From contig NZ_CP042382.1 in assembly GCF_007954585.1 (NCBI RefSeq), forward strand, positions 2,604,001 through 2,668,000: 64,000 nt of DNA, given 5' to 3'. The position numbers and the translations under genes were made by a program. The notes beneath the pieces were generated by a model. It was not told the DNA's origin. It saw nothing but the letters and a program-made list of their open reading frames with translations, and ran no database searches. The stretch is from Pistricoccus aurantiacus (lineage in GTDB: Bacteria; Pseudomonadota; Gammaproteobacteria; Pseudomonadales; Halomonadaceae). Shown piece by piece: positions 1 through 64,000 of this stretch (position 1 is the first letter of the stretch; every line of letters starts with the position of its first letter).

Positions 1-1293
1 CCAGAGAAGACGAGAATCGAAGCTCTTGGCCGCCAGCATGGTCAGTATCACCACGGAGGCGAACGGCAGAATGGCCGAGCCGGGGCTCACCGTCATCAGG
101 TTGCCCGCGTTGACCAGGGCGCCAAGAATGGCTACCACGAAGATATCCACCATGGACCAGCGCCCGATCACATCCGCCATTCGATGCAGCCGGGTCCGTC
201 CAAGGGCGTGCATGTTCCTGCTGCGCGGCGCGATATAGCAGAGCCAGGAAAGGGCGATCAATTTCAGTACCGGCACCGTGATACTGGCGAACAAAATGAC
301 GATGGCCACCGGATAGGAGCCGCTCTCCCAGAGCTCCACCACGCCGGTGATGATAGTCGAAGGTGTGGTATGACCTAACCAGGTGGTATTCATGATGGGG
401 TAGACGTTGGCGGGAATGTACATGATCGCCGCCGCTATCAGCAGCGCCCAGGTACGCTGCAGGCTTTTGTGATAGCGCAGGTGCAAGGGCTCGCCGCAGC
501 GCAGGCAGTGGCCCTGTCCCTTGTCGTCGAGTCGGTTGACCAGGCCGCAGGTGGGGCAGCCCGCCAATCCTTGAGGCGCCGCCGGCTGCCCGATCCGGCA
601 ATTTTCAGGCGCCTGGGGTTCGCCGGTCAGGGAAAACCACATCCAGTCCGCGTCGATGGATTGAGTGGTTAAAAGCAGCAGAATAGTGAAGGCGCAAAAG
701 GCCCAGAATCCCAGATCCAGATCGATTTCCGCGAGTCCAGCCATCTTGATCAGACTGACCAGGGTGCCGATGATGAAGACATCCGCCATCATCCAGGGAT
801 TCATGTGTGCCAGCGAGCGGGCAATGCCGCAACTGAAGGCCATGGACTCGCCGCGCAGCAGACCGATATGCAGCCAGATGACCCCCAGCAGGTAGACGCC
901 GGGCAGCACCATGACGAACAACGCCACGGCGATGGCGATCAAGGGTTGATGAAAGCCCAGCAAGCTGGTGGCGGTCTGAGGGAGCTCGATGCGGTCGCCG
1001 AAGCCTTGGAAGTCGAAGCTGACAAAAGGGAAAATGATGGCGATGGTCAGGGCGATCAGCGCGCTGACGGCAAGCGCCATGCTGCGCTGGGCCGGCCAGT
1101 GGTGACGAGTGACCAGGGTATGATCGCAGCGTGGACAGTCGGCTTTCTCGCCGGCGTTCAGTGGCGGCAGCGCCACCAGCCAGTCGCATTCATGACAGGC
1201 TCGCAATCGGCGCCGCGTGGAGCGGGTTTCCGGCGATGCCATGGCAATGGAGTCGGTTGGCCGAGCGCGGTCGTCGTTATCGATCGGGGGCAA
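1..1293 (-). CDS. pqiA: Paraquat-inducible protein A (PqiA/LetA family), 3' end outside window
   Basis: The minus-strand frame stays open to base 1, giving 431 codons without a stop, so the C-terminus lies outside the window. The product has two zinc-ribbon-like CxxC pairs (CHEC...CPRC near the N-terminus, CPTC...CLRC in the middle). Each pair precedes a block of four or so membrane helices, which is the duplicated layout of PqiA/LetA proteins (E. coli PqiA is 417 aa, so little is missing). Family members are inner-membrane partners of MCE-type lipid transport proteins; the MCE partner PqiB would be expected just beyond base 1. I chose TTG at 1293 because AGGAAA lies 8-9 nt upstream. ATG at 1242 has no clear ribosome binding site, and ATG at 1362 is also in frame. 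Confidence 0.88.
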   Translation of the reverse strand, partial: MPPIDNDDRARPTDSIAMASPETRSTRRRLRACHECDWLVALPPLNAGEKADCPRCDHTLVTRHHWPAQRSMALAVSALIALTIAIIFPFVSFDFQGFGDRIELPQTATSLLGFHQPLIAIAVALFVMVLPGVYLLGVIWLHIGLLRGESMAFSCGIARSLAHMNPWMMADVFIIGTLVSLIKMAGLAEIDLDLGFWAFCAFTILLLLTTQSIDADWMWFSLTGEPQAPENCRIGQPAAPQGLAGCPTCGLVNRLDDKGQGHCLRCGEPLHLRYHKSLQRTWALLIAAAIMYIPANVYPIMNTTWLGHTTPSTIITGVVELWESGSYPVAIVILFASITVPVLKLIALSWLCYIAPRSRNMHALGRTRLHRMADVIGRWSMVDIFVVAILGALVNAGNLMTVSPGSAILPFASVVILTMLAAKSFDSRLLW

Positions 1294-1470
1294 GAGGCGC
1301 TTTCCTGAAAATGATTTGTTGCACTCCGTAAACCGTTCATTATGACGGCTATGCGGATACATACAATATTCAGCGCCTTGGAGATCGACCTGTCTCTCGT
1401 CAACCTGTAACTTGCCGTCTTTCCCCAGCGTAAATATGTTTTTCTTTGTCACAAACTAAGGAATGAATCA

Positions 1471-2457
1471 ATGCTGATGCCGTTATTGGCCATCTTGTCG
1501 GGGCTGCTGCTGCTGATCTGGAGTGCGGATCGCTTCGTCGACGGGGCCGCGGCCACTGCCGGCCATCTCGGGCTTTCACCGCTGCTGATCGGCATGCTGG
1601 TGATCGGCTTTGGCACCTCTGCTCCCGAGATGATGGTATCCGGTCTGGCGGCCTGGCAGGGTAATCCCGGCCTCGCCCTGGGTAACGCCTACGGCTCGAA
1701 TATCACCAATGTGGGTCTGATCCTTGGCTTGGTAGCACTCATTTCTCCCTTGACAGTACATTCCCAGGTGCTGAAAAAAGAGCTTCCGCTGCTGGCGGCG
1801 GTCACTTTGCTGGCGGCCTGGCAACTGCGTGACGGCGCCATCGGCACGCTAGAAGCGATTGTATTGCTGGTAGTGCTGGGCGCCTTCATCGGCTTGAGTA
1901 TCTGGAAAGGGCGACAATCCGAGGAAGATGCGCTGAGCCAGGACACCCGTCAGGATCTCGAGGCTGGGGGCATGTCTCTCAAGGCGGGAATCCTCTGGAC
2001 CCTGCTCGGACTCGTGCTGTTGATCGCCAGTTCCCGAGCTCTGGTCTGGGGAGCGGTGGAAGTTGCCCAGGCCTTCGGCATCAGCGATCTGATCATCGGC
2101 CTGACGGTGGTGGCGATCGGCACCTCGCTGCCGGAACTGGCCTCGTCGATCAGCGCGCTGCGACGCAAGGAGCATGACCTGGTGCTGGGTAACGTGGTCG
2201 GCTCGAACTTGTTCAATACCCTGGGTGTGGTAGGTATTGCCGGCGTCATTACTCCCGTTCATGTCGGCAGTGAAGTGCTGTTGCGGGACTGGCCGGTGAT
2301 GGCAGTAATGACGCTTTTGATGCTGATCTTCGGTATCGGCTGGAAGGGTCGCCAAGGGCGCATCAATCGTTTCGAAGGCGCGGCGCTACTGACGATATTC
2401 ATCGGCTATACCAGCTACCTGGTATACACGGTAGTTCACGGCGCCAGTTCGATCTGA
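1471..2457 (+). CDS. Calcium/sodium antiporter, YrbG/CaxA-like (CaCA superfamily)
   Basis: This 328-aa integral membrane protein belongs to the Ca2+:cation antiporter superfamily. Two alpha-repeat signatures are visible, GFGTSAPE around residues 47-54 and AIGTSLPE around residues 214-221. They form the ion-binding site in this fold and show the usual internal duplication. About ten hydrophobic segments cover the whole length, which matches the family (E. coli YrbG is 325 aa). AAGGAATGA lies just upstream of the ATG. The gene is divergent from the PqiA-like gene, with a 177-bp shared intergenic region. The family exchanges Ca2+ for Na+ or H+; the exact ions are inferred. Confidence 0.9.
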   Translation: MLMPLLAILSGLLLLIWSADRFVDGAAATAGHLGLSPLLIGMLVIGFGTSAPEMMVSGLAAWQGNPGLALGNAYGSNITNVGLILGLVALISPLTVHSQVLKKELPLLAAVTLLAAWQLRDGAIGTLEAIVLLVVLGAFIGLSIWKGRQSEEDALSQDTRQDLEAGGMSLKAGILWTLLGLVLLIASSRALVWGAVEVAQAFGISDLIIGLTVVAIGTSLPELASSISALRRKEHDLVLGNVVGSNLFNTLGVVGIAGVITPVHVGSEVLLRDWPVMAVMTLLMLIFGIGWKGRQGRINRFEGAALLTIFIGYTSYLVYTVVHGASSI

Positions 2458-2697
2458 CGGCTCACCCTTCCGGTGACCCTGACATTCCGGCTGCTCTGAA
2501 AGAGATGGCCGGCATCCGCGCATGAAGACAAGCTCATGCGGACATTTTGTTAGCACAATTATCATTCATGCGACAACGAGTCTCACCCCCGCACCGCGTT
2601 TTATCGTTAACTTTATATGGTTCGACTAGTCTAAACCTGGAGTCAACGAATTCTCCGGCTCGACGATGCCGTCGACAGCATCCAAGGGAGGAAGCTA

Positions 2698-4101
2698 ATG
2701 GAACTGGATCCGCTTTTATTATCACGCCTGCAGTTTGCCTTTGTCGTGGCGTTTCACGCCATCTTTCCCATCTTCACCATCGGCCTCGCTACCTATCTAG
2801 CGTTACTCAACGGACTTTTCTTCAAGACCGGCAACCCGGCCTGGAAGCGCCTGGCGGAATTCTGGGCCAAGGTCTTCGCGGTGGTATTCGGTATGGGGGT
2901 GGTGTCCGGCATTGTCATGTCCTTCCAGTTCGGCACCAACTGGAGCAACTTCTCCCAGGCCTCGGCCAACTTTCTGGGACCCATGCTCAGCTATGAAGTG
3001 ATCACCGCCTTCTTCCTTGAGGCAGGGTTTCTAGGGGTACTGCTGTTTGGACGCGACAAGGTACCGCCCGGTGCGCATCTGTTCGCTGCCTTGATGGTTG
3101 CGCTTGGCACTTTTATCTCTTCGTTCTGGATTCTTTCCGCGAATAGCTGGATGCATACCCCCCAGGGCACCGAGCTGATCGATGGCACTTTCCATGTCAC
3201 CTCCTGGTGGGCGGCGATCTTCAATCCTTCCTTTCCCTATCGGTTAGGACACATGCTGCTGGCGTCCTTTATTACCGGCGGTTTCGTCGTGGCCGGGGTC
3301 AGCGCCTGGTATCTGTTGATCGGTCGCGATCAGCTGGCCAATCGCAAGGCGCTTTCCATGAGCCTATGGCTGCTGCTGGTGCTGACCCCGGCTCAGGCAG
3401 TGCTGGGGGATTTCCACGGCCTCAATACCCTGGAGCATCAGCCCACCAAGGTGGCGGCCATGGAGGGCAACTGGGAAACTCAGAGCGGCGCCCCCTTGCT
3501 GCTGTTCGCGCTACCGGATCGGGATATTCAGGGCAATCATTTCGAAATTGCCATCCCCAAGATGGCGAGTCTGATTCTGACTCATAGTTTCGATGGTGAG
3601 GTGCCCGGGCTCAAGGAAGTGCCGAGAGACGAACAGCCGCCGGTGTGGATCACCTTCTGGTCGTTTCGCATCATGGTGGCGCTGGGGTTCTTGATGATCG
3701 CCGTCGCCTTCTATGGCCTGTGGCTGCGCCGGGATGAGCGCCTCTATCGTCATCGCGTCTATCTGCAGACCTTGCGTTTGATGAGCATTACTCCGTTCAT
3801 CGCCGCCTTGGCGGGCTGGTTCGTGACGGAAACCGGCCGCGCACCTTGGCTGGTCTACGGGGTGATGACCCACGCCGAGGGCCTGACGCCTTCGCTGACC
3901 GGTGGCATGGCGCTATTCACCCTGATCGGTTACATGGCGGTCTATGCGGTGGTGTTCTACGCCGGCGTGTTCTATCTGACCCGGGTGGTACGCGGCGGCA
4001 TGCTGGACAACGAGCGCGAGCCGGACGAGCAGGTCGAGCGACCTATGCGGCCGTTTTCCGCCACGCATATTCCCTTCGATACCGAACGCCAGGGAGGCTA
4101 G
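2698..4101 (+). CDS. cioA: Cyanide-insensitive bd-type quinol oxidase subunit I (CioA/CydA)
   Basis: Subunit I of a cytochrome bd quinol oxidase, which reduces O2 to water at the inner membrane. The expected heme ligands are present: His20 (b595), His185 and Met326 (b558). Glu100 and Glu108 and the quinol-loop residues Lys251 and Glu256 in KVAAMEGNWE are also there. The protein has 467 aa against 522 in E. coli CydA. The missing stretch lies in the Q-loop, as shown by Met326 corresponding to E. coli Met393, and a short Q-loop marks the cyanide-insensitive (CIO) subgroup. AGGGAGGAAG precedes the ATG. The gene is followed 5 bp later by the subunit II gene and then by cydDC. Confidence 0.96.
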   Translation: MELDPLLLSRLQFAFVVAFHAIFPIFTIGLATYLALLNGLFFKTGNPAWKRLAEFWAKVFAVVFGMGVVSGIVMSFQFGTNWSNFSQASANFLGPMLSYEVITAFFLEAGFLGVLLFGRDKVPPGAHLFAALMVALGTFISSFWILSANSWMHTPQGTELIDGTFHVTSWWAAIFNPSFPYRLGHMLLASFITGGFVVAGVSAWYLLIGRDQLANRKALSMSLWLLLVLTPAQAVLGDFHGLNTLEHQPTKVAAMEGNWETQSGAPLLLFALPDRDIQGNHFEIAIPKMASLILTHSFDGEVPGLKEVPRDEQPPVWITFWSFRIMVALGFLMIAVAFYGLWLRRDERLYRHRVYLQTLRLMSITPFIAALAGWFVTETGRAPWLVYGVMTHAEGLTPSLTGGMALFTLIGYMAVYAVVFYAGVFYLTRVVRGGMLDNEREPDEQVERPMRPFSATHIPFDTERQGG

Positions 4102-4106
4102 TGCAT

Positions 4107-5105
4107 ATGGAATCCTTCGATCTGTCGCTGATATGGGCGGTGATCATCGCCTTTGGCATCATCATGTATGTGCTGATGGATGGCTTCGATCTGGGGCTGG
4201 GCATTCTGTTTCCCTTCGCGCCCAGCGAGCAGGATCGCGACGTGATGATGAATACCGTCGCTCCGGTGTGGGACGGCAACGAAACCTGGCTGGTGCTGGG
4301 TGGAGCAGGGCTGTTGGGCGCTTTCCCGCTGGTCTATTCGGTGCTGTTGCCTGCGCTTTATATCGGTGTGTTCCTGATGCTGACGGGGCTTATCTTTCGC
4401 GGCATCGCTTTCGAATTTCGCTTCAAATCCCATAGCCGCCGCTGGTGGAGTCGAGCTTTTGCCGGGGGCTCCATGGTGGCGACCTTCGCGCAGGGCGCGG
4501 TGGTCGGCGCCTATATTCAGGGGTTCGAAACCGAAGGGATGGTCTACACCGGGGGCGCCTTTGACTGGCTGACGCCCTTTTCCGTCTTGACCGGCTTTGG
4601 CATGATGGCGGGCTTCGCCTTGCTCGGCGCCACCTGGCTGATACTCAAGACCGAGGGCGACCTTCAAGCCTGGGCGTATCGTATCGCGCCGAAGCTGCTG
4701 ATCGGCGTGCTGGTGGTATTCGGTGTAGTGAGCTTATGGACTCCCTTTGTCGACCCCAGCGTTTGGGACCGCTGGTTCTCGAATATCCAGCTCATCTGGA
4801 TACTTCCCGTCTTGGCTCTGGCCTGTGCCTTCCTGATTTATTCCGGGGTCAAGCGTCATCACGATGTCCTGCCGTTTCTGGCTACCCTGGGTATGTTTAT
4901 CTTTACCTACCTGGGGCTGCTGGTCAGTCGCTGGCCCTATGTAGTGCCGCCGGATTACACCCTGTGGGATGCCGCCTCCGCGCCGGAATCCCAGCTTTTC
5001 CTGCTGGTCGGTACGGTCATCGTGATTCCTGTCATTCTGGGCTATACCGGCTGGAGCTACTGGGTGTTTCGCGGCAAGGTGAAACCCGGCGAGGGCTACC
5101 ATTAA
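4107..5105 (+). CDS. cioB: bd-type quinol oxidase subunit II (CioB/CydB)
   Basis: A 332-aa subunit II with the conserved motif MDGFDLGLG (Asp25 and Asp29) and eight or nine hydrophobic segments, typical of CydB/CioB. I chose ATG at 4107, with GGGAGG about 10 nt upstream overlapping the end of cioA, over a longer frame that would run back into cioA. The product pairs with CioA to form the membrane oxidase. I saw no small CydX-like subunit after it, which fits CIO-type operons. The stop codon at 5103-5105 overlaps the likely start region of cydD. Confidence 0.95.
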   Translation: MESFDLSLIWAVIIAFGIIMYVLMDGFDLGLGILFPFAPSEQDRDVMMNTVAPVWDGNETWLVLGGAGLLGAFPLVYSVLLPALYIGVFLMLTGLIFRGIAFEFRFKSHSRRWWSRAFAGGSMVATFAQGAVVGAYIQGFETEGMVYTGGAFDWLTPFSVLTGFGMMAGFALLGATWLILKTEGDLQAWAYRIAPKLLIGVLVVFGVVSLWTPFVDPSVWDRWFSNIQLIWILPVLALACAFLIYSGVKRHHDVLPFLATLGMFIFTYLGLLVSRWPYVVPPDYTLWDAASAPESQLFLLVGTVIVIPVILGYTGWSYWVFRGKVKPGEGYH

Positions 5106-5187
5106 GGCATTTTTCCGTTCGCCCGACGCCAATCATCCCACAACCCCGCGCCACTGGCTGAAAGCGCTGGCCAGTCAGGCACGGGGC

Positions 5188-6804
5188 TTGCTCCGGCTGG
5201 CGATGCTGATGGGATTTCTGGCGGGGCTTTGCACCATCCTGCAGCTGGGGCTGCTGGCCTATCTGATCGAGCGGATACTGGCACGGACTTCACCAGACGC
5301 CCTGGCCCTCGTCTTTTTTCTGCTGATCGGAATCCTTGCGCTTCGCGCCTTGCTGCAATGGGCTCAGGAAGCCCTAGCTCAGCAGGCCAGCTTGCAATTA
5401 CGTCATAAGGCAAGGGCACAGCTGCTCGATCACCTGGAAAAGCTGGGTCCGGTTCGTCTTTCCGGTCGCCATAGCGCGGGCATCGCCGGGCAACTGGTGG
5501 AACAGGTCGAAGCCCTGGACGGCTATTTCGCGCGTTATCTCCCTCAGCAAACCCTGGCGATGTTATTGCCTTTGATCATTCTTGCCGTGGTGGCCTGGCT
5601 CGACTGGCTGGCGGCGCTTTTCCTGCTGCTGGCGGCGCCGATGATTCCGCTGTTCATGGCTCTGGTGGGCATGGGCGCCGAGCGGCTCAACCGCGAGCAG
5701 TTCGCTGCGGTCACTCGTCTGGCCGGGCATTTTCTCGATCGGGTTCGCGGTATTACCACCCTGCAGCTGTTTGGTCGTACCGGCCGTGCCCACGAAGAAG
5801 TCTTTGCCGCCGCCGAGGACTACCGCCACCGCACCATGCGTACGCTACGCCTGGCATTTCTGTCTTCCGCGGTGCTGGAATTCTTTGCCTCCGTTGCCAT
5901 CGCGGTGGTGGCGATCTATATCGGTTTTGGCCTGCTGGGCTATATCAGCTACGGGCCGTCGCCGCAGCTGACCCTGTTCAGCGGCCTGCTGATTCTGCTG
6001 CTGGCGCCGGAATTCTTCCAGCCGCTGCGCACCCTGGCCCAGCACTATCACGACCGGGCCGCCGCGCTTGGTGCCGCCCAGGGATTGGTCGATCTACTTG
6101 CCGAGCAGACCTCGGAAGAACTGCCCCGTGCTGCGAATACTGAACGGGAGGCAGTTGTTTCATTAGCCGGGGTAACGCTCTCGCATCCGGGCAGGGGACG
6201 AGTGTTGGGACCGCTGGACTTGACCGTTGCGGACGGTGAAAGCGTCGCCTTGGTGGGGCCGTCCGGGGTCGGCAAGTCCAGCCTGCTGCAGTTGATTGCC
6301 GGATTTGTCGTCCCGGACACTGGCTCAGTTTCTGTCCAGCGGGGCGAGCGGTTCGCCTGGATGGATCAGCGGCCCCTGCTGATCCAGGGCAGCCTGGCGG
6401 ATAACCTGCGTGTTACCGCGCCTCAGGCCACGGATCAGCAGCTCGAGGCGGCGCTGAATCAGGCCGGCCTCGGCGAATTTCTGGATACCCTGCCGGAACG
6501 ACTGGCAACTCGCATTGCCGAACGCGGCGTCGGACTATCCGGCGGCCAGGCTCAGCGGCTGGCCCTGGCGCGTATTTTCCTCAGCGATGCATCCTTGGTG
6601 CTGCTGGATGAGCCCACCGCCAGTCTCGATGAGGTTACCGAGGCGCAGGTCATCGACGCGATCAAGATGCTGTCGGCGCAGGGCCGTACTCTGGTAATCG
6701 CTACCCATCATCCCGCTCTGATCGCGATAGCAGAACGGGTGCTGCGTCTCGAATCGGGGCAGTTCCGAAAAGTGGAGCAGCATATCGAAGCGGGCGAGCC
6801 ATGA
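5188..6804 (+). CDS. cydD: Thiol reductant ABC exporter subunit CydD
   Basis: The product is an ABC half-transporter with an N-terminal transmembrane domain (residues 1 to about 290) and a C-terminal ATPase domain. It shows Walker A GPSGVGKSS, signature LSGGQAQR and Walker B LVLLDEPTAS. With CydC it forms the exporter of cysteine and glutathione that is needed to assemble cytochrome bd; its position directly after cioAB fits that role. The first standard start codon is TTG at 5188, which begins inside the first membrane helix. The frame is open back to 5083 and encodes a CydD-like N-terminus (PRHWLKALASQARG). The only candidates there are ATT at 5101 and CTG codons (see findings). Confidence 0.92.
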   Translation: MLRLAMLMGFLAGLCTILQLGLLAYLIERILARTSPDALALVFFLLIGILALRALLQWAQEALAQQASLQLRHKARAQLLDHLEKLGPVRLSGRHSAGIAGQLVEQVEALDGYFARYLPQQTLAMLLPLIILAVVAWLDWLAALFLLLAAPMIPLFMALVGMGAERLNREQFAAVTRLAGHFLDRVRGITTLQLFGRTGRAHEEVFAAAEDYRHRTMRTLRLAFLSSAVLEFFASVAIAVVAIYIGFGLLGYISYGPSPQLTLFSGLLILLLAPEFFQPLRTLAQHYHDRAAALGAAQGLVDLLAEQTSEELPRAANTEREAVVSLAGVTLSHPGRGRVLGPLDLTVADGESVALVGPSGVGKSSLLQLIAGFVVPDTGSVSVQRGERFAWMDQRPLLIQGSLADNLRVTAPQATDQQLEAALNQAGLGEFLDTLPERLATRIAERGVGLSGGQAQRLALARIFLSDASLVLLDEPTASLDEVTEAQVIDAIKMLSAQGRTLVIATHHPALIAIAERVLRLESGQFRKVEQHIEAGEP

Positions 6805-8513
6805 AAGCTATCCTGGTAGAACTGCGTCCCTGGCTGCGTCTGCTGGCGCGCCATTCCCGACGTTTGACGCTGGGAACTCTATTGATGGCGCTGACGGCGA
6901 TATCCGCCATCGGTCTGCTGGCACTTTCCGGCTGGTTCATTACTGCCACGGCCTTGACCGGCGCGCTGCTCGCCGCCGGCGTCAACGCCAGTTTGAACGT
7001 CTATGTGCCCGGGGGCAGTATTCGCTTCTTCGCCATCGCGCGTACCGTCAGTCGTTATCTTGAACGGGTCTACAATCATGCCAGCGTGCTGGCGCTACTG
7101 GCGGAGCTTCGCGCCGGCATGTTCGCGGTGCTGGCGAGGCTGGATGCCCGGGCGCTTTCCCGTCATCGCGCCAGTGAATGGCTCAACCGGCTGACCGCGG
7201 ATATCGACACTCTGGACAGCCTGTATCTGCGCCTGCTGGCGCCGCCCCTTGTGGCGCTGCTGACGATAGGGCTGGTAGCGGGACTGGCGGCAATCTTTCT
7301 GCCCATCGCCGGTGTGGCGGTGCTCGGCCTGTTGTTGCCGCTGTGGGCGTGGCTGGTGGCAGGGCAGGCACGGCTGGGCATGGCGGCAAGCCGGCGCCGA
7401 GTCGCGACTCTGGACCGGCTGCGGGCGGGTATCGTCGAGGAACTCCAGGGACTCGCGGAGCTGAAAGCCTATGCCAGCCTGGCGGAGCATCGCCGTCGTC
7501 TCGAAGCAATCGAACACGAACTCTACCGCGATCAGCGTCGGCTGGGCCGGCTTGGCGCCCTGGGCAATGTGCTGGTGGGGCTGGGAGTCGGCATTACGCT
7601 GCTGCTGGTACTCTGGCTGGGAGCACGGGCCTACCAGGCGGAGAGCCTGAGCGGACCGCTGCTGGTGATGATGCCTCTGGCCATTCTGGCGCTCAACGAA
7701 ACGCTGGCTGCCTTGCCAGTGGCGTTCACTCAGTTCGGCGCGACCCGAGCCGCCGCGCGACGGCTCAATGCCTTGGGAGATTCCCGCAGCGCCTTGCTCG
7801 ACCCTGAAACGCCGGAGTCGCTTCTTTCGGGAGCGCCGGCGATCCGCTTCGAGGCGGTCTCGCTGCGTTATCCGGGCACGCCGATCCCAGCGCTAGAGAA
7901 ATTCGACCTCACCATCGCATCGGGTCAACGGCTGGCGTTGACCGGCGCTTCGGGAGCGGGCAAGTCGAGCCTGGCCAATCTGTTGACGCGTCTGATCGAT
8001 CCCCAGGCAGGGCGAGTGCTGCGCGATGGTATCGATCTTCGTCATCTGCCTCTCGAGGCACTGCGAACGAGCACCGCCTACCTGACCCAGCAGTCGGAAT
8101 TGTTCGACGCCAGCCTGGCGGACAATCTGCGCCTGGCCGCGCCCCAGGCAACTGATTCAACGTTACGCTGGGCCCTCGACCAGGTGGAGCTGGCGGAGTG
8201 GGTCGATGGCCTGGCTCAAGGCCTCGATACCCGGGTCGGCGAGGGTGGTCGACAGCTGTCCGGCGGTCAGGCCCGTCGCCTGGCGTTGGCTCGAGTGCTG
8301 CTGACAAACGCGCCGCTGGTGATACTCGATGAGTTTTTCACCGGGCTGGATCGTCCTCTGGCTGGGCGGATCGCGAAGCGGCTCGATGTCTGGTTGGAGG
8401 GCCGAACGGTGATCTATCTTGTTCATCAGTGGGATGATGACATGCCGCTTCCCGGCGTAGGGCGTCTATGTCGACTTCGTGAAGGACGCCTGGTCGAGGA
8501 TTCACGGCTATGA
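6801..8513 (+). CDS. cydC: Thiol reductant ABC exporter subunit CydC
   Basis: The 570-aa partner of CydD is again a fused membrane domain and ATPase. Walker A is TGASGAGKSS, the signature LSGGQARRL and Walker B LVILDEFFTGLD; the Phe-Phe after LDE is a mild deviation from the usual LDEPT. The ATG overlaps the cydD stop in an ATGA tetranucleotide, so the two are translationally coupled. The CydDC heterodimer acts in the inner membrane and exports reduced thiols to the periplasm, supporting heme insertion into the bd oxidase encoded just upstream. Confidence 0.94.
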   Translation: MKAILVELRPWLRLLARHSRRLTLGTLLMALTAISAIGLLALSGWFITATALTGALLAAGVNASLNVYVPGGSIRFFAIARTVSRYLERVYNHASVLALLAELRAGMFAVLARLDARALSRHRASEWLNRLTADIDTLDSLYLRLLAPPLVALLTIGLVAGLAAIFLPIAGVAVLGLLLPLWAWLVAGQARLGMAASRRRVATLDRLRAGIVEELQGLAELKAYASLAEHRRRLEAIEHELYRDQRRLGRLGALGNVLVGLGVGITLLLVLWLGARAYQAESLSGPLLVMMPLAILALNETLAALPVAFTQFGATRAAARRLNALGDSRSALLDPETPESLLSGAPAIRFEAVSLRYPGTPIPALEKFDLTIASGQRLALTGASGAGKSSLANLLTRLIDPQAGRVLRDGIDLRHLPLEALRTSTAYLTQQSELFDASLADNLRLAAPQATDSTLRWALDQVELAEWVDGLAQGLDTRVGEGGRQLSGGQARRLALARVLLTNAPLVILDEFFTGLDRPLAGRIAKRLDVWLEGRTVIYLVHQWDDDMPLPGVGRLCRLREGRLVEDSRL

Positions 8514-8546
8514 AAAGCCCTTGAACTACAAGGAGCGGAGAAAGCC

Positions 8547-9560
8547 ATGCGGGAATTTCTCAAACGTTTGCCCAAGGCGGAACTGCATCTGCATATCGAG
8601 GGCACCCTGGAGCCGGAACTGATGTTCCGGCTCGCGGAGCGCAACGCGATTCAACTGCCTTATGCAAGCGTGGACGAGGCGAGGGCTGCCTACCAATTCG
8701 AGGATCTGCAATCCTTTCTCGACGTGTATTACCAGGGCATGAACGTGCTGCGCGGCGAAGAAGAATTCTTCGATCTTGCGCTGGATTATCTCGAACGCGC
8801 CCATCGGGATGGCGTGGTGCACGTGGAGCTGTCCTTCGATCCCCAGGCGCACCTGACCCGGGGCGTCGGGCTCGACCTGCAGATCGATGGCCTGACTCGC
8901 GCCATGAGCGAGGCAGAGCGGAACTGGGGTATCAGCAGCCGCCTGATCATGAGCTTCCTGCGGGACCGCTCCCCCCAGGAAGCGCTGCAGACGCTGAAAA
9001 TGGCTACGCCGTTTCTCGATCGTCTCGCTGCCGTCGGCCTGGACAGCGCGGAGCGGGACAATCCGCCGGGACGATTCGCCGAGGTGTTCGCCCAGGCTCG
9101 ACAGTTAGGACTGGCGCGTATCGCTCACGCCGGGGAAGAAGGGCCGGCGGACTATATACGCGAAGCCTTGGACCGGCTCCAGGTATGTCGCATCGATCAC
9201 GGTGTGCGCTGCCTGGAAGATTCGGCGCTGGTGAAAGAACTCAGGCAGCGCAGGATTCCGCTGACGGTCTGCCCGCTTTCCAACGTTCATCTCAAGGTCG
9301 TAGACGACATGCAAGAGCATCCGCTTCCTCAACTGCTCGAGGCGGGCCTGACCCTCACGCTGAACTCCGACGACCCGGCCTATTTCGGCGGTGGCGTATT
9401 GGAAAATTATCTGGCCTGCCATGAAGCTTTCGGCTGGGACGAAAACATCTTTATCGACCTGGCGGAAAACGCCATCCAGTCGGCCTTCCTCGACGAAAAA
9501 CGTCGCCGGGTATTACTGGAGCGCCTGAACGAGTGTGCCAAGGGTGCCGCGACACCCTGA
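8547..9560 (+). CDS. Adenine deaminase (adenosine deaminase superfamily, PA0148-like)
   Basis: A 337-aa zinc metallo-hydrolase. The metal and catalytic motifs are clear: ELHLHIEGT (His14, His16), HAGEEG (His194, catalytic Glu197), RIDHGVR and NSDDPAYFGG (Asp275, Asp276). From memory the whole sequence follows Pseudomonas PA0148, shown to act on adenine rather than adenosine, so I favour conversion of adenine to hypoxanthine and ammonia in purine salvage. Adenosine deaminase is the alternative. AAGGAGCGGAG lies upstream of the ATG. The gene is 33 bp after cydC and could share its transcript. The window also encodes Apt and an AzgA-type purine permease, which fits the role. Confidence 0.9.
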   Translation: MREFLKRLPKAELHLHIEGTLEPELMFRLAERNAIQLPYASVDEARAAYQFEDLQSFLDVYYQGMNVLRGEEEFFDLALDYLERAHRDGVVHVELSFDPQAHLTRGVGLDLQIDGLTRAMSEAERNWGISSRLIMSFLRDRSPQEALQTLKMATPFLDRLAAVGLDSAERDNPPGRFAEVFAQARQLGLARIAHAGEEGPADYIREALDRLQVCRIDHGVRCLEDSALVKELRQRRIPLTVCPLSNVHLKVVDDMQEHPLPQLLEAGLTLTLNSDDPAYFGGGVLENYLACHEAFGWDENIFIDLAENAIQSAFLDEKRRRVLLERLNECAKGAATP

Positions 9561-9571
9561 GTACCTCCTAA

Positions 9572-9709
9572 AGCCTATTTATGATCTAGCGAGTTAGAGC
9601 CAGACGAGGCAAATTTGAACGAAAAAGCGCAGTTTACACGTAGTAAATGAGCATTTTGAGAGCAAATTTAACAACGTATGGCCGACACGCAGCAGATCAT
9701 AAACAGGCT
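9572..9709. repeat. 138-bp inverted-repeat element between convergent genes
   Basis: A 16-bp outer arm at 9572-9587 (AGCCTATTTATGATCT) is repeated inverted at 9694-9709 with one mismatch. Nested inside are GCCA/TGGC arms and a central imperfect hairpin around GTTTAC-ACGTA-GTAAAT, with AAATTT on both sides. The element fills the gap between the adenine deaminase and the convergent cupin gene and has no coding capacity. It resembles the small palindromic repeats (MITE or REP-like) scattered in gammaproteobacterial genomes. I recall similar sequences elsewhere but cannot verify copy number here. Confidence 0.6.
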
Positions 9710-9710
9710 T

Positions 9711-10082
9711 TCAGTCGATATTGTGCTGACGAATCACAAAATGCTTAGTGGTGGTCTCGATGATTTCCCAGTAGCCGCGAAAGCCGTTGGGAATCAGGAA
9801 GGCGTCGTCCTTGCGAAAGGTCTTGGCATTGCCTTCCTCGTCGATCAGCCGGCAATGGCCTTCGAGGATATAGCAGTATTCGTCCCGCTCCGTGAAGGCG
9901 TGCCACTTGCCCGGGGTGCTGGTCCAGATGCCGGCGATCATGGCGCCGTCCGGGCTTTCGAACATCAGTCTGGTTTCATGCTGGGGATCGCCTTCCACTA
10001 CGCGATCCGGCAGATCCGCCAGGCGCCGCCGAGAGGTGCGTAGCGGCTCGCCGGTGAAATCGATCACGTCATGCTCTGCCAT
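9711..10082 (-). CDS. Cupin-domain protein (DUF861/cupin_3-like)
   Basis: A 123-aa single-domain cupin. The core has the beta-barrel pattern PGKWHAFTERDEYCYILEGH followed by a second strand set ending in DAFLIPNGFRGYWEI. This is the (S)-ureidoglycine aminohydrolase-like or DUF861 subgroup, often of unknown substrate. I chose ATG at 10082, which has AAGGAGA about 7 nt upstream, over a longer frame starting at 10154 that would overlap the BON gene. The gene lies 22 bp downstream of the BON lipoprotein gene on the same strand and is probably co-transcribed. No enzymatic function can be assigned. Confidence 0.85.
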   Translation of the reverse strand: MAEHDVIDFTGEPLRTSRRRLADLPDRVVEGDPQHETRLMFESPDGAMIAGIWTSTPGKWHAFTERDEYCYILEGHCRLIDEEGNAKTFRKDDAFLIPNGFRGYWEIIETTTKHFVIRQHNID

Positions 10083-10104
10083 CTTGATTCTCCTTCCATT
10101 TTGC

Positions 10105-10422
10105 TCAGTATTTGACTTCCAGTTGGTTATCCACTCGTTGCACGCCCTCGACACCGGCGGCGATTTCCTCAGCTTGGTCCTTCTTGTCCTCGGATTCGAC
10201 GAAGCCGCTCAGTACCACGCCCTGGCCTTCCTTACGCACGATGATCGCCGCGGCGCCGAGTCCCGGCGTCTCGAGCAACGCTGCCTTGACGCGAGTTTCG
10301 AGAACAGCTTCCGCTCTTGGCGTCTGCTCCACTTGCTGATCGGTAGTAGCACAGCCTGCCAATAGCAGGAGCCAGCCGCCAAGTAGCAATGCCTTGCAAA
10401 AGTTATTTACGTGCACGGTCAA
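10105..10422 (-). CDS. BON-domain lipoprotein
   Basis: A 105-aa lipoprotein. The signal peptide ends in the lipobox LLAGC (Cys24), followed by a linker and a single BON domain (about residues 38-105) with the typical VVLSGFVESEDKKDQAEEIA pattern ending in VDNQLEV. BON domains bind phospholipids and occur in envelope-stability proteins such as OsmY and DolP. The gene overlaps the end of the AsmA-like gene by 20 bp on the same strand, so the two probably form an envelope operon with the cupin gene. Inner or outer membrane anchoring is not certain; residue 25 is Ala, which favours the outer membrane. Confidence 0.88.
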   Translation of the reverse strand: MTVHVNNFCKALLLGGWLLLLAGCATTDQQVEQTPRAEAVLETRVKAALLETPGLGAAAIIVRKEGQGVVLSGFVESEDKKDQAEEIAAGVEGVQRVDNQLEVKY

Positions 10423-13345
10423 TGGCCTCCGTGAGTCCGTCGCAATAAGTACTGCCTTCGCCGGTACCAGGCTCGATCAGGGGAATCAAGCCCGCGATCG
10501 GTGTCGCGGCGGCCAACGCCGCGGCGGCAATGCCCCGCCCCATCAAGGCACCGCCTGGAATAAACGAAGGATCTTGCATTTTCCCTTCGACATGCACCGG
10601 GGCACGTAGACTCAGCAGGCTGAAGTCCTTGGGTCGTGGTTCGATAACCACGTTCAGGGTTTCCGAGGCAAAGTAAATGTTCCCATCCGCCAAGAATAGT
10701 GTGTCGCTGGTATCGATCAACGCGGTCTCGATACTGGCAATACCGTTTTTCACCGGCAGGTCAAGATAAGCGCAGTCAATAGGCACTGAATCCGCGTTTC
10801 CAAACAGGGCAGCCAGGCTTTCGGTGATGTCCAGGCCGGCCAGCTCGATCAGCAGGCTATCGAGCCTTCCCCCAGTCATTACCAGTAGCAGCCCGCCATC
10901 TGCGCTGGAAAGAAAATCGTAGATGGAGTCACCGCGCATCCAGAAGCGCATTCGTCCGCCGACCTGACCAAGACTTTCATCGGCGATATCGAAAGGTGCC
11001 AGCACGCGCTTGAGATCGATGCGCCGCACTTCGCCTTCCAGGCTACCTGCGATCGGTACGCGGCCGGTGTCGAAACTAAGCTCTAAGTGAATGTCGCCCT
11101 TGCCAAGATTGAATTCCAACGGCTTGATCTCAAGGCGGTCGTTGCCGATATTGACCTGAAAATAAAGCTCGTCCAAGGGCAGGATATCCGTTTCTACCCG
11201 GGTCGCTCGGTATTCGATGTCCGCCTGCATGGCACCGGTGGCGGCTTCGATGTTCAGCGGCTCCCGAGGAAACAGATAGTCACTTTCCTCCCTGGCGGCA
11301 GCTTCGCGTTGCTGTTGCGGAGAAACGGTTTCCCCAGCGCCAGTATCCGGCTCGGCACCGATCAGTCCGCCCAGATCGTCAAAATCCAGATAATCAGAGT
11401 TCAGCTTGGCGTCGATCTTTGGCACGCTGCCGGCAAGATTCAGCTCTGCGTCACCGCTCAAATCGCTGTCACCGACTTCCCCTGCGAAATCGGTGACTTT
11501 TATCTCGTCGCCTTTACGGTAAAGCTGGCCTGCCAGTGAGTAGGGTGGTAAGTCGGGAAGCGGAAATTCCAGCAAGGGAGCCAGTCGTTCCGGATTGGGG
11601 CCTTCGATTTCAAAACGCAGATCCAGGGTCTGCTGGGTCAGCGGCTCGGTAATCTTGCCTTGGGCGAAAAGTCGAGTATCCGCAGCGTTTACGGTCGCTT
11701 GAAGTGAATAGGGGCGTTCTGGGTCGCGTAGTGCCAAGGGTGAGTCACCCAGGAAGTCCAGCTCGAACGGAGAATCCCGATAGCTGCCTTGTGCGTCGAT
11801 CTTCAGTCGCGATCCTTCGACGGTTTGTAATGTTGCATCGATACTAGCTGCGAGGCTCGGCGCTTCAAAGCGCAGCTTTGTCGGCGCCAGGCGTACCTGC
11901 CCCAGGCTGGGCAGGAAAAGATCGTTTTCCGCTACCGGCTGGCCGGTGATGTTTAGGGTAGCATCCAGCCACAGCTTGCCGGGAGGGCGGGCCTCCAGCT
12001 CCAGCGCCTGGGCGGTCTGGGATAGGTCGACCTGATCCGCTTTTACAGAAATCTGGCCGGTAACCGGTACGTCATTGACATTCAAGTCGGCGGTCAGAGC
12101 CAGTTCGTTGGCGGCGATCTGGCCGCTTAGGGGGTCGATACGCAACCGGCCTTCCTTGAGGCTCAGATTCAGCAAGGCATTTTCTACCGGGGCGTCCATA
12201 CCTTGAAAGGCTTGAACGTCGATGGAAACATCCGCATCAATACCCGCAAGAGCGGTAAGGTCCAGCCCCGTGTTGGTGTCTGCAGATTTACTATCCGATG
12301 ACTTGCCGTCTGATGGCGTTTCAGAAGCCTCGCCCGCCGGGGCGTTTTGTTCCGGCGCCAGTTCCTGCAGCGCCGCGATATCCAGTTGCGGCACGTCCGC
12401 GTCCAGTTTGATATAGGGCCGGTCGCCGGAGAGATCGAGTAACCCCGTGCCTTGCAGGCGACTGTCACCAAACTCGCTGTTCAGAGTGTCGAGCGCCCAG
12501 CGCTGCGGGTCGGTCTGATCGACGGTGGCGTTGAGTTGATAGGAAGGTAAATCAGGTGCCGGTGCGCCGGTCAGAACGGCGACTAGCGGTGGTTCCCCCT
12601 GGCCGCGAATCTTGAGCTGTAGCTGATTGTCCTCGGCATCACCGGATATGGCGAGCTTGCCCGCCACGGACGCCTGCAGGTTGCCGAAATCCAGTCTGGC
12701 ATCGATGGGAAAAGGATTATCCGGCGTCTGTATCTCGGCGATTCCTCCGGCCTCCACGTTCACCGAGAAAGGCGAGTCGACAATTTCCCCCTCTGCGGAC
12801 AGGCGGGTTTTCTTTTCAGTCAGCGCGCCCTGGATTTGCGGGATGCTAGCGGTGAACTGCTGGTCCGGCGCGCGATACAGTACCTTGCCACCGGTGATGT
12901 CGATATCCTCGAATATGGGGATCTGAGACGGTCCTTTTTCTTGAGAAGGCTCGCTTTTCAGCGCCTTGAACTGCCAGTTGGCAATGCCTTCTTCGTTGCG
13001 CTGCAGCAGCACCCAGGGATCGACGATGTTCAGATCGGGAATGCGAATGTTTCCGCTCGTAAGGGCCCCCACGTCGAGGCTGGCTTCCACGGTTTCGATC
13101 TTCGCCATCCAGGGCTCGTCGCTCCAGTCGGCGTTGGCGATGCGCAGGTCCTCGATGCGCAACCCCGGTGGCCAGGTCCAGGCCAGATGAATGCCGCCTT
13201 CGGCGACAACGTCACGACCGAGTTTTTCACTGACGATACCCATTGCCTTGTTTTTTGCCCAAGGCAGGCCGACAAACAAGGCCAGCAGAACGGCGACGAG
13301 CAGAAAGGCGAGAACTCCCAGCGGGATGGCAACTCTTTTTTGCAT
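10403..13345 (-). CDS. AsmA family protein
   Basis: A 980-aa protein with one N-terminal membrane helix (about residues 7-30) and a very long periplasmic repeat-rich beta-structure. N-terminal AsmA and C-terminal AsmA_2-like segments match the family. Members are bridge-like proteins thought to move or sense phospholipids between inner and outer membranes. A Ser/Asp/Thr-rich low-complexity insert (roughly residues 335-360) separates two halves. The ATG at 13345 is preceded by AAGGACACAC. The following BON lipoprotein overlaps its 3' end, reinforcing an envelope role. The exact paralogue (AsmA, YhjG-like and others) cannot be decided here. Confidence 0.9.
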   Translation of the reverse strand: MQKRVAIPLGVLAFLLVAVLLALFVGLPWAKNKAMGIVSEKLGRDVVAEGGIHLAWTWPPGLRIEDLRIANADWSDEPWMAKIETVEASLDVGALTSGNIRIPDLNIVDPWVLLQRNEEGIANWQFKALKSEPSQEKGPSQIPIFEDIDITGGKVLYRAPDQQFTASIPQIQGALTEKKTRLSAEGEIVDSPFSVNVEAGGIAEIQTPDNPFPIDARLDFGNLQASVAGKLAISGDAEDNQLQLKIRGQGEPPLVAVLTGAPAPDLPSYQLNATVDQTDPQRWALDTLNSEFGDSRLQGTGLLDLSGDRPYIKLDADVPQLDIAALQELAPEQNAPAGEASETPSDGKSSDSKSADTNTGLDLTALAGIDADVSIDVQAFQGMDAPVENALLNLSLKEGRLRIDPLSGQIAANELALTADLNVNDVPVTGQISVKADQVDLSQTAQALELEARPPGKLWLDATLNITGQPVAENDLFLPSLGQVRLAPTKLRFEAPSLAASIDATLQTVEGSRLKIDAQGSYRDSPFELDFLGDSPLALRDPERPYSLQATVNAADTRLFAQGKITEPLTQQTLDLRFEIEGPNPERLAPLLEFPLPDLPPYSLAGQLYRKGDEIKVTDFAGEVGDSDLSGDAELNLAGSVPKIDAKLNSDYLDFDDLGGLIGAEPDTGAGETVSPQQQREAAAREESDYLFPREPLNIEAATGAMQADIEYRATRVETDILPLDELYFQVNIGNDRLEIKPLEFNLGKGDIHLELSFDTGRVPIAGSLEGEVRRIDLKRVLAPFDIADESLGQVGGRMRFWMRGDSIYDFLSSADGGLLLVMTGGRLDSLLIELAGLDITESLAALFGNADSVPIDCAYLDLPVKNGIASIETALIDTSDTLFLADGNIYFASETLNVVIEPRPKDFSLLSLRAPVHVEGKMQDPSFIPGGALMGRGIAAAALAAATPIAGLIPLIEPGTGEGSTYCDGLTEAIDRARK

Positions 13346-13659
13346 TGTGTGTCCTTTGCCTGAAAATCTGCATCGATCCTGATGCCGCCGGTTACTGCTT
13401 TACTATAGATAAAATCCGATAAAAACCGTAATCCATGCGAAACGCGCCTTCTCAACGGAAAATCGTTCAATCGTCGTTGGAGTGTACTGTTGATCTTGGC
13501 TTCACGCGTTGAACGTTGTTTACAAGTACATGCAGCAATTGACTATTGGGCGCAGCCCTTATCCCTGTATACAACCTTTTGCTAAACGATGGTCAATCGA
13601 GTGGTAACATGCGATGGTTGGTCTTATAAAATTCAGCAGGGGGCGTCAAGGACAGGACT
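13346..13659. promoter_or_regulatory. Divergent intergenic region with GntR-type operator candidates
   Basis: This 314-bp non-coding region separates the AsmA-like gene (minus strand) and the GntR gene (plus strand). It contains two short palindromes of the form expected for FCD-type GntR operators: TTGTTTACAA at 13516-13525 and TGTATACA at 13566-13573. A TTGACT at about 13539-13544 could be a -35 element between them, but I see no convincing -10 at standard spacing. On the minus strand TATAGT near 13407 is a possible -10 for the AsmA-like gene. Confidence 0.45.
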
Positions 13660-14382
13660 ATGGACAACGCTTGGCATAACGCCATGTTTACCGAATTCAA
13701 GACCGGCGAGCGGATCACGGATCAACACATCGTCGAACAGATTCGCCGGGCGGTATTGATGCAGCGGCTGCCGCCGGCTACTCGCTTGCCGGAAGTGGCG
13801 CTGGGCGAGATTTTCGGCGTCAGTCGCTCCGTGGTACGCAAGGCGCTGACGCGACTGGCGGCGGATCATATCGTCGCTCAGCAGCCCAATCAGGTGGCTC
13901 GAGTATCCGCTCCCCGAATCGATGAGACCCGAGAAATATTCGCCGCTCGCCGATTGGTGGAGGGAGAAGTGGTAGCACTCCTGACCGGCAACCTGCAGAA
14001 AAACCAGGTTCAGACGCTGGCGACCCTGGTCGAGGCGGAGCGCAGTGCCTATCTGCGTGGGGATGAAAGCGAGCGTATCGAGCATTCTCTGGCGATTCAT
14101 CATTACCTGGCGGATCACTCCCCGAACCGGGTGCTGGGGGCCATGCTGACGGATCTGATTCTGCGCACGTCCATCGTGATCGCGCTCTACAAGTATGCCG
14201 GCCTGTCCTCCTGCTATCTGGAAGGCGACCACGACGAATTGCTGGCCTTGCTCAAGCAGGGCTCCGCGGAAGCGGCGCGTTGCCGAGTTCAGCAGCATCT
14301 GGACGCCCTGGAAGAACTGCTGGATCTCAAGTCGGAGGACAAGCGTATCGACCTGGCGGCGATCTTCGGGCGGGCGTCTTGA
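13660..14382 (+). CDS. GntR-family regulator with FCD domain
   Basis: A 240-aa regulator. The N-terminal winged helix-turn-helix (about residues 25-90) shows the GntR pattern RLPEVALGEIFGVSRSVVRK ALTRLAADHIV. The C-terminal all-helical FCD ligand-binding domain (about 95-230) keeps the Asp and His metal- or ligand-binding positions (for example HHYLADHS and EGDHDELL). FCD regulators respond to small carboxylic acids. It is followed 133 bp later by the CstA-family transporter gene, a likely target. Two GntR-like palindromes upstream suggest autoregulation. Confidence 0.9.
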   Translation: MDNAWHNAMFTEFKTGERITDQHIVEQIRRAVLMQRLPPATRLPEVALGEIFGVSRSVVRKALTRLAADHIVAQQPNQVARVSAPRIDETREIFAARRLVEGEVVALLTGNLQKNQVQTLATLVEAERSAYLRGDESERIEHSLAIHHYLADHSPNRVLGAMLTDLILRTSIVIALYKYAGLSSCYLEGDHDELLALLKQGSAEAARCRVQQHLDALEELLDLKSEDKRIDLAAIFGRAS

Positions 14383-14515
14383 TTGAGGGCGAATTTCAGG
14401 AAGAGTCGGGTAGGTTGAGAAACGTCCATGCAACGATAAACGATGGTTGAATGGCTTATCCATCGAGAGACTATATTAAATTGACAACAACGAATCCGCT
14501 TGAGGACACAATCTA

Positions 14516-16189
14516 ATGAGTGCAATCGTCCTGTTGGCCCTGGGACTCGGCATCATGGCGCTCGGGTACTTCCTGTACTCGAAGTTCATTGCCGAGAGGA
14601 TTTATCGACTCGACCCGGATTTCAAGACACCGGCTCATGAATTCGAGGATGGCGTCGACTTCGTTCCCACCAATCGCTATGTGCTGTGGGGCCATCATTT
14701 CACCTCCGTGGCCGGGGCGGCGCCCATCGTCGGGCCGGCCATCGCGGTGATCTGGGGCTGGCTGCCGGCCTTTCTGTGGGTTGTTTTCGGCACCGTGTTC
14801 TTTGCCGGGGTTCACGATACCGGGGCGGTCTGGGCCAGCGTGCGCAACAAGGCGCGCTCCGTCGGCTCGCTCACTGGTGATGTGGTCGGCAAGCGGGCGC
14901 GCAGCATCTTCATGATCGTCATCTTCCTGCTATTGCTGATGGTCAACGCGGTGTTCGCGGTGGTGATCGCCGGACTGATGATGAAATTCCCCAGCGCCGT
15001 GGTACCGGTGTGGGGCGCGATTCTGGTGGCCCTGGTCATCGGGCAACTGATCTACCGGCGCATCATCAATCTGGCGGTGGTATCGATCATCGGCGTGGTG
15101 GCGCTGTATGCGCTGATCTGGGTCGGGCCTTCGGTGCCGATTCAGATGCCGGAGCAGGTAGGAGCGCTTTCCGGCAACGCGGTATGGATTCTGCTGCTGT
15201 TCGGCTACGCCGCCATCGCTTCCCTGCTGCCGGTGTGGATGCTGCTGCAGCCCCGGGACTACATCAACGGCCTGCAGCTTTTCATCGGTCTGATCATTTT
15301 GTACGGGGCCCTGGTGATGCTCAATCCGTCCTTGGTAGCGCCGATGTACAATACCGACGTGCCGGAGGGCACGCCTTCCATCGTGCCGCTGCTGTTCGTC
15401 ACCATTGCTTGCGGTGCAATCTCGGGTTTTCATGGTCTGGTAGCTGGCGGCACGACTTCCAAGCAGCTCGACAAGGAAACCGACGCCCGCTTCGTCGGTT
15501 ACTTCGGCTCCGTGGGCGAGGGCATGCTGGCCCTGGGCGCGATCCTGGCCGCCACCGCGGGCTTCGCCACTTTCGGCGAGTGGAGCGCCATGTACGACGC
15601 CTTCGGCAAGGGCGGGGTGAATGCCTTCGTCGAGGGCGGCGCCTATATCATCAGCAACGGCATCGGCCTGCCGGAAACCACCGCCGCCACGCTGCTGACG
15701 GTCATGGCGGCGTTGTTCGCCGGCACCACCATGGATACCGGCCTGCGCCTGCAGCGCTATATCTTCCAGGAGTGGGGGGAGATCTATAACCAGCAGTGGA
15801 TGAAGAAGCCTTCCATAGCCACGCTGCTGGCAGTGGGGTCCTGCCTGGTGCTGGCCTTCGGCGCCGGGGCGGACGGCTCCGGCGGTCTGATCATCTGGCC
15901 CTTGTTCGGCACCACCAACCAACTGCTGGCGGGATTGACCCTGCTGGTGGTCACGGTGATGCTGGTGCGCTTGGGGCGGCCCATGTGGTACACCCTGGCG
16001 CCGCTGCTGTTCCTGCTGGTCATGACGGTGCTGGCCCTGTTCGCCCAGTTGAAAAGCTTTTATGAGGCGGAAAACTACTTCCTGCTGGGGCTGGATATCG
16101 TGGTGCTGATCGCCTCGATCCTCGTGGCAATGGAATGCGCCGCAGCGCTCAAGCGCGTGCGTCAGGAGAAAGCTCAAGCCCCATCCTGA
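14516..16189 (+). CDS. CstA-family carbon starvation transporter
   Basis: A 557-aa polytopic protein of the CstA/BtsT family (COG1966). Conserved segments include GHHFTSVAGAAPIVGPAIA near residues 62-80 and VHDTGAVWASVRNKARS near 100. Another segment is SGFHGLVAGGTTSKQLDKET around 303-322. Family members import pyruvate or peptides under nutrient limitation. The protein lacks the extra C-terminal part of the roughly 700-aa E. coli proteins, which is normal for this subgroup. GCTTGAGGACACA precedes the ATG. It sits between an FCD-GntR regulator and the Cys-Cys small protein with an ArsA-type ATPase. The substrate is not known from sequence. Confidence 0.92.
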   Translation: MSAIVLLALGLGIMALGYFLYSKFIAERIYRLDPDFKTPAHEFEDGVDFVPTNRYVLWGHHFTSVAGAAPIVGPAIAVIWGWLPAFLWVVFGTVFFAGVHDTGAVWASVRNKARSVGSLTGDVVGKRARSIFMIVIFLLLLMVNAVFAVVIAGLMMKFPSAVVPVWGAILVALVIGQLIYRRIINLAVVSIIGVVALYALIWVGPSVPIQMPEQVGALSGNAVWILLLFGYAAIASLLPVWMLLQPRDYINGLQLFIGLIILYGALVMLNPSLVAPMYNTDVPEGTPSIVPLLFVTIACGAISGFHGLVAGGTTSKQLDKETDARFVGYFGSVGEGMLALGAILAATAGFATFGEWSAMYDAFGKGGVNAFVEGGAYIISNGIGLPETTAATLLTVMAALFAGTTMDTGLRLQRYIFQEWGEIYNQQWMKKPSIATLLAVGSCLVLAFGAGADGSGGLIIWPLFGTTNQLLAGLTLLVVTVMLVRLGRPMWYTLAPLLFLLVMTVLALFAQLKSFYEAENYFLLGLDIVVLIASILVAMECAAALKRVRQEKAQAPS

Positions 16190-16205
16190 CAGGAGGAGGT
16201 CGCCC

Positions 16206-16499
16206 ATGAGCGCCGATCACGAATCCCGCCGGCGGGAAAGACTCAAGGCCTGGCTCAGCCGGGCCCGTTTTTACGCCGAGGAGTTCTACAGCGCCCCTTA
16301 TCGTGGCGCCATCGCTCGCGCCAAGCGAGACGAAGACGACCTGTTCATGCTGATGGTGTTCTCGGAACTGATGGGGGTTCCCAACCCGGTGGCCTATTAC
16401 ACCCTGGAGCTGCAGCCACTGATGCTGGAGCGCTTCCACGACTGGCATAAACGCATGGGGATGGAGCATTCGCCCTTGGATGACTTCCGTTGCTGTTGA
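16206..16499 (+). CDS. Small conserved protein ending in Cys-Cys (cory-CC-star type)
   Basis: A 97-aa soluble protein with an amphipathic, charged N-terminus (RRRERLKAWLSRARFYAEEF) and a conserved-looking centre (VFSELMGVPNPVAYYTLELQ). The C-terminus is HDWHKRMGMEHSPLDDFRCC, with two cysteines as the last residues. I recall an NCBI family named cory-CC-star with this ending, of unknown function and found beside CstA-like genes; this is from memory. The start has GGAGGAGG upstream and lies 16 bp after the CstA-like gene, so they are surely co-transcribed. A terminal CC could bind metal, form a redox pair or be recognised by the ArsA-type ATPase encoded next. Confidence 0.85.
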   Translation: MSADHESRRRERLKAWLSRARFYAEEFYSAPYRGAIARAKRDEDDLFMLMVFSELMGVPNPVAYYTLELQPLMLERFHDWHKRMGMEHSPLDDFRCC

Positions 16500-16523
16500 A
16501 AACTACTGCGCTCGACATCTTGA

Positions 16524-16585
16524 CCGCCGGCGGTGCTCGTAATCCTCATTTACACTTGTAAACTCCGGTTACTGTGCTCCGGCGG
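16524..16585. repeat. 62-bp palindromic hairpin element
   Basis: CCGCCGG at 16524-16530 pairs with CCGGCGG at 16579-16585. The centre is TTTAC-ACTT-GTAAA, and the arms between carry GTAATCCTC and CCGGTTAC. The whole is a long imperfect hairpin in the 149-bp gap between the Cys-Cys protein gene and the ArsA-like ATPase gene. It has no U-run and so is not a standard terminator. It could be a dispersed palindromic repeat, and it may adjust expression between the two genes. Confidence 0.55.
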
Positions 16586-16648
16586 CGATCAACCTGTCTT
16601 CGCTCGCTACGTTTTCAATTTAATAGCTTATTTTCAATAGCTGCTTTT

Positions 16649-17656
16649 ATGAAAAAATTACTTGATCGCCGTCTGCTCTGGGTAGGCGGCAAGGGTGGCG
16701 TGGGCAAGACCAGCATGGCGGCGGCGCTCGCTGTGCTGGCGGCGGGTCGTGGTCGCCGGGTGTTGGTGGTGTCCACGGACCCGGCCCATAGTCTGGGGGA
16801 TGTCTTCGACCGGGAGCTGAGCGGCAGGCCGCGTCGGCTTCTGCCCAATCTGGACGCCCTGGAAATCGATCCGGATGCGGAGGTGGAGGCGCACCTGCAA
16901 CGAGTGATCAGTCAGATGCGCCGTTTCACGGTGCCGCGCATGATGGACGAGATGGAACGTCAGATGCGCCTTTCCCGCCAGTCTCCCGGCACTCAGGAAG
17001 CGGCGCTTCTCGAGCGCATTGCCCGGCTGGCGACGCAGGAGAGCGATACCTACGATCTGATCGTCTTCGATACCGCCCCCACCGGCCATACCCTGCGCCT
17101 TTTGAGCCTGCCGGAAGCCATGGCCGCCTGGACGGAAGGCCTGCTTTCCCATAGTCGCAAGTCCGAGGAACTGGGCAAGGTGTTGCAGCATTTGACGCCG
17201 AAAAGCGGGCGGGATCTGGACTCTCCTTTTGCGGATCCTCAGCAAGACGCCAACAGCGATCTGGACGAACGCACCCGCTCCATCGCCGAGACCCTGCTGG
17301 CCCGGCGCCGGCTGTTTCTGCAGGCCCGCCGCGCCGTGGAAGATAGCGCGACGAGCAACTTCCTGTTTGTGCTGACCCCGGAACGACTGCCGATCCTGGA
17401 AACCGTTCGCTCGGTAAAAGCCTTGAAAGAGGCGGGTATTCCGGTGGCGGCGACCTTGGTCAACCGGGTGATTCCCGAAGAGGCGGATGGCGACTTTCTG
17501 CGCCGCCGCCGGGAACAGGAAGCGGAATACCTCGCCCGTATCGACCGGGAGCTGAAGGACTATCCGCGCCCCCGACTGCCCATGCTCGTCACGGATATTC
17601 AAGGCCTGGAAATCCTCGAGCAACTGGCGGAACGGTTGGAAGAAGCGGGGTTTTGA
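16649..17656 (+). CDS. ArsA/GET3-family ATPase
   Basis: A 335-aa single-copy ArsA/Get3-type ATPase. It shows the deviant Walker A GGKGGVGKTS (about residues 13-22), switch I STDPAHSLGDVF, and switch II / Walker B with the A-motif VFDTAPTGHTLRLLSLP. Such ATPases either power arsenite export or deliver membrane proteins. No arsenite pump or ArsR gene is nearby, and instead it follows the CstA-like and Cys-Cys genes. ATG at 16649 is preferred; a frame extending back to 16574 would run through the hairpin element. It is a single-domain form, so it probably works as a homodimer. Confidence 0.9.
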   Translation: MKKLLDRRLLWVGGKGGVGKTSMAAALAVLAAGRGRRVLVVSTDPAHSLGDVFDRELSGRPRRLLPNLDALEIDPDAEVEAHLQRVISQMRRFTVPRMMDEMERQMRLSRQSPGTQEAALLERIARLATQESDTYDLIVFDTAPTGHTLRLLSLPEAMAAWTEGLLSHSRKSEELGKVLQHLTPKSGRDLDSPFADPQQDANSDLDERTRSIAETLLARRRLFLQARRAVEDSATSNFLFVLTPERLPILETVRSVKALKEAGIPVAATLVNRVIPEEADGDFLRRRREQEAEYLARIDRELKDYPRPRLPMLVTDIQGLEILEQLAERLEEAGF

Positions 17657-17673
17657 AAGTCAGCGTCAAGCCG

Positions 17674-19608
17674 TCAGGCCGCTTCCTTGTTGTTTCGCAT
17701 CCAGTTGATCAGCCCGCCGGCGAGCAGCACCTCGAGCTGGCGCGGGCTCAGGCCGTGCTTCAGGTCGATCTCGCCGTGCTCGCCCTTGGCCTTGAGCGTA
17801 TCTTGCTGCAGGGCGTCGTGCAGGCCTTCGAAGCTCAGGGACTGTCCCGCCTCCAGCTTGTCGTAGTCGTCTTCGCTGGCGAAGGTCAGCGGCAGCACGC
17901 CGAAGTTGATCAGGTTCTGCCAGTGGATGCGCGCGAAGCTCTTAGCGATCACGATGCGCAATCCCAGGTAGCGCGGGGCGATGGCGGCGTGTTCCCGGCT
18001 CGAGCCCTGGCCGTAGTTATCACCGGCGACAACGATATGATCGCCCTTGTCCTTGGCCTTCTTGACGTAGTCCTCGTCCACCCCGCGAAAGACGAAATCC
18101 GCGATCTTGGGGATATTGCTACGATAGGGCAGCACCTCGCTGCCTGCGGGCATGATCTCGTCCGTGGAGACGTCGTCCTCGGCCTTCACCAGGATGGGCA
18201 GTTCCAGGTTGTCGTCGAGGGGCTCGAATTCCGGCAGCGACTCGATGTTGGGCCCCTTGATCAGCTTGACCTTCCTGGCTTCCTCCTCCTTCAGGGGAGC
18301 GAAGAGGTTCTGGGTGTTGATGATCGGCGAATCCGGCTCCTCGATCCTGGGATAGTCGAAATCCAGATCCCGCGGATCGGTGATCTCGCCCCGTAACGCT
18401 GAGGCGGTGGCGGTTTCCGGGCTGCACAGAAAGACCCGATCTTCCCGGGTGCCGGAGCGGCCTGGAAAGTTGCGCGGGGTGGTACGCAGGCTGTTGGTGT
18501 CATTGGCCGGCGCCTGGCCCATGCCGATGCAGCCGTTGCAGCCGGCCTGGTGCAGCCGCGCCCCGGCGGCAAGCAGGCTGGCCACGTGGCCGTCCCGCAC
18601 CAGGGTCTCGAGGATAGAGCGGGAGGTGGGATTGACGTCGAAGGAAACCCAGTCATGGATCTGTCGACCCTTGACCATGGCCGCGGCGATGGCGAAATCC
18701 CGGTAGCCCGGATTCGCGGAGGAGCCGATATAGGCCTGGGAGAGCGGCTCCCCGGCGACTTCTCTCACCGGCACCACATTACCCGGGCTGGAGGGCTTGG
18801 CGATCAGCGGCTCGACGTTCGCCAGGTCGATGGTCTCGTGGACATCGTAGTCAGCGCCTTCGTCCGCCTTGAGCTCTTGCCAGTCGTCCGCGCGGCCCAC
18901 CGCGGTCAGGAAGCGCTTCACCGCTTCGTCAGAAGGAAAGACGCTTGAGGTGGCGCCGAGCTCTGCCCCCATGTTGGCGATCACGTGACGATCCATGGCG
19001 GAAAGCGACTCGAGCCCCGGACCGTAGTATTCGATGATGCGTCCGGTACCGCCATCGACCCCGTGACGCCGCAGCATTTCCAGGATGACATCCTTGGCGC
19101 TGACCCAGTCCTTGAGCTTGTTGGTCAGCTTGACGCCCCAGATTTCCGGCATCTTGAGATGAAAGGGTTCCCCGGCCATGGCCATGGCCACGTCGATGCC
19201 GCCGGCGCCGATGGCCAGCATGCCCATGGAACCCGCCGCCGGGGTATGGCTGTCCGAGCCCAGCAGAGTCTTGCCGGGCTTGCTGAAATGCTGCTGATGA
19301 GTCGGATGACTGACTCCGTTACCGGCTCGGGAAAACCACACGCCGAGTCGTGCCGCGGAGCTCTGCAGGAAAAGATGATCGTCCGGGTTCTTGTTGTCTC
19401 CCTGGATCAGGTTGTGATCTACGTACTGGGCGGAAAGCTCGGTCTTGACCCGCTCGAGGCCCATGGCCTCCAGTTCCAGCATTACCATGGTGCCGGTGGC
19501 ATCCTGGGTAAGGGTCTGGTCGATGGTAATGGCGATGGGTTCCCCGGGTTTCATCTCGCCTTCCACCAGATGGGCCTCGATCAGTTTCTGAGCGACGTTC
19601 CTGGCCAT
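17674..19608 (-). CDS. Aconitate hydratase, short (Aquifex/mitochondrial-like) type
   Basis: A 644-aa aconitase that isomerises citrate to isocitrate in the TCA cycle. The [4Fe-4S] ligands appear as one Cys in GCNGCIGMG (about residues 355-363) and another in FLCSPETA. Substrate-binding segments LLGSDSHTPAAGSMG and GDNYGQGSSREHAA (swivel domain) are intact. At 644 aa it is shorter than AcnA or AcnB (about 860-890 aa) and matches the putative short-type aconitase family. AAGGAGCC precedes the ATG. It is convergent with the ArsA-like ATPase and stands alone. Confidence 0.93.
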   Translation of the reverse strand: MARNVAQKLIEAHLVEGEMKPGEPIAITIDQTLTQDATGTMVMLELEAMGLERVKTELSAQYVDHNLIQGDNKNPDDHLFLQSSAARLGVWFSRAGNGVSHPTHQQHFSKPGKTLLGSDSHTPAAGSMGMLAIGAGGIDVAMAMAGEPFHLKMPEIWGVKLTNKLKDWVSAKDVILEMLRRHGVDGGTGRIIEYYGPGLESLSAMDRHVIANMGAELGATSSVFPSDEAVKRFLTAVGRADDWQELKADEGADYDVHETIDLANVEPLIAKPSSPGNVVPVREVAGEPLSQAYIGSSANPGYRDFAIAAAMVKGRQIHDWVSFDVNPTSRSILETLVRDGHVASLLAAGARLHQAGCNGCIGMGQAPANDTNSLRTTPRNFPGRSGTREDRVFLCSPETATASALRGEITDPRDLDFDYPRIEEPDSPIINTQNLFAPLKEEEARKVKLIKGPNIESLPEFEPLDDNLELPILVKAEDDVSTDEIMPAGSEVLPYRSNIPKIADFVFRGVDEDYVKKAKDKGDHIVVAGDNYGQGSSREHAAIAPRYLGLRIVIAKSFARIHWQNLINFGVLPLTFASEDDYDKLEAGQSLSFEGLHDALQQDTLKAKGEHGEIDLKHGLSPRQLEVLLAGGLINWMRNNKEAA

Positions 19609-19666
19609 GCTAAGGCTCCTTGCGGTTTCGTTGCTATTGGAACTCCCTTCCTCGTAGTGTAGTCAC

Positions 19667-20431
19667 TCAGCCGGTTCTTGTGTTTTCATCCATCCGATGA
19701 CGCAGCCGGTAATAGCCGCGACCCAGCCATTCATGCAGGGAGATGGAACTGCTGCGTAGATAGTAGGCGCGAGGTACCCAGCCGGCGATGCCGGAAGGCG
19801 GCGGGCTGGCGAACTCCGTGGGGGCGGGAATCACCTTTAGTCCGACCTGCGTGAATTCCGGTATTGCGCGAGGCAAATGCCAGGCTTGGGAAACCAGAGC
19901 GATAGTTCCGATATCCGCCCGGTCGAGAATCTTTGCGCTGTAGGTGGCATTTTCCGCAGTGGTGCGGCTTTCGGATTCCCGCCATTTCACCGGGATATTG
20001 AATACTTGCTCCAGAGCGTTGGCCATCAATTCCGCCTCCGGGCGCTCGTATTGCTGATCCGCTCCGCCGGTCACCAGAATGGGTAAACCGGTATCCCGAT
20101 AAAGCTTGGCGCCATAAACCAGCCGCCGCCAGGTGGCATTATTGGGGGCATCCCCCCAATCGAATTCCGGCGCGGACACGTCTCGACCGCCACCGAGGAT
20201 CACGATGGCTTGCGCCTTGGCGAGTTCTTCTTGGCTGGGTGGTTGCGGCGGCTCCAGACTCTGGCGTAGCCAGTAGCTGGTCCAGGGCAATGCCAATACC
20301 AATAGGCTCAGGGTACTCAGCACTATCGCCAGGCCGCTGAGAGTCGGAAAGCGTCGCCATAGCAGAATGCCCGCCAGGATCAGCAGGATATTGATCTGGG
20401 GCGGCAGCAGCAGGTATTTCAAAAAGCTCAT
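19667..20431 (-). CDS. YdcF/ElyC-like DUF218 membrane protein
   Basis: A 254-aa protein with two N-terminal membrane helices (about residues 10-55) followed by a DUF218 domain. The latter has the nucleotide-binding-like motif AIVILGGG, then LPILVTGGA, ESRTTAENATYSA and ALVSQAWHLPRA. This matches the ElyC/SanA/YdcF family linked to envelope precursor metabolism. The ATG overlaps the nth stop in an ATGA, so it is the last gene of the rnf-nth transcript; a longer in-frame extension into nth is rejected. Biochemical function is not established from sequence. Confidence 0.88.
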   Translation of the reverse strand: MSFLKYLLLPPQINILLILAGILLWRRFPTLSGLAIVLSTLSLLVLALPWTSYWLRQSLEPPQPPSQEELAKAQAIVILGGGRDVSAPEFDWGDAPNNATWRRLVYGAKLYRDTGLPILVTGGADQQYERPEAELMANALEQVFNIPVKWRESESRTTAENATYSAKILDRADIGTIALVSQAWHLPRAIPEFTQVGLKVIPAPTEFASPPPSGIAGWVPRAYYLRSSSISLHEWLGRGYYRLRHRMDENTRTG

Positions 20432-21066
20432 GAGATTTCCGTCTTGTCCGGAAACTCGCACAGATCCTCGATCACGCAGCTGCCGCAGCGTGGCTTTCGA
20501 GCCACGCAGGTATAGCGGCCGTGCAGGATCAGCCAGTGGTGGGCATCCTGACGAAACGCCTTGGGCACATGGCGCAGCAGTTTCTTCTCCACTTCCAGCA
20601 CGTTCTTGCCCGGGGCGATGCGGGTACGGTTGCACACGCGGAAAATATGCGTATCCACGGCGATGGTGGGCTGACCGAAGGCGGTATTGAGAATCACGCT
20701 GGCGGTCTTGCGGCCCACCCCGGGGAGCGATTCCAGGGCCTGCCGGGTTTCCGGCACCTCGCCGTTGTACTCGTCCACAAGGATACGGCAGGTCTTCATC
20801 AGGTTCTGGGCCTTGGTGTTGTAAAGGCCGATGGTCTTGATGTGTTCCTTGAGTTTGTCGATACCCAGGTCGAGAATCCCTTGCGGCGTATTGGCTACCG
20901 GGAATAGCCGGGCGGTGGCCTTGTTGACGCTCACATCCGTGGCCTGGGCGGAAAGCAGCACCGAGACCAGCAGTTCGAAGGGCGATCCCCAGATCAGCTC
21001 CGTGGTGGGCTCCGGCAAGGCAGCCTGGAGTCTGGCGAAGATTTCGTGGCGTTTTTCTGCGTTCAT
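20428..21066 (-). CDS. nth: Endonuclease III (DNA glycosylase/AP lyase)
   Basis: A 212-aa base-excision repair enzyme that removes oxidised pyrimidines and cleaves abasic sites. Visible are the helix-hairpin-helix LPGVGRKTAS (about residues 114-123, catalytic Lys120) and catalytic Asp138 in VDTHIFRV. The C-terminal [4Fe-4S] cysteine cluster is CVARKPRCGSCVIEDLC. Length matches the family (E. coli 211 aa). It lies 8 bp after rnfE, the same rnf-nth order as in E. coli. Confidence 0.97.
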   Translation of the reverse strand: MNAEKRHEIFARLQAALPEPTTELIWGSPFELLVSVLLSAQATDVSVNKATARLFPVANTPQGILDLGIDKLKEHIKTIGLYNTKAQNLMKTCRILVDEYNGEVPETRQALESLPGVGRKTASVILNTAFGQPTIAVDTHIFRVCNRTRIAPGKNVLEVEKKLLRHVPKAFRQDAHHWLILHGRYTCVARKPRCGSCVIEDLCEFPDKTEIS

Positions 21067-21074
21067 GGCATTCC

Positions 21075-21770
21075 TTACTTGATGATCCCGGTGACGCGCA
21101 CCCGGCGGCTTTCCTTGGCGGTCACCGGCTGGCGGCGTTTTTCGAGACGATCGTCGATCAGGTTCTTGGCGGCGATCAGCAGGCCGGTAGCGAAAAAGGC
21201 GCCAGGCGGCAGCACCAGAAACAGAAAATCGTAATTCGCGAAAACCTCGATTCGCCAGCCCTGGGCCATGGGGCCGAACAGTAGCTGCATATCCCCGAAC
21301 AAGGTGCCTTGGCCGAAGAGTTCCCGCAGGGCACCGAGCAGCAGCAGTACCAGGGCGAAACCCAGGCCCATCATCAGGCCATCCGTGGCGGCGGGCAGCA
21401 GTGGGTTTTTCGAGGCGAAGGTTTCCGCCCGGCCGAGAATCGCGCAGTTGGTGACGATCAACGGGATAAAGATGCCCAGGATGCCATGCAGCGTGAAGGC
21501 GTAGGCCTGCATCAAGAGGTCAGCGCAGGTGACGAAGGCGGCGATGATCAGCACGAAGGCGGGCAGGCGCAGGGTGGTGGAGACATGATGGCGAATCAGC
21601 GACACGCTGACATTCGAACCCACCATGACCAGCAGGGTGGCCAGTCCCAGGCCCAGGGCGTTGACCACGCTGGAGCTTACCGCCAGCAGCGGGCACAGGC
21701 CCAGAAGCTGCACCAGCGCCGGGTTGTTGTTCCAGAGCCCGTTGCGGGTCAATTCGTTGAACTGGCTCAT
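21075..21770 (-). CDS. rnfE: Rnf complex membrane subunit RnfE
   Basis: A 231-aa integral membrane subunit of the Rnf (Rsx) electron transport complex, with six hydrophobic segments and the conserved stretches [11 protein letters not shown] and [14 protein letters not shown]. RnfE and RnfA are homologous and face each other in the membrane, and the conserved Cys in TNCAI belongs to the intramembrane iron-sulfur site. The C-terminus is a basic tail. The start overlaps the rnfG stop by 4 bp. Confidence 0.96.
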
Positions 21771-22411
21771 GATGAATTTCCCGTCGAAGGCAGCAGTTTA
21801 TCCCGATGGGCAGCGAAGTATTCAAGGCTGCGTTTGACCGCGCCGATCACCGCCCGGGGGGTGATGGTGGCCCCGGTGAAAGCATCGAATGCGCCGCCGT
21901 TCTTGGCGACTCCCCATCGTTGCGCCGGCGGATCGTCCAGGGACTTGCTTTTGAAACCGGTGATCCAGTCGCTCTTGCGCCGCTCGATCTTGTCCCCCAG
22001 ACCGGGCGTCTCCTGATGGCGGGTGACTCTCACGCCGCTGATCCGGCCTTGGCCGTCGATGCCCACCAGCAGGTGAATCGCGCCGCTGTAGCCGTCCGGC
22101 GCGATCACCGGCAGGATCACCGCGGCGTCATCATCCTGGCGAATCCGCCAGGCGGTAAAGGCGCTATTCTGGCCGAGTTCAGGGCTGGCGGGTAGGCGAA
22201 AAGCGCCTTCCAGCAGTTCATGGATCGGCACCTCTTGCAGCGTATCCGGCAATACTTCTCCCAGAAGCTGATACTGGCTGGCAAGGCGATTCTCCGCGAT
22301 GCGCTCCGCGGTCAGCGCCCGGGTGGCGGCGACGATGCCCACGGTGACCAAGGCGAAGAGGGCAAGACTGAAGGCGCCGCGAGCCATGGCCTGACAGACG
22401 GTGCGGTTCAT
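21767..22411 (-). CDS. rnfG: Rnf complex FMN-bearing subunit RnfG
   Basis: A 214-aa subunit with one N-terminal membrane helix (about residues 13-30) and a periplasmic FMN-binding domain. The covalent flavinylation motif is [11 protein letters not shown] with Thr182 as the expected attachment residue, and TPGLGDKIE is also conserved. Flavinylation would need an ApbE enzyme, which is not in this window. ATGA-type overlaps join it to rnfD upstream and rnfE downstream. Confidence 0.96.
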
Positions 22412-23463
22412 TGCCGCTCCTCCCTGTCATCCAACTGCTTGACCTTGATACCTCTAGCGGGCCTGGCATGGCCCAGGGTGCGGGGCCGGGTGTAGTAATC
22501 GATGAAAGGCACGGCGAAATTCATCAAGAGTACCGCGAAGGCCACCCCATCTGGATAGGCGCCGAATTCCCGCATCAGCATGATTAGCAGACCGATAGCA
22601 GCGGCGTAGTACAGCTTGCCCTTGCGGCTGGTGGCGGCGCTGACCGGGTCCGTGGCGATAAAAAAGGCGCCGAAAATCGCCGCGCCGCCCAGCAGGTGAA
22701 AGCTTGGCCCGGCGTGCTGGCTGGGGTCGACGGCGTAGGCCAAGGTGGCGAACAGCCCCAGGCTTCCCAGCAGTGCGACGGGGATATGCCAACTGATGAT
22801 GCGCAGGTAAAGCAGCATCGCACCGCCGACGAGCCAGGCCAGGGCCACGGCTTGCCAGGCGCTCGATGTTCCCTGAGGTAAGGGCTGGCTTGCCCAGAAC
22901 TCGCTGGCAAGCCAAGCCTCCGGCTTGTGCTTGAAGGCATCCAGAGGCGTGGCGCCGCTGATGGCATCCAGATGATCGACGTCGGTCGGACCAAGGAAGC
23001 GCATCAGGCTATCGCCCAGGGAAAGCGCCTCGGGACCGAATAGCCCTTGGGGAGCCAGCCACTGGGTCATCTGTACTGGAAAGGAAATCAACAACAGGGC
23101 ATAGCCCACCATGGCCGGATTGAACGGGTTCTGGCCCAGGCCGCCGTAGAGCTGCTTGGCGACGATGATGGCGGCGACCATGCCTACCAGAATCAGCCAC
23201 CAGCTCGAGCCCGGGGGCAGCGATGCCCCCAGCAGCACGCCGGTCACCAGGGCGCTGCTGTCCTGCAAGGTCGGCTTTAACGAGCGTCGACGCAATTTCA
23301 GCACCAAGGCTTCTAGGCTGGCACCGAGAGCAGCGGCGAAAAGTACGTTGGTCAAGACGCCCCAGCCGAAATGCCAGGTGAGAGCGGCGATGCCCGGCAG
23401 GGTGGCGATCAGTACCCAGGCCATGACCTGGCCGGTGGAGCGGGGAGGAGCGAGCCGCTTCAT
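22408..23463 (-). CDS. rnfD: Rnf complex membrane subunit RnfD
   Basis: A 351-aa polytopic subunit of the NqrB/RnfD family. The covalent FMN site is the DAISGATPLDAF segment (about residues 183-194), and GGLGQNPFNPAMVGYA is a family signature. I chose ATG at 23463, which overlaps the rnfC TGA, instead of a much longer frame that runs antiparallel through the rnfC tail region. It works with RnfG to pass electrons across the membrane coupled to ion movement. Confidence 0.95.
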   Translation of the reverse strand: MKRLAPPRSTGQVMAWVLIATLPGIAALTWHFGWGVLTNVLFAAALGASLEALVLKLRRRSLKPTLQDSSALVTGVLLGASLPPGSSWWLILVGMVAAIIVAKQLYGGLGQNPFNPAMVGYALLLISFPVQMTQWLAPQGLFGPEALSLGDSLMRFLGPTDVDHLDAISGATPLDAFKHKPEAWLASEFWASQPLPQGTSSAWQAVALAWLVGGAMLLYLRIISWHIPVALLGSLGLFATLAYAVDPSQHAGPSFHLLGGAAIFGAFFIATDPVSAATSRKGKLYYAAAIGLLIMLMREFGAYPDGVAFAVLLMNFAVPFIDYYTRPRTLGHARPARGIKVKQLDDREERQ

Positions 23464-25145
23464 GAAGCGGACTCCCGAGCCGCTTCCATGCGTGCCTGAA
23501 TCGCCTGCAGGTTTTCCCGGGCGGTGGCCAGCTGTATCTCGAGATCCTCCAGATTGCCGTCGCCGCTTTCCCCCGCCCGGGCCAGGGCCTTCTCCGCCTT
23601 GCGCAGCGCCGCCTTGGCGGCAGCCTGGGCGATGCGCAGGGTCTTGATATCTTCGAGGCCACTCGCCGTTTCGTTTTTGTCGCTCTGCTTGGCGATCCTT
23701 GATGTCGCCTTGGCTCGCGCCGCCCGTTTGGCGGCTTTTTCCTGGGCTTCCCGTTCCAGACGTGCCTGGCGTAGCTCGAAGCGGTGGCGGGCATGTTCCG
23801 CCCGGCGGGTCTCGAGGATTTGGGCGCGAATAGCGCCCTTGGCGGCCCGGTAATACTGCACCAGGGGAATGTGGCTGGGGCAGACGTAATCGCAGGCGCC
23901 GCATTCGATGCAGTCGAACAGGTGAAAGAGCTCCGCCTTGTCATGCTCCCGAGCCTTGGCGAACCAGTAAAGCTGCTGGGGCAGCAGCGCCACCGGACAG
24001 GCGGCTTCGCAGGCGCCGCAGCGAATGCAGGGCTGCTCCGGTGTCGGGGGCGGTAGTTCCCGGGCGCTGGCGGCGATCAGGCAGTTGGTGGCCTTGACCA
24101 AAGGGAGATCGAGGCTTGCCAGCTCGAAACCCATCATTGGCCCGCCCATGATCAGGCGGCTAAGCTGCGTGGTATCGAGCCCAGCAAAGGTCAGCAGTTC
24201 CGCCATCGAGGTGCCCAAGCGCGCTTCCACGTTGCCCGGTCGCGCCAGCGCCTCCCCGGTCAGGGTCGTGATCCGCGAGACCAGCGGCCGGCCCTCCCGC
24301 ACCGCCCGCAGCGCCGCCAGCAGCGTGCCTGGGTTGTGGCACAGCACACCGATATCCGCCGGCAGGCCGCCGCTGGGCACCTCTCGATCGAGCAGCCGCT
24401 TGATCAGCTGTTTCTCACCGCCGCTGGGATAGCGGGTGGCAATCACCTTGAGTTCGATGGGCAGGTCGCCCCGGCGATCCGCCAGCGCGACCTCGAGCGC
24501 TTCGATGGCGGCGGGCTTGTTGTCTTCGATGCCCACCAGGATACGCTCCGCGCCGCAAAGCCGGGCCAGCAGTTCGGCGCCTTCCAGCACATCGCCGGCG
24601 TAAGTGCGCAGGGTCAAATCGTCCGCGGTGATATAGGGCTCGCACTCCGCGGCGTTGACGATCAGGGTCTCGATAACGTGATGCTCGCCGACCCGTGCCT
24701 TGATCTGGGTGGGAAAACCGGCGCCCCCCAGGCCTACCACTCCGGAGCGTGCCAGACGTTCGATCAGGTCATCACGACTCGATTGGTGCCAGTCCAGCGG
24801 CGACAGGGTTTCCCATTCATCCGTGACGCCGTCGCCTTCGATTATGATGCAGGGGGCCATGCCTTGAGACGGATGAGGCACGGGACGCTCCTCGATGGCA
24901 ACCACTTCGCCGGTGATGCTGGCGTGCAGGTCCGCGGAGATCAGCCCGACGGCGCTGGCGATCACTTGCCCGGTCTTGACCATATCGCCGACCTTGACCC
25001 AGGGCTGCGCCGGTTGGCCGATATGCTGCGCCAGCGGCAGCACAACCCGCCTGGGCAGCGGCGCCTGAATCAGCGGCGTCTGGTTGGAAAGCGTCTTGTG
25101 CTGGGGAGGGTGCACGCCACCGGGAAAGTCGAAGGCCTTAGCCAT
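23460..25145 (-). CDS. rnfC: Rnf complex electron input subunit RnfC
   Basis: A 561-aa peripheral subunit. It has an N-terminal barrel-sandwich domain (HGGVHPP-like start), an NADH/FMN-binding region with [10 protein letters not shown] and NAAECEPYI, an SLBB segment, and two [4Fe-4S] motifs [12 protein letters not shown] and [12 protein letters not shown] (about residues 370-420). A charged Ala/Arg/Lys/Glu-rich coiled tail of about 130 residues follows; such tails vary in length among RnfC proteins. ATG at 25145 is preferred, with AGGAG 9 nt upstream, and it overlaps the end of rnfB by 8 bp. A TTG two codons upstream is the alternative. Confidence 0.95.
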
Positions 25146-25746
25146 GGGCAAGACTCCTGCGATCCGAGGCGATCAACTGGCTGGCAGGGACATGGCTCGG
25201 ACCCGGCGGCAGCGGCCATCGCCACTCATGGGCGTCCGAGCGGGGCAGCATGTCGATGCAGTCCACCGGGCAGGGCTCCACGCAGAGATCGCAGCCGGTG
25301 CACTCGGATTCGATCACCGTGTGCATGTGCTTCGCCGCGCCGAGAATCGCATCTACCGGGCAGGCCTGAATGCACTTGGTGCAGCCGATGCATTCTTCCT
25401 CGCGAATAAAGGCCACCTCGGGTATATCCTGGGCTTCCCCATCCAGGGGCTTGACCTCGCGGCCCAGCAGATCCGCCAGGGCGACAATGGTACTCTCGCC
25501 CCCGGGCGGGCACTTGTTGATCTCATCCCCTTCGCTGATGGCCTGGGCATAGGGGCGGCAGCCGGGATAGCCGCATTGCCCGCACTGGGTCTGGGGCAGC
25601 AGGGCGTCGATCTTCTCCACCACCGGGTCGCCTTCTACCTTGAAGCGCTCCCCGGCGAAGCCCAGCAGGGCGCCGAAGATCAGCGCCAGGGCCAGCATGG
25701 CCAGGATGGCAACAAATATACCGTTATCTTGGATCAATTCCAGCAT
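25138..25746 (-). CDS. rnfB: Rnf complex ferredoxin-like subunit RnfB
   Basis: A 202-aa subunit with an N-terminal membrane helix (about residues 8-30), then a four-Cys cluster domain [13 protein letters not shown]...KCPPGG. Two bacterial ferredoxin motifs follow, [16 protein letters not shown] and [16 protein letters not shown]. The product relays electrons from RnfC towards the membrane subunits. It starts 13 bp after rnfA. The C-terminal approximately 35 residues are proline-rich and unlike the cluster domains. Confidence 0.96.
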
Positions 25747-25759
25747 GGTTTATTGTCAC

Positions 25760-26341
25760 TTAGCCTTGCACGAGCCCCGTAAAGCCCATGAAGGCCAGCG
25801 ACATCAGACTTGCGGTGATCATTGCGATGGCGGCGCCGCGAAAGGGCTTGGGGACGTCTGCCACCGCCAGGCGCTCCCGCAGAGCGGCAAACAGCACCAG
25901 CACCAGAGAAAACCCCAGCGCCGCGCCGAAGCCATATAACGCAGCTTCCATGAAACTCGACTGACGATTGAGGGAAAGCAGTGCCACCCCCAGCACCGCG
26001 CAGTTGGTGGTAATCAAGGGCAGAAAGATGCCCAGCACCTGATGCAGCAGCGGGCTGGTCTTCCTGACCATCAACTCCGTGAACTGCACCACCACCGCGA
26101 TCACCAGGATAAAAGCGATGGTGCGCAGGTATTCGAGCCCCAGAGGGGCCAGCAGGTAATGAAAGATCAGGTAGCTGGCCACGCAGGAAAGCGTCAGCAC
26201 GAAGGTGGTGGCAAGCGACATGCCCATGGCGGATTCCAGCTTGTTGGACACGCCCATGAAGGGGCACAGCCCAAGAAACTGCACCAGCACAAAGTTGTTG
26301 ACCAGGGCGGTGCTGACCAGAATCAGCAGATAGTCGCTCAT
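25760..26341 (-). CDS. rnfA: Rnf complex membrane subunit RnfA
   Basis: A 193-aa integral membrane subunit, standard length, with six helices and the conserved [19 protein letters not shown] and [14 protein letters not shown] segments. The cysteines help hold the intramembrane cluster shared with RnfE. It is the first rnf gene, only 6 bp after the metG stop, so the rnf genes probably share the metG transcript unless an internal promoter lies within metG. Confidence 0.97.
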
Positions 26342-26347
26342 GGCTGA

Positions 26348-28390
26348 TCAAGTGACCCGCTGGCCCGGTTTGGCGCCGGAGTGGGGCTCCAGCAGATAGA
26401 TGCTGTCCTCGTCGCCGGCGGCCAGTACCATGCCTTCGGAGACGCCGAATCGCATCTTGCGTGGGGCCAGATTGGCCACCATCACCGTCAGCATGCCTTC
26501 TAACGCCTCCGGGGCATAGGCGGAACGAATGCCGGAGAATACGGTACGGGTTTCGCTCCCCAGGTCCAGGGTCAGCTTCAGAAGCTTGTCCGCGCCTTCG
26601 ACATATTCCGCCTTGGCGATGCGCACGATGCGCAGATCGATCTTGGCAAAGTCGTCGAAAGCAATTTGGGGGGCGACAGGACTGTCCGCCAGCGGCCCCT
26701 TGGGGGTTTCCTTGAGTTTCTTCTCTTCCACCAGATCCTCCTTCGACGCCTCGATCATTGCGTCGATACGCTCTCGTTCCACTCGGGTCATCAGCGGCTT
26801 GAACTTGTCGATCTCGTGACCGATCAGGAGTTCGTGGCGGCTGTGCCAGTCCAGGCTGTCGAGCTTGAGAAAGGCCTGGGCTTCCGCCGCCATCTTCGGT
26901 ACCACCGGGGCCAGATAGACCATCAGCTGACGAAACAGGTTGATGCCCACGGAGCAGATCTCCAGCACCTCCTGCTCGCGACCCTCCTGCTTGGCCAGCA
27001 CCCAGGGCTCCGCATCGGCGATGTAGGTGTTGGCCGCGTCCGCCAGCTCCATGATCCTGCGCATGGCCCGGGCGAATTCCCGAGACTCGTAATCTTCGGC
27101 GATGGCGTCGCCGGCAGCGATAAAGCGTGCCACCAGGGCAGGCTCCGCGCAGTGTTCCGACAGCTTGGCGTCGCCGAACTTCTTGACGAAGCCGGCGCAG
27201 CGGCTGGCGATGTTGACCACCTTGCCCACCAAGTCCGCGTTGACTCGATAGGCGAAGTCCTCGAGGTTCAGATCGAGATCGTCGACGCCGGCGGTCAGCT
27301 TGGCGGCGAAGTAGTAACGCAAGTATTCCGGGTTCAGATGTTGTGCGTAGGTGCTCGCCTTGATGAAGGTGCCCCGGGACTTGGACATCTTGGCGCCGTT
27401 GACGGTGACGAAGCCGTGACAGAAGACGCCGCTCGGCGTGCGCAAATTGGCGCCCTTGAGCATCGCCGGCCAGAACAGCGCATGGAAGTAGACGATATCC
27501 TTGCCGATGAAGTGATAGACCTCCGCCTCAGAATCCGGGTTCCAGTAGGCGTCGAAGTCCAGGCCTTCCCGGTCGCAGAGGTTCTGGAAGCTGGCCAGGT
27601 AGCCGATGGGGGCGTCCAGCCAGACATAGAAGTACTTACCCGGGGCGTCGGGAATCTCGAAGCCGAAGTAGGGCGCGTCTCGAGAGATGTCCCATTCGTT
27701 GAGACCGATCTCGAACCACTCCTGCAGCTTGTTGGCGATCTGTTCCTGAACGTGACCGCCCACCAGCCAGCCCTTGAGAAAGCGCTCGAAGTCCTGCAGC
27801 TTGAAGAAGTAATGAACCGAACTCCTGACTTCCGGGGTAGCGCCGGAAATCGCCGAAACCGGATCGATCAGTTCCGCCGGGGTATAGGTGGCGCTGCAGA
27901 CCTCGCAGTTGTCGCCGTACTGGTCATCCGCCCCGCAGCGCGGACAAGTGCCCTTGATGAAGCGATCCGCCAAGAACAGGCCCTTGACCGGATCGTACAT
28001 CTGTTCGATTTCCCGGGTGGCGATATGACCCGCATCCCGCAGACGGGTATAGATCCGCTCGCTGTGCAGGCGGTTTTCCTGGGAATGGGTGGAGTGGTAG
28101 TTGTCGAACCCGACCTGAAAGCGCGCGAAATCTTCCTGGTGCTCCCGGGATACTCGTTCGATCAGCGCCTCCGGTGAAATGCCTTCCTGCTCCGCCCGCA
28201 GCATGATGGCGGTACCGTGAGCGTCGTCGGCGCAGACATAATAACATTCATGGCCGCGGCTCTTCTGGAAGCGCACCCAGATATCCGTCTGAATGTACTC
28301 CAGCAGATGACCGAGATGAATGGAGCCATTGGCATAGGGCAGGGCACTGGTGACCAGGATCTTGCGTGGGTCGCGAGGGGTTTTCGACAT
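26348..28390 (-). CDS. metG: Methionyl-tRNA synthetase
   Basis: A 680-aa class I aminoacyl-tRNA synthetase charging tRNA-Met. It shows the HIGH-like motif [10 protein letters not shown] (about residues 18-27) and a zinc knuckle [17 protein letters not shown] (about 146-162). The KMSKS loop [10 protein letters not shown] is at about 334. The C-terminal OB-fold tRNA-binding domain (about 580-680) is present, with the ending [14 protein letters not shown] at 28390 was chosen; the frame stays open upstream to 28579, but homology begins at [20 protein letters not shown]. The location directly ahead of rnfA is noteworthy. Confidence 0.97.
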
Positions 28391-28597
28391 AGCGGCGCTT
28401 GGATTCCTGTAACGTGGGACGAGCAGCGTAATGGCCCGAACAGGCAGGCGGCCGCTCGTATAAGTCAAAACAAGCTCTGAATTGTAGCATTTTCCGCCGC
28501 GACTGCGATTGGTGTCCGCTGCCTGCTTGGCGCAAGATGAAAGGCCGCAAGGCGCAATGACCGAGTACTTTCCAGCCATGCGACAAGGAGTGTGATC

Positions 28598-29119
28598 ATG
28601 GAGCAGGTTTTTTTCGACAGCGGGCAGGCGCTCTTGCGAGTCGCGGTGTCCGCGGTACTGGCGTATATCACCCTGGTGGTTTTCCTGCGGATTTCCGGGC
28701 GGCGTACCCTATCGAAGATGAACGCCTTCGATCTGGTGGTGACGGTGGCGCTAGGCTCCATCCTGGCCACCATCATACTCAGCAAGGATGTCACTCTCGC
28801 TCAGGGAGGCCTGGCCCTGGCCGCGCTGATCGGCATGCAGTTCGTGCTGACCTGGACCAGCGTGCGAGTTCCCTGGGTGCGAAAGCTGGTAACGGGAGAG
28901 CCGGCGCTACTTCTTTATCAAGGAACCATCTTGCCGGAAGCGCTGCGCAAGGCCCGGGTCACGGAGGACGAGCTATACGCGGCGGTGCGCGAGGCGGGGG
29001 AAGACGATTTGAAGGATCTTCGCGCGGTGGTGCTGGAAACCGACGGCGAGTTCAGTGTCCTGACCCAAGGCAAGGTACCCGAGCTGTCCAGCCTGAAGGG
29101 CATGGACAGCGCCGATTAA
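28598..29119 (+). CDS. DUF421 membrane protein (YetF/YcaP-like)
   Basis: A 173-aa protein with three N-terminal membrane helices, including the family signature [27 protein letters not shown] small C-terminal cytoplasmic domain begins [24 protein letters not shown]. This is the DUF421 (YetF) layout. ATG at 28598 is preferred because AGGAG sits 8 nt upstream; the GTG six bases earlier is too close to it. The gene is divergent from metG. Function of the family is not settled. Confidence 0.88.
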
Positions 29120-29137
29120 GCAATTTCTGTCATCGAT

Positions 29138-29881
29138 TCACGGGCTTTCATCGGCTAGCCGGTAAGGCAGCGATAGATCCCCGGAGGCGACATCGTAGAC
29201 TTCATAGATACCCAGCATCGGTCGACTGTCGTCGGACGTGTTGACCTCCAGATAGGCGGTGACCGCATCGAAAGAGAAGTCGCGAGCATTCCGCACCCGC
29301 CAGGAGGGCACCAGTATCCTCAGGGTATCGCCCTGCAGCACCACGCTCAGCCCCGGTGAGTCCAGATAGAGCGGCATGCCGGGATTAGTCGGCGGCAGCG
29401 TCGCCTGCTCACCATTGGCGATCTCGCGGACCGCCAGTCCGCCGGGTACGCGCTCGTCCTCGACCAGTACCACCCAGTGACTATGGAAGACCCTGCCATC
29501 GTTGTCATAGCTGCCGTCGCCTTGCTCGTCCCATAACGGGGTATCGTCGAAGTCCGGGTGCGATGTCGCCACCAGGGTCAGAATGCCTTCGACATCGCCG
29601 AAGCCGACCACTGATGGGGGCAGAGTGGTGGGAAAGGCATAGGTGAGAACCGGGGCGCCATCCATCTGTCCCCTGGCATCCGGCACCGTGGCGCCGGCTT
29701 GCCCTGCTACCTGCTGTTCGAAGACCAGCATGTTGAACTCGGCGACATAACGTCCTTTCACATCAGCGATTGATAAATCGTCATTTTTGGCCAAGGGCGT
29801 GATGGCCTCGTCCGCCAGGGCCGCACCAACGACCAATAGTCCACCCAGCAGGCTTGCGGAGAATAGGGGTAACGTGCGCAT
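29138..29881 (-). CDS. Predicted secreted protein of unknown function
   Basis: A 247-aa protein with a typical Sec signal peptide (about residues 1-24, cleavage after ALA-DEA) and no later membrane helix. The mature part is rich in beta-like segments and acidic residues, with FPTTLPPSVVGF, HPDFDDTPLWDEQGDGSYDN and FHSHWVVLVEDERV. I do not recognise a family. ATG at 29881 has GGAGGAA at good spacing; a GTG/ATG further upstream at 29911 is less likely. It is divergent from a MarR regulator gene, with palindromic operator candidates between them, suggesting regulated periplasmic expression. Confidence 0.8.
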   Translation of the reverse strand: MRTLPLFSASLLGGLLVVGAALADEAITPLAKNDDLSIADVKGRYVAEFNMLVFEQQVAGQAGATVPDARGQMDGAPVLTYAFPTTLPPSVVGFGDVEGILTLVATSHPDFDDTPLWDEQGDGSYDNDGRVFHSHWVVLVEDERVPGGLAVREIANGEQATLPPTNPGMPLYLDSPGLSVVLQGDTLRILVPSWRVRNARDFSFDAVTAYLEVNTSDDSRPMLGIYEVYDVASGDLSLPYRLADESP

Positions 29882-29989
29882 GATCGATTCCTCCCGTGAT
29901 CCATTCGTCAAGGAGAACGCCAGCGGAAAGACCGAGATGGGCGGGCGACGATCTGACGACCTGGAGTCTTGTTGGCTTAATCATTCATT

Positions 29990-30008
29990 ATGTATCGAGT
30001 CGATACAT
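29990..30008. promoter_or_regulatory. Operator candidate 1: ATGTATCG-AGT-CGATACAT palindrome
   Basis: A perfect 8-bp inverted repeat with a 3-bp spacer lies between the divergent secreted-protein gene and the MarR regulator gene. A second, imperfect copy (operator candidate 2) lies 56 bp further on. Symmetric half-sites of this size are typical of MarR dimers. The repressor encoded next to it is the obvious candidate binder; that is inference. Confidence 0.65.
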
Positions 30009-30045
30009 AGTAAGCATTAGGCTGCTTTCCGGTGCTTGTCAAGCC

Positions 30046-30064
30046 ATGCATCGAGTCAATACAC
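30046..30064. promoter_or_regulatory. Operator candidate 2: ATGCATCG-AGT-CAATACAC
   Basis: This is an imperfect copy of the palindrome at 29990-30008, keeping the ATCGAGTC core. It ends 7 bp before the chosen MarR ATG, so bound protein would cover the ribosome binding region and probably the start of the transcript. This suggests autoregulation. Confidence 0.55.
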
Positions 30065-30071
30065 TGTCTTC

Positions 30072-30635
30072 ATGAACTTTGCCGCTACCCTTCTCGAACG
30101 TCTCGCCGCCTTGATCCACCAATCGGTACGCGATGACGCCGCTCGCCATGGCCTGTTGCCGATCCAACTGCAGGTGTTGGCCTATCTGGCCCAGGCCAAT
30201 CATTACAGCGATATCCCCATTGCTGTGGCTGAATATTTTGGCGTGACTCGCGGCACCGTCTCGCAAACTCTCGGCGTGTTGGAGCGACGAGGACTGGTCG
30301 CCAAGCGGCCGGACAGCAAGCATGGCAAGCGTATTCACCTTCATCTGACCGAAGCCGGCCGGGCTCTGCTAAAGGATAGCTGGGCGAATCGTCTGGCCCG
30401 GGCGCTGGAGGAAGCGCCGGGAGTCGTGGAAGAAACCCTGGAAGAAGGACTGCGTGGCTTTTTGGTAGCCTTGCAGCGTCAGAACCATCATCGAGCGTTT
30501 AACGTCTGCAAGCATTGCGTGCATTTTCTCGAGGAGGCCGAGGGTTATCGCTGTGGCCTGACGAAGGAGCCGCTCGCGGCGGAGCAGACCCTGAAGATCT
30601 GCCGGGAATGGACGCCGCCGGGAGATAAGGCTTGA
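30072..30635 (+). CDS. MarR-family regulator with C-terminal four-cysteine motif
   Basis: A 187-aa regulator. The winged helix-turn-helix is clear (about residues 30-100: IAVAEYFGVTRGTVSQTLGV, wing DSKHGKRIHLHLTEAGRAL). Unlike classical MarR proteins it has a C-terminal extension with Cys146, Cys149, Cys161 and Cys177 (pattern C-x2-C-x11-C-x15-C, within NVCKHC...RCGLTKEPL...KICREW). This spacing suggests a metal or iron-sulfur site for sensing. ATG at 30072 follows operator candidate 2 immediately; a start at 30036 would place the operator inside the gene. Targets probably include itself and the divergent secreted protein. Confidence 0.87.
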   Translation: MNFAATLLERLAALIHQSVRDDAARHGLLPIQLQVLAYLAQANHYSDIPIAVAEYFGVTRGTVSQTLGVLERRGLVAKRPDSKHGKRIHLHLTEAGRALLKDSWANRLARALEEAPGVVEETLEEGLRGFLVALQRQNHHRAFNVCKHCVHFLEEAEGYRCGLTKEPLAAEQTLKICREWTPPGDKA

Positions 30636-30699
30636 GACACACAGCCAACATCCCATGCTAAGCTTGCGGTTTTCTCGACACAGCTAACCGGAGAACACC

Positions 30700-30978
30700 A
30701 TGACCCAAGCCAGCGCGCGCCATATTCTGGTCGACGATGAAGCCAAGTGTGAAGAGCTGAAAAAGGAAATCGAAGGCGGACGCGATTTCGCCGAGGTGGC
30801 CAAGGAGCATTCCAACTGCCCCTCCGGTCGGCAGGGTGGCGATCTGGGAACTTTTGGGCCGGGGCAAATGGTGCCGGAATTCGACAAGGTAGTGTTCAGC
30901 GGTGACCTGAACAAGGTGCATGGCCCGGTAAAAACCCAGTTCGGCTATCACCTGCTGGAAATCACCCACCGCAGCTGA
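30700..30978 (+). CDS. ppiC: Parvulin-type peptidyl-prolyl isomerase PpiC
   Basis: A 92-aa single-domain parvulin, the length of E. coli PpiC (93 aa). Motifs are ASARHILVDDEAKCEELK at the start, GGDLGTFGPGQMVPEFDKVVF in the middle and TQFGYHLLEIT at the end. There is no signal peptide, so it acts in the cytoplasm on proline peptide bonds. GGAGAACACC precedes the ATG. A terminator-like hairpin follows. Confidence 0.95.
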   Translation: MTQASARHILVDDEAKCEELKKEIEGGRDFAEVAKEHSNCPSGRQGGDLGTFGPGQMVPEFDKVVFSGDLNKVHGPVKTQFGYHLLEITHRS

Positions 30979-31004
30979 TATTCGACGTGAATCGGTGAGA
31001 AGCG

Positions 31005-31044
31005 AAACCGCATGGAGCTGTTATCCGTGCGGTTTTGTCGTTTT
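31005..31044 (+). terminator. Intrinsic terminator after ppiC
   Basis: AAACCGCATGGA at 31005-31016 and TCCGTGCGGTTT at 31024-31035 form a 12-bp stem with one G-U pair and a 7-nt loop. It is followed by T-rich sequence (TTTTGTCGTTTT). It lies 26 bp after the ppiC stop. Confidence 0.7.
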
Positions 31045-31073
31045 GACAAAAACGAGAATCAAGCGGAAAAGCG

Positions 31074-32537
31074 GTGAGTAAAGCAACATGGAAAAGCTGG
31101 TGGGGTAGATCGATGGGCTGGAAAGGGCTACTGCTGTTACTGGTGATTGTCTATCTCGCCATGGCATTCTGGCAGCGCTATAAGCCCTTGCCGGAGGGTA
31201 TCGGCATGGCAAGCCCCTTGTATCCAGCCACGAATCTGGCCTTTCTCGCGGATGAAACCTACCTGGATGCTCAAGGGAATCGCCAGAGCGATCAGGCAAT
31301 CTTCGATGAAGTGCTGCGTTTGATCGGTCAGGCCGAGCGTCTGATCGTGCTGGACATGTTCCTGTTCAACGCTTTCAAGGGGGAAGCGGAAGGCCACTAT
31401 CGACCACTCTCACACCAGCTGACCCAGGCGCTGATCGAGCGCAAGCAGGCGATGCCGGAGATCGAGGCGGTGGTAATCAGCGATCCGCTGAATACGCTCT
31501 ATGGCGGCCTTGCGTCCGCGCATTTTCAGGCGCTGCGCGAGGCGGGCGTAAAAGTCATCATGACCGACCTGACCGAGCAGCGGGCGTCGAATCCGGCCTG
31601 GTCCGGCCTCTGGTATCTTTGCTGTCGCTGGTTGGGCAATAGCGCCGAAGACGGTTGGCTCCCCAACCTGTTGGGGTCGGGGCGGGTGACCCTGCGCAGC
31701 TACCTGGCACTGCTCAATTTCAATGCCAATCACCGCAAGACGCTGGTGGTGGATGAAGGCCAGTATTGGACGGGGATGGTGACCTCCGCCAATCCCCACG
31801 ATGCCAGTAGCTGGCACGATAACGTGGCGCTGCGTTTTTCCGGGCCGGCGGTGGGCGACCTGCTGAAAAGCGAGCGGGCGGTGGCCGACTATTCCGGCGG
31901 GGCCGTCGATTTTCCTCGTCTGAATTTTGCGGTACCGGAGGAAGCCGGCGAGGCGCGTCTCCAGATCCTGACGGAAGGCGGAATAGGTGATGCGCTGCTC
32001 GAGACGCTGAACGAGAGCAAGGCCGGGGACAAGATCGATATCGCCGTCTTCTACCTGGCTCATCGCGAGATCATGACCGCCCTGATCGCGGCGCATCGCC
32101 GTGGCGTCGAGCTACGGGTGCTGCTCGATCCCAATCGGGATGCCTTCGGCATCAAGAAGAACGGCATTCCCAATCGTCAGGCCGGCTGGGAGCTGCACCG
32201 CGCCGGTGTGCCGCTGCGCTGGTGCGATACCCACGGCGAACAGTGCCACAGCAAGATGCTGCTGTATCAGCCAGACTCAGGACCTGTCGAACTGATCCTG
32301 GGCTCCGCGAACTACACCCGGCGCAATCTTGACGATCTCAACCTGGAAACCAGCGTGCAGCTGGTAGCGCCACGCGAGACGCCGGCAACCCGGCAGGCGT
32401 TGGCGCTATTCGAACGTCAATGGAACAACCCGGACGGACGTCGTTACAGCCTGGATTACGCGACGTTCGCCGACCCCTCCCGGTGGCGTTACTGGCAATA
32501 CCGGCTGATGGAGGCAACGGGGCTTTCCACCTTTTGA
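31074..32537 (+). CDS. Phospholipase D-family protein (cardiolipin synthase-like)
   Basis: A 487-aa protein with an N-terminal membrane anchor (about residues 15-32) and two PLD-type half-domains. The HxK motifs are NHRKTLVVD (about residue 219) and QCHSKMLLY (about 387), each followed by the expected Asn (SANPHDASS and GSANYTRRN). The first motif's usual D is present in VVD. It most likely makes or remodels phospholipids by phosphatidyl transfer; nuclease or other PLD activity cannot be excluded. The start is uncertain: GTG at 31074 or ATG at 31113 (MGWKGLLLLL). Confidence 0.88.
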   Translation: MSKATWKSWWGRSMGWKGLLLLLVIVYLAMAFWQRYKPLPEGIGMASPLYPATNLAFLADETYLDAQGNRQSDQAIFDEVLRLIGQAERLIVLDMFLFNAFKGEAEGHYRPLSHQLTQALIERKQAMPEIEAVVISDPLNTLYGGLASAHFQALREAGVKVIMTDLTEQRASNPAWSGLWYLCCRWLGNSAEDGWLPNLLGSGRVTLRSYLALLNFNANHRKTLVVDEGQYWTGMVTSANPHDASSWHDNVALRFSGPAVGDLLKSERAVADYSGGAVDFPRLNFAVPEEAGEARLQILTEGGIGDALLETLNESKAGDKIDIAVFYLAHREIMTALIAAHRRGVELRVLLDPNRDAFGIKKNGIPNRQAGWELHRAGVPLRWCDTHGEQCHSKMLLYQPDSGPVELILGSANYTRRNLDDLNLETSVQLVAPRETPATRQALALFERQWNNPDGRRYSLDYATFADPSRWRYWQYRLMEATGLSTF

Positions 32538-32610
32538 TGCCAGGCGACAAAGTGGTTGCTTGAGGGTAGGCTATCAAGACTTTCCAGTAGTGTTATTCAA
32601 GGAGTCTTAC

Positions 32611-32817
32611 ATGAATGAAGAAACCTTCAACGTCAGCATCCGCAAGTTCCTTAAAAAGGTTGGTATCAGCTCTCAGCGTGAAATCGAGCAGGCGGTGAAC
32701 AAGGCCATCGAGGAAGGCAAGCTCGAGGGAACCGAGACCCTGCCGGCGCGCATGACCCTGATGGTGGGAGATCTCAACATAAAGATCGATTTCGACGGCA
32801 CGATAGAGCTCGAATAA
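32611..32817 (+). CDS. Small conserved protein (DUF6494-like)
   Basis: A 68-aa soluble protein, MNEETFNVSIRKFLKKVGIS at the N-terminus, with a helical first half and a C-terminal VGDLNIKIDFDGTIELE beta-like ending. I recall this pattern as the DUF6494 family. AAGGAGTCTTAC sits right before the ATG; the frame upstream to 32560 lacks a good ribosome binding site. It has no recognised function and stands between the PLD-family gene and the ABC exporter gene. Confidence 0.8.
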   Translation: MNEETFNVSIRKFLKKVGISSQREIEQAVNKAIEEGKLEGTETLPARMTLMVGDLNIKIDFDGTIELE

Positions 32818-32846
32818 TCTTTCAGGTTAGGTTCATCTGAGCTGTT

Positions 32847-32861
32847 ACGGATGCTATCCGT
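32847..32861. repeat. Small perfect hairpin ACGGAT-GCT-ATCCGT
   Basis: A 6-bp perfect inverted repeat with a 3-nt loop lies in the 73-bp gap before the ABC exporter gene. There is T-rich sequence about 8 nt after it, so it may be a weak terminator or an operator. The evidence is thin. Confidence 0.3.
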
Positions 32862-32890
32862 CGATAATTCATTTTCTTCCGCGAGACCTC

Positions 32891-34807
32891 ATGTTTCGTT
32901 TCTTCGAAACCCTGATTGATCCTTATCCGCAAGCCACGCCGGAGACTCCGCCGCGTGGCTTGCTCGCGTTTCTGCATCACTATTCGAAGCCGCTGATACC
33001 GCTGCTGATCCTCATGTCACTGCTCACGGCGGTAATCTCGATTATCGAGGTGCTTTTCTTCTCCTTCATGGGGGATCTGGTGGACTGGCTGAGTGAAGCG
33101 GAGCGAACCGGATTTCTCGCCGAGTATGGCTGGCGACTGGCGGGCATGGCGGCCCTGGCGCTGGTGCTGTATCCGGTGCTGGTACTGGTGAGATCCCTGG
33201 TCACCCATCAGAGCATCTTCGGCAATTACCCGATGCTGGTGCGCTGGCTGGCGCATCGTTATCTGCTCGAACAAAGCCTGACGTTCTTTCAGGACGAGTT
33301 TGCCGGGCGGGTATCCCAGAAGGTCATGCAGACTGCCTTGGCCATCCGTGAGACGGTGATGAAGCTGATGGACGTCTTCGTCTACGTGGCGGTCTATTTC
33401 ACCGGTGCCCTGTGGCTGATGGGCAATAGCGAACCCTGGCTGATGGCGCCGCTTATCGTATGGCTGGCGGGCTATATCGGCCTGATGCGCTATTTCGTAC
33501 CCCGGCTGCAGCGCATTTCCAAGGCCCAGGCGGACGCCCGGGCGGAAATGACCGGGCGCGTCGTCGACAGCTACACCAATATCCAGACCATCAAGCTGTT
33601 CGCCCATACCCGCCGCGAGCAGGACTACGCCTTCGAGTCCATGGATGGCTTCATGCAGACTGTACATCGTCAGATGCGTCTGGTGACGCAACTGACGGTT
33701 TGCTTGCAGTCCCTCAACTCCCTGCTGTTGGTGGTCATGGCGGGCATCGCCGTGCTGGCCTGGCATCAGTCGTTGATTTCCCTGGGGGCAATCGCCGTGG
33801 CTATCGGCCTGGTGATGCGCCTGCGCATGATGTCCGACTGGATTCTCTGGGAAGTGGCGGGGCTGTTCGAGAACCTGGGCACCGTGCAGGACGGTATCAA
33901 TACCATCGCCAACCCGCAGCAGGTCGGCGATGCGCCGGATGCCAGGCAGCTCGACGCGAGCCGCGGCGAAATCCGTTTCGAGCATGTGCATTTCGGCTAC
34001 GAGAGTTCAAAGGAGGCTGCGGCTCGCGTCTTCGACGACTTGAACCTGACGCTTCGTCCCGGCGAGAGAATCGGCCTGATCGGCCGCTCCGGGGCGGGCA
34101 AGTCGACCCTGACCAATCTGTTGCTGCGTTTTCACGATCTCGAAGGCGGTCGCATCCTGATCGACGATCAGGATATCGCGCGGGTGACTCAGGCCTCCCT
34201 GCGCCGACAGATCGGTATGGTCACTCAGGATACGGCGCTGCTGCATCGCTCGATTCGTGACAATATTGCTTACGGCAAACCCTGGGCCAGTGAAGCCGAA
34301 ATCCGCGAAGCGGCCAGGCGTGCCCACGCGCTGGAGTTCATCGAGGAAGCCGTCGACGCCAAGGGCCGTCGTGGCTTCGATGCCCATGTGGGCGAGCGCG
34401 GGGTGAAACTCTCCGGCGGACAGCGTCAGCGTATTGCCATCGCCCGGGTGCTGCTCAAGGACGCGCCGATCCTGATACTGGACGAGGCGACCTCGGCGCT
34501 GGATTCGGAGGTGGAAGCGGCCATTCAGGAGCAGCTTTACACTCTGATGGAGAACAAGACGGTGATTGCCATCGCCCACCGGCTTTCCACCATCGCCATG
34601 CTCGATCGCCTGGTGGTCATGGACCGCGGGCGGATCAAGGAGACCGGCACCCATGCGGAACTGCTGACGCTCGATGGACTCTACGCGATGCTGTGGCGAC
34701 GCCAGTCCGGCGGGTTCTTGGGTGAAGAGTCTCAGGAAGAAAAGTCTCAAGATGGAAAATCTCAGGACGAAGTGCAACGCACATCCAGCACGCTTTTTTT
34801 CCTTTAA
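32891..34807 (+). CDS. ABC exporter, fused permease and ATPase (MsbA/multidrug type)
   Basis: A 638-aa half-transporter with six membrane helices (about residues 35-320) and a nucleotide-binding domain. Walker A is GRSGAGKSTL, the signature KLSGGQRQRIAIARVLL and Walker B ILILDEATSALDSE. The D-loop and H-loop (IAHRLST) are intact, so it should be active as a homodimer. The C-terminal tail after about residue 610 is three near-identical pentapeptides (SQEEK, SQDGK, SQDEV) followed by a Thr/Ser/Phe ending, which looks like a recent repeat expansion. Substrate unknown (lipid or drug). Confidence 0.92.
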   Translation: MFRFFETLIDPYPQATPETPPRGLLAFLHHYSKPLIPLLILMSLLTAVISIIEVLFFSFMGDLVDWLSEAERTGFLAEYGWRLAGMAALALVLYPVLVLVRSLVTHQSIFGNYPMLVRWLAHRYLLEQSLTFFQDEFAGRVSQKVMQTALAIRETVMKLMDVFVYVAVYFTGALWLMGNSEPWLMAPLIVWLAGYIGLMRYFVPRLQRISKAQADARAEMTGRVVDSYTNIQTIKLFAHTRREQDYAFESMDGFMQTVHRQMRLVTQLTVCLQSLNSLLLVVMAGIAVLAWHQSLISLGAIAVAIGLVMRLRMMSDWILWEVAGLFENLGTVQDGINTIANPQQVGDAPDARQLDASRGEIRFEHVHFGYESSKEAAARVFDDLNLTLRPGERIGLIGRSGAGKSTLTNLLLRFHDLEGGRILIDDQDIARVTQASLRRQIGMVTQDTALLHRSIRDNIAYGKPWASEAEIREAARRAHALEFIEEAVDAKGRRGFDAHVGERGVKLSGGQRQRIAIARVLLKDAPILILDEATSALDSEVEAAIQEQLYTLMENKTVIAIAHRLSTIAMLDRLVVMDRGRIKETGTHAELLTLDGLYAMLWRRQSGGFLGEESQEEKSQDGKSQDEVQRTSSTLFFL

Positions 34808-34825
34808 ATGAACAAGAGGGATGCT

Positions 34826-35755
34826 ATGCAGCCGGCCATTCGTGTCGCGGCACTATCCAAAACCTACGATTCCGGCTTTCAGGCGTTGAAGAACGTCGAT
34901 CTCGACGTGCGTTCCGGTGAAATCTTTGCGCTGCTCGGGCCCAACGGGGCGGGCAAGACCACCTTGATCAGCATCATCTGCGGCCTGGTCAACCCGACTT
35001 CCGGCCAGGTATGGGCGGATGGTTACGATATCGAGAAGGATTACCGGGCGGCGCGTTCGCGAATCGGCCTGGTGCCCCAGGAATTGACCAGCGAAGCCTT
35101 CGAGACAGTCTGGGCCACGGTGAACTTCAGCCGCGGTCTGTTCGGCAAGCCGCCGAATCCTGCTTATCTCGAGAAGGTGCTCAAGTCCCTGGCGCTGTGG
35201 GACAAGCGCAACAATAAGCTGATCACCCTGTCCGGCGGCATGAAGCGCCGGGTGCTGATCGCCAAGGCGCTGTCCCATGAGCCACGGATCCTGTTTCTCG
35301 ACGAACCCACTGCCGGGGTGGATGTGGAGCTGCGCCGGGAAATGTGGGACGTGGTGCGACGGCTGCGGGAAGATGGCGTCACCATCATCCTTACCACCCA
35401 CTATATCGAGGAAGCCGAGGAAATGGCGGATCGCATCGGCGTGATTCGCAACGGCGAGATCATCCTGGTCCGGGAAAAACATGAGCTGATGCGCCAGCTT
35501 GGCCGCAAGCAGCTGACCCTGCATCTGCCGGAACCCCTGGAATATATCCCGGACGCTCTGGATAGACATGAACTGGAGCTTGGCGATGGCGGCTTAGCGC
35601 TGATCTACACCTACGATGCCACGAGCCATCAGCGTACCGGCATCACCCGCTTGCTGGCAGACGTGCGGGAAGCAGGTATCCAGTTCAAGGACCTGCATAC
35701 GGAACAGAGTTCCCTGGAAGATATTTTCGTCAGTTTGGTCAAGGAGCCTTCATGA
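34826..35755 (+). CDS. ABC-2 type transporter ATP-binding protein (YadG-like)
   Basis: A 309-aa ATPase with Walker [11 protein letters not shown], signature [16 protein letters not shown] and Walker [13 protein letters not shown]. The C-terminal extension (about residues 225-309) is that of CcmA/YadG-type subunits. ATG at 34826 has AAGAGGGA 6 nt upstream; another ATG at 34808 abuts the preceding stop but lacks a Shine-Dalgarno sequence. It works with the permease encoded next. Confidence 0.92.
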
Positions 35756-36513
35756 ACCTGCGCGCGGTTCACGCCATCTACCGTTTCGAAATGGGTCGCA
35801 CGATGCGTACCCTGCTGCAGAGCATCGTCTCACCAGTGATTTCCACCTCGCTTTACTTCGTGGTATTCGGCTCGGCGATCGGCTCGCGTATTACCGAGGT
35901 CGAAGGGGTCAGCTACGGCGCCTTCATCGTGCCGGGTCTGATCATGCTGATGCTGTTGACCCAGAGCGTGTCCAACGCCTCTTTCGGCATCTTTTTTCCA
36001 CGCTTTTCCGGCACCATTTACGAACTGCTTTCCGCCCCGGTGTCCTATTTCGAGATCGTGATGGGCTATGTGGGCGCCGCCGCCAGCAAGTCCATCGTGC
36101 TAGGCTTGATCATCCTCGGCACCGCGAATTTCTTCGTGCCGCTTTCCATCGCCCATCCGCTGTGGATGCTGCTCTTTCTGGTGCTGACGGCACTGACCTT
36201 CAGCCTGCTGGGGTTCATCATCGGCATCTGGGCGGAAGGCTTCGACAAGCTCCAGGTGGTGCCCTTACTGGTGATCACGCCGCTGACCTTTCTCGGTGGA
36301 ACCTTCTATTCCATCGACATGCTGCCGCCTTTCTGGCAAACCGTCACGCTATTCAATCCGGTGGTCTATCTGGTCAGCGGCTTTCGCTGGAGTTTCTATG
36401 GCATCAGCGACGTCAGTCTCTGGGCGAGCGTCGGCATGGTACTGCTGTTCATGGCCTTGAGCCTTGTCATCGTCGCCTGGATCTTTAAAACGGGCTATCG
36501 GCTCAAGCCCTGA
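35752..36513 (+). CDS. ABC-2 type transporter permease (YadH-like)
   Basis: A 253-aa membrane protein with six helices and the ABC-2 signature [20 protein letters not shown] (about residues 181-200). The N-terminus [19 protein letters not shown] is typical of YadH-type permeases. Its ATG overlaps the ATPase stop (ATGA). The pair forms an exporter of unknown substrate; YadGH is often linked to envelope or drug export. Confidence 0.92.
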
Positions 36514-36575
36514 ACCATGAACCCAAGACGCGACTACGCTGTCGGATGCTTGAACTCACGGATAGGCGATTTTTC

Positions 36576-37034
36576 ATGCTCGACTCGATTCAGCGATTTT
36601 TTCAGCAGGCCTTGACGGTTCCCTCACCGGAAGAGTCTACCTTGACCCTGGAGCTGGCGGCGGCAGTCTTGCTTTGCGAGATCGTGCGTGCGGACTATCA
36701 CAGGGACGAGGCGGAGCTTGCGGCGCTACGAGAAACGCTCAAGAGGCGTTATAAGCTTTCCGATACGGCGGTCGAGGAGTTGATGAGCCTGGCGGCGCAG
36801 GAAGTCGAAGAGGCGGTGGATCATCATCGTTTCGTATCGCTGCTCAACGGGCACTACAGCGAGCAGCAGCGCTTTGCTCTGGTGGAATCCATGTGGCGTC
36901 TGGCCTACGCGGATGGCGAACTCGATCCTCTGGAAGAGCACCGGATTCGCCGCCTGGCGGACCTTTTATTCTTGAGCCACGGCGATTTCATTCGCGCCAA
37001 ACTGCGGGTGCAGAAAGAGTTGAACAACAGCTGA
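36576..37034 (+). CDS. TerB-like tellurite-resistance domain protein
   Basis: A 152-aa all-helical cytoplasmic protein with two acidic repeats of the TerB/DjlA fold: ELAAAVLLCEIVRADYHRDEAEL and ESMWRLAYADGELDPLEEHRIRRLADLL. The D-G-E-L-D-P-L-E-E segment is a metal-binding-like loop of the family. ATG at 36576 was chosen; one at 36546 is possible. The gene follows the ABC-2 pair by 62 bp. Its function is unknown, and tellurite resistance should not be assumed. Confidence 0.85.
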   Translation: MLDSIQRFFQQALTVPSPEESTLTLELAAAVLLCEIVRADYHRDEAELAALRETLKRRYKLSDTAVEELMSLAAQEVEEAVDHHRFVSLLNGHYSEQQRFALVESMWRLAYADGELDPLEEHRIRRLADLLFLSHGDFIRAKLRVQKELNNS

Positions 37035-37038
37035 CGCT

Positions 37039-37947
37039 TTAGGCCGCTTCCGGGGCGGTAGCGGTCGGCTTGGCGTACCAGGGCAGGCCATGATTGTCGT
37101 TGTACTCGAGTTCGGCGATAACCTGCGCCCCCAGCAGTAGGATGACCGCGCCGATTTCGAGACTCAACAGCACGATGATGATGGTAGCCAGCGAACCATA
37201 GACGGCGTTGACGAAGGAAATGTTGGCAAAATACCCCACCAGTATCAGACGTACCCCTTCCCAGAGCAGCGCTGCAACGAAACCACCGATCAAGGCGCGA
37301 TTCATCGAGATCTTGGCGACCGGCAGCACCTTGTAGATAGCGCTGAACAGCAGGAACAAGCCGATGAAGCTGAACAGGCTCAGCAGCCAGGTCGAGATAT
37401 TGGCGAAGGGAAAATGCGACGCGAAGATCAGATCCAGCAGCGTATCCAGAGCGTCGATGGTCGATACCAGCACCGTCAAGCCCAGAAGTCCGCTTCCCAG
37501 CACCATGATGAAGGCGTAAGGCAGCAAGACGGAAATCCACATACGCCGCTTCTTGGGAATCTCCAGACGCCGAAAGATGATGGCGAAGGAGTCTTCCAGC
37601 ATGCGAAAGGCAAAGGAGCTGAAGACAAAAAGTACTAATATACCCAGCAGACCGGTTTTCTCCGGTGAGTCCAGCAGCGCTCGCACCGCTTCCTGTATGA
37701 CATCCGCATGAGAAGGGGCCAGATGGCGGGCCTGGAAGTCGATGATTTCCAGCATGCGATCCTCGGCGACGACATGAGTCAGTGTGACGCTCAAAACCGC
37801 GAATAACGGAACGATGGAAAGCAGAACGTTGTAGCCGACCCCGCCCGCCAGCAGAATGCCGCGGTTGGCAAAGAAACGGCCAATGACCCGCCAGCAGAAA
37901 CGCAGCAGACGACTGGCTAGCTGCCCGGCTTCGTCGCGTTTTACCAT
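37039..37947 (-). CDS. YihY/virulence factor BrkB family membrane protein
   Basis: A 302-aa protein with six membrane helices and the family signatures ILLAGGVGYNVLLSIVPLFA near the N-terminus and GGFVAALLWEGVRLIL in the middle. The end is YGSLATIIIVLLSLEIGAVILLLGAQ. ATG at 37947 was taken; the frame extends further upstream but without homology. It is convergent with the TerB-like gene, 4 bp apart. Family function (once thought to be RNase BN) is unresolved. Confidence 0.9.
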   Translation of the reverse strand: MVKRDEAGQLASRLLRFCWRVIGRFFANRGILLAGGVGYNVLLSIVPLFAVLSVTLTHVVAEDRMLEIIDFQARHLAPSHADVIQEAVRALLDSPEKTGLLGILVLFVFSSFAFRMLEDSFAIIFRRLEIPKKRRMWISVLLPYAFIMVLGSGLLGLTVLVSTIDALDTLLDLIFASHFPFANISTWLLSLFSFIGLFLLFSAIYKVLPVAKISMNRALIGGFVAALLWEGVRLILVGYFANISFVNAVYGSLATIIIVLLSLEIGAVILLLGAQVIAELEYNDNHGLPWYAKPTATAPEAA

Positions 37948-38279
37948 CGAAAAGATCCTGATGAAAAGTCTGATGAATAAGGCTGGCTTATGAAGGATTG
38001 CTGTAGCGTGTAGAGCAAGTTTAACGCCATGATAGGCATCAAATCCCATTGCGTGCCATGTTTCTGAAGGGATCATGGGATTTACAGGGCCAGATCTGCT
38101 CCGGGAAGTCAGGCAGGTTACGCTGAGGATGTCTTGTTCCGGGTGGGTAGGCTTATACTGTAAGCGCACGTAAAAATGCATTGCGTTTTGAATGCATGGT
38201 TTTCAATGCATGGCTTTCAATGCATGGTTCTCAAAAAGAGTGCAGGACTCTAGTCGCAACTTCGTAGGGAGAAAAAGGC
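37948..38279. other. 332-bp non-coding region with tandem repeats
   Basis: I see no supportable gene here. It holds the leader of the YihY-like gene (minus) and the upstream region of the coiled-coil gene (plus). Contents are a -10-like TATACT at 38154-38159 without a well-spaced -35, and three tandem 14-bp units at 38191-38232. GGGAGAAAAAGG lies directly before the ATG at 38280. Confidence 0.5.
38191..38232. repeat. Tandem repeat, 3 x 14 bp (AATGCATGGTTTTC)
   Basis: Three consecutive 14-bp copies start at 38191, 38205 and 38219, with one or two substitutions each. Every unit carries the palindrome ATGCAT. A degenerate fourth copy (AATGCATTGCGTTTTG) precedes them. They sit 48 bp upstream of the coiled-coil gene. 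Confidence 0.8.
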
Positions 38280-39482
38280 ATGGCGAATATGACGATGGGC
38301 CAACTGTTCAAGGACAATCGTGTCCGCGTTCTGGCAGTGGTCGCCGTGGTGGCGATTCTATACGCCTTGTACGCAAGCTCGAGTGCGGGATCGGCTCGCC
38401 AGGAAGCAGAACGCTTGGATGCTCGAGTCGCGGAGCTCGAGGATCAGAACCAGACCATCAAGTCACAGTTGGGAGAAATACAAGAGCAGAATGCATCCTT
38501 GCAATCCCAGGTAGCAACCTTCGAGGATTCCCAGGAGAGCCTGGAAGCGTCCAGGGCGCGGGCCGAGGAGCTGGATCAGCAGAACCAGCAGGCGCAAGAA
38601 GAACTGCAACAGGTCAATCAGCAGGTTGCCGAGGCGAAAAAGCAGCAGGAGCAACAGCAAGCCGAGTTTCAACAGCAAGCCAAGCAGCGCCAATCTGAGT
38701 TGCAGAACAACATTCAGCAGCAACAGGAGCAGCTGGAGCAGGTTTCCAGCAAACTCAACGCTCAGCAAGACCAGCTGGAGCAGCGTCAAAAGCAACTTGA
38801 CGAGTTGAAGACGGACTCGCAGCAGGTCGTCGAGCAGCGCGACGAGGCCCAGCAGGAACTCGACAAGCTGCAGGAGGATATTGCCAAGGCGGAGGGGCGC
38901 CAGAAGGAATTGACAACGCGCATCGAGGATCACCAGGCCCGTCTTGAAAAGCTGCAAGAGCAGATCAAGGAGCAGGAAAAAGCGTTGGCAAAGGTCCAGG
39001 GCGATGTCGAAACTGCCAAGCGCAACCAGCAGCAGGTTCAGCAGGAACTGGAAAAGGCACGCGAACAGGCCAAGCAGGCTAAACAGCAGGTCGATGAAGC
39101 CGAAAAGCGGCTCGCCAAGCTTGACGAGCAGCGCAGCCAACGTCGCGATCAGGTGCAGAAGCTTGAGTCACAGCTGCTTCAGTGGCGCCAGACCCTGAAC
39201 CAGATGGATGTGAGCGCCGACGATGGCGCGTCGCAGGGAGCGGACAAGGCGCAGGGCAAGAGCGCATCCCAAGACGATAAGCCAAAGTCGGATCAGGCCA
39301 AACAGAAGGAAAGCCAGCAAAAGGATCAGCAAAGCGACAAGCCAAAGCAGGATCAGGCCAAGCAGTCGAAAGATTCACAGGATGCTAAGCAAGATCCCAA
39401 GCAGCAAGGCAAGGCCCAGCAGGAGAAAGACAAGCAGCAAAAGTCTTCGGATCAGGGCGAAAATCAGTCATCTTCCCAATAG
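38280..39482 (+). CDS. Membrane-anchored coiled-coil protein with low-complexity tail
   Basis: A 400-aa protein. A single membrane helix (VLAVVAVVAILYALYASSS, about residues 17-35) is followed by about 270 residues of heptad-rich Gln/Glu/Lys/Leu coiled coil. A 90-residue tail of Gln, Lys, Ser and Asp follows, containing two copies of a DKPKxDQAKQ unit. The C-terminal part faces the periplasm or the cytoplasm; the sequence does not decide this. Ordinary codon use and a good ribosome binding site argue it is real. No family can be named; coiled-coil similarity to other proteins would be misleading. A strong terminator follows. Confidence 0.8.
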   Translation: MANMTMGQLFKDNRVRVLAVVAVVAILYALYASSSAGSARQEAERLDARVAELEDQNQTIKSQLGEIQEQNASLQSQVATFEDSQESLEASRARAEELDQQNQQAQEELQQVNQQVAEAKKQQEQQQAEFQQQAKQRQSELQNNIQQQQEQLEQVSSKLNAQQDQLEQRQKQLDELKTDSQQVVEQRDEAQQELDKLQEDIAKAEGRQKELTTRIEDHQARLEKLQEQIKEQEKALAKVQGDVETAKRNQQQVQQELEKAREQAKQAKQQVDEAEKRLAKLDEQRSQRRDQVQKLESQLLQWRQTLNQMDVSADDGASQGADKAQGKSASQDDKPKSDQAKQKESQQKDQQSDKPKQDQAKQSKDSQDAKQDPKQQGKAQQEKDKQQKSSDQGENQSSSQ

Positions 39483-39506
39483 CTTGTTTGTCAAGTCGTA
39501 AAACCA

Positions 39507-39532
39507 GAAGCCAGGATAGCCTGGCTTCTTTT
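39507..39532 (+). terminator. Intrinsic terminator after the coiled-coil gene
   Basis: GAAGCCAGG at 39507-39515 pairs with CCTGGCTTC at 39520-39528 around a 4-nt loop (ATAG), followed by TTTTCC. It lies 24 bp after the stop codon. Confidence 0.8.
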
Positions 39533-39538
39533 CCATGG

Positions 39539-39574
39539 TTTCAAAATAAAATATCGTTTCAAGATAAAATATCG
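39539..39574. repeat. Tandem repeat, 2 x 18 bp plus a partial third copy
   Basis: TTTCAAAATAAAATATCG at 39539-39556 is followed directly by TTTCAAGATAAAATATCG at 39557-39574 and a partial copy (CTTCAAGACC). The AT-rich stretch lies between the terminator and the apbC start and may hold the apbC promoter (repeated TAAAAT). Confidence 0.75.
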
Positions 39575-39603
39575 CTTCAAGACCAATGAAACAGGAGCCC
39601 ATC

Positions 39604-40404
39604 GTGATCGAGGGAGTCAAACATATCGTCGCCGTGGCATCCGGCAAGGGCGGAGTAGGAAAATCCACCGTGACCGTCAACCTGGCCCTGGCTACCGCTG
39701 CGCAAGGCTACCGGGTAGGTTTGCTGGACGCGGATATCTATGGTCCCAGCCAGGCGCAGATGCTGGGGATCGGTGAGGGGGTGCGTCCTCAGCAGGCGGG
39801 AGAGAACCGTTTCAAGCCGCTTGAGGCTCATGGCATCCAGGCCATGTCCATGGCGTTTCTGGTGGATACTACCGAGCCGATGGTGTGGCGTGGGCCGATG
39901 GTGGCCGGCGCCTTCCAGCAGTTGCTCACGCAGACCGCCTGGCAGGACGTGGATTATCTGTTTATCGACATGCCGCCGGGTACCGGAGATATCCAACTGA
40001 CGCTTTCTCAGAAGGCGCCGGTTTCGGGGGCGGTCATCGTCACCACGCCCCAGGATATCGCGCTGCTGGATGCGCGCAAGGGTATCGAGATGTTCCGTAA
40101 GGTCAATGTGCCTGTTCTGGGTATCGTCGAGAACATGAGTCTGCATGTCTGTTCGAACTGCGGCCATCAGGAACCGATCTTCGGTGAAGGTGGCGGCGAG
40201 CGCATCGCGGCGCAATACGATACCCAGCTGTTAGGGCAGTTGCCACTATCCATGGCAGTAAGGCAGCAGGCGGACGGCGGGCGTCCGACAGTAATCGCGG
40301 AACCGAATAGCCCAGTCGCCGAGACCTTCCGACACATCGCTCAGGCCGTCGTCACCGGAGTGGAGTCTCAGCAGGAAGAAGGCCCGCAAATTTCCTTCGA
40401 ATAA
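39604..40404 (+). CDS. apbC: Iron-sulfur cluster carrier ApbC (Mrp/NBP35 family)
   Basis: A P-loop ATPase of about 266 aa. It has the deviant Walker [18 protein letters not shown], the [13 protein letters not shown] and [17 protein letters not shown] segments, and the cluster-binding CxxC in HVCSNCGH. It carries Fe-S clusters to target proteins. The N-terminal MIP18-like domain of longer Mrp proteins is absent. I prefer GTG at 39604, which has AGGAG 6 nt upstream; ATG at 39586 is in frame but has no ribosome binding site and lies in the repeat end. It is followed by dcd. Confidence 0.92.
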
Positions 40405-40523
40405 GTGCCGCTGTGATTCGTGCGGTTTCTTCGGTGTCGGCTTGCGCCAACGCTGTCCAAGGTCTATGCCTATTCGGGGCGGTTGGTTATCATGTTCGCC
40501 CCTTTTTTTCTAGGACGTCCTCG

Positions 40524-41090
40524 ATGAGTATCAAATCCGACCGCTGGATTCGCCGAATGGTAGAACAGCACGGCATGATCGAGCCTTTCGAGGCGGATCA
40601 GGTGCGCTACGTCAACGATCAGCGGGTCATTTCCTACGGGACGTCAAGCTACGGTTATGATGTGCGCTGTGCGGACGAGTTCAAGGTGTTCACCAACATT
40701 CACTCCGCGGTGGTCGATCCCAAGAACTTCGACGACAAGAGCTTCGTGGACGTGAAAGGCGATGCGTGCGTGATTCCCCCCAACTCCTTTGCCCTGGCTC
40801 GCACCGTGGAATATTTTCGAATTCCCCGTAGCGTCTTGACCATCTGTCTGGGCAAGTCCACCTATGCGCGCTGCGGCATCATCGTCAACGTCACGCCGCT
40901 TGAGCCGGAATGGGAAGGTCACGTGACCCTGGAGTTTTCCAATACCACGAATCTCCCCGCCAGGATCTACGCTAACGAAGGCGTCGCGCAGATGCTGTTT
41001 CTGGAATCCGACGAAGTTTGCGAGACTTCATACAAGGATCGCAACGGCAAGTACATGGGTCAGCGCGGCGTGACTCTGCCGCGGGCCTGA
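40524..41090 (+). CDS. dcd: dCTP deaminase
   Basis: A 188-aa trimeric enzyme converting dCTP to dUTP for thymidylate synthesis. Motifs visible are [11 protein letters not shown], the catalytic segment [28 protein letters not shown] with the active-site Glu, and the C-terminal [13 protein letters not shown]. Length matches the family (E. coli 193 aa). ATG at 40524 was chosen over an in-frame upstream extension. Ung, encoded elsewhere in the window, handles uracil that reaches DNA. Confidence 0.96.
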
Positions 41091-41194
41091 GCGTTTTTAC
41101 CCTGCCGCAGACTCGTTTCACGAAGGCTCTCAGACGCCTGTCCGACGACGGTTATTGCCCGAAATAACGCCGGTAATAACGTCGGTCTATTATA

Positions 41195-41266
41195 TTGCAC
41201 TGCAACAAGCTGTTATACTGTCGGTATATCGCTGATTTTCCTTGCCTGTTTGTTGCAGTGCTGCAG
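41195..41266. promoter_or_regulatory. TGC-rich palindromes upstream of the DUF3141 gene
   Basis: TTGCA-C-TGCAA at 41195-41205 is a perfect palindrome. The 12-mer GCACTGCAACAA at 41197-41208 recurs inverted as TTGTTGCAGTGC at 41250-41261, which runs into CTGCAG. A TATACT at 41214-41219 between them could be a -10. TGC-rich dyads of this kind are known binding sites of the PHA-responsive repressor PhaR at phasin promoters; applying that here is inference. Confidence 0.5.
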
Positions 41267-41304
41267 AAGGTCAGCGACTCTTATTTCTTAACGGGAGGCT
41301 AGCC

Positions 41305-43629
41305 ATGCTTCAGGCTTTCACGTCACCTATCGACGCCATGCTTTCCTGGTGCGACCCTTTCGGCATCGGCCGGGCAGCCTTGGATTACTGGCGCGACAGC
41401 GTCGAGCGTCGAGTGCTTTACCTTGACGTCATGCGCCAGCGTGGTAATCAGTATCTCGCGCACATGCGGCTGGAAAAGCCCAACGTGCTGGGTTTCGAAG
41501 CGGAAACCATCATGGATGGCCTGGATTTGCCGCGTCCGGTCAATTACGAGTTGTTGTGGATCGAGCCGCCCCAAGGCGTCGAAACCGACTGGCAGAAGCG
41601 ACCCTTTGTGGTGGTCGACCCGCGAGCGGGACACGGCCCGGGAATCGGCGGCTTCAAGCCCGATAGTGAAATCGGCGTGGCCTTGCGAGCCGGCCATCCT
41701 TGCTACTTCATCGGTTTTCTTCCTTTTCCCGAGCCGGGCCAGACCGTCGAAGACGTGGTGGATGCGGAAATCGCTTTCTTGAAGGAAGTGATCAATCGTC
41801 ATCCACAGGTGTCGGAAAAACCGATTGTCGTCGCGAACTGTCAGGCGGGTTGGCAGATCATGATGGCGGCGGCGCTGGAACCGGAATGCTTCGGTCCGCT
41901 GCTGATTGCCGGCGCGCCTCTTTCTTATTGGGCGGGGGAGCGAGGCAAGGCACCGATGCGCTATTCCGCCGGCATGATGGGCGGAAGCTGGTTGGCCTCC
42001 CTTGCCAGCGATCTGGGCGCGGGGAATTTCGACGGCGCCTGGCTGGTGCAGAACTTCGAGAAGCTCAACCCGGCCAATACCCTGTGGGGCAAGCAGTACA
42101 ATCTGTATGCCAACATCGATACCGAAGCGAGCCGCTATCTGCAGTTCGAACGATGGTGGGGCGGCCATGTCATGCTGGGCGCTCAGGAAATTCAGTATAT
42201 CGTCGACAAGCTGTTCGTCGGTAACCGTCTGAGCACGTCAAGAATCATCACTCAGGACGGTCGTCGTATCGACCTGCGCAACATTCGCTCACCCATCGTG
42301 GTGTTCTGTTCGCAAGGAGACGACATCACGCCGCCGCCTCAGGCGCTTGGCTGGGTGCGCGATCTCTACGAAAATACGGATGAAATCCTGGCTCAGGAAC
42401 AGACCATCGTCTATTGCGTTCACGACCGTACGGGGCACCTGGGTATCTTCGTTTCCGGCAGTATCTCCCGCAAGGAGCATACGGAATTTACCGAGAACAT
42501 GGATTACATTGATGTGCTTCCCCCGGGACTGTTCGAAGCCAAGGTAACGGAAACCGCCGCTCAAGGCGCCGCGGAGGCCGAGCATATCGAGGGCGATTAT
42601 CTGCTGGAGTTCATGCCGCGCACCATCGAAGACGTCAACGAGATTGTTCAGCCCAATGAGGAAGACGAGCGGCGTTTCGCCACTGTCGCACGCCTTTCGA
42701 ATATCAATCGCGGTATCTATGAGGTGACGCTACAGCCGTGGCTGCAGGCGATCATTTCGAATTCCGCGGCACGTATAATGCGCCGCTGCCATCCGATTCG
42801 TTTCGGCTACCGTCTGTATTCCGATCTCAACCCTCTGACCGCACCCTTGCCGGTCATGGCGGAGGCCATCCGCAAGGATCGCCATCAGGTGGCGGAGCAT
42901 AACCCCTGGAAAGTGGCCGAAGGGATCGCATCCCATCAGATCGAGCAGTCCCTGGACGCCTTCCGGGAAGTGCGTGACCGCATGGTCGAGAAACTGTTCC
43001 TGCAGATATACGGGCAGACTTGGCTTCAGACCATGGTCGGACTAGGCACTCACGACGGTCTCGAGTTCCGTCGTCGTCCCGGGTCGGAGCTCGAGCATCG
43101 GCGCTTCGTTGCTAGCCGCAAGACCGAGCTATGTTCGCGCATCGATCAGGGTAGTGGTCTTGAAGCCATGATGCGGGCGCTGATCTATGTGTTGGGCGGC
43201 GCTCCGACCACGGACGAGCGCAACTTCAATCGTCTTACCGCCTCCTGGGAGGAGTTCGAGGAAGATATAGATCTCGCCACCTTCAAGAAGATGCTGAGAG
43301 ACCAGTTCCTGATCCTCAAGCTGGATCGTCAAGGCGCCTTGGATGGCCTCTCCGTATTGCTGGCGGATCAAAGCGACGATCAGATCGATCACTATCTGGA
43401 AACCATCGAGCACGTGGTAAACGTCAGCGGTCAAATGACGCCACGTTCCGAAGAGCGGCTCGAAGCGGTCAAGGCAAAGTTCGCCCAGGCACGTTCGGTG
43501 AACTCGGCGACAGGTGGAGAAAGACCTGTCAAGCTTGATGAGGTAAAGTCTTCCGATAGCACCGACCCTAGCGCGCCGCGCAAGCCACGCGCTCAGCAAA
43601 AAGCTCGAACGGCCAAGCCGCGAAAGTGA
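41305..43629 (+). CDS. DUF3141 protein, PHA-synthase-like alpha/beta hydrolase
   Basis: A 774-aa protein. The first half (about residues 80-390) is an alpha/beta-hydrolase related to PHA synthase. A Cys nucleophile Cys179 sits in ANCQAGW, an Asp at 339/340 in SQGDDITPP, and His378 in RTGHLG. The second half is a helical domain of unknown role, ending in a Lys/Arg/Ala-rich basic tail. GGGAGGCTAGCC precedes ATG 41305. The gene is monocistronic, with its own terminator. Polyester synthesis, hydrolysis or granule binding are all possible; none is shown. A Cys at the nucleophile position favours a synthase-like acyl transfer. Confidence 0.88.
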   Translation: MLQAFTSPIDAMLSWCDPFGIGRAALDYWRDSVERRVLYLDVMRQRGNQYLAHMRLEKPNVLGFEAETIMDGLDLPRPVNYELLWIEPPQGVETDWQKRPFVVVDPRAGHGPGIGGFKPDSEIGVALRAGHPCYFIGFLPFPEPGQTVEDVVDAEIAFLKEVINRHPQVSEKPIVVANCQAGWQIMMAAALEPECFGPLLIAGAPLSYWAGERGKAPMRYSAGMMGGSWLASLASDLGAGNFDGAWLVQNFEKLNPANTLWGKQYNLYANIDTEASRYLQFERWWGGHVMLGAQEIQYIVDKLFVGNRLSTSRIITQDGRRIDLRNIRSPIVVFCSQGDDITPPPQALGWVRDLYENTDEILAQEQTIVYCVHDRTGHLGIFVSGSISRKEHTEFTENMDYIDVLPPGLFEAKVTETAAQGAAEAEHIEGDYLLEFMPRTIEDVNEIVQPNEEDERRFATVARLSNINRGIYEVTLQPWLQAIISNSAARIMRRCHPIRFGYRLYSDLNPLTAPLPVMAEAIRKDRHQVAEHNPWKVAEGIASHQIEQSLDAFREVRDRMVEKLFLQIYGQTWLQTMVGLGTHDGLEFRRRPGSELEHRRFVASRKTELCSRIDQGSGLEAMMRALIYVLGGAPTTDERNFNRLTASWEEFEEDIDLATFKKMLRDQFLILKLDRQGALDGLSVLLADQSDDQIDHYLETIEHVVNVSGQMTPRSEERLEAVKAKFAQARSVNSATGGERPVKLDEVKSSDSTDPSAPRKPRAQQKARTAKPRK

Positions 43630-43686
43630 TTTCAGTCGTGCCCGTGGTGAGCCACGATTCATGCCTTTATGTTTTCCGCCGTTATG

Positions 43687-43713
43687 AAAATGCCAGCAAA
43701 GCTGGCATTTTTT
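43687..43713 (+). terminator. Intrinsic terminator after the DUF3141 gene
   Basis: AAAATGCCAGC at 43687-43697 pairs with GCTGGCATTTT at 43701-43711 around a 3-nt loop, followed by a run of T. It is a strong hairpin, 57 bp after the stop codon. Confidence 0.85.
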
Positions 43714-43856
43714 ATTGTGATGTTCTATTGCAGAGCATTATAAATTACAGCTTTCCCTATCGTGGCCGGGCTGGCGTGAAGTCATGGGCTGGGGTAGGGT
43801 AGGCGCATTTTTCGCCGATTGGAGAAGGTCGGCACTTAATGCCGAGGGTCATGGGA

Positions 43857-43871
43857 TCCTCCTTGGGAGGA
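43857..43871 (+). promoter_or_regulatory. Hairpin masking the topA Shine-Dalgarno sequence
   Basis: TCCTCC at 43857-43862 is perfectly complementary to GGAGGA at 43866-43871 across a 3-nt loop. The second arm is the core of the topA ribosome binding site (GGGAGGAGC). The hairpin could limit topA translation; that is inference from base pairing alone. Confidence 0.5.
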
Positions 43872-43882
43872 GCTTTAGCACT

Positions 43883-46525
43883 ATGGGTAAATCACTGGTT
43901 ATCGTTGAGTCACCGGCCAAGGCCAAGACGATCAACAAGTATCTCGGCAACGACTTTATCGTGAAGTCCAGCGTGGGCCATATTCGTGATCTCCCCACCA
44001 GTGGTTCGAATAAAACGGCAACGGACTCCAAGGCGCGAGCGCGTCAAGCCGCCAAGACCCGCAAGATGACGCCGGAAGAGAAGGCGGTTTACCAGAAGCA
44101 GAAGACCTGGAATCAACTGATTCGCCGCATGGGCATCGATCCGGAGCACGGTTGGGAGGCCCATTACGAGATCCTGCCCGGCAAGGAGAAGGTAGTCGCG
44201 GAACTGCAAAAGCACGCGGCAAAGGCGGACGCGGTCTATCTGGCGACGGACCTTGACCGAGAAGGTGAGGCAATCGCCTGGCATCTCAAGGAAACCATCG
44301 GTGGGGATGAGTCCCGCTACAAGCGGGTGGTCTTCAACGAGATTACCAAGAATGCCATTCAGCAGGCCTTCGAAGATCCCGGCACGCTTAATATCGAGCG
44401 CGTCGAAGCGCAGCAGGCGCGGCGTTTTCTCGATCGAGTCGTGGGCTTCATGCTGTCGCCGCTTCTGTGGCAGAAAATCGCTCGCGGGCTTTCCGCCGGA
44501 CGAGTACAGTCCGTGGCGGTGCGTCTGATCGTCGAACGGGAGCGGGAGATTCGCGCCTTCGTGCCGGAAGAGTTCTGGGACGTGCACGCAGATCTGCAAG
44601 CGGCGGACAAGAGCGCCGACGCTACGCCGATTCGCTTCGAGCTGGTGCGCCAGAACGGTGAGATCTTTCGGCCGACCTCGGAAAAGGAAACCCTGGAGCG
44701 TATCGCGGCCCTCAAGACCGCGCCGCTTTCGATCACCGGTCGGGAGGACAAGCCGACCCGTTCGAAACCCAATGCACCGTTTATCACCTCGACCCTGCAG
44801 CAGGCCGCCAGCGGACGTCTCGGCTTCTCGGTGAAAAAGACCATGATGATGGCCCAGCGTCTTTATGAAGCGGGCCATATCACCTATATGCGCACCGACT
44901 CCACCAACCTGTCTCAGGATGCGCTGAACATGGCCCGAGCGCATATCGGAGAAGAATTCGGCGCGCGCTACCTGCCGGAAAAACCCAATCGCTATTCCAG
45001 CAAGGCCGGTGCCCAGGAGGCCCACGAAGCGATTCGTCCCTCGGACGTGAAACGTCAAGCGACGGAACTGGCCGGCATGGAACGAGATGCCCAGCGGCTC
45101 TATGAGTTGATCTGGCGCCAGTTCCTGGCCTGTCAGATGACTCCGGCGGAGTATCTCTCCACCACCCTCACCGTGGAAACCCGGGGCTACGAGCTTCGGG
45201 CCAAGGGACGAGTGCTCAAGTTCGACGGCTATACTCGGGTGATGAAGCCGGCGGGCAAGAAGGATGAAGATCAGTCCTTGCCGGATATCGGTGAAGGCAC
45301 TGCCATGAATCTGATTTCCCTGGAGCCGCGCCAGCATTTCACCAAGCCGCCGGCGCGTTTTACCGAAGCGAGCCTGGTCAAGGAGCTCGAGAAACAGGGA
45401 ATCGGTCGGCCCTCTACCTATGCGTCGATCATTTCCACCATTCAGGATCGTGGCTACGTGACCCTGGAGCATCGACGCTTCTATGCGGAGAAGCTTGGCG
45501 ATATCGTCACCGACCGTCTGGCGGAGTCTTTCAGTGATCTGATGGACTACAACTTTACCGCTCGTATGGAAGACAGTCTCGACGACGTAGCGGAAGGCGA
45601 GCGGGACTGGCGAGAGCTGCTCGACAGCTTCTACGAGGATTTCAAGCATCAGCTTGAAGCGGCGCAAAGCGACGAGGGCATGCGTCCCAATCAGCCGGTG
45701 CCCACGGATATCGATTGCCCGACCTGCGGTCGCAAGATGCAGATTCGTACCGCTTCCACCGGGGTGTTTCTGGGCTGCTCCGGGTATAACCTGCCGCCCA
45801 AGGAGCGCTGCAAGACCACCATCGATTTGATTCCCGGTCAGGAGGCGGTGGCGGCGGATGCCGGAGAGGAAGCGGAAACCGACGCCCTGCGGGCCAAGCG
45901 CCGCTGCCCGCTATGCGGCACCGCCATGGACAACTATCTGATCGATGAGCATCGCAAACTGCACATCTGCGGCAATAGCCCCGACTGCGAAGGCTACGAG
46001 GTGGAAAAAGGTCATTTCAGGATCAAGGGTTATGAAGGACCAACCATCGAATGCGATAAGTGTGGCGCGGAAATGCAGCTCAAGACCGGCCGCTTCGGCA
46101 AGTATTTCGGCTGCACCAGCCCTGACTGCAAGAATACTCGCAAGCTGTTGAAAAATGGCGAAGTGGCGCCGCCGAAGATCGATCCGATACCCATGCCGGA
46201 ACTGCAATGCCAGAAGGTGGACGATCATTACGTGCTGCGCGACGGCGCCAGTGGGCTGTTCCTGGCGGCCAGCCAGTTTCCCAAGAATCGGGAAACCCGG
46301 CCGCCGCTGGTGTCGGAACTGCAGGCCCACGCGGAGCAGATCCCCGAGAAATATCGCTTCCTGCTCGAGGCGCCAAACCATGATCCGGATGGGCAACCCG
46401 CGCAGATTCGCTTTTCCCGCAAGGCCAAGAGTCAATATGTGATGACCGAAAAGGACGGCAAGGCCAGCGGCTGGAAGGCCACTTATGAAGACGGCAGATG
46501 GCAGGTTGAGGACAAGCGTAAATGA
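43883..46525 (+). CDS. topA: DNA topoisomerase I (type IA)
   Basis: An 880-aa enzyme relaxing negative supercoils. The N-terminal TOPRIM domain begins [20 protein letters not shown] and carries [15 protein letters not shown]. The catalytic Tyr lies in [14 protein letters not shown] (about residue 333). Three C-terminal zinc ribbons are visible: [18 protein letters not shown]...CGNSPDC and CDKCGAEMQ...CTSPDC. Another topoisomerase C-terminal module follows. ATG at 43883 is preferred to the in-frame upstream ATG at 43784. The downstream gene overlaps its stop. Confidence 0.97.
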
Positions 46526-46983
46526 CCCCCAGCGGTCGCACCAATCAGCTGCTTTACCAGGCAGAGCTGCTGCTGACGCTGCCCGACGGTGAAGACGAGC
46601 ACGCACCCGGGCGGCGCCGTGCTTCGCTTGAAGGGGCGCTGGCCATGACGGAGCTCGCCCTTAACTCTCTGATGCGAGAAGTCACCGAACATACCGGCCT
46701 GCAGACGTTCGACTGGCGTCGGCTATTGCGGGACTCCACCCCGGCCCCGGCAGAAATTTCCCACTTGCGCGAACTGGCCGCCGAGCCGGATAGCTGGCTT
46801 TTCCAGCTGCTGACGAGCCTAGAAGCCCTGCACGGGTGTGACGGGGTGTCGCCGGGTGGCCGGCTCGGCGTGACGGCGATGATCGCCACCGCGGGCCCTT
46901 CCCCCGGGGAGCGGCTAAGCCGGCAGCTGCGAGAATTCAAGGCGCTGCTGGCGGCGTTTCGCGAAAGCAGCAGGGAATGGTGA
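46522..46983 (+). CDS. Conserved hypothetical protein (DUF6586-like)
   Basis: A 153-aa soluble protein whose ATG overlaps the topA TGA. It starts [15 protein letters not shown], has helical segments in the middle, and ends in [21 protein letters not shown] recall this topA-linked family as DUF6586; no function is known. Translational coupling to topA suggests a linked role or simple operon hitchhiking. Confidence 0.82.
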
Positions 46984-47078
46984 CGGAGCAGGAGCCGATT
47001 GATAGGCTCAGGCCCGCGACAACCAGGGTTGCCGCCTCGGACTTTTTTTACCGACGCTATTTATTGAGGAGAGCTTGC

Positions 47079-47315
47079 GTGTCGAATACTGCGATTCTGG
47101 AAATCGTCGAGCTTGATGACGGAGAGATCGTGCTGCGTAGCGCCGAGACTGACGCCGAGCCTTTACTGCGCATCAGCTTCTCGGAAGAGGCGGCAACGTT
47201 GCTGCGGCAAAGCCGTTTTGAAGTAGCACAGGAAATGATCGATCACGCGATTACCCGCAGCCAGTTATGGCGGGAAGAGAGCGATGATCAGGCATTGACC
47301 GCCACGCTTCATTAA
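47079..47315 (+). CDS. Small conserved hypothetical protein
   Basis: A 78-aa acidic soluble protein beginning MSNTAILEIVELDDGEIVLR and containing PLLRISFSEEAATLLR. GTG at 47079 is chosen because TTGAGGAGAGC lies just upstream; a longer in-frame reading back to 46977 would overlap the preceding gene and lacks a ribosome binding site. It is the third gene of the topA cluster. I do not recognise a domain, although similar short proteins occur beside topA in related genomes as far as I recall. Confidence 0.75.
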   Translation: MSNTAILEIVELDDGEIVLRSAETDAEPLLRISFSEEAATLLRQSRFEVAQEMIDHAITRSQLWREESDDQALTATLH

Positions 47316-47434
47316 ATTGACGTTTTCTGTTCGATCTTTTTTTATCAATCTTTAAAGTGCTGTGGACCTCTGCCGCTAACAAGAGCAGAGGCGAATAGCG
47401 CCATATAACCTTCAACGCCATTTTGAGTGAGAGT

Positions 47435-48007
47435 ATGGGCCGACTGTTGTCTTTTTTTCTTCCTTTACTGACGGTGTTTCTACTGTCTCAACCGGCGCAG
47501 GCCCTGGAATCCCCGGTTGGCGCCGACGAGTTATGGATACTCGTCGACGAGCCGAGTTCATCGCTGTCCGTCTATCGCGGCAGTCAGGAGATTACACATT
47601 TTCCACGTATCTCCGTCGGTAGAGGCGGGGTCAAGCGGCTGCGCAGGGAAGGCGATCGTTCCACTCCCTTGGGAACGTTTCATATCAATCGCATCAAACT
47701 GGACAGCGATTTTCACATTTTTCTAGGGCTCGACTTTCCCACTCCCGAAATTGCTCGGGAAGCCTGGAGTGCGGGTAGAATGAGCTTCATCGAGTATGCG
47801 GACTTCATGGCTTATCTACAGCAGAACGGCGAGCCGCCCCAAGATACGGTGCTGGGCGGTTACATAGGAATTCATGGACTAGGTGATGGGGATCCTGACT
47901 TTCATCGACGTTACGATTGGACCCAAGGCTGTGTTGCGGTAACCAACGAGCAAATCGAGCAGTTATTGAGTCTGATAGAGATTGGCACAACCGTCGTGAT
48001 CCGCTAG
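47435..48007 (+). CDS. L,D-transpeptidase family (YkuD) protein, exported
   Basis: A 190-aa protein with a signal peptide (about residues 1-24, ending QPAQA-LES) and a YkuD domain. The catalytic motif is IGIHGLG...YDWTQGCVAV, with catalytic Cys in TQGC and Thr in place of the more usual Ser. The front half has LWILVDEPSSSLSVYRG and the STPLGTFHI motif. It likely forms 3-3 crosslinks in peptidoglycan or attaches lipoproteins. ATG at 47435 is used; TTG at 47423 is in frame. The next gene encodes an Lpp-type lipoprotein, a possible substrate. Confidence 0.9.
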   Translation: MGRLLSFFLPLLTVFLLSQPAQALESPVGADELWILVDEPSSSLSVYRGSQEITHFPRISVGRGGVKRLRREGDRSTPLGTFHINRIKLDSDFHIFLGLDFPTPEIAREAWSAGRMSFIEYADFMAYLQQNGEPPQDTVLGGYIGIHGLGDGDPDFHRRYDWTQGCVAVTNEQIEQLLSLIEIGTTVVIR

Positions 48008-48075
48008 GCTTGTCGGTGGAAATCAAACAAGCTTTCTCTGGAGTAATAAAATGTGCTCCAGTATGAAAACAGTGT

Positions 48076-48105
48076 TTGACTTCACGGCCCCGATATCGCT
48101 ATGGT
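48076..48105 (+). promoter_or_regulatory. Sigma70 promoter candidate for the lipoprotein gene
   Basis: TTGACT at 48076-48081 and TATGGT at 48100-48105 are separated by 18 bp. This predicts a leader of about 90 nt before the lipoprotein ATG, a plausible length for a highly expressed lpp-like gene. Confidence 0.5.
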
Positions 48106-48204
48106 TTGCGGGGTCGAAACTAGACCGCCTGTGGGAAGCCCGTAACTCTTGCAGGTTCGGGTGCCAAGACTAATGAACCAAGGAAGACTCTCAAGGAGAA
48201 CATC

Positions 48205-48462
48205 ATGTCCAAGTTCACTAACGCACTAAAACTGACTGCCGCAGCCGCTTCTTTCGCTATCCTGGCAGGTTGTGCTTCCGATGGTGCTGACAAGACCACT
48301 CTGGAGCAGGTCCAGTCTGAAGCGTCTCAAGCCAACAGCACCGCCAACAAGGCGATGAACACTGCCAATCAGGCCCAGCGTGATGCTCGCGCCGCGATGC
48401 AGATGGCCCAAGAGAATCGTCAGGCCATGGATCGCATGTTCGAACGCTCCATGCGCAAGTAA
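48205..48462 (+). CDS. Lpp/OprI-type major outer-membrane lipoprotein
   Basis: An 85-aa lipoprotein. The signal peptide ends with lipobox LAGC (Cys23), and Ala after Cys favours outer-membrane sorting. The mature part is an alanine-zipper helix (heptads of Ala, as in QANSTANKAMNTANQAQRDA) ending in RSMRK, whose C-terminal Lys is the residue used for peptidoglycan attachment in Lpp. AAGGAGAACATC precedes the ATG, and codon use looks biased to high expression. A strong terminator follows. Confidence 0.93.
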   Translation: MSKFTNALKLTAAAASFAILAGCASDGADKTTLEQVQSEASQANSTANKAMNTANQAQRDARAAMQMAQENRQAMDRMFERSMRK

Positions 48463-48511
48463 TAGCGTCAGCAGTACCGTTCCGACGCCTGACGGCGTTG
48501 ACGGTTACGGC

Positions 48512-48545
48512 AAGAACCCCACCGAGAAAGGTGGGGTTCTTGTTT
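48512..48545 (+). terminator. Strong intrinsic terminator after the lipoprotein gene
   Basis: AAGAACCCCACC at 48512-48523 pairs perfectly with GGTGGGGTTCTT at 48530-48541 around a 6-nt loop, followed by TGTTT. Such a stable hairpin is typical of abundant lpp-type mRNAs. Confidence 0.9.
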
Positions 48546-48620
48546 CTGACTTGTCGAGATAATAAAAAGAGTAGCTTGCCTCTTGATCTTTCTTGTCAAC
48601 GTGCCCCGTATCTTGCCAGT

Positions 48621-49124
48621 TCAGATCTGTTCGTTACTCAAGGCTTGCAAACTTACCTGACTGCTGCTGCGCAGAAAGATCCCCGCCAAGCGCTCGATTC
48701 CCGCTTGATCTTCTGTACTGAAACGTCCCGGTATCGGACTATCGATATCCAGCACTCCCCAAAGTCGTCCCGCTACCTCGAGTGGTATTACCAGTTCCGA
48801 TCGCGAAGCGCTGTCACAGGCAATATGGTAGTCAAGAGCGTCGACATCCTTGACGCGCTGAGTTTGCCGGGTGCGCGCTGCCAGACCACACACGCCTTGC
48901 GCGAAAGTGATCGGATTGCAGGCCGGTTGACCCTGGAAGGGTCCGAGTATCAGCGTTTGCGGTCGGCGCTGCAGATAGAACCCTACCCAGTTGAGCTGCG
49001 GAATCGTCTGATAAATGAAAGCCGCGGTTTGCGCGCAGTTGGTCAGGGCGTCCTCGGTATCCAGCAGGGCATTCAACTGACGCTCGAGCAGGTCGTAATC
49101 AAGCAGGGCTGTGGCAGTCGTCAT
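48621..49124 (-). CDS. msrC: Free methionine-(R)-sulfoxide reductase (GAF-domain fRMsr)
   Basis: A 167-aa GAF-fold enzyme that reduces free L-methionine-R-sulfoxide. The three catalytic cysteines of the family are present: QPACNP, QGVCGLAA and YHIACDSASRSE (equivalents of E. coli Cys84, Cys94 and Cys118). The substrate-pocket segment LNWVGFYL is also conserved. ATG at 49124 is chosen; the frame upstream runs into metQ. It lies just downstream of metNIQ on the same strand but beyond a terminator. Confidence 0.93.
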   Translation of the reverse strand: MTTATALLDYDLLERQLNALLDTEDALTNCAQTAAFIYQTIPQLNWVGFYLQRRPQTLILGPFQGQPACNPITFAQGVCGLAARTRQTQRVKDVDALDYHIACDSASRSELVIPLEVAGRLWGVLDIDSPIPGRFSTEDQAGIERLAGIFLRSSSQVSLQALSNEQI

Positions 49125-49172
49125 GATAACTTGACCTCGATGCGAATAAGAAATAGTGGCTTCGTCGCTGAA

Positions 49173-49199
49173 TAAAAAGAGCCAGCCCAAGGCCGGCTC
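49173..49199 (-). terminator. Intrinsic terminator after metQ (minus strand)
   Basis: Read on the minus strand, GAGCCGGCC and GGCTGGCTC form a 9-bp stem (one G-U) around a 3-nt loop, followed by TTTTTATT. It lies 35 bp after the metQ stop and separates metNIQ from the sulfoxide reductase gene. Confidence 0.85.
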
Positions 49200-49233
49200 C
49201 CGAACAATGCTCTTGAGTAGCGTAAGGCTGTAT

Positions 49234-50085
49234 TTATTGCGCAGCGTCTTTCCAGCCCGGTACCGCGGCGCCGTCGAATAGCTCCTCAGCTTTTTGCGCC
49301 ACCTCGTCGCTCTGATAGGCACTTACCAGTTGACGAATGGCTTCTCGTTCCTGGTCACCTTCCCGCACCACGATCAGGTTGACGTAAGGCGAATCGGGGC
49401 CTTCCTTGATCAAGGCATCGTCCAGGCTCAGGCCTGCCGGCTGAGCAAAGGTATTGTTGATGAAGGCCATGTCCACGTCCTGCAGCACTCTCGGCAGCTG
49501 GGCGGCTTCGATCTCGCGAAACTTGAAATTCCGCGGATTTTCGGCGATGTCGATGGGTGTGGCTTCGAGATTTTCCGGATCCTTGAGTTCGATCAGCCCC
49601 TCGTCGTGCATCAGGATCAGCGAGCGCCCCTCGTTGGAAGGATCGTTGGGCAGGGCGATGGTGGCGCCATCCGGCAAGTCCTCGATGCTGTCGTATTTTT
49701 CCGAATAGGCGCCGATCGGGTAGACGAAGGTGCGCCCGGCGATGGCGAAGTCGTAGCCGCGATCCTCCACCATGCTGACCATATAGGGTTCATGCTGGAA
49801 GGCGTTGGCATCCAGGCTGCCGTCCGCCAACGCAGCGTTGGGAGAGACATAGTCGGTGAACTCGACGATCTTCACGTCGAGGCCGTATTCGTCCTTGGCG
49901 CGGTTCGCCGCCACCTGCATGACTTCGGTTTCCGGCCCCGCCACGGTGCCGACCTTGAGGATCTGATCTTGCGCTTCCTGATCGCCGCCACAGCCGGCCA
50001 GCATCGCCGCGCTCAACAGACCCGCCGCGCCTAGCCAACGGACGGGGCTCAACAGGTTCTTGTCCACTAAACGTTTTATTGCCAT
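49234..50085 (-). CDS. metQ: Methionine ABC transporter substrate-binding lipoprotein MetQ
   Basis: A 283-aa lipoprotein of the NlpA/MetQ family. The lipobox is MLAGC (about Cys32). The binding domain has KVGTVAGPETEVMQVAA, the YVSPNAALADGSLDANAFQHEPYM segment and IALPNDPSNEGRSL, as expected for methionine-binding proteins. AAGGAGATTCG precedes ATG at 50085. It works with MetN and MetI encoded upstream in the same operon. Confidence 0.96.
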   Translation of the reverse strand: MAIKRLVDKNLLSPVRWLGAAGLLSAAMLAGCGGDQEAQDQILKVGTVAGPETEVMQVAANRAKDEYGLDVKIVEFTDYVSPNAALADGSLDANAFQHEPYMVSMVEDRGYDFAIAGRTFVYPIGAYSEKYDSIEDLPDGATIALPNDPSNEGRSLILMHDEGLIELKDPENLEATPIDIAENPRNFKFREIEAAQLPRVLQDVDMAFINNTFAQPAGLSLDDALIKEGPDSPYVNLIVVREGDQEREAIRQLVSAYQSDEVAQKAEELFDGAAVPGWKDAAQ

Positions 50086-50134
50086 ATCGAATCTCCTTGA
50101 ATGAATCACAACGAAAAGCGGTTTTTCGTGCCGG

Positions 50135-50788
50135 TCACTTATGATCGGCCTTGCGTACCAGATGATCGCCGATGCTTTGAAAGCCCTGCACCATGACCAC
50201 CAGAATCGCCACGGTGATCAGCATGACCAGCGGGTCGAAGCGGTTGTAACCGTAACGTATGCCCAGATCCCCCAGGCCGCCACCGCCCACGGCGCCGGCC
50301 ATGGCGGAATAGCTGACCAGGGTGACAACGGTGACGGTCAGGCCGGTGATGATGCCGCCACGGGCTTCCGGCAACAATACCTTGGTGATGATCTGATAAG
50401 GGGTGGCGCCCATGGACTGGGCCGCCTCGATCAGCCCTGGCGGCACTTCGTTCAGGGCGCCCTCCACCAGCCGCGCCACGAAGGGGATGGCGGCGATGGT
50501 CAAGGGCACCACCGCCGCGTTGATGCCAATGGAGCTGCCGACAATCAAGCGGGTGAAGGGAATGATCGCCACCATCAGGATGATGAACGGAATCGAGCGG
50601 CCCACGTTGGTGACGATGGCGAGTATCCTTTGCGTCAGCGGATGAGCGAGTATCTGCCGGGGCCGGGTCACGTACAGCAGTACGCCCAGAGGAACGCCAA
50701 ACAGGGCGGCAATGACACCGGACACGCCGACCATGTACAGGGTATCGATGGTCGCCTTGAAGATCAGTTCAAGCATCGCGTTTGACAT
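50135..50788 (-). CDS. metI: Methionine ABC transporter permease MetI
   Basis: A 217-aa permease with five membrane helices. The EAA loop is EVPPGLIEAAQSMGATPYQIITKVLLPEA, which contacts MetN. I chose ATG at 50788 with GGAGG about 9 nt upstream, overlapping the metN end by 20 bp; ATG at 50776 is an alternative. Length matches E. coli MetI (217 aa). Confidence 0.95.
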   Translation of the reverse strand: MSNAMLELIFKATIDTLYMVGVSGVIAALFGVPLGVLLYVTRPRQILAHPLTQRILAIVTNVGRSIPFIILMVAIIPFTRLIVGSSIGINAAVVPLTIAAIPFVARLVEGALNEVPPGLIEAAQSMGATPYQIITKVLLPEARGGIITGLTVTVVTLVSYSAMAGAVGGGGLGDLGIRYGYNRFDPLVMLITVAILVVMVQGFQSIGDHLVRKADHK

Positions 50789-51812
50789 GACCAAGCACCT
50801 CCACGTTGAGATCATGACGCTCGAGATAGGCAAGCGCCGCCCGGGTCTGCTCCTGATCGCCGATCAGTTCCGCGATCATCAGCCCCAGGGTGCGATCCTG
50901 GATCGACTCCACCTTGGCCTGCAGAATGCTGACCTCGATGCGGCAATCCCGGGTCAATCGAGAAATCAGCGGCGAGGCCACCGCGTCGCCGGAGAACGCC
51001 AGACGCACCACCGGATGATGTCGCGGGCTGGGCTCGGGTTCGAGACGTTCCACCAGCGCCTTGGGCGGCTCGAGTTCGAGAAAGTCATTGAGAAATTCCC
51101 GCCCCAACCGTGTGCGCGGCGAGGTAAAGAACTCGCCTACCTCGGCTTCCTCCACCAGCATGCCGTCGGAAATCAGCCCTACCCGATGGCAGATCGACTT
51201 GACCACTTCCATTTCATGGGTGATCAGCAAAATGGTCAGTCCCAGGCGCTCGTTGATGTCCTTGAGCAGCTCGAGAATCGAGCCGGTGGTCTGCGGATCC
51301 AGCGCCGAGGTGGCCTCGTCACACAGCAGCACCTTGGGGCGGCTGGCCAGGGCCCTGGCGATGGCGACCCGCTGCTTCTGACCGCCGGAAAGCTCCGCTG
51401 GATAGGTGCCGGTCTTGTCGGAAAGGCCGGTCAGTTCCAGCAGCGGCTTGACTCGCTCCTGAATCGCTGCCTTGCCCATGCCCATCAGTTCCAGAGGCAG
51501 GGCGATGTTGGCATAGACGGTGCGCGATGACAGCAGATTGAAATGCTGAAAGATCATGCCGATCTGATGACGAGCCTGATTGAGCGCCGGGCCGCTCAAG
51601 CGGGTGAGTTCCTGGCCATCCACCTGCACGCTGCCGCTGGTGGGACGCTCCAGCAGGTTGACGCAGCGAATCAAGGTCGATTTGCCGGCGCCGGAAAGGC
51701 CGATGACGCCATGAATGCTGCCTTGGGGGACTTCCAGGTCGATGTGCCTCAGCGCCTCGATGGCCTGCGCGCCACTGCCGTAAATCTTGGAGACGTTCTT
51801 GAGTCTGATCAT
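50769..51812 (-). CDS. metN: Methionine ABC transporter ATPase MetN
   Basis: A 347-aa ATPase with Walker A GLSGAGKSTL, signature ELSGGQKQRVAIARAL and Walker B VLLCDEATSALD. The C-terminal NIL domain (about residues 265-340) gives allosteric inhibition by bound methionine in this family. ATG at 51812 is used; the frame continues upstream through the leader only by chance. A SAM-II-like riboswitch and terminator sit in the leader. Confidence 0.96.
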   Translation of the reverse strand: MIRLKNVSKIYGSGAQAIEALRHIDLEVPQGSIHGVIGLSGAGKSTLIRCVNLLERPTSGSVQVDGQELTRLSGPALNQARHQIGMIFQHFNLLSSRTVYANIALPLELMGMGKAAIQERVKPLLELTGLSDKTGTYPAELSGGQKQRVAIARALASRPKVLLCDEATSALDPQTTGSILELLKDINERLGLTILLITHEMEVVKSICHRVGLISDGMLVEEAEVGEFFTSPRTRLGREFLNDFLELEPPKALVERLEPEPSPRHHPVVRLAFSGDAVASPLISRLTRDCRIEVSILQAKVESIQDRTLGLMIAELIGDQEQTRAALAYLERHDLNVEVLGHVKRDA

Positions 51813-51872
51813 GATGCTGGGATACCGCTCGGTGACGTGATATCGAAGTTTCCTCGAAAAAGCGGCGCGCAC

Positions 51873-51899
51873 GAAAAAGGCCACCCGAATGGGGTGGCC
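51873..51899 (-). terminator. Leader terminator in front of metN
   Basis: On the minus strand GGCCACCC and GGGTGGCC form an 8-bp perfect stem with a 5-nt loop (CATTC), followed by TTTTTC. It lies about 60 nt before the metN ATG and downstream of the metN promoter, so it must act as an attenuator or block transcription into metN conditionally. Confidence 0.88.
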
Positions 51900-51910
51900 T
51901 ATCGCGCTGG

Positions 51911-51998
51911 ACACACCCGTTTAGCAGCACTTCCCGCTTTGAATCGACTGTCGCGATCGATGCGAGGGCGCCCGCAAGCTGGGTTCAAATCAGCGCCT
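51911..51998 (-). ncRNA. SAM-II-like riboswitch in the metNIQ leader
   Basis: Read 5' to 3' on the minus strand: P1 arm GGCGC (51997-51993), then UGAUUUGAACCC, then CUUGC, and the P1 closing arm GCGCC (51971-51967). A 41-nt connector with a possible small hairpin (AUCGA/UCGAU) follows, then GCUAAA (51925-51920) and GGGU (51918-51915). P1 pairs perfectly, and ACCC (51984-51981) can form the pseudoknot with GGGU. GAUUU, CUUGC and GCUAAA are the conserved ligand-binding elements of SAM-II (and related SAM-V) aptamers. The position between promoter and terminator, ahead of a methionine importer, fits. I cannot run a covariance model. Confidence 0.78.
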
Positions 51999-52014
51999 TG
52001 TGTAAAGTGCCCTG

Positions 52015-52043
52015 ATATTAAGGATCGACCGCGGTACTGTCAA
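52015..52043 (-). promoter_or_regulatory. Consensus sigma70 promoter of metNIQ
   Basis: On the minus strand TTGACA (52043-52038) and TAATAT (52020-52015) are separated by exactly 17 bp, a near-ideal sigma70 promoter. Transcription should begin near 52008, about 10 nt before the riboswitch P1 stem. Confidence 0.85.
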
Positions 52044-52110
52044 CGCCGCGGCAGCGGACATTACGCGGTACACTATGACGGTTCTCGGCATCCGGCATTC
52101 AGGAGTCAGC

Positions 52111-52758
52111 ATGTTCACGGGTATCGTTCAGGGCACCGCACCGCTTTTGTCCATCGTCGACAAGGACGCCTTTCGTATCCACACCATCGAACTCGAGCCC
52201 GCGCGGCGAAAAGGGCTGGAAATCGGCGCCTCGGTGGCGCATAACGGCGTCTGCCTGACCGTGACCGGCATCGACGGCGGCCGGGTCAGCTTCGATCTGA
52301 TGCGCGAAACCCTGCGTCTGACCAACCTGGGTGAGCTCCGGGTCGGCGACCGTGTCAATATCGAGCGGGCCGCTCGTTTCGGCGACGAGATCGGCGGCCA
52401 TGCCATGTCCGGGCATGTGATCTGTACCGCGGCACTGACGAGTATCGAGGAGGCGCCGAACAACCGTCGTCTCTGGTTCAGGCTGCCCGGGAAGTTCGGG
52501 CGCTTTCTGTTCGACAAGGGCTATATTGGACTCGACGGTATCAGCCTGACCATCGGCGAGGTGCGGCGCGAGCAGCCTCGGAACAGCGAAGTCGATGCGC
52601 CGGTGACTTTCTGCGTCGACCTGATTCCGGAAACCCTGGCGCGCACCACCCTGGGCGACCGGCGAATCGGCGACCGGGTCAATATCGAGATCGATCCGCA
52701 GACCCAAGCGATCGTCGAGACCGTCGAACGTGTATTGGCATCGCGTGCCGTGATCTAG
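52111..52758 (+). CDS. ribE: Riboflavin synthase alpha chain
   Basis: A 215-aa enzyme joining two 6,7-dimethyl-8-ribityllumazine molecules to form riboflavin. It has two lumazine-binding barrels: [10 protein letters not shown] at the N-terminus, [11 protein letters not shown] and [12 protein letters not shown] in repeat 1, [10 protein letters not shown] and the ETLARTTLG segment in repeat 2. ATG at 52111 is used. It is divergent from metN. I see no FMN riboswitch ahead of it. Flavin supply would serve the Rnf flavoproteins, but no regulatory link is visible. Confidence 0.95.
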
Positions 52759-52855
52759 TCAGACGCTCGCGTCACCGCCAGGCTTTGGGTACCATACAAT
52801 GCCTTTTCGTCCCTCGCTTTCTTGCTTCATCACAATGCCCGGATGAGTCACGCCG

Positions 52856-54157
52856 ATGCTGAAACAACGTCTCGACAATCACTTCAAACTGACTGAACAC
52901 GGCACCAATATTCGCACCGAGATCATCGCGGGTATCACCACCTTCCTGACCATGGCGTACATCATCTTCGTCAACCCGAGCGTGCTGTCCGAGGCAGGCA
53001 TCGACTACGGCGCCGTGTTCGTCGCCACCTGTCTCGCTTCCGCGATCGGCTGTCTGATCATGGGCCTATGGGCGAACTATCCCATCGCCCTGGCGCCGGG
53101 CATGGGGCTCAACGCCTTCTTCACCTACGGCGTCGTACAAGGCATGGGCTATAGCTGGGAAGCGGCGCTGGGGGCGGTATTCCTGTCCGGGGTAACTTTC
53201 TTTCTGCTCAGCCTCTTCCGGATTCGCGAATGGATCATCAATTCCATTCCCATGACCCTGCGCCTGGGGATTGCCGCGGGTATCGGCCTGTTTCTGGCGT
53301 TCATCGCCCTCAAGAACGCCGGCATCGTGGTGGATAACCCGGCGACTCTGGTGGCGCTGGGAGATCTGTCCGCGCCGTCGCCGCTCTATGCGCTGCTGGG
53401 ATTCTTCCTGATTACCGCGCTTTCTCATCTGCGGGTCACCGGCTCGGTGATGATCGGCATTCTGGCGGTGACCGTGCTGGCCATTGTGCTGGGCCACAAC
53501 GAGTTCGGCGGCGTCATGTCCATGCCACCTTCCATCGCGCCGACATTTCTGGAGATGGACGTGGCAGGCGCCTTCGACCTGGCGATGATCAGCGTGATCT
53601 TCGCCTTTCTGTTCGTCGATCTCTTCGATACTTCCGGCACCCTGATCGGGGTTGCCCATCGCGGTGGCCTGCTGGATGAGCAGGGCAATCTGCCGCGGTT
53701 GGGTCGTGCGCTGATGGCGGATTCTACCGCCTCCATGGCCGGGGCGGCGCTGGGCACTTCCACCACCACCAGCTATATCGAGAGCACCGCAGGCATCGCT
53801 TCCGGCGGGCGAACCGGCTTGACCGCGGTGATAGTGGCGATGCTGTTCCTGGTAAGCCTGTTCTTCGCGCCTCTGGCCGGCTCGATTCCGGTGTATGCCA
53901 CCGCCGGGGCGCTGCTGTATGTGGCGGTGCTCATGACCGGTAGCCTTGCTCACGCCAACTGGGAGGATCCGACGGAAGCCGCGCCGGTGCTGATCGCGGC
54001 CCTGGCCATGCCCTTGACCTTCTCCATTGCCGAGGGGATTGCGCTAGGATTCATCAGTTTTGTGGCGATCAAGACCTTGTCCGGACGTTTCAAGGATCTC
54101 AATGTGGCGGTGGTGGTGCTGGCGCTGCTGTTCGCCGGCAAGTTCCTGTTCTTCTAA
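52856..54157 (+). CDS. AzgA-type purine permease (NCS2 family)
   Basis: A 433-aa permease with about 13 membrane segments. Family motifs are [20 protein letters not shown], the [14 protein letters not shown] segment and [18 protein letters not shown]. Further on, [27 protein letters not shown] is typical of AzgA/GhxP adenine, hypoxanthine and guanine transporters. It lies 80 bp upstream of apt, which would convert imported adenine to AMP. Confidence 0.93.
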
Positions 54158-54237
54158 TCTATCAAACAGGCCCGAGGCTTGTTTGGCTCGGCGCTGGCCG
54201 CTTGACGGTTGAATTCACCTGGCGAGATGGAACCTCC

Positions 54238-54783
54238 ATGAGCATTTACGGCGACTACATCAAATCCGTGATCCGCACGGTGCCCGACTGGCCCCAACCC
54301 GGGGTCAACTTTCGCGATATCACGCCGCTTTTACAAAACAGCGCAGCCTTTCGCAAGCTGATCGACAGCTTCGTGCATCGCTATCAGGAAATGCGCCTGG
54401 ACACGATTGCCGCCATCGACGCCCGGGGGTTCATCATCGGTGCGCCCTTGGCCTACGAGCTGAACTGCAGCTTCGTGCCGGTACGCAAGAAGGGCAAGCT
54501 GCCGTTCAAGACCCTGAGCGAGACCTATAAGCTGGAGTACGGCGAATCCGCCGTGGAACTCCACGCCGATGCTTTTGAACGCGGCGCGCGCATTCTTGTG
54601 GTGGACGATCTGGTGGCCACCGGCGGTACCATGCTGGCGGCGGCCAAGCTGATCCGACGCAGCGGCGGTGAAGTGGTGGAAACCGCTACCATCATTGATC
54701 TCCCGGAATTGGGCGGGTCACAAAAGATTCGCGACGATGGCTATGATCTCTTTGCGGTGTGTTCCTTTACCGAAGACGAATAA
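54238..54783 (+). CDS. apt: Adenine phosphoribosyltransferase
   Basis: A 181-aa enzyme converting adenine and PRPP to AMP. The PRPP-binding motif [15 protein letters not shown] (about residues 122-136) is intact, with the upstream FRDITPLL and [14 protein letters not shown] segments. ATG at 54238 is used, matching the usual family N-terminus; the frame extends to 54202. It follows the AzgA-type permease. Confidence 0.95.
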
Positions 54784-54806
54784 GCGACATAGGAAACCGC
54801 GAAAGC

Positions 54807-55520
54807 ATGACTTCATCTCCCTTGCCGGAAAGCTGGAACCGCTATCTGGGCGTCGAATTCGAAGCACCCTACATGCAGGCATTGCGTGCTTTTCTCAGGG
54901 CGGAAAAGGACGCCGGAAAGGTCATCTACCCGCATTCCAGTCACTGGTTTCGCGCCTTCGAACTGACGCCTCTCGAGAAGGTCAAGGTGGTGATTCTCGG
55001 CCAGGACCCGTATCACGGCCCGAACCAGGCTCACGGCCTGTGCTTTTCGGTGCGCCCGGGGGTACCGGTACCGCCTTCGTTGGTCAATATCTACAAGGAG
55101 CTCGCCGAGGATCAAGGCTGTACACCGGTCAACCACGGCTTTCTGGAAAGCTGGGCTCGCCAGGGCGTGCTGATGCTCAACAGCGTCCTGACCGTGGAGC
55201 GGGGCAACCCGGGATCCCATCGCAATCAGGGCTGGGAAACCTTCACCGATCGCGCCATCGCCGCCGTCAACGAGCAATGCGACGGGGTCGCCTTTCTGCT
55301 GTGGGGTAGCCACGCCCAGAAAAAAGCCAGTTTCGTCGATCGCCAGCGTCATCTGGTGTTGCACTCGCCGCATCCTTCTCCGCTGGCGGCCCATCGCGGG
55401 TTCTTCGGCCAGGGTCATTTCTCGAAAGCCAATGAATTTCTCGTCAGCCGCGGCTACGCCGCCATCGACTGGCAGCTTCCATCTCATATCAATCCCGAGT
55501 CCGAGGGCCTGACTTCATGA
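54807..55520 (+). CDS. ung: Uracil-DNA glycosylase (family 1)
   Basis: A 237-aa DNA repair enzyme excising uracil. The catalytic motif [18 protein letters not shown] carries the general base Asp, and the DNA-intercalating loop [13 protein letters not shown] is intact. Length fits the family (E. coli 229 aa). ATG at 54807 was chosen over an in-frame start within the end of apt. It sits 23 bp after apt and overlaps upp by 4 bp. Confidence 0.97.
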
Positions 55521-56143
55521 GCGTTCACGTCATTCATCATCCGTTGGTCAAGCACAAGCTGGGTTTGATGCGCGAGGCAGGCATCAGTACCAAGAGCTTT
55601 CGGGAGCTGGCCGAAGAAGTCGCCAAGCTGCTGACCTATGAGGCCACTCAGGACCTGCTGTTGGAAGAAGTTTCCATCCAGGGCTGGTCCGGGCCGGTGA
55701 CCATCGAGCAACTGAAAGGCAAGAAAGTGACCGTGGTGCCTATTCTGCGTGCCGGCCTGGGCATGCTGGACGGGGTCACGGATCTGATTCCCAGCGCCAG
55801 AATCAGCGTGGTAGGGCTCTATCGCAACGAGGAGACTCTCAAGCCGGTACCGTATTTCGAGAAATTCACCAACGATATACAAGAGCGCCTGGCCATCGTC
55901 ATCGACCCGATGCTGGCGACCGGTGGCTCCATGGTGGCTACTCTGGACATGCTCAAGGCCAGGGGCTGTCCACTGATGAAGGTGATCGTCCTGGTGGCGG
56001 CGCCGGAGGGCCTTCGTCGGGTAGAGGAAACTCATCCGGAGGTGGAGATCTATACGGCTTCCATCGATGAACGCCTGGACGAAAATGGCTATATCGTGCC
56101 GGGGCTGGGGGACGCGGGAGACAAGATCTTCGGCACTCGTTAG
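55517..56143 (+). CDS. upp: Uracil phosphoribosyltransferase
   Basis: A 208-aa enzyme making UMP from uracil and PRPP. It carries the PRPP site [17 protein letters not shown] and the C-terminal uracil-binding [18 protein letters not shown]. Length equals that of E. coli Upp (208 aa). It overlaps the ung stop (ATGA) and is followed 85 bp later by the uracil permease gene uraA, a common pairing. Confidence 0.97.
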
Positions 56144-56228
56144 ACGATTTGCAGCATATCGAATACCCCTTGCGCGCTCCGCTCGGGAATTTTTTTGAAG
56201 CTATTCTTTCATCGATTGGAGCGCCTTG

Positions 56229-57473
56229 ATGCGCGACTCGACTTCTCCTGCCGCCTCCGCCAGACCCTCGCCGGTGCGTCTGCTTCTCACCGGCACGCAG
56301 ATGCTGTTCGTGGCTTTCGGCTCCCTGGTGCTGGTGCCCTTGTTGACCGGACTCGACCCGAGTGTGGCGCTGTTTACCGCCGGGGTGGGCACGCTGATCT
56401 TTCATGCGGTGACCGGCCGCTGCGTTCCGGTCTTTTTGGCTTCGTCCTTCGCCTTCATCGCGCCGATTCAGGGTTCAATCACCGGCTTCGGGGTATCCGC
56501 CACCCTGGGTGGACTCATGGCGGCGGGGCTGGCCTACGTGGTCATGGCCCAGGTGGTGCGGCTGCGCGGTACCGCCTGGCTGCATCGGCTGCTGCCGGCC
56601 ATCGTGGTGGGGCCGATCATCATGGTCATCGGTCTGGCACTTGCTCCTGTGGCGGTGAGCATGGCCAGCGGGGAAACCAGCGACAACATTGGATACAGCC
56701 AGGCGCTGATACTTTCCATGACCAGCCTGCTGGTGACGCTCCTGTTGGCGGTGTTCGGTCGCGGCCTGCTACGGCTGGTGCCGATCATGGGCGGTATCCT
56801 CAGCGGTTATCTGCTGGCGCTATCGATGGGTCTCATCGACTTCACCCCGGTACGGGAAGCGGCTTGGCTGTCCCTGCCGAATTTCACCGCGCCGAGTTTC
56901 CACTGGGCCGCGATTCTGTTCATGGTACCGGTGGCCATCGCCCCGGCGGTGGAGCACATCGGCGACATGGTGGCCATCGGCTCCGTCACCGGTCAGCGCT
57001 ATCTCGAGAAGCCCGGGCTGCATCGCACGCTGCTGGGCGATGGGCTGGCCACCTGCGCCGCCGCGCTGTTCGGCGGCCCGCCCAATACCACCTATTCCGA
57101 GGTAACCGGTGCGGTCATGCTGACCCGAGCCTTCAACCCGCTTTTCATGATCGTGGCTGCCTGCGTGGCGATCGCGCTGGCACTGTTCGCCAAGCTGGGT
57201 GCTATCCTGCAAACGATTCCGGATCCTGTGATGGGGGGCATCATGACGCTGCTGTTCGGCTCCATCGCTGTGGTGGGCATGAACAGCCTGGTGCGGGCCG
57301 GCCATTCCCTGACCGCGCCGCGCAACCTGGTGGTGGTATCGCTGATTCTGGTCTTCGGCATCGGCGGCATGCAGCTGGGAGGAGGGCAGTTCACCCTGCA
57401 GGGGGTCAGTCTCGCCGCGGTGGTAGGCATCCTGCTGAACTGGATACTGCCGCCGGCCCGGAAAGGAGAGTGA
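56229..57473 (+). CDS. uraA: Uracil/xanthine permease UraA (NCS2 family)
   Basis: A 414-aa permease with 14 predicted membrane segments. Signatures: GTQMLFVAFGSLVLVPLLTG near the N-terminus, the substrate-binding VAIAPAVEHIGDMVAIGSVTG with its Glu, and GGPPNTTYSEVTGAVMLTR. The neighbouring upp favours uracil as substrate. ATG at 56229 has GGAG 8 nt upstream. It differs clearly from the AzgA-type NCS2 permease earlier in the window. Confidence 0.94.
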   Translation: MRDSTSPAASARPSPVRLLLTGTQMLFVAFGSLVLVPLLTGLDPSVALFTAGVGTLIFHAVTGRCVPVFLASSFAFIAPIQGSITGFGVSATLGGLMAAGLAYVVMAQVVRLRGTAWLHRLLPAIVVGPIIMVIGLALAPVAVSMASGETSDNIGYSQALILSMTSLLVTLLLAVFGRGLLRLVPIMGGILSGYLLALSMGLIDFTPVREAAWLSLPNFTAPSFHWAAILFMVPVAIAPAVEHIGDMVAIGSVTGQRYLEKPGLHRTLLGDGLATCAAALFGGPPNTTYSEVTGAVMLTRAFNPLFMIVAACVAIALALFAKLGAILQTIPDPVMGGIMTLLFGSIAVVGMNSLVRAGHSLTAPRNLVVVSLILVFGIGGMQLGGGQFTLQGVSLAAVVGILLNWILPPARKGE

Positions 57474-57474
57474 A

Positions 57475-57557
57475 CCGCGCGTGGATTCGCTGAGCCCGTG
57501 GATATTGCATCAGATCAAGCGCTGCGCGCTCAGCGCCAATCCAACGAATCCGCGCGG
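57475..57557. repeat. 83-bp nested inverted repeat after uraA
   Basis: CCGCGCGTGGATTCG at 57475-57489 matches CGAATCCGCGCGG at 57545-57557 as an inverted repeat with two single-base differences in length. Nested GCTGAG and CTCAGC arms lie inside. It starts 2 bp after the uraA stop and has no U-tract. It could be a stabilising 3' hairpin or a dispersed palindromic repeat. Confidence 0.5.
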
Positions 57558-57649
57558 ATGAGTTGATTTGCCATTTCGGTTAAGATGTTCTTACCGCGCA
57601 AATTGATAGGCTTGTTTTTTTGAAGCCTTTCACGTTAACAGGAAATATC

Positions 57650-58252
57650 ATGACGCCGGATCGACTGACTGGCTTGATTCTGGCTGGCGGCCAGGGACGA
57701 CGCATGGGAGGGCGTGATAAAGGCCTGGTGTCCTTTGCTGGCGGACCGCTGATTGCCCAAGTGCGAAAGCGCCTCGAAGGCCAGGTGGCGGAGGTGCTGA
57801 TCAACATCAATCGCCACAGAGAGGAATACGCAGATTTCGGCGATCGAATCGTGACGGACCGGGAAGGGGGTTATCAAGGGCCGCTCATGGGCATCTGGAG
57901 CGGGCTGTGCGCGGCCACCACCCCTTGGGTAATCGTGGTGCCCTGTGATAGTCCGCTATTGCCGGTGGATCTGGTGTCGCGCCTCGTGAAGGGGCTGGGA
58001 AAGGCGGATATCGCCGTCGCTCACGACGGTGAACGGCTGCATCCGGTGGTAGCACTGATTCGCCGCGATCTGGCGGAAGACCTCGGCGCGTCGCTGGCGG
58101 CGGGAGAACGCAAGATCGACCGCTGGTATGACCGTCATGCCTGGCGCTCGGTGGATTTCAGCGACTGCCCCGAGGCGTTTGCCAACCTCAATACCTTCGA
58201 TGAAAAGCAGTTGCTGGAACGCCGGATCGTCCCCGGCGAAGAGGCATCATGA
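57650..58252 (+). CDS. mobA: Molybdenum cofactor guanylyltransferase MobA
   Basis: A 200-aa enzyme attaching GMP to molybdopterin. The GTP-binding LILAGGQGRRMGGRDKGLV is at the N-terminus, followed by VPCDSPLLPVDLV and a C-terminal FANLNTFDE. ATG at 57650 has AGGAAAT upstream. It overlaps mobB by 4 bp and begins the Moco gene block. Confidence 0.95.
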   Translation: MTPDRLTGLILAGGQGRRMGGRDKGLVSFAGGPLIAQVRKRLEGQVAEVLININRHREEYADFGDRIVTDREGGYQGPLMGIWSGLCAATTPWVIVVPCDSPLLPVDLVSRLVKGLGKADIAVAHDGERLHPVVALIRRDLAEDLGASLAAGERKIDRWYDRHAWRSVDFSDCPEAFANLNTFDEKQLLERRIVPGEEAS

Positions 58253-58833
58253 GCGCTGTCGCGACGCCTGAGATGAGACTGGACCTTTCTCGGGAAACCT
58301 TGCCGCTGCTGGGTATCGCTGCCTGGAGTGGTACCGGCAAGACCACCCTGCTCGAAAACCTGCTGCCGCGGCTCAAGGATCGTGGCCTTCAGGTAGCGGT
58401 GATCAAGCACGCCCATCATCGTTTCGATATCGACCAGCCCGGCAAGGATAGCCATCGGCTGCGGGAGGCCGGTGCCGCCCCGATGCTGATTGCCTCGCGA
58501 GCGCGGGTGGCCTTGATGATGAACACTTCGGAGCGGGGGGAGCCGGATCTGGCGGCATTGATCGAAATGCTGCGGCCGCTGGCGCCGGATCTGGTGCTGG
58601 TGGAAGGCTTCAAGCAGTGGCCGCTGCCCAAGCTCGAACTGTACCGCCAGGAGGTAGGAAAGACGCTGCGCGCCTGGGAAGATCCTTGGATTCACGCGGT
58701 CGCCAGCCCCCAGTCTCTCGAACTGCCAAAGGATGTGACGGCTCTGAGGCTTGACGATATCGACGCCATCGCGAACTGGGTCGCCACCTGGCCGGAACGC
58801 TGGGCGAGCCGGCGCGGGCCACGTCGGGTTTGA
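58249..58833 (+). CDS. mobB: Molybdopterin-guanine dinucleotide biosynthesis protein MobB
   Basis: A 194-aa GTP-binding protein with Walker A AAWSGTGKTTLLENL and the motif VIKHAHHRFDIDQPGKDSHRLREAGA typical of MobB. The LVEGFKQWPLPKLELYR segment is also conserved. It helps MobA. Its ATG overlaps the mobA stop; moeA starts 35 bp later. Confidence 0.95.
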   Translation: MSAVATPEMRLDLSRETLPLLGIAAWSGTGKTTLLENLLPRLKDRGLQVAVIKHAHHRFDIDQPGKDSHRLREAGAAPMLIASRARVALMMNTSERGEPDLAALIEMLRPLAPDLVLVEGFKQWPLPKLELYRQEVGKTLRAWEDPWIHAVASPQSLELPKDVTALRLDDIDAIANWVATWPERWASRRGPRRV

Positions 58834-58867
58834 AGCACTCCAGACACTTATTACTCAGGAGGTTTTG

Positions 58868-60142
58868 ATGACACTTTCCTGCTTCGACCTCGGCGAGCGC
58901 ATGTTGTCCGTGGAAGAGGCGCTCGCGGCGCTCGATGAAATGGCGCCGCCGCCATTGGCCAGCGAACTCGTCCCCTTGGCACAGCTATGCGACCGAGTGC
59001 TGGCGGAAAATCTGCTGTCGCCTATCGACGTACCGCAGAATACCAACGCGGCCATGGACGGCATTGCCCTGAGCTGGGGCGATGACGCCGCTACCGACTA
59101 CCGCCTGGTCGGCACATCGCTGGCGGGACATGGCTTCTCCGATAAAGTGCCGCCGCAGGCAGCGATCGCCATCACCACCGGCGCGCCGCTGCCCCGAGGG
59201 GCGGATACGGTCATCATGCGCGAGCAGCTGCGTGAATACGAAGACGCGGCGGGCAACCGCCGAGTCATTATCGAGCATGCGAAAAGTGTCAAGACCGGCC
59301 AACACGTGCGTCAGGCCGGCGAGGATCTCGAGCGTGGCGAACTCGCCTTGTCCGCGGGCACGCGGCTGGGCCCGCAGCACCTGGGGCTACTGGCTTCTCT
59401 CGGCGTGGCCAAGGTTCCCGTACATCGTCGCCCGCGGGTGGCAATCTTTTCCACCGGTGATGAAGTCACCGCTCCCGGCGAGCCGTTGCCCGCCGCGGGC
59501 ATCTTCGATGCCAATCGATTTTCCTTGCATGGCTTATTGAATCGTCTGGGCTGCGAGGTTATCGATCTAGGCATTCTGGCGGATGACCCCCAACGCATGA
59601 TGAAAGCGCTGAGCGCCGCAGCGAATTCGCCGGAAACCGCAGTGGACATGGTGCTTACCAGCGGTGGGGTTTCCGTAGGGGACGCGGATTGGATCAAGTC
59701 GGCCCTGGAAACCATCGGTGAGCTGGGCTTCTGGCGTATCGCCATTCGGCCAGGGCGTCCTCTGGCCTTCGGTCGGCTGGGAAGCCGGCGGGTACCGTTC
59801 TTCGGTCTTCCCGGCAATCCCGTGGCGGTCATGGTGACCTTTCTTCAATTCGTTCAGCCGATGCTGCGTCGGCTGCAGGGCCAGCCGGATTGGCGCCCCG
59901 CGAGGCTCTGGGCTCTGGCGGAGGAACCTCTGAAAAGTCGCGAAGGCAGGGTGGACTTCCTGCGCGGCATCTATCATTGCGATAAGCAAGGCAGACTTCG
60001 GGTGCGCAGTACCGGTCGCCAGGGATCGGGTATTCTTTCTTCGATGACCGCGGCCAACTGCCTGATTGAAATCCGCGCGGATCAGACCGGCGTGGAAAAG
60101 GACCAAGTGGTAGCCTTGCAACCGTTCAACGAACTTTTTTGA
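58868..60142 (+). CDS. moeA: Molybdopterin molybdenumtransferase MoeA
   Basis: A 424-aa enzyme inserting molybdenum into adenylated molybdopterin. Seen are [11 protein letters not shown] near residue 59, [43 protein letters not shown] and [15 protein letters not shown], all MoeA signatures, plus the C-terminal domain IV. ATG at 58868 follows AGGAGGTTTTG. I see no mogA or moaB partner in the window. Confidence 0.96.
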
Positions 60143-60173
60143 TTATTATTGCGATTCAGCGAGGGTAATCGTC

Positions 60174-60968
60174 ATGAGCTTGACCCATCTCAATGCCCGC
60201 GGCGAAGCCCACATGGTGGATATCGCCGATAAACCCGAAAGCCGACGCGAGGCGTTAGCCAGCGGCTATATTCTCATGCGCCCGGAAACCCTGGCGCTGG
60301 TTAGCGAGGGCGGTTTACCCAAGGGAGACGTCCTGGCAACCGCGCGCATTGCTGGCATTCAGGCGGCAAAACGCACCCACGAACTGATTCCTCTGTGTCA
60401 TGCGTTGGCGCTATCGAAAGTCGAGATCGATTTTCATCTCAACGATGAAAAATCCTGTATCGAAGTATTCGCGCGATGTCGCCTGAACGGGCGCACCGGG
60501 GTGGAAATGGAAGCGTTGACCGCGGTGAGTGTGGCTTGTCTGACTCTTTACGATATGTGCAAGGCGGTAGACAAGGAGATGCAGATCGGCAATATCCAGC
60601 TAGAGACCAAGCAAGGTGGTAAATCCGGTGATTACCGACGCGCCGCCGCCGATACCATCGTCGCTGCCGCTGCTTCTTCAGGCAGGATCGGGCTGCCTCT
60701 TGGCAACGAGGTGCCGAGCGTGCACGTCAAATGCCTGGCGGAACTGCGCGAGCAGCTTGGCGTCAGTGATCTCGACGTGCCTTTCGATGATCTGCCGTCT
60801 CGAGACGTGGCAGGGCTGAAAGCGGCGCTGAAGGCGATCGATCCGCGTTTTGAACGCCTCGAGCAGCCACGTGTCCTATGTGCGATAAATCAGGTCATGG
60901 GAAGCGCGGACACGCCTCTGACGGACGGCGACGAAATCGCATTCTTTCCGCCGGTGACCGGAGGCTGA
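60174..60968 (+). CDS. moaC: MoaC-MoaD fusion (cPMP synthase + MPT synthase small subunit)
   Basis: A 264-aa single frame. Residues 1-160 are MoaC, with [52 protein letters not shown] (active-site Asp/Lys) and [10 protein letters not shown] linker of about 22 residues follows. Residues from about 183 are a complete Moa[15 protein letters not shown] to the C-terminal FFPPVTGG, whose final Gly-Gly carries the thiocarboxylate. Normally these are two genes. A GTG at 60720 with GAGG upstream could also start a free MoaD of about 82 aa. Followed by moaE after 3 bp. Confidence 0.93.
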
Positions 60969-60971
60969 ACC

Positions 60972-61424
60972 ATGATTCGAGTCCAGTACGAACCCTTCGA
61001 TGCGGGTCAGGAGCAGCGAGAGCTACTGGCCAGGCGCCGGGATATCGGCGCCGTGGTCAGTTTTACCGGCCTGGTGCGGGACTTCAACGAACGACCGGAT
61101 GTTACCGCGCTGACCTTGGAGCATTATCCAGGCATGACCGAGCGTGCCCTCGGGGCTATCGTCGACGCGGCTCATGCCCGGTGGACGCTACAAGATGCCA
61201 GGCTTATTCATCGTGTCGGGCGACTGGAACCTGGCGATCCCATCGTGCTGGTGGTCGTGGCTAGCGCACATCGTCGGGCGGCGTTCGAAGCCTGCGACTT
61301 CATTATGGATTATCTCAAGACCCGGGCGCCTTTCTGGAAAAAAGAGCATACCGCCAGTGGCTATTATTGGGTTGCCGAAAGAGCAACGGACCAGCAGGAT
61401 GCCAAGCGTTGGGAGACGTCATGA
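60972..61424 (+). CDS. moaE: Molybdopterin synthase catalytic subunit MoaE
   Basis: A 150-aa subunit that converts cPMP to molybdopterin together with MoaD. It shows [48 protein letters not shown] and the catalytic Lys region [16 protein letters not shown]. Length matches E. coli MoaE (150 aa). It overlaps moaA by 4 bp. Confidence 0.97.
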
Positions 61425-62416
61425 ATACCAATACCCTGATCGACGATTTCGGACGACGAGTACGCTACGTGCGTATTTCGGTCACCGACCGCTGTGATTT
61501 CCGCTGCGTCTATTGCATGAGCGAAGAGATGACCTTCTTGCCTCGGGCTCAGGTGCTGACGCTGGAAGAGCTTTCCATGGTGGCCCAGGCCTTTGTCGAG
61601 CTAGGAGTGGAAAAAATTCGCTTGACCGGCGGCGAGCCGCTGGTGCGTCGAGGAATCGACGATCTGGTCGAAAGGATCGGCGGATTGCCCGGGCTCAAGG
61701 ACTTCGCCATGACCACCAACGGTGCCGGGCTTCGCAAGCATGCCAAGGCGCTGCACGAGGGCGGCATGGGACGACTGAATATCAGCCTGGACTCTCTCGA
61801 CCCAGAGCGCTTCAAGCGTCTGACCCGCACCGGGGATCTCGCCAGAGTGATCGACGGTATTCATGCGGCTCAAGAAGCCGGTTTCGATAGAATCAAGCTC
61901 AACGCGGTGATTCTCAAGGGTCGCAATGACGACGAGGTTCTCGACCTCGTCGACTTCGCTCGTCGAAAGCATCTCGATATCAGTTTTATCGAGGAAATGC
62001 CCTTGGGAGACGTGTCCGATCATTCGCGAGCGGAAACGTTCTGTTCGAGCGACGAGGTGCATGACACCATCGCTACTCGCCATTCCCTGACGCCCACCAC
62101 CACCAACACTTTGGGCCCGTCGCGTTATTATCGCATGGCGGACAGCGACAGCCTGGTAGGGTTCATTTCTCCCCATAGCCATAACTTCTGCGCCAGCTGC
62201 AATCGGGTTCGCGTCACCGCGGAAGGGCGTCTGCTGCTTTGTCTGGGCAATGAACATTCCGTGGATTTACGTGAAGTGTTGCGCCGTTATCCCGGTGATA
62301 TGCAAGCACTCAAGACACGTATTATCGATGCCATGCCGCTTAAGCCCGAGCGTCATTACTTTACGACGGATGGTGATGTTCAGGTAGTACGCTTCATGAA
62401 TATGACCGGCGGTTGA
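61421..62416 (+). CDS. moaA: GTP 3',8-cyclase MoaA (radical SAM)
   Basis: A 331-aa radical SAM enzyme for the first Moco step. The SAM-cluster motif is [12 protein letters not shown] (about residues 25-36). The C-terminal cluster is [22 protein letters not shown], and the essential C-terminal Gly-Gly is present (FMNMTGG). The GTP-binding [13 protein letters not shown] segment is conserved. It is the last gene of the Moco block and is followed by a terminator. Confidence 0.97.
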
Positions 62417-62461
62417 ATTATCGCTTATATTGTCTTCTTCATTACTGCGCCTCTTTTCGAT

Positions 62462-62493
62462 AAAACCTCCTTACCCAGTAAGGAGGTTTTTGT
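62462..62493 (+). terminator. Intrinsic terminator after moaA
   Basis: AAAACCTCCTTA at 62462-62473 pairs perfectly with TAAGGAGGTTTT at 62479-62490 around a 5-nt loop, followed by T-rich sequence. It closes the Moco operon. Confidence 0.9.
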
Positions 62494-62513
62494 TGTTTAT
62501 TCCATATCATTTC

Positions 62514-62541
62514 TTGCCAATCTGAATAAACTGAATATACT
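62514..62541 (+). promoter_or_regulatory. Sigma70 promoter candidate of the H-NS-like gene
   Basis: TTGCCA at 62514-62519 and TATACT at 62536-62541 are spaced 16 bp in an AT-rich stretch. The predicted leader to the ATG at 62595 is about 45 nt. Confidence 0.55.
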
Positions 62542-62594
62542 TTCGAGAAAAGTATAACGGTTTTATTCTTTACCCTTGGCTATGGAGTAAGTCG

Positions 62595-62885
62595 ATGTCT
62601 TCTGAATCGCTAGAGCGTATCGCGCGTAACAAGAACGTTGCCCGTGCAGCGGCACGACAACTCAGCATGGAACAGCTGCATAAACTTTCCGAAGTGATCG
62701 GCGAGGTTATCGAACAGAAGCAGCAGGAAGAACAGCAGCGACACGAAGAAGAGGCGATGAAGGAGCGCAAGCTTGCGGAAATTCGTGAGGCGATTACCGA
62801 CGCGGGTTTATCACTGGACGATTTGGTACCGGAGCAGCCCAAGCGTCGCCGTGGACGTCCTCCCAAGAATGCCAGTCAATCTTGA
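62595..62885 (+). CDS. H-NS-like protein with C-terminal AT-hook
   Basis: A 96-aa protein. Residues 1 to about 75 follow the H-NS oligomerisation domain by eye: short helix RIARNKNVARAAARQLSMEQ, then a long acidic coiled helix ending AITDAGLSLDDL, matching the H-NS ADGIDPNEL region. The usual C-terminal DNA-binding domain (TWTGQGR type) is missing. Instead it ends KRRRGRPPKNA, an AT-hook-like core RGRP flanked by basic residues. The natural role would be binding AT-rich DNA and forming filaments. An AT-rich upstream region and a bidirectional terminator frame the gene. Confidence 0.78.
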   Translation: MSSESLERIARNKNVARAAARQLSMEQLHKLSEVIGEVIEQKQQEEQQRHEEEAMKERKLAEIREAITDAGLSLDDLVPEQPKRRRGRPPKNASQS

Positions 62886-62925
62886 GGCAATCAGCGATCT
62901 TACACGCTGCGAAACTGTAGATAAT

Positions 62926-62954
62926 AAAAAGGCGAACATCATGTTCGCCTTTTT
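62926..62954. terminator. Bidirectional intrinsic terminator
   Basis: AAAAA then GGCGAACAT (62931-62939), C, ATGTTCGCC (62941-62949), then TTTTT forms a perfect palindrome with A/T tails on both sides. It ends both the H-NS-like gene (plus) and the RNase J-like gene (minus). Confidence 0.92.
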
Positions 62955-62976
62955 CTATTCAACCTGGTCCATCGAG

Positions 62977-64000
62977 TCATGGCTTTTCTATTGTATCGCT
63001 ATTGAGCGTATCGGGATTGAGAGAATCTGGATCAGTTTGAGCGTTGCCCAGCGGTACCGAGCCCGGCGTTGCAACCATGCCATCCCGCTTGATGATATAG
63101 GGCGATTGAGGATAATGGGCTTCGCGCTCAAGTGTTTCGCTTTCAAGACGAATCATGTCTCCGTTGAGGGGAATCAATGGCGCTTCGATACCCAGGCTAA
63201 CGGCGAGATCGCAATGGGCCTGCTGGTGAAAAGCCTCGCCGTGTACCGGTAATAATCGGCGAGGCTTTACCCAGCGATATAGCGTTTCCAACTCTTCCTG
63301 AGCCGGGTGCCCTGAAGCGTGCAACTGTGGGTGTTCGTTTTCATCCGCGATAGTGACGCCGAGCCGCAGCAGGTTTCTCTGCAGCCGTTCGATATACCGC
63401 TCATTGCCGGGAATGGCCTTGGCGGAGAAAATGACATGATCGCCCGGCATCAACTCAAAATGCTGATGCCGCCCTTGGGCTAGACGTGATAGGGCAGCTT
63501 GGGGTTCGCCCTGGCTGCCGGTGGCAATCACCAGAACCTCTTCCGGGGGTAGATAGCCCAGGTCGCTGATCGGCACGAGCGGCGGAAGATCCTCCAGATA
63601 GCCTAGTCCTCTGGCGATACCCACCATGCGTTCCATGGAGCGCCCCATCAGACTTAGGCGCCGATTGCAGCGCGCCGCGGCCCGTCCGATGGCAAGCACT
63701 CTCGCCAGGTTGCTGGCAAAGCAGGATACCACCACGCGGCCCTGGCACTCGGACAGGTAACGTTCCATGGCCTTGGCGACTTCGCCCTCGCTGCGAGAAT
63801 GACCGGGCTGAGGCGCGTTGGTGGAGTCACCTACTAGCAGATCCACTGGCGCTAGAGCACGAAACAGCGCCGAATCCACTGGATCGCCGATCAACGGCTG
63901 TGGATCGAGCTTCCAGTCGCCGGTATGCAGGAGGCGTTGGCCAGGAGTGGCGAGCAGCAGGGCGCAACTTTCCGGGATCGAGTGAGTCATGGGTAGATAG
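62977..64000 (-). CDS. RNase J-like metallo-beta-lactamase/beta-CASP nuclease, 5' end outside window
   Basis: The frame is open through the window edge, and the part seen (about 341 codons) is the C-terminal portion. It begins LPMTHSIPES, matching the MBL THSIP region, then HTGDWKLD and a GDSTNA motif. The beta-CASP part SEGEVAKAM...VVVSCFASNLARV follows, and the metal-binding ASGHPAQEE and PVHGEAFH. These suit an RNase J-type ribonuclease. The N-terminal HxHxDH motif is not in the window. The C-terminal tail NPDTLNSDTIEKP is short and repeat-like (DPDSLN/NPDTLN). Confidence 0.87.
   Translation of the reverse strand, partial: YLPMTHSIPESCALLLATPGQRLLHTGDWKLDPQPLIGDPVDSALFRALAPVDLLVGDSTNAPQPGHSRSEGEVAKAMERYLSECQGRVVVSCFASNLARVLAIGRAAARCNRRLSLMGRSMERMVGIARGLGYLEDLPPLVPISDLGYLPPEEVLVIATGSQGEPQAALSRLAQGRHQHFELMPGDHVIFSAKAIPGNERYIERLQRNLLRLGVTIADENEHPQLHASGHPAQEELETLYRWVKPRRLLPVHGEAFHQQAHCDLAVSLGIEAPLIPLNGDMIRLESETLEREAHYPQSPYIIKRDGMVATPGSVPLGNAQTDPDSLNPDTLNSDTIEKP

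Follow-up and report, generated by a model that had tools for sequence, protein, structure and literature searches.

Which sensor controls methionine import in Pistricoccus aurantiacus is the question raised by the leader upstream of its metNIQ genes, which lies on the minus strand of a 64,000-nucleotide stretch of the genome (hereafter the window; positions are counted from its first nucleotide). In E. coli, MetJ is the protein sensor of S-adenosylmethionine (SAM). No match to MetJ was found in this genome, with E. coli matched as the positive control, and its absence leaves room for an RNA sensor. An initial annotation had indeed read the leader as a SAM-II switch turning off methionine import when SAM is high. 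The genes downstream of it are as follows.

50769-51812, minus strand: metN, methionine ABC transporter ATP-binding protein (best NCBIfam match TIGR02314)
50135-50833, minus strand: metI, permease (ORF as listed; NF008049)
49234-50109, minus strand: metQ, substrate-binding lipoprotein (ORF as listed; NF008285, TIGR00363)

MetN scored 473.9 bits against TIGR02314, under the cut-off of 499.7, and MetI scored 257.4 bits against NF008049, above the cut-off of 212; the true start of metI probably lies further in than that of the listed ORF. The best match of MetQ was NF008285 (306.5 bits, below the cut-off of 374), and MetQ passed the MetQ/NlpA family model TIGR00363 (294.9 bits; cut-off, 228.85). 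On the other side of the leader is a divergent ORF (52075-52758, plus strand), which we take to be riboflavin-synthase-like.

On the minus strand, a promoter (52043-52015), the aptamer (51997-51915) and a terminator (51900-51874) precede metN, metI and metQ in this order.

52038-52043, minus strand: promoter -35 hexamer TTGACA (from the sequence)
52015-52020, minus strand: promoter -10 hexamer TAATAT, after a spacer of 17 nt (from the sequence)
51874-51900, minus strand: intrinsic terminator hairpin and U tract (stem 51900-51878, then TTTT)

The sigma-70-like promoter hexamers have 10 of 12 consensus matches and, like P1, GAUUUG, CUUGC, GCUAAA, ACCC/GGGU and the metN that follows, stand on the minus strand just where the initial annotation had placed them. 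Its terminator stem and the following TTTT are also in place, with nine pairs when the outer A-U is counted instead of the 8 bp it had given. Between 49000 and 53000 of the window, promoter-like and terminator-like matches are barely above chance (2 vs 1.2 expected and 6 vs 2.9 expected, respectively) and hence near chance on their own, but both elements recur in relatives: a TTGAC-17..20-TAnnnT promoter is present in 94 and a recognised terminator in 91 of 95 Halomonadaceae leaders (the window's own counted in both). This 95-sequence set leaves out the repeat loci L033, L035, L036, L039, L040, L041 and L056, and it leans to good matches because many of its loci, including most of L031-L060, come from stronger matches of a model (R1) trained on leaders including that of the window. 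Four Halomonadaceae metN leaders (L022, L023, L024 and L176) carry the aptamer without a recognised terminator and may use another platform.

A DNA similarity search of 58 genomes recovered the leader from 28, among them the genome of the window, and all 28 are Halomonadaceae. One, G003 (L028), was dropped because it shares only the terminator hairpin; the remaining 27 leaders all carry the aptamer core, and L029 and L030 belong to leaders already counted, as second fragments of those in L025 and L021. Downstream of all 27 (the window's own counted) lies metN, which starts 179 nt from GAUUUG in the window. In the larger set, metN follows GATTTG by 132-267 nt in 94 of the 95 leaders, and the sequence of the 95th covers only 380 bases after the motif. 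A plasmid similarity search returned eight records, seven matching in the metN stretch and one, from Cupriavidus, elsewhere in the query.

Read 5' to 3' on the minus strand, the aptamer comprises these elements.

51992-51997, minus strand: P1 5' strand GGCGCU (sequence, pair counts)
51986-51991, minus strand: GAUUUG, expected third strand of the SAM-binding triplex (conservation; matched to SAM-V U8-U10)
51981-51984, minus strand: P2 pseudoknot 5' strand ACCC (sequence, pair counts)
51974-51978, minus strand: core strand CUUGC (sequence, conservation)
51967-51972, minus strand: P1 3' strand GGCGCC (sequence, pair counts)
51933-51966, minus strand: P3 hairpin flush after P1, base CUCGC/GCGGG (linker folds, pair counts)
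51926-51932, minus strand: A-rich strand AAGUGCU after P3, at the position of the SAM-V A-minor strand (sequence; comparison with the description in PMC6061858)
51920-51925, minus strand: core strand GCUAAA (motif count, conservation)
51915-51918, minus strand: P2 pseudoknot 3' strand GGGU, common to the antiterminator (sequence, pair counts, folds)

The P3 hairpin (51966-51933) and a second pairing partner of GGGU, which gives an antiterminator, go beyond the initial annotation. The pattern GATTTGN{5,8}TTGCN{30,60}GCTAAA matched once in the 64-kb window and never in 100 dinucleotide-preserving shuffles. GAUUUG, UUGC and GCUAAA are present in all 87 distinct Halomonadaceae leaders (a set chosen by model matches), so that the core strands on whose conservation among relatives the earlier reading had been staked are kept, with UUGC as the shared part of CUUGC. 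AUUGC, whose A matches SAM-V A18 in position, occurs in 71 of the 87 distinct sequences, the window having CUUGC; after P3, 74 of the 87 have AAGUGCA and the others close variants. In alignment A3 (95 leaders, 87 distinct), whose fit to a model that includes P1 and P3 favours both helices, P1 is paired in 99.4% of cells, with two-sided changes at two of its six pairs, and the pseudoknot in 92.9%, with such changes at two of five. For P1, pseudoknot and P3 together, 153 cells show two-sided changes against 34.4 in shuffles, a value reached by none of 500 shuffles, and pairing across the 87 sequences falls to 40-51% when the 3' partners are slid. P2 has only four pairs in the window, and across the 87 sequences its two outer column pairs fail to form in 19 and 12. 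The metN leaders of relatives, which the initial annotation had suggested aligning, thus do carry compensatory changes in P1 and the pseudoknot, and a chance resemblance is ruled out by this covariation and the shuffle count (0/100).

SAM contacts have been described for SAM-V, with U8-U10 as the third strand, and called very similar in SAM-II (PMC6061858). By our own mapping, none of the 87 distinct sequences varies at the corresponding positions, namely the U's of GAUUUG, then UUG and UAAA. Ligand-switched variants exist for SAM-I (PMC10853860), and a SAM-II-like shape might likewise sense another ligand such as SAH or methionine, comparable to the spermidine-sensing SAM-I variants. Given the invariant contacts and a methionine importer as the target, we regard this as very unlikely and infer SAM to be the ligand.

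At the gathering threshold, Rfam gave no match in the window. In a sensitive scan, RF00521 (SAM_alpha) scored 15.9 bits over model positions 10-44 only, below its cut-off of 36, which is a detection threshold and not a structural criterion; the likely reason is the insertion of P3 between P1 and GCUAAA. Alone, this shortfall would count against SAM-II, but two relatives with the same gene pass: the P3-less metN leaders L027 (47.8 bits) and L025 (36.9 bits), which share promoter, core and terminator. The class assignment is therefore independent of the model built here, and membership of the SAM-II class is established through these relatives. Among the 18 of the 27 leaders that were scanned, RF00521 matched six at E up to 1, two of them over the cut-off; all six have short linkers, and none of the 12 long-linker leaders was matched. 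RF01826 (SAM-V) had no match at E up to 10 in 51700-52200 of the window, nor at E up to 1 in the 18 relatives, where its filters may lose weak matches. Support from the Rfam models to which the initial annotation had pointed hence came for SAM-II, through two relatives, and not from the window itself. SAM-II long loops was rejected as the true class, with no match of RF01726 in the window or the 18 relatives, and sub-threshold matches to Phe_leader, ctRNA_p42d and isrD were rejected because they rest on the terminator hairpin. Supported by the scores of L027 and L025, the core in 87 of 87 sequences, the compensatory changes and metN in 94 of 95 leaders, the SAM-II reading holds. Judged from sequence, the metNIQ leader is well supported in structure as a SAM-II-type riboswitch that carries P3 and escapes the standard model.

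When linkers were folded alone, 80 of 81 distinct long linkers formed a hairpin closing at the P1 boundary (criterion, one closing pair at the boundary), compared with 9.4 expected from shuffles. In A3 (87 distinct sequences), P3 is paired in 90.0% of cells and has two-sided changes at seven of seven scored pairs. A structure-free MAFFT alignment of the first 27 leaders agrees, with P3 80.4% paired and two-sided changes at seven of seven pairs, and none of 500 shuffles reaches the observed value for the whole structure. Six distinct short-linker relatives with the same core are without P3, indicating that P3 varies within the SAM-II class. A pattern scan for long linkers yielded at least 118 loci with 106 distinct linkers among the matches listed; in 95 of these linkers, P3 is flush and has three or more consecutive pairs, against 15.8 expected, and since the pattern requires a long linker, the frequency of P3 among all SAM-II is not readable from this count. 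Among the same listed matches, P3 is flush in 69 of 78 distinct linkers that are without the halomonad GGGTGTG tail. P3 is not confined to halomonads but is a general option of SAM-II in beta- and gammaproteobacteria.

With SAM-II (RF00521), the leader shares P1, GAUUUG, (C/A)UUGC, GCUAAA, an H-type pseudoknot, a promoter upstream, a terminator downstream and a methionine gene as target; it differs in its target metNIQ and in having P3, which varies in length and sequence, between P1 and the A-rich strand. The habit of SAM-II to occur with promoter and terminator was described by Corbino 2005 (PMC1273637). P3 is stated to be absent in SAM-II (PMC6061858); this absence is a described difference between SAM-II and SAM-V (Huang and Lilley 2018), not a binding criterion, and the metNIQ leader has P3. 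SAM-V (RF01826) has the same core, corresponding ligand contacts and P3 directly after P1, and its 3-bp P3 is followed by an A-rich strand whose adenines face P1 (PMC6061858). A hairpin at the SAM-V P3 position, together with AUUGC in 71 of 87 sequences (A at the place of A18, with CUUGC in the window), might suggest that the leader is a SAM-V riboswitch. We hold this to be extremely unlikely, since RF01826 matches neither the window nor the 18 relatives, whereas RF00521 matches six of those 18, and since P1 comprises 6 bp and a terminator serves as the platform. SAM-V acts on translation with a P3 of 3 bp, whereas P3 is usually longer here; the SAM-V arrangement of a pseudoknot over the Shine-Dalgarno sequence is not found in the window, where the terminator stands between them. 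Our assignment to SAM-II is thereby retained.

How SAM-II binding could be coupled to termination is suggested by two further elements.

51909-51918, minus strand: antiterminator 5' strand GGGUGUGUCC (motif in relatives, predicted folds)
51892-51899, minus strand: GGCCACCC, terminator 5' arm and antiterminator 3' strand (sequence, folds)

GGGU can pair with either of two mutually exclusive partners, the aptamer's ACCC or the CACCC of the terminator 5' arm. In 90 of the 95 Halomonadaceae leaders, GGGUGUGUCC occurs along with a downstream complement, and GGGTGTGTCC is likewise found in 90 of 95. In the proposed mechanism, transcription would start a few bases upstream of P1, and the nascent aptamer, formed by P1, the adjoining P3 (which may stack on P1) and the GAUUUG/CUUGC/GCUAAA strands, could bind SAM. 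With SAM bound, GGGU would be kept in the ACCC:GGGU pseudoknot, leaving the GGCCACCC arm free, so that the terminator would form and RNA polymerase would stop before metN. When SAM is absent, GGGUGUGUCC would pair with GGCCACCC, the terminator would not form and metNIQ would be transcribed. The metNIQ leader is thus very probably a SAM-II-class riboswitch by which high SAM switches methionine import off through premature transcription termination. Likewise, termination on SAM binding has been proposed for the metZ SAM-II of S. meliloti; in support, an sRNA whose size fits reaches higher levels in rich medium (PMC9373788). That element is alphaproteobacterial, stands before metZ and is described without mention of P3 in the passages of PMC9373788 used here.

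With five leaders without the antiterminator motif and seven duplicates set aside from the 95, the fold predicted up to the terminator 5' arm has the antiterminator in 78 of the remaining 83 distinct leaders, and P1, P3 and antiterminator occur together in the predicted fold of 68 of 79 long leaders. With the terminator 3' arm added, all 83 predicted folds form the terminator. The window is not among the 78; unlike in most relatives, its predicted ligand-free, pseudoknot-free fold favours another pairing, of the P1 5' strand with CAGCGC (-36.6 vs -29.9 kcal/mol for P1, P3 and antiterminator), and its terminator far exceeds its antiterminator in stability (-17.5 vs -9.0 kcal/mol). The antiterminator missing from this fold, the difference in stability and the accumulation of terminated S. 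meliloti SAM-II leaders as sRNAs (PMC9373788) would all suit a terminator that works whatever the ligand, the leader being mainly a constitutive attenuator or a source of small RNA. Such a terminator would need no conserved ligand pocket, however, and the joint conservation of GGGUGUGUCC with its complement (90/95 leaders) and the antiterminator in the predicted folds of 78 of 83 distinct leaders also argue against this possibility, which we consider highly improbable. GGGUG and CACCC hardly vary, and covariation therefore speaks neither for nor against the antiterminator. Positions 51908-51900 of the window, between the antiterminator strands, are strongly conserved in relatives though the pairing model does not require it; GTGTCCAGCGTTGA is found between these strands in 23 of the 27 first leaders and 88 of the larger set of 95, and the window has AGCGCGATA instead.

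It is similarly doubtful in the extreme that the leader acts on metN translation rather than transcription, as in SAM-V and metX SAM-II. Although this would fit L176 and the three P3-less leaders L022-L024, in which no terminator was recognised, 91 of 95 leaders do have one; in the window, the 9-pair terminator with its U tract lies between aptamer and metN, and with the metN start 179 nt from GAUUUG, the ribosome site lies outside the pseudoknot. We therefore keep control by transcription termination as the preferred mechanism.

To what extent the leader is shared by the family was assessed with R1, which matches the window by construction and whose E-values are rough and come without negative-control genomes. 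R1 matched 234 of 275 Halomonadaceae genomes and 20 of 24 genera (any match, E up to 0.01), a number that includes weak or partial matches and places other than the metN leader (G113, G115 and G092); 41 of the 275 genomes had no R1 match at E up to 0.01. RF00521 was over its cut-off in nine of the 275 genomes and in none of the other 266, and in at least four of the nine (G075, G108, G152 and G279) its match lies elsewhere than the best match of R1. Among the matches listed, the same leader is present in Halomonas, Billgrantia, Onishia, Chromohalobacter, Modicisalibacter and Aidingimonas.

The GTDB class Gammaproteobacteria includes the Betaproteobacteria. In a sample at class level (n = 369), R1 matched 177 at E up to 0.01, and RF00521 matched 30 over the cut-off and 94 at E up to 1e-4, thresholds that differ from that of R1. 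Among the matches listed, SAM-II cores with P3 precede metX in Limnohabitans, Curvibacter and Undibacterium, and metZ in Methyloversatilis. The downstream proteins of 15 of 16 loci outside Halomonadaceae were identified as metX (L185, L190, L214, L229), metZ (L091, L097, L200, L210, L251), metH (L186, L201) or metN (L095, L096, L098 and L101, from other gammaproteobacterial families), while that of the tandem locus L107 had no match. The P3 hairpin was recognised by folding in L095 and L098 and by eye in L096; L101 is without P3, and the hairpin of L097 does not begin flush.

SAM-II has been known from Alphaproteobacteria, with few occurrences elsewhere (PMC1273637), and described as sporadic in Gammaproteobacteria, with terminators frequent in alpha- and betaproteobacteria (PMC2258182). 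In a survey of about 200 proteobacterial genomes, SAM_alpha was reported only in Rhizobiales and Rhodobacterales; Oceanospirillales appear in its table with MetR and SahR but not SAM_alpha, and the SAM_alpha targets that it names in the portions consulted do not include metNIQ (PMC4239095). The open-licence literature returned no report of a SAM-II riboswitch with metN, or of a SAM or SAM-II riboswitch in Halomonas, other than a review co-mentioning Halomonas, riboswitch and S-adenosylmethionine. The betaproteobacterial metXZ RNA element of Leyn 2014, which precedes metX and metZ, is likewise described as a pseudoknot with a terminator and perhaps an antiterminator, though its authors did not, in the parts of the paper drawn on here, equate it with SAM-II (PMC4239095). 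L185, L190, L214, L229 and L200 are betaproteobacterial SAM-II cores with P3, and this orphan element may be SAM-II.

Tandem SAM-II switches have already been reported, with 44 examples (PMC9481103). Among the loci found here, L117, L122-L127, L129, L133-L137 and L110 are tandem SAM-II-like elements, in which the first core is normal and apparently has a promoter and a terminator, and a second copy about 100-130 nt downstream reads GATTTAA, not GATTTG. The altered core of this second copy raises the question of an altered ligand. The tandems L107, L128 and L130 retain GATTTG in the second copy. In the tandems L300-L305, the long ORFs scanned downstream are not methionine genes, and five had no Pfam match; downstream of L305 are a MoxR-like AAA ATPase and a DUF2201_N protein, and the phosphorothioation genes SspA, SspB and SspD lie about 3-8 kb downstream in the L300 region.

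The presence of P3 here contradicts the statement that SAM-II lacks it and makes the relation between SAM-II and SAM-V directly testable. On balance, we favour the view that P3-bearing SAM-II is a widespread, unrecognised architecture within one SAM-II/SAM-V continuum, in which the same pseudoknot core carries an optional P3 under P1 that has been grown or shrunk freely; it would be a standing control of methionine import in Halomonadaceae, mostly missed by Rfam, and would probably explain part of the betaproteobacterial orphan metXZ element. The two exclusive partners of GGGU offer a simple model of a transcription-terminating SAM-II switch, and adding P3 to the Rfam seed would allow leaders to be annotated in more than 200 genomes of this sample alone. 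For Halomonadaceae, in which SAM-II is nearly invisible to the standard model (9/275 genomes over its cut-off vs 234/275 matched by R1), the leader supplies a likely regulator of metNIQ.
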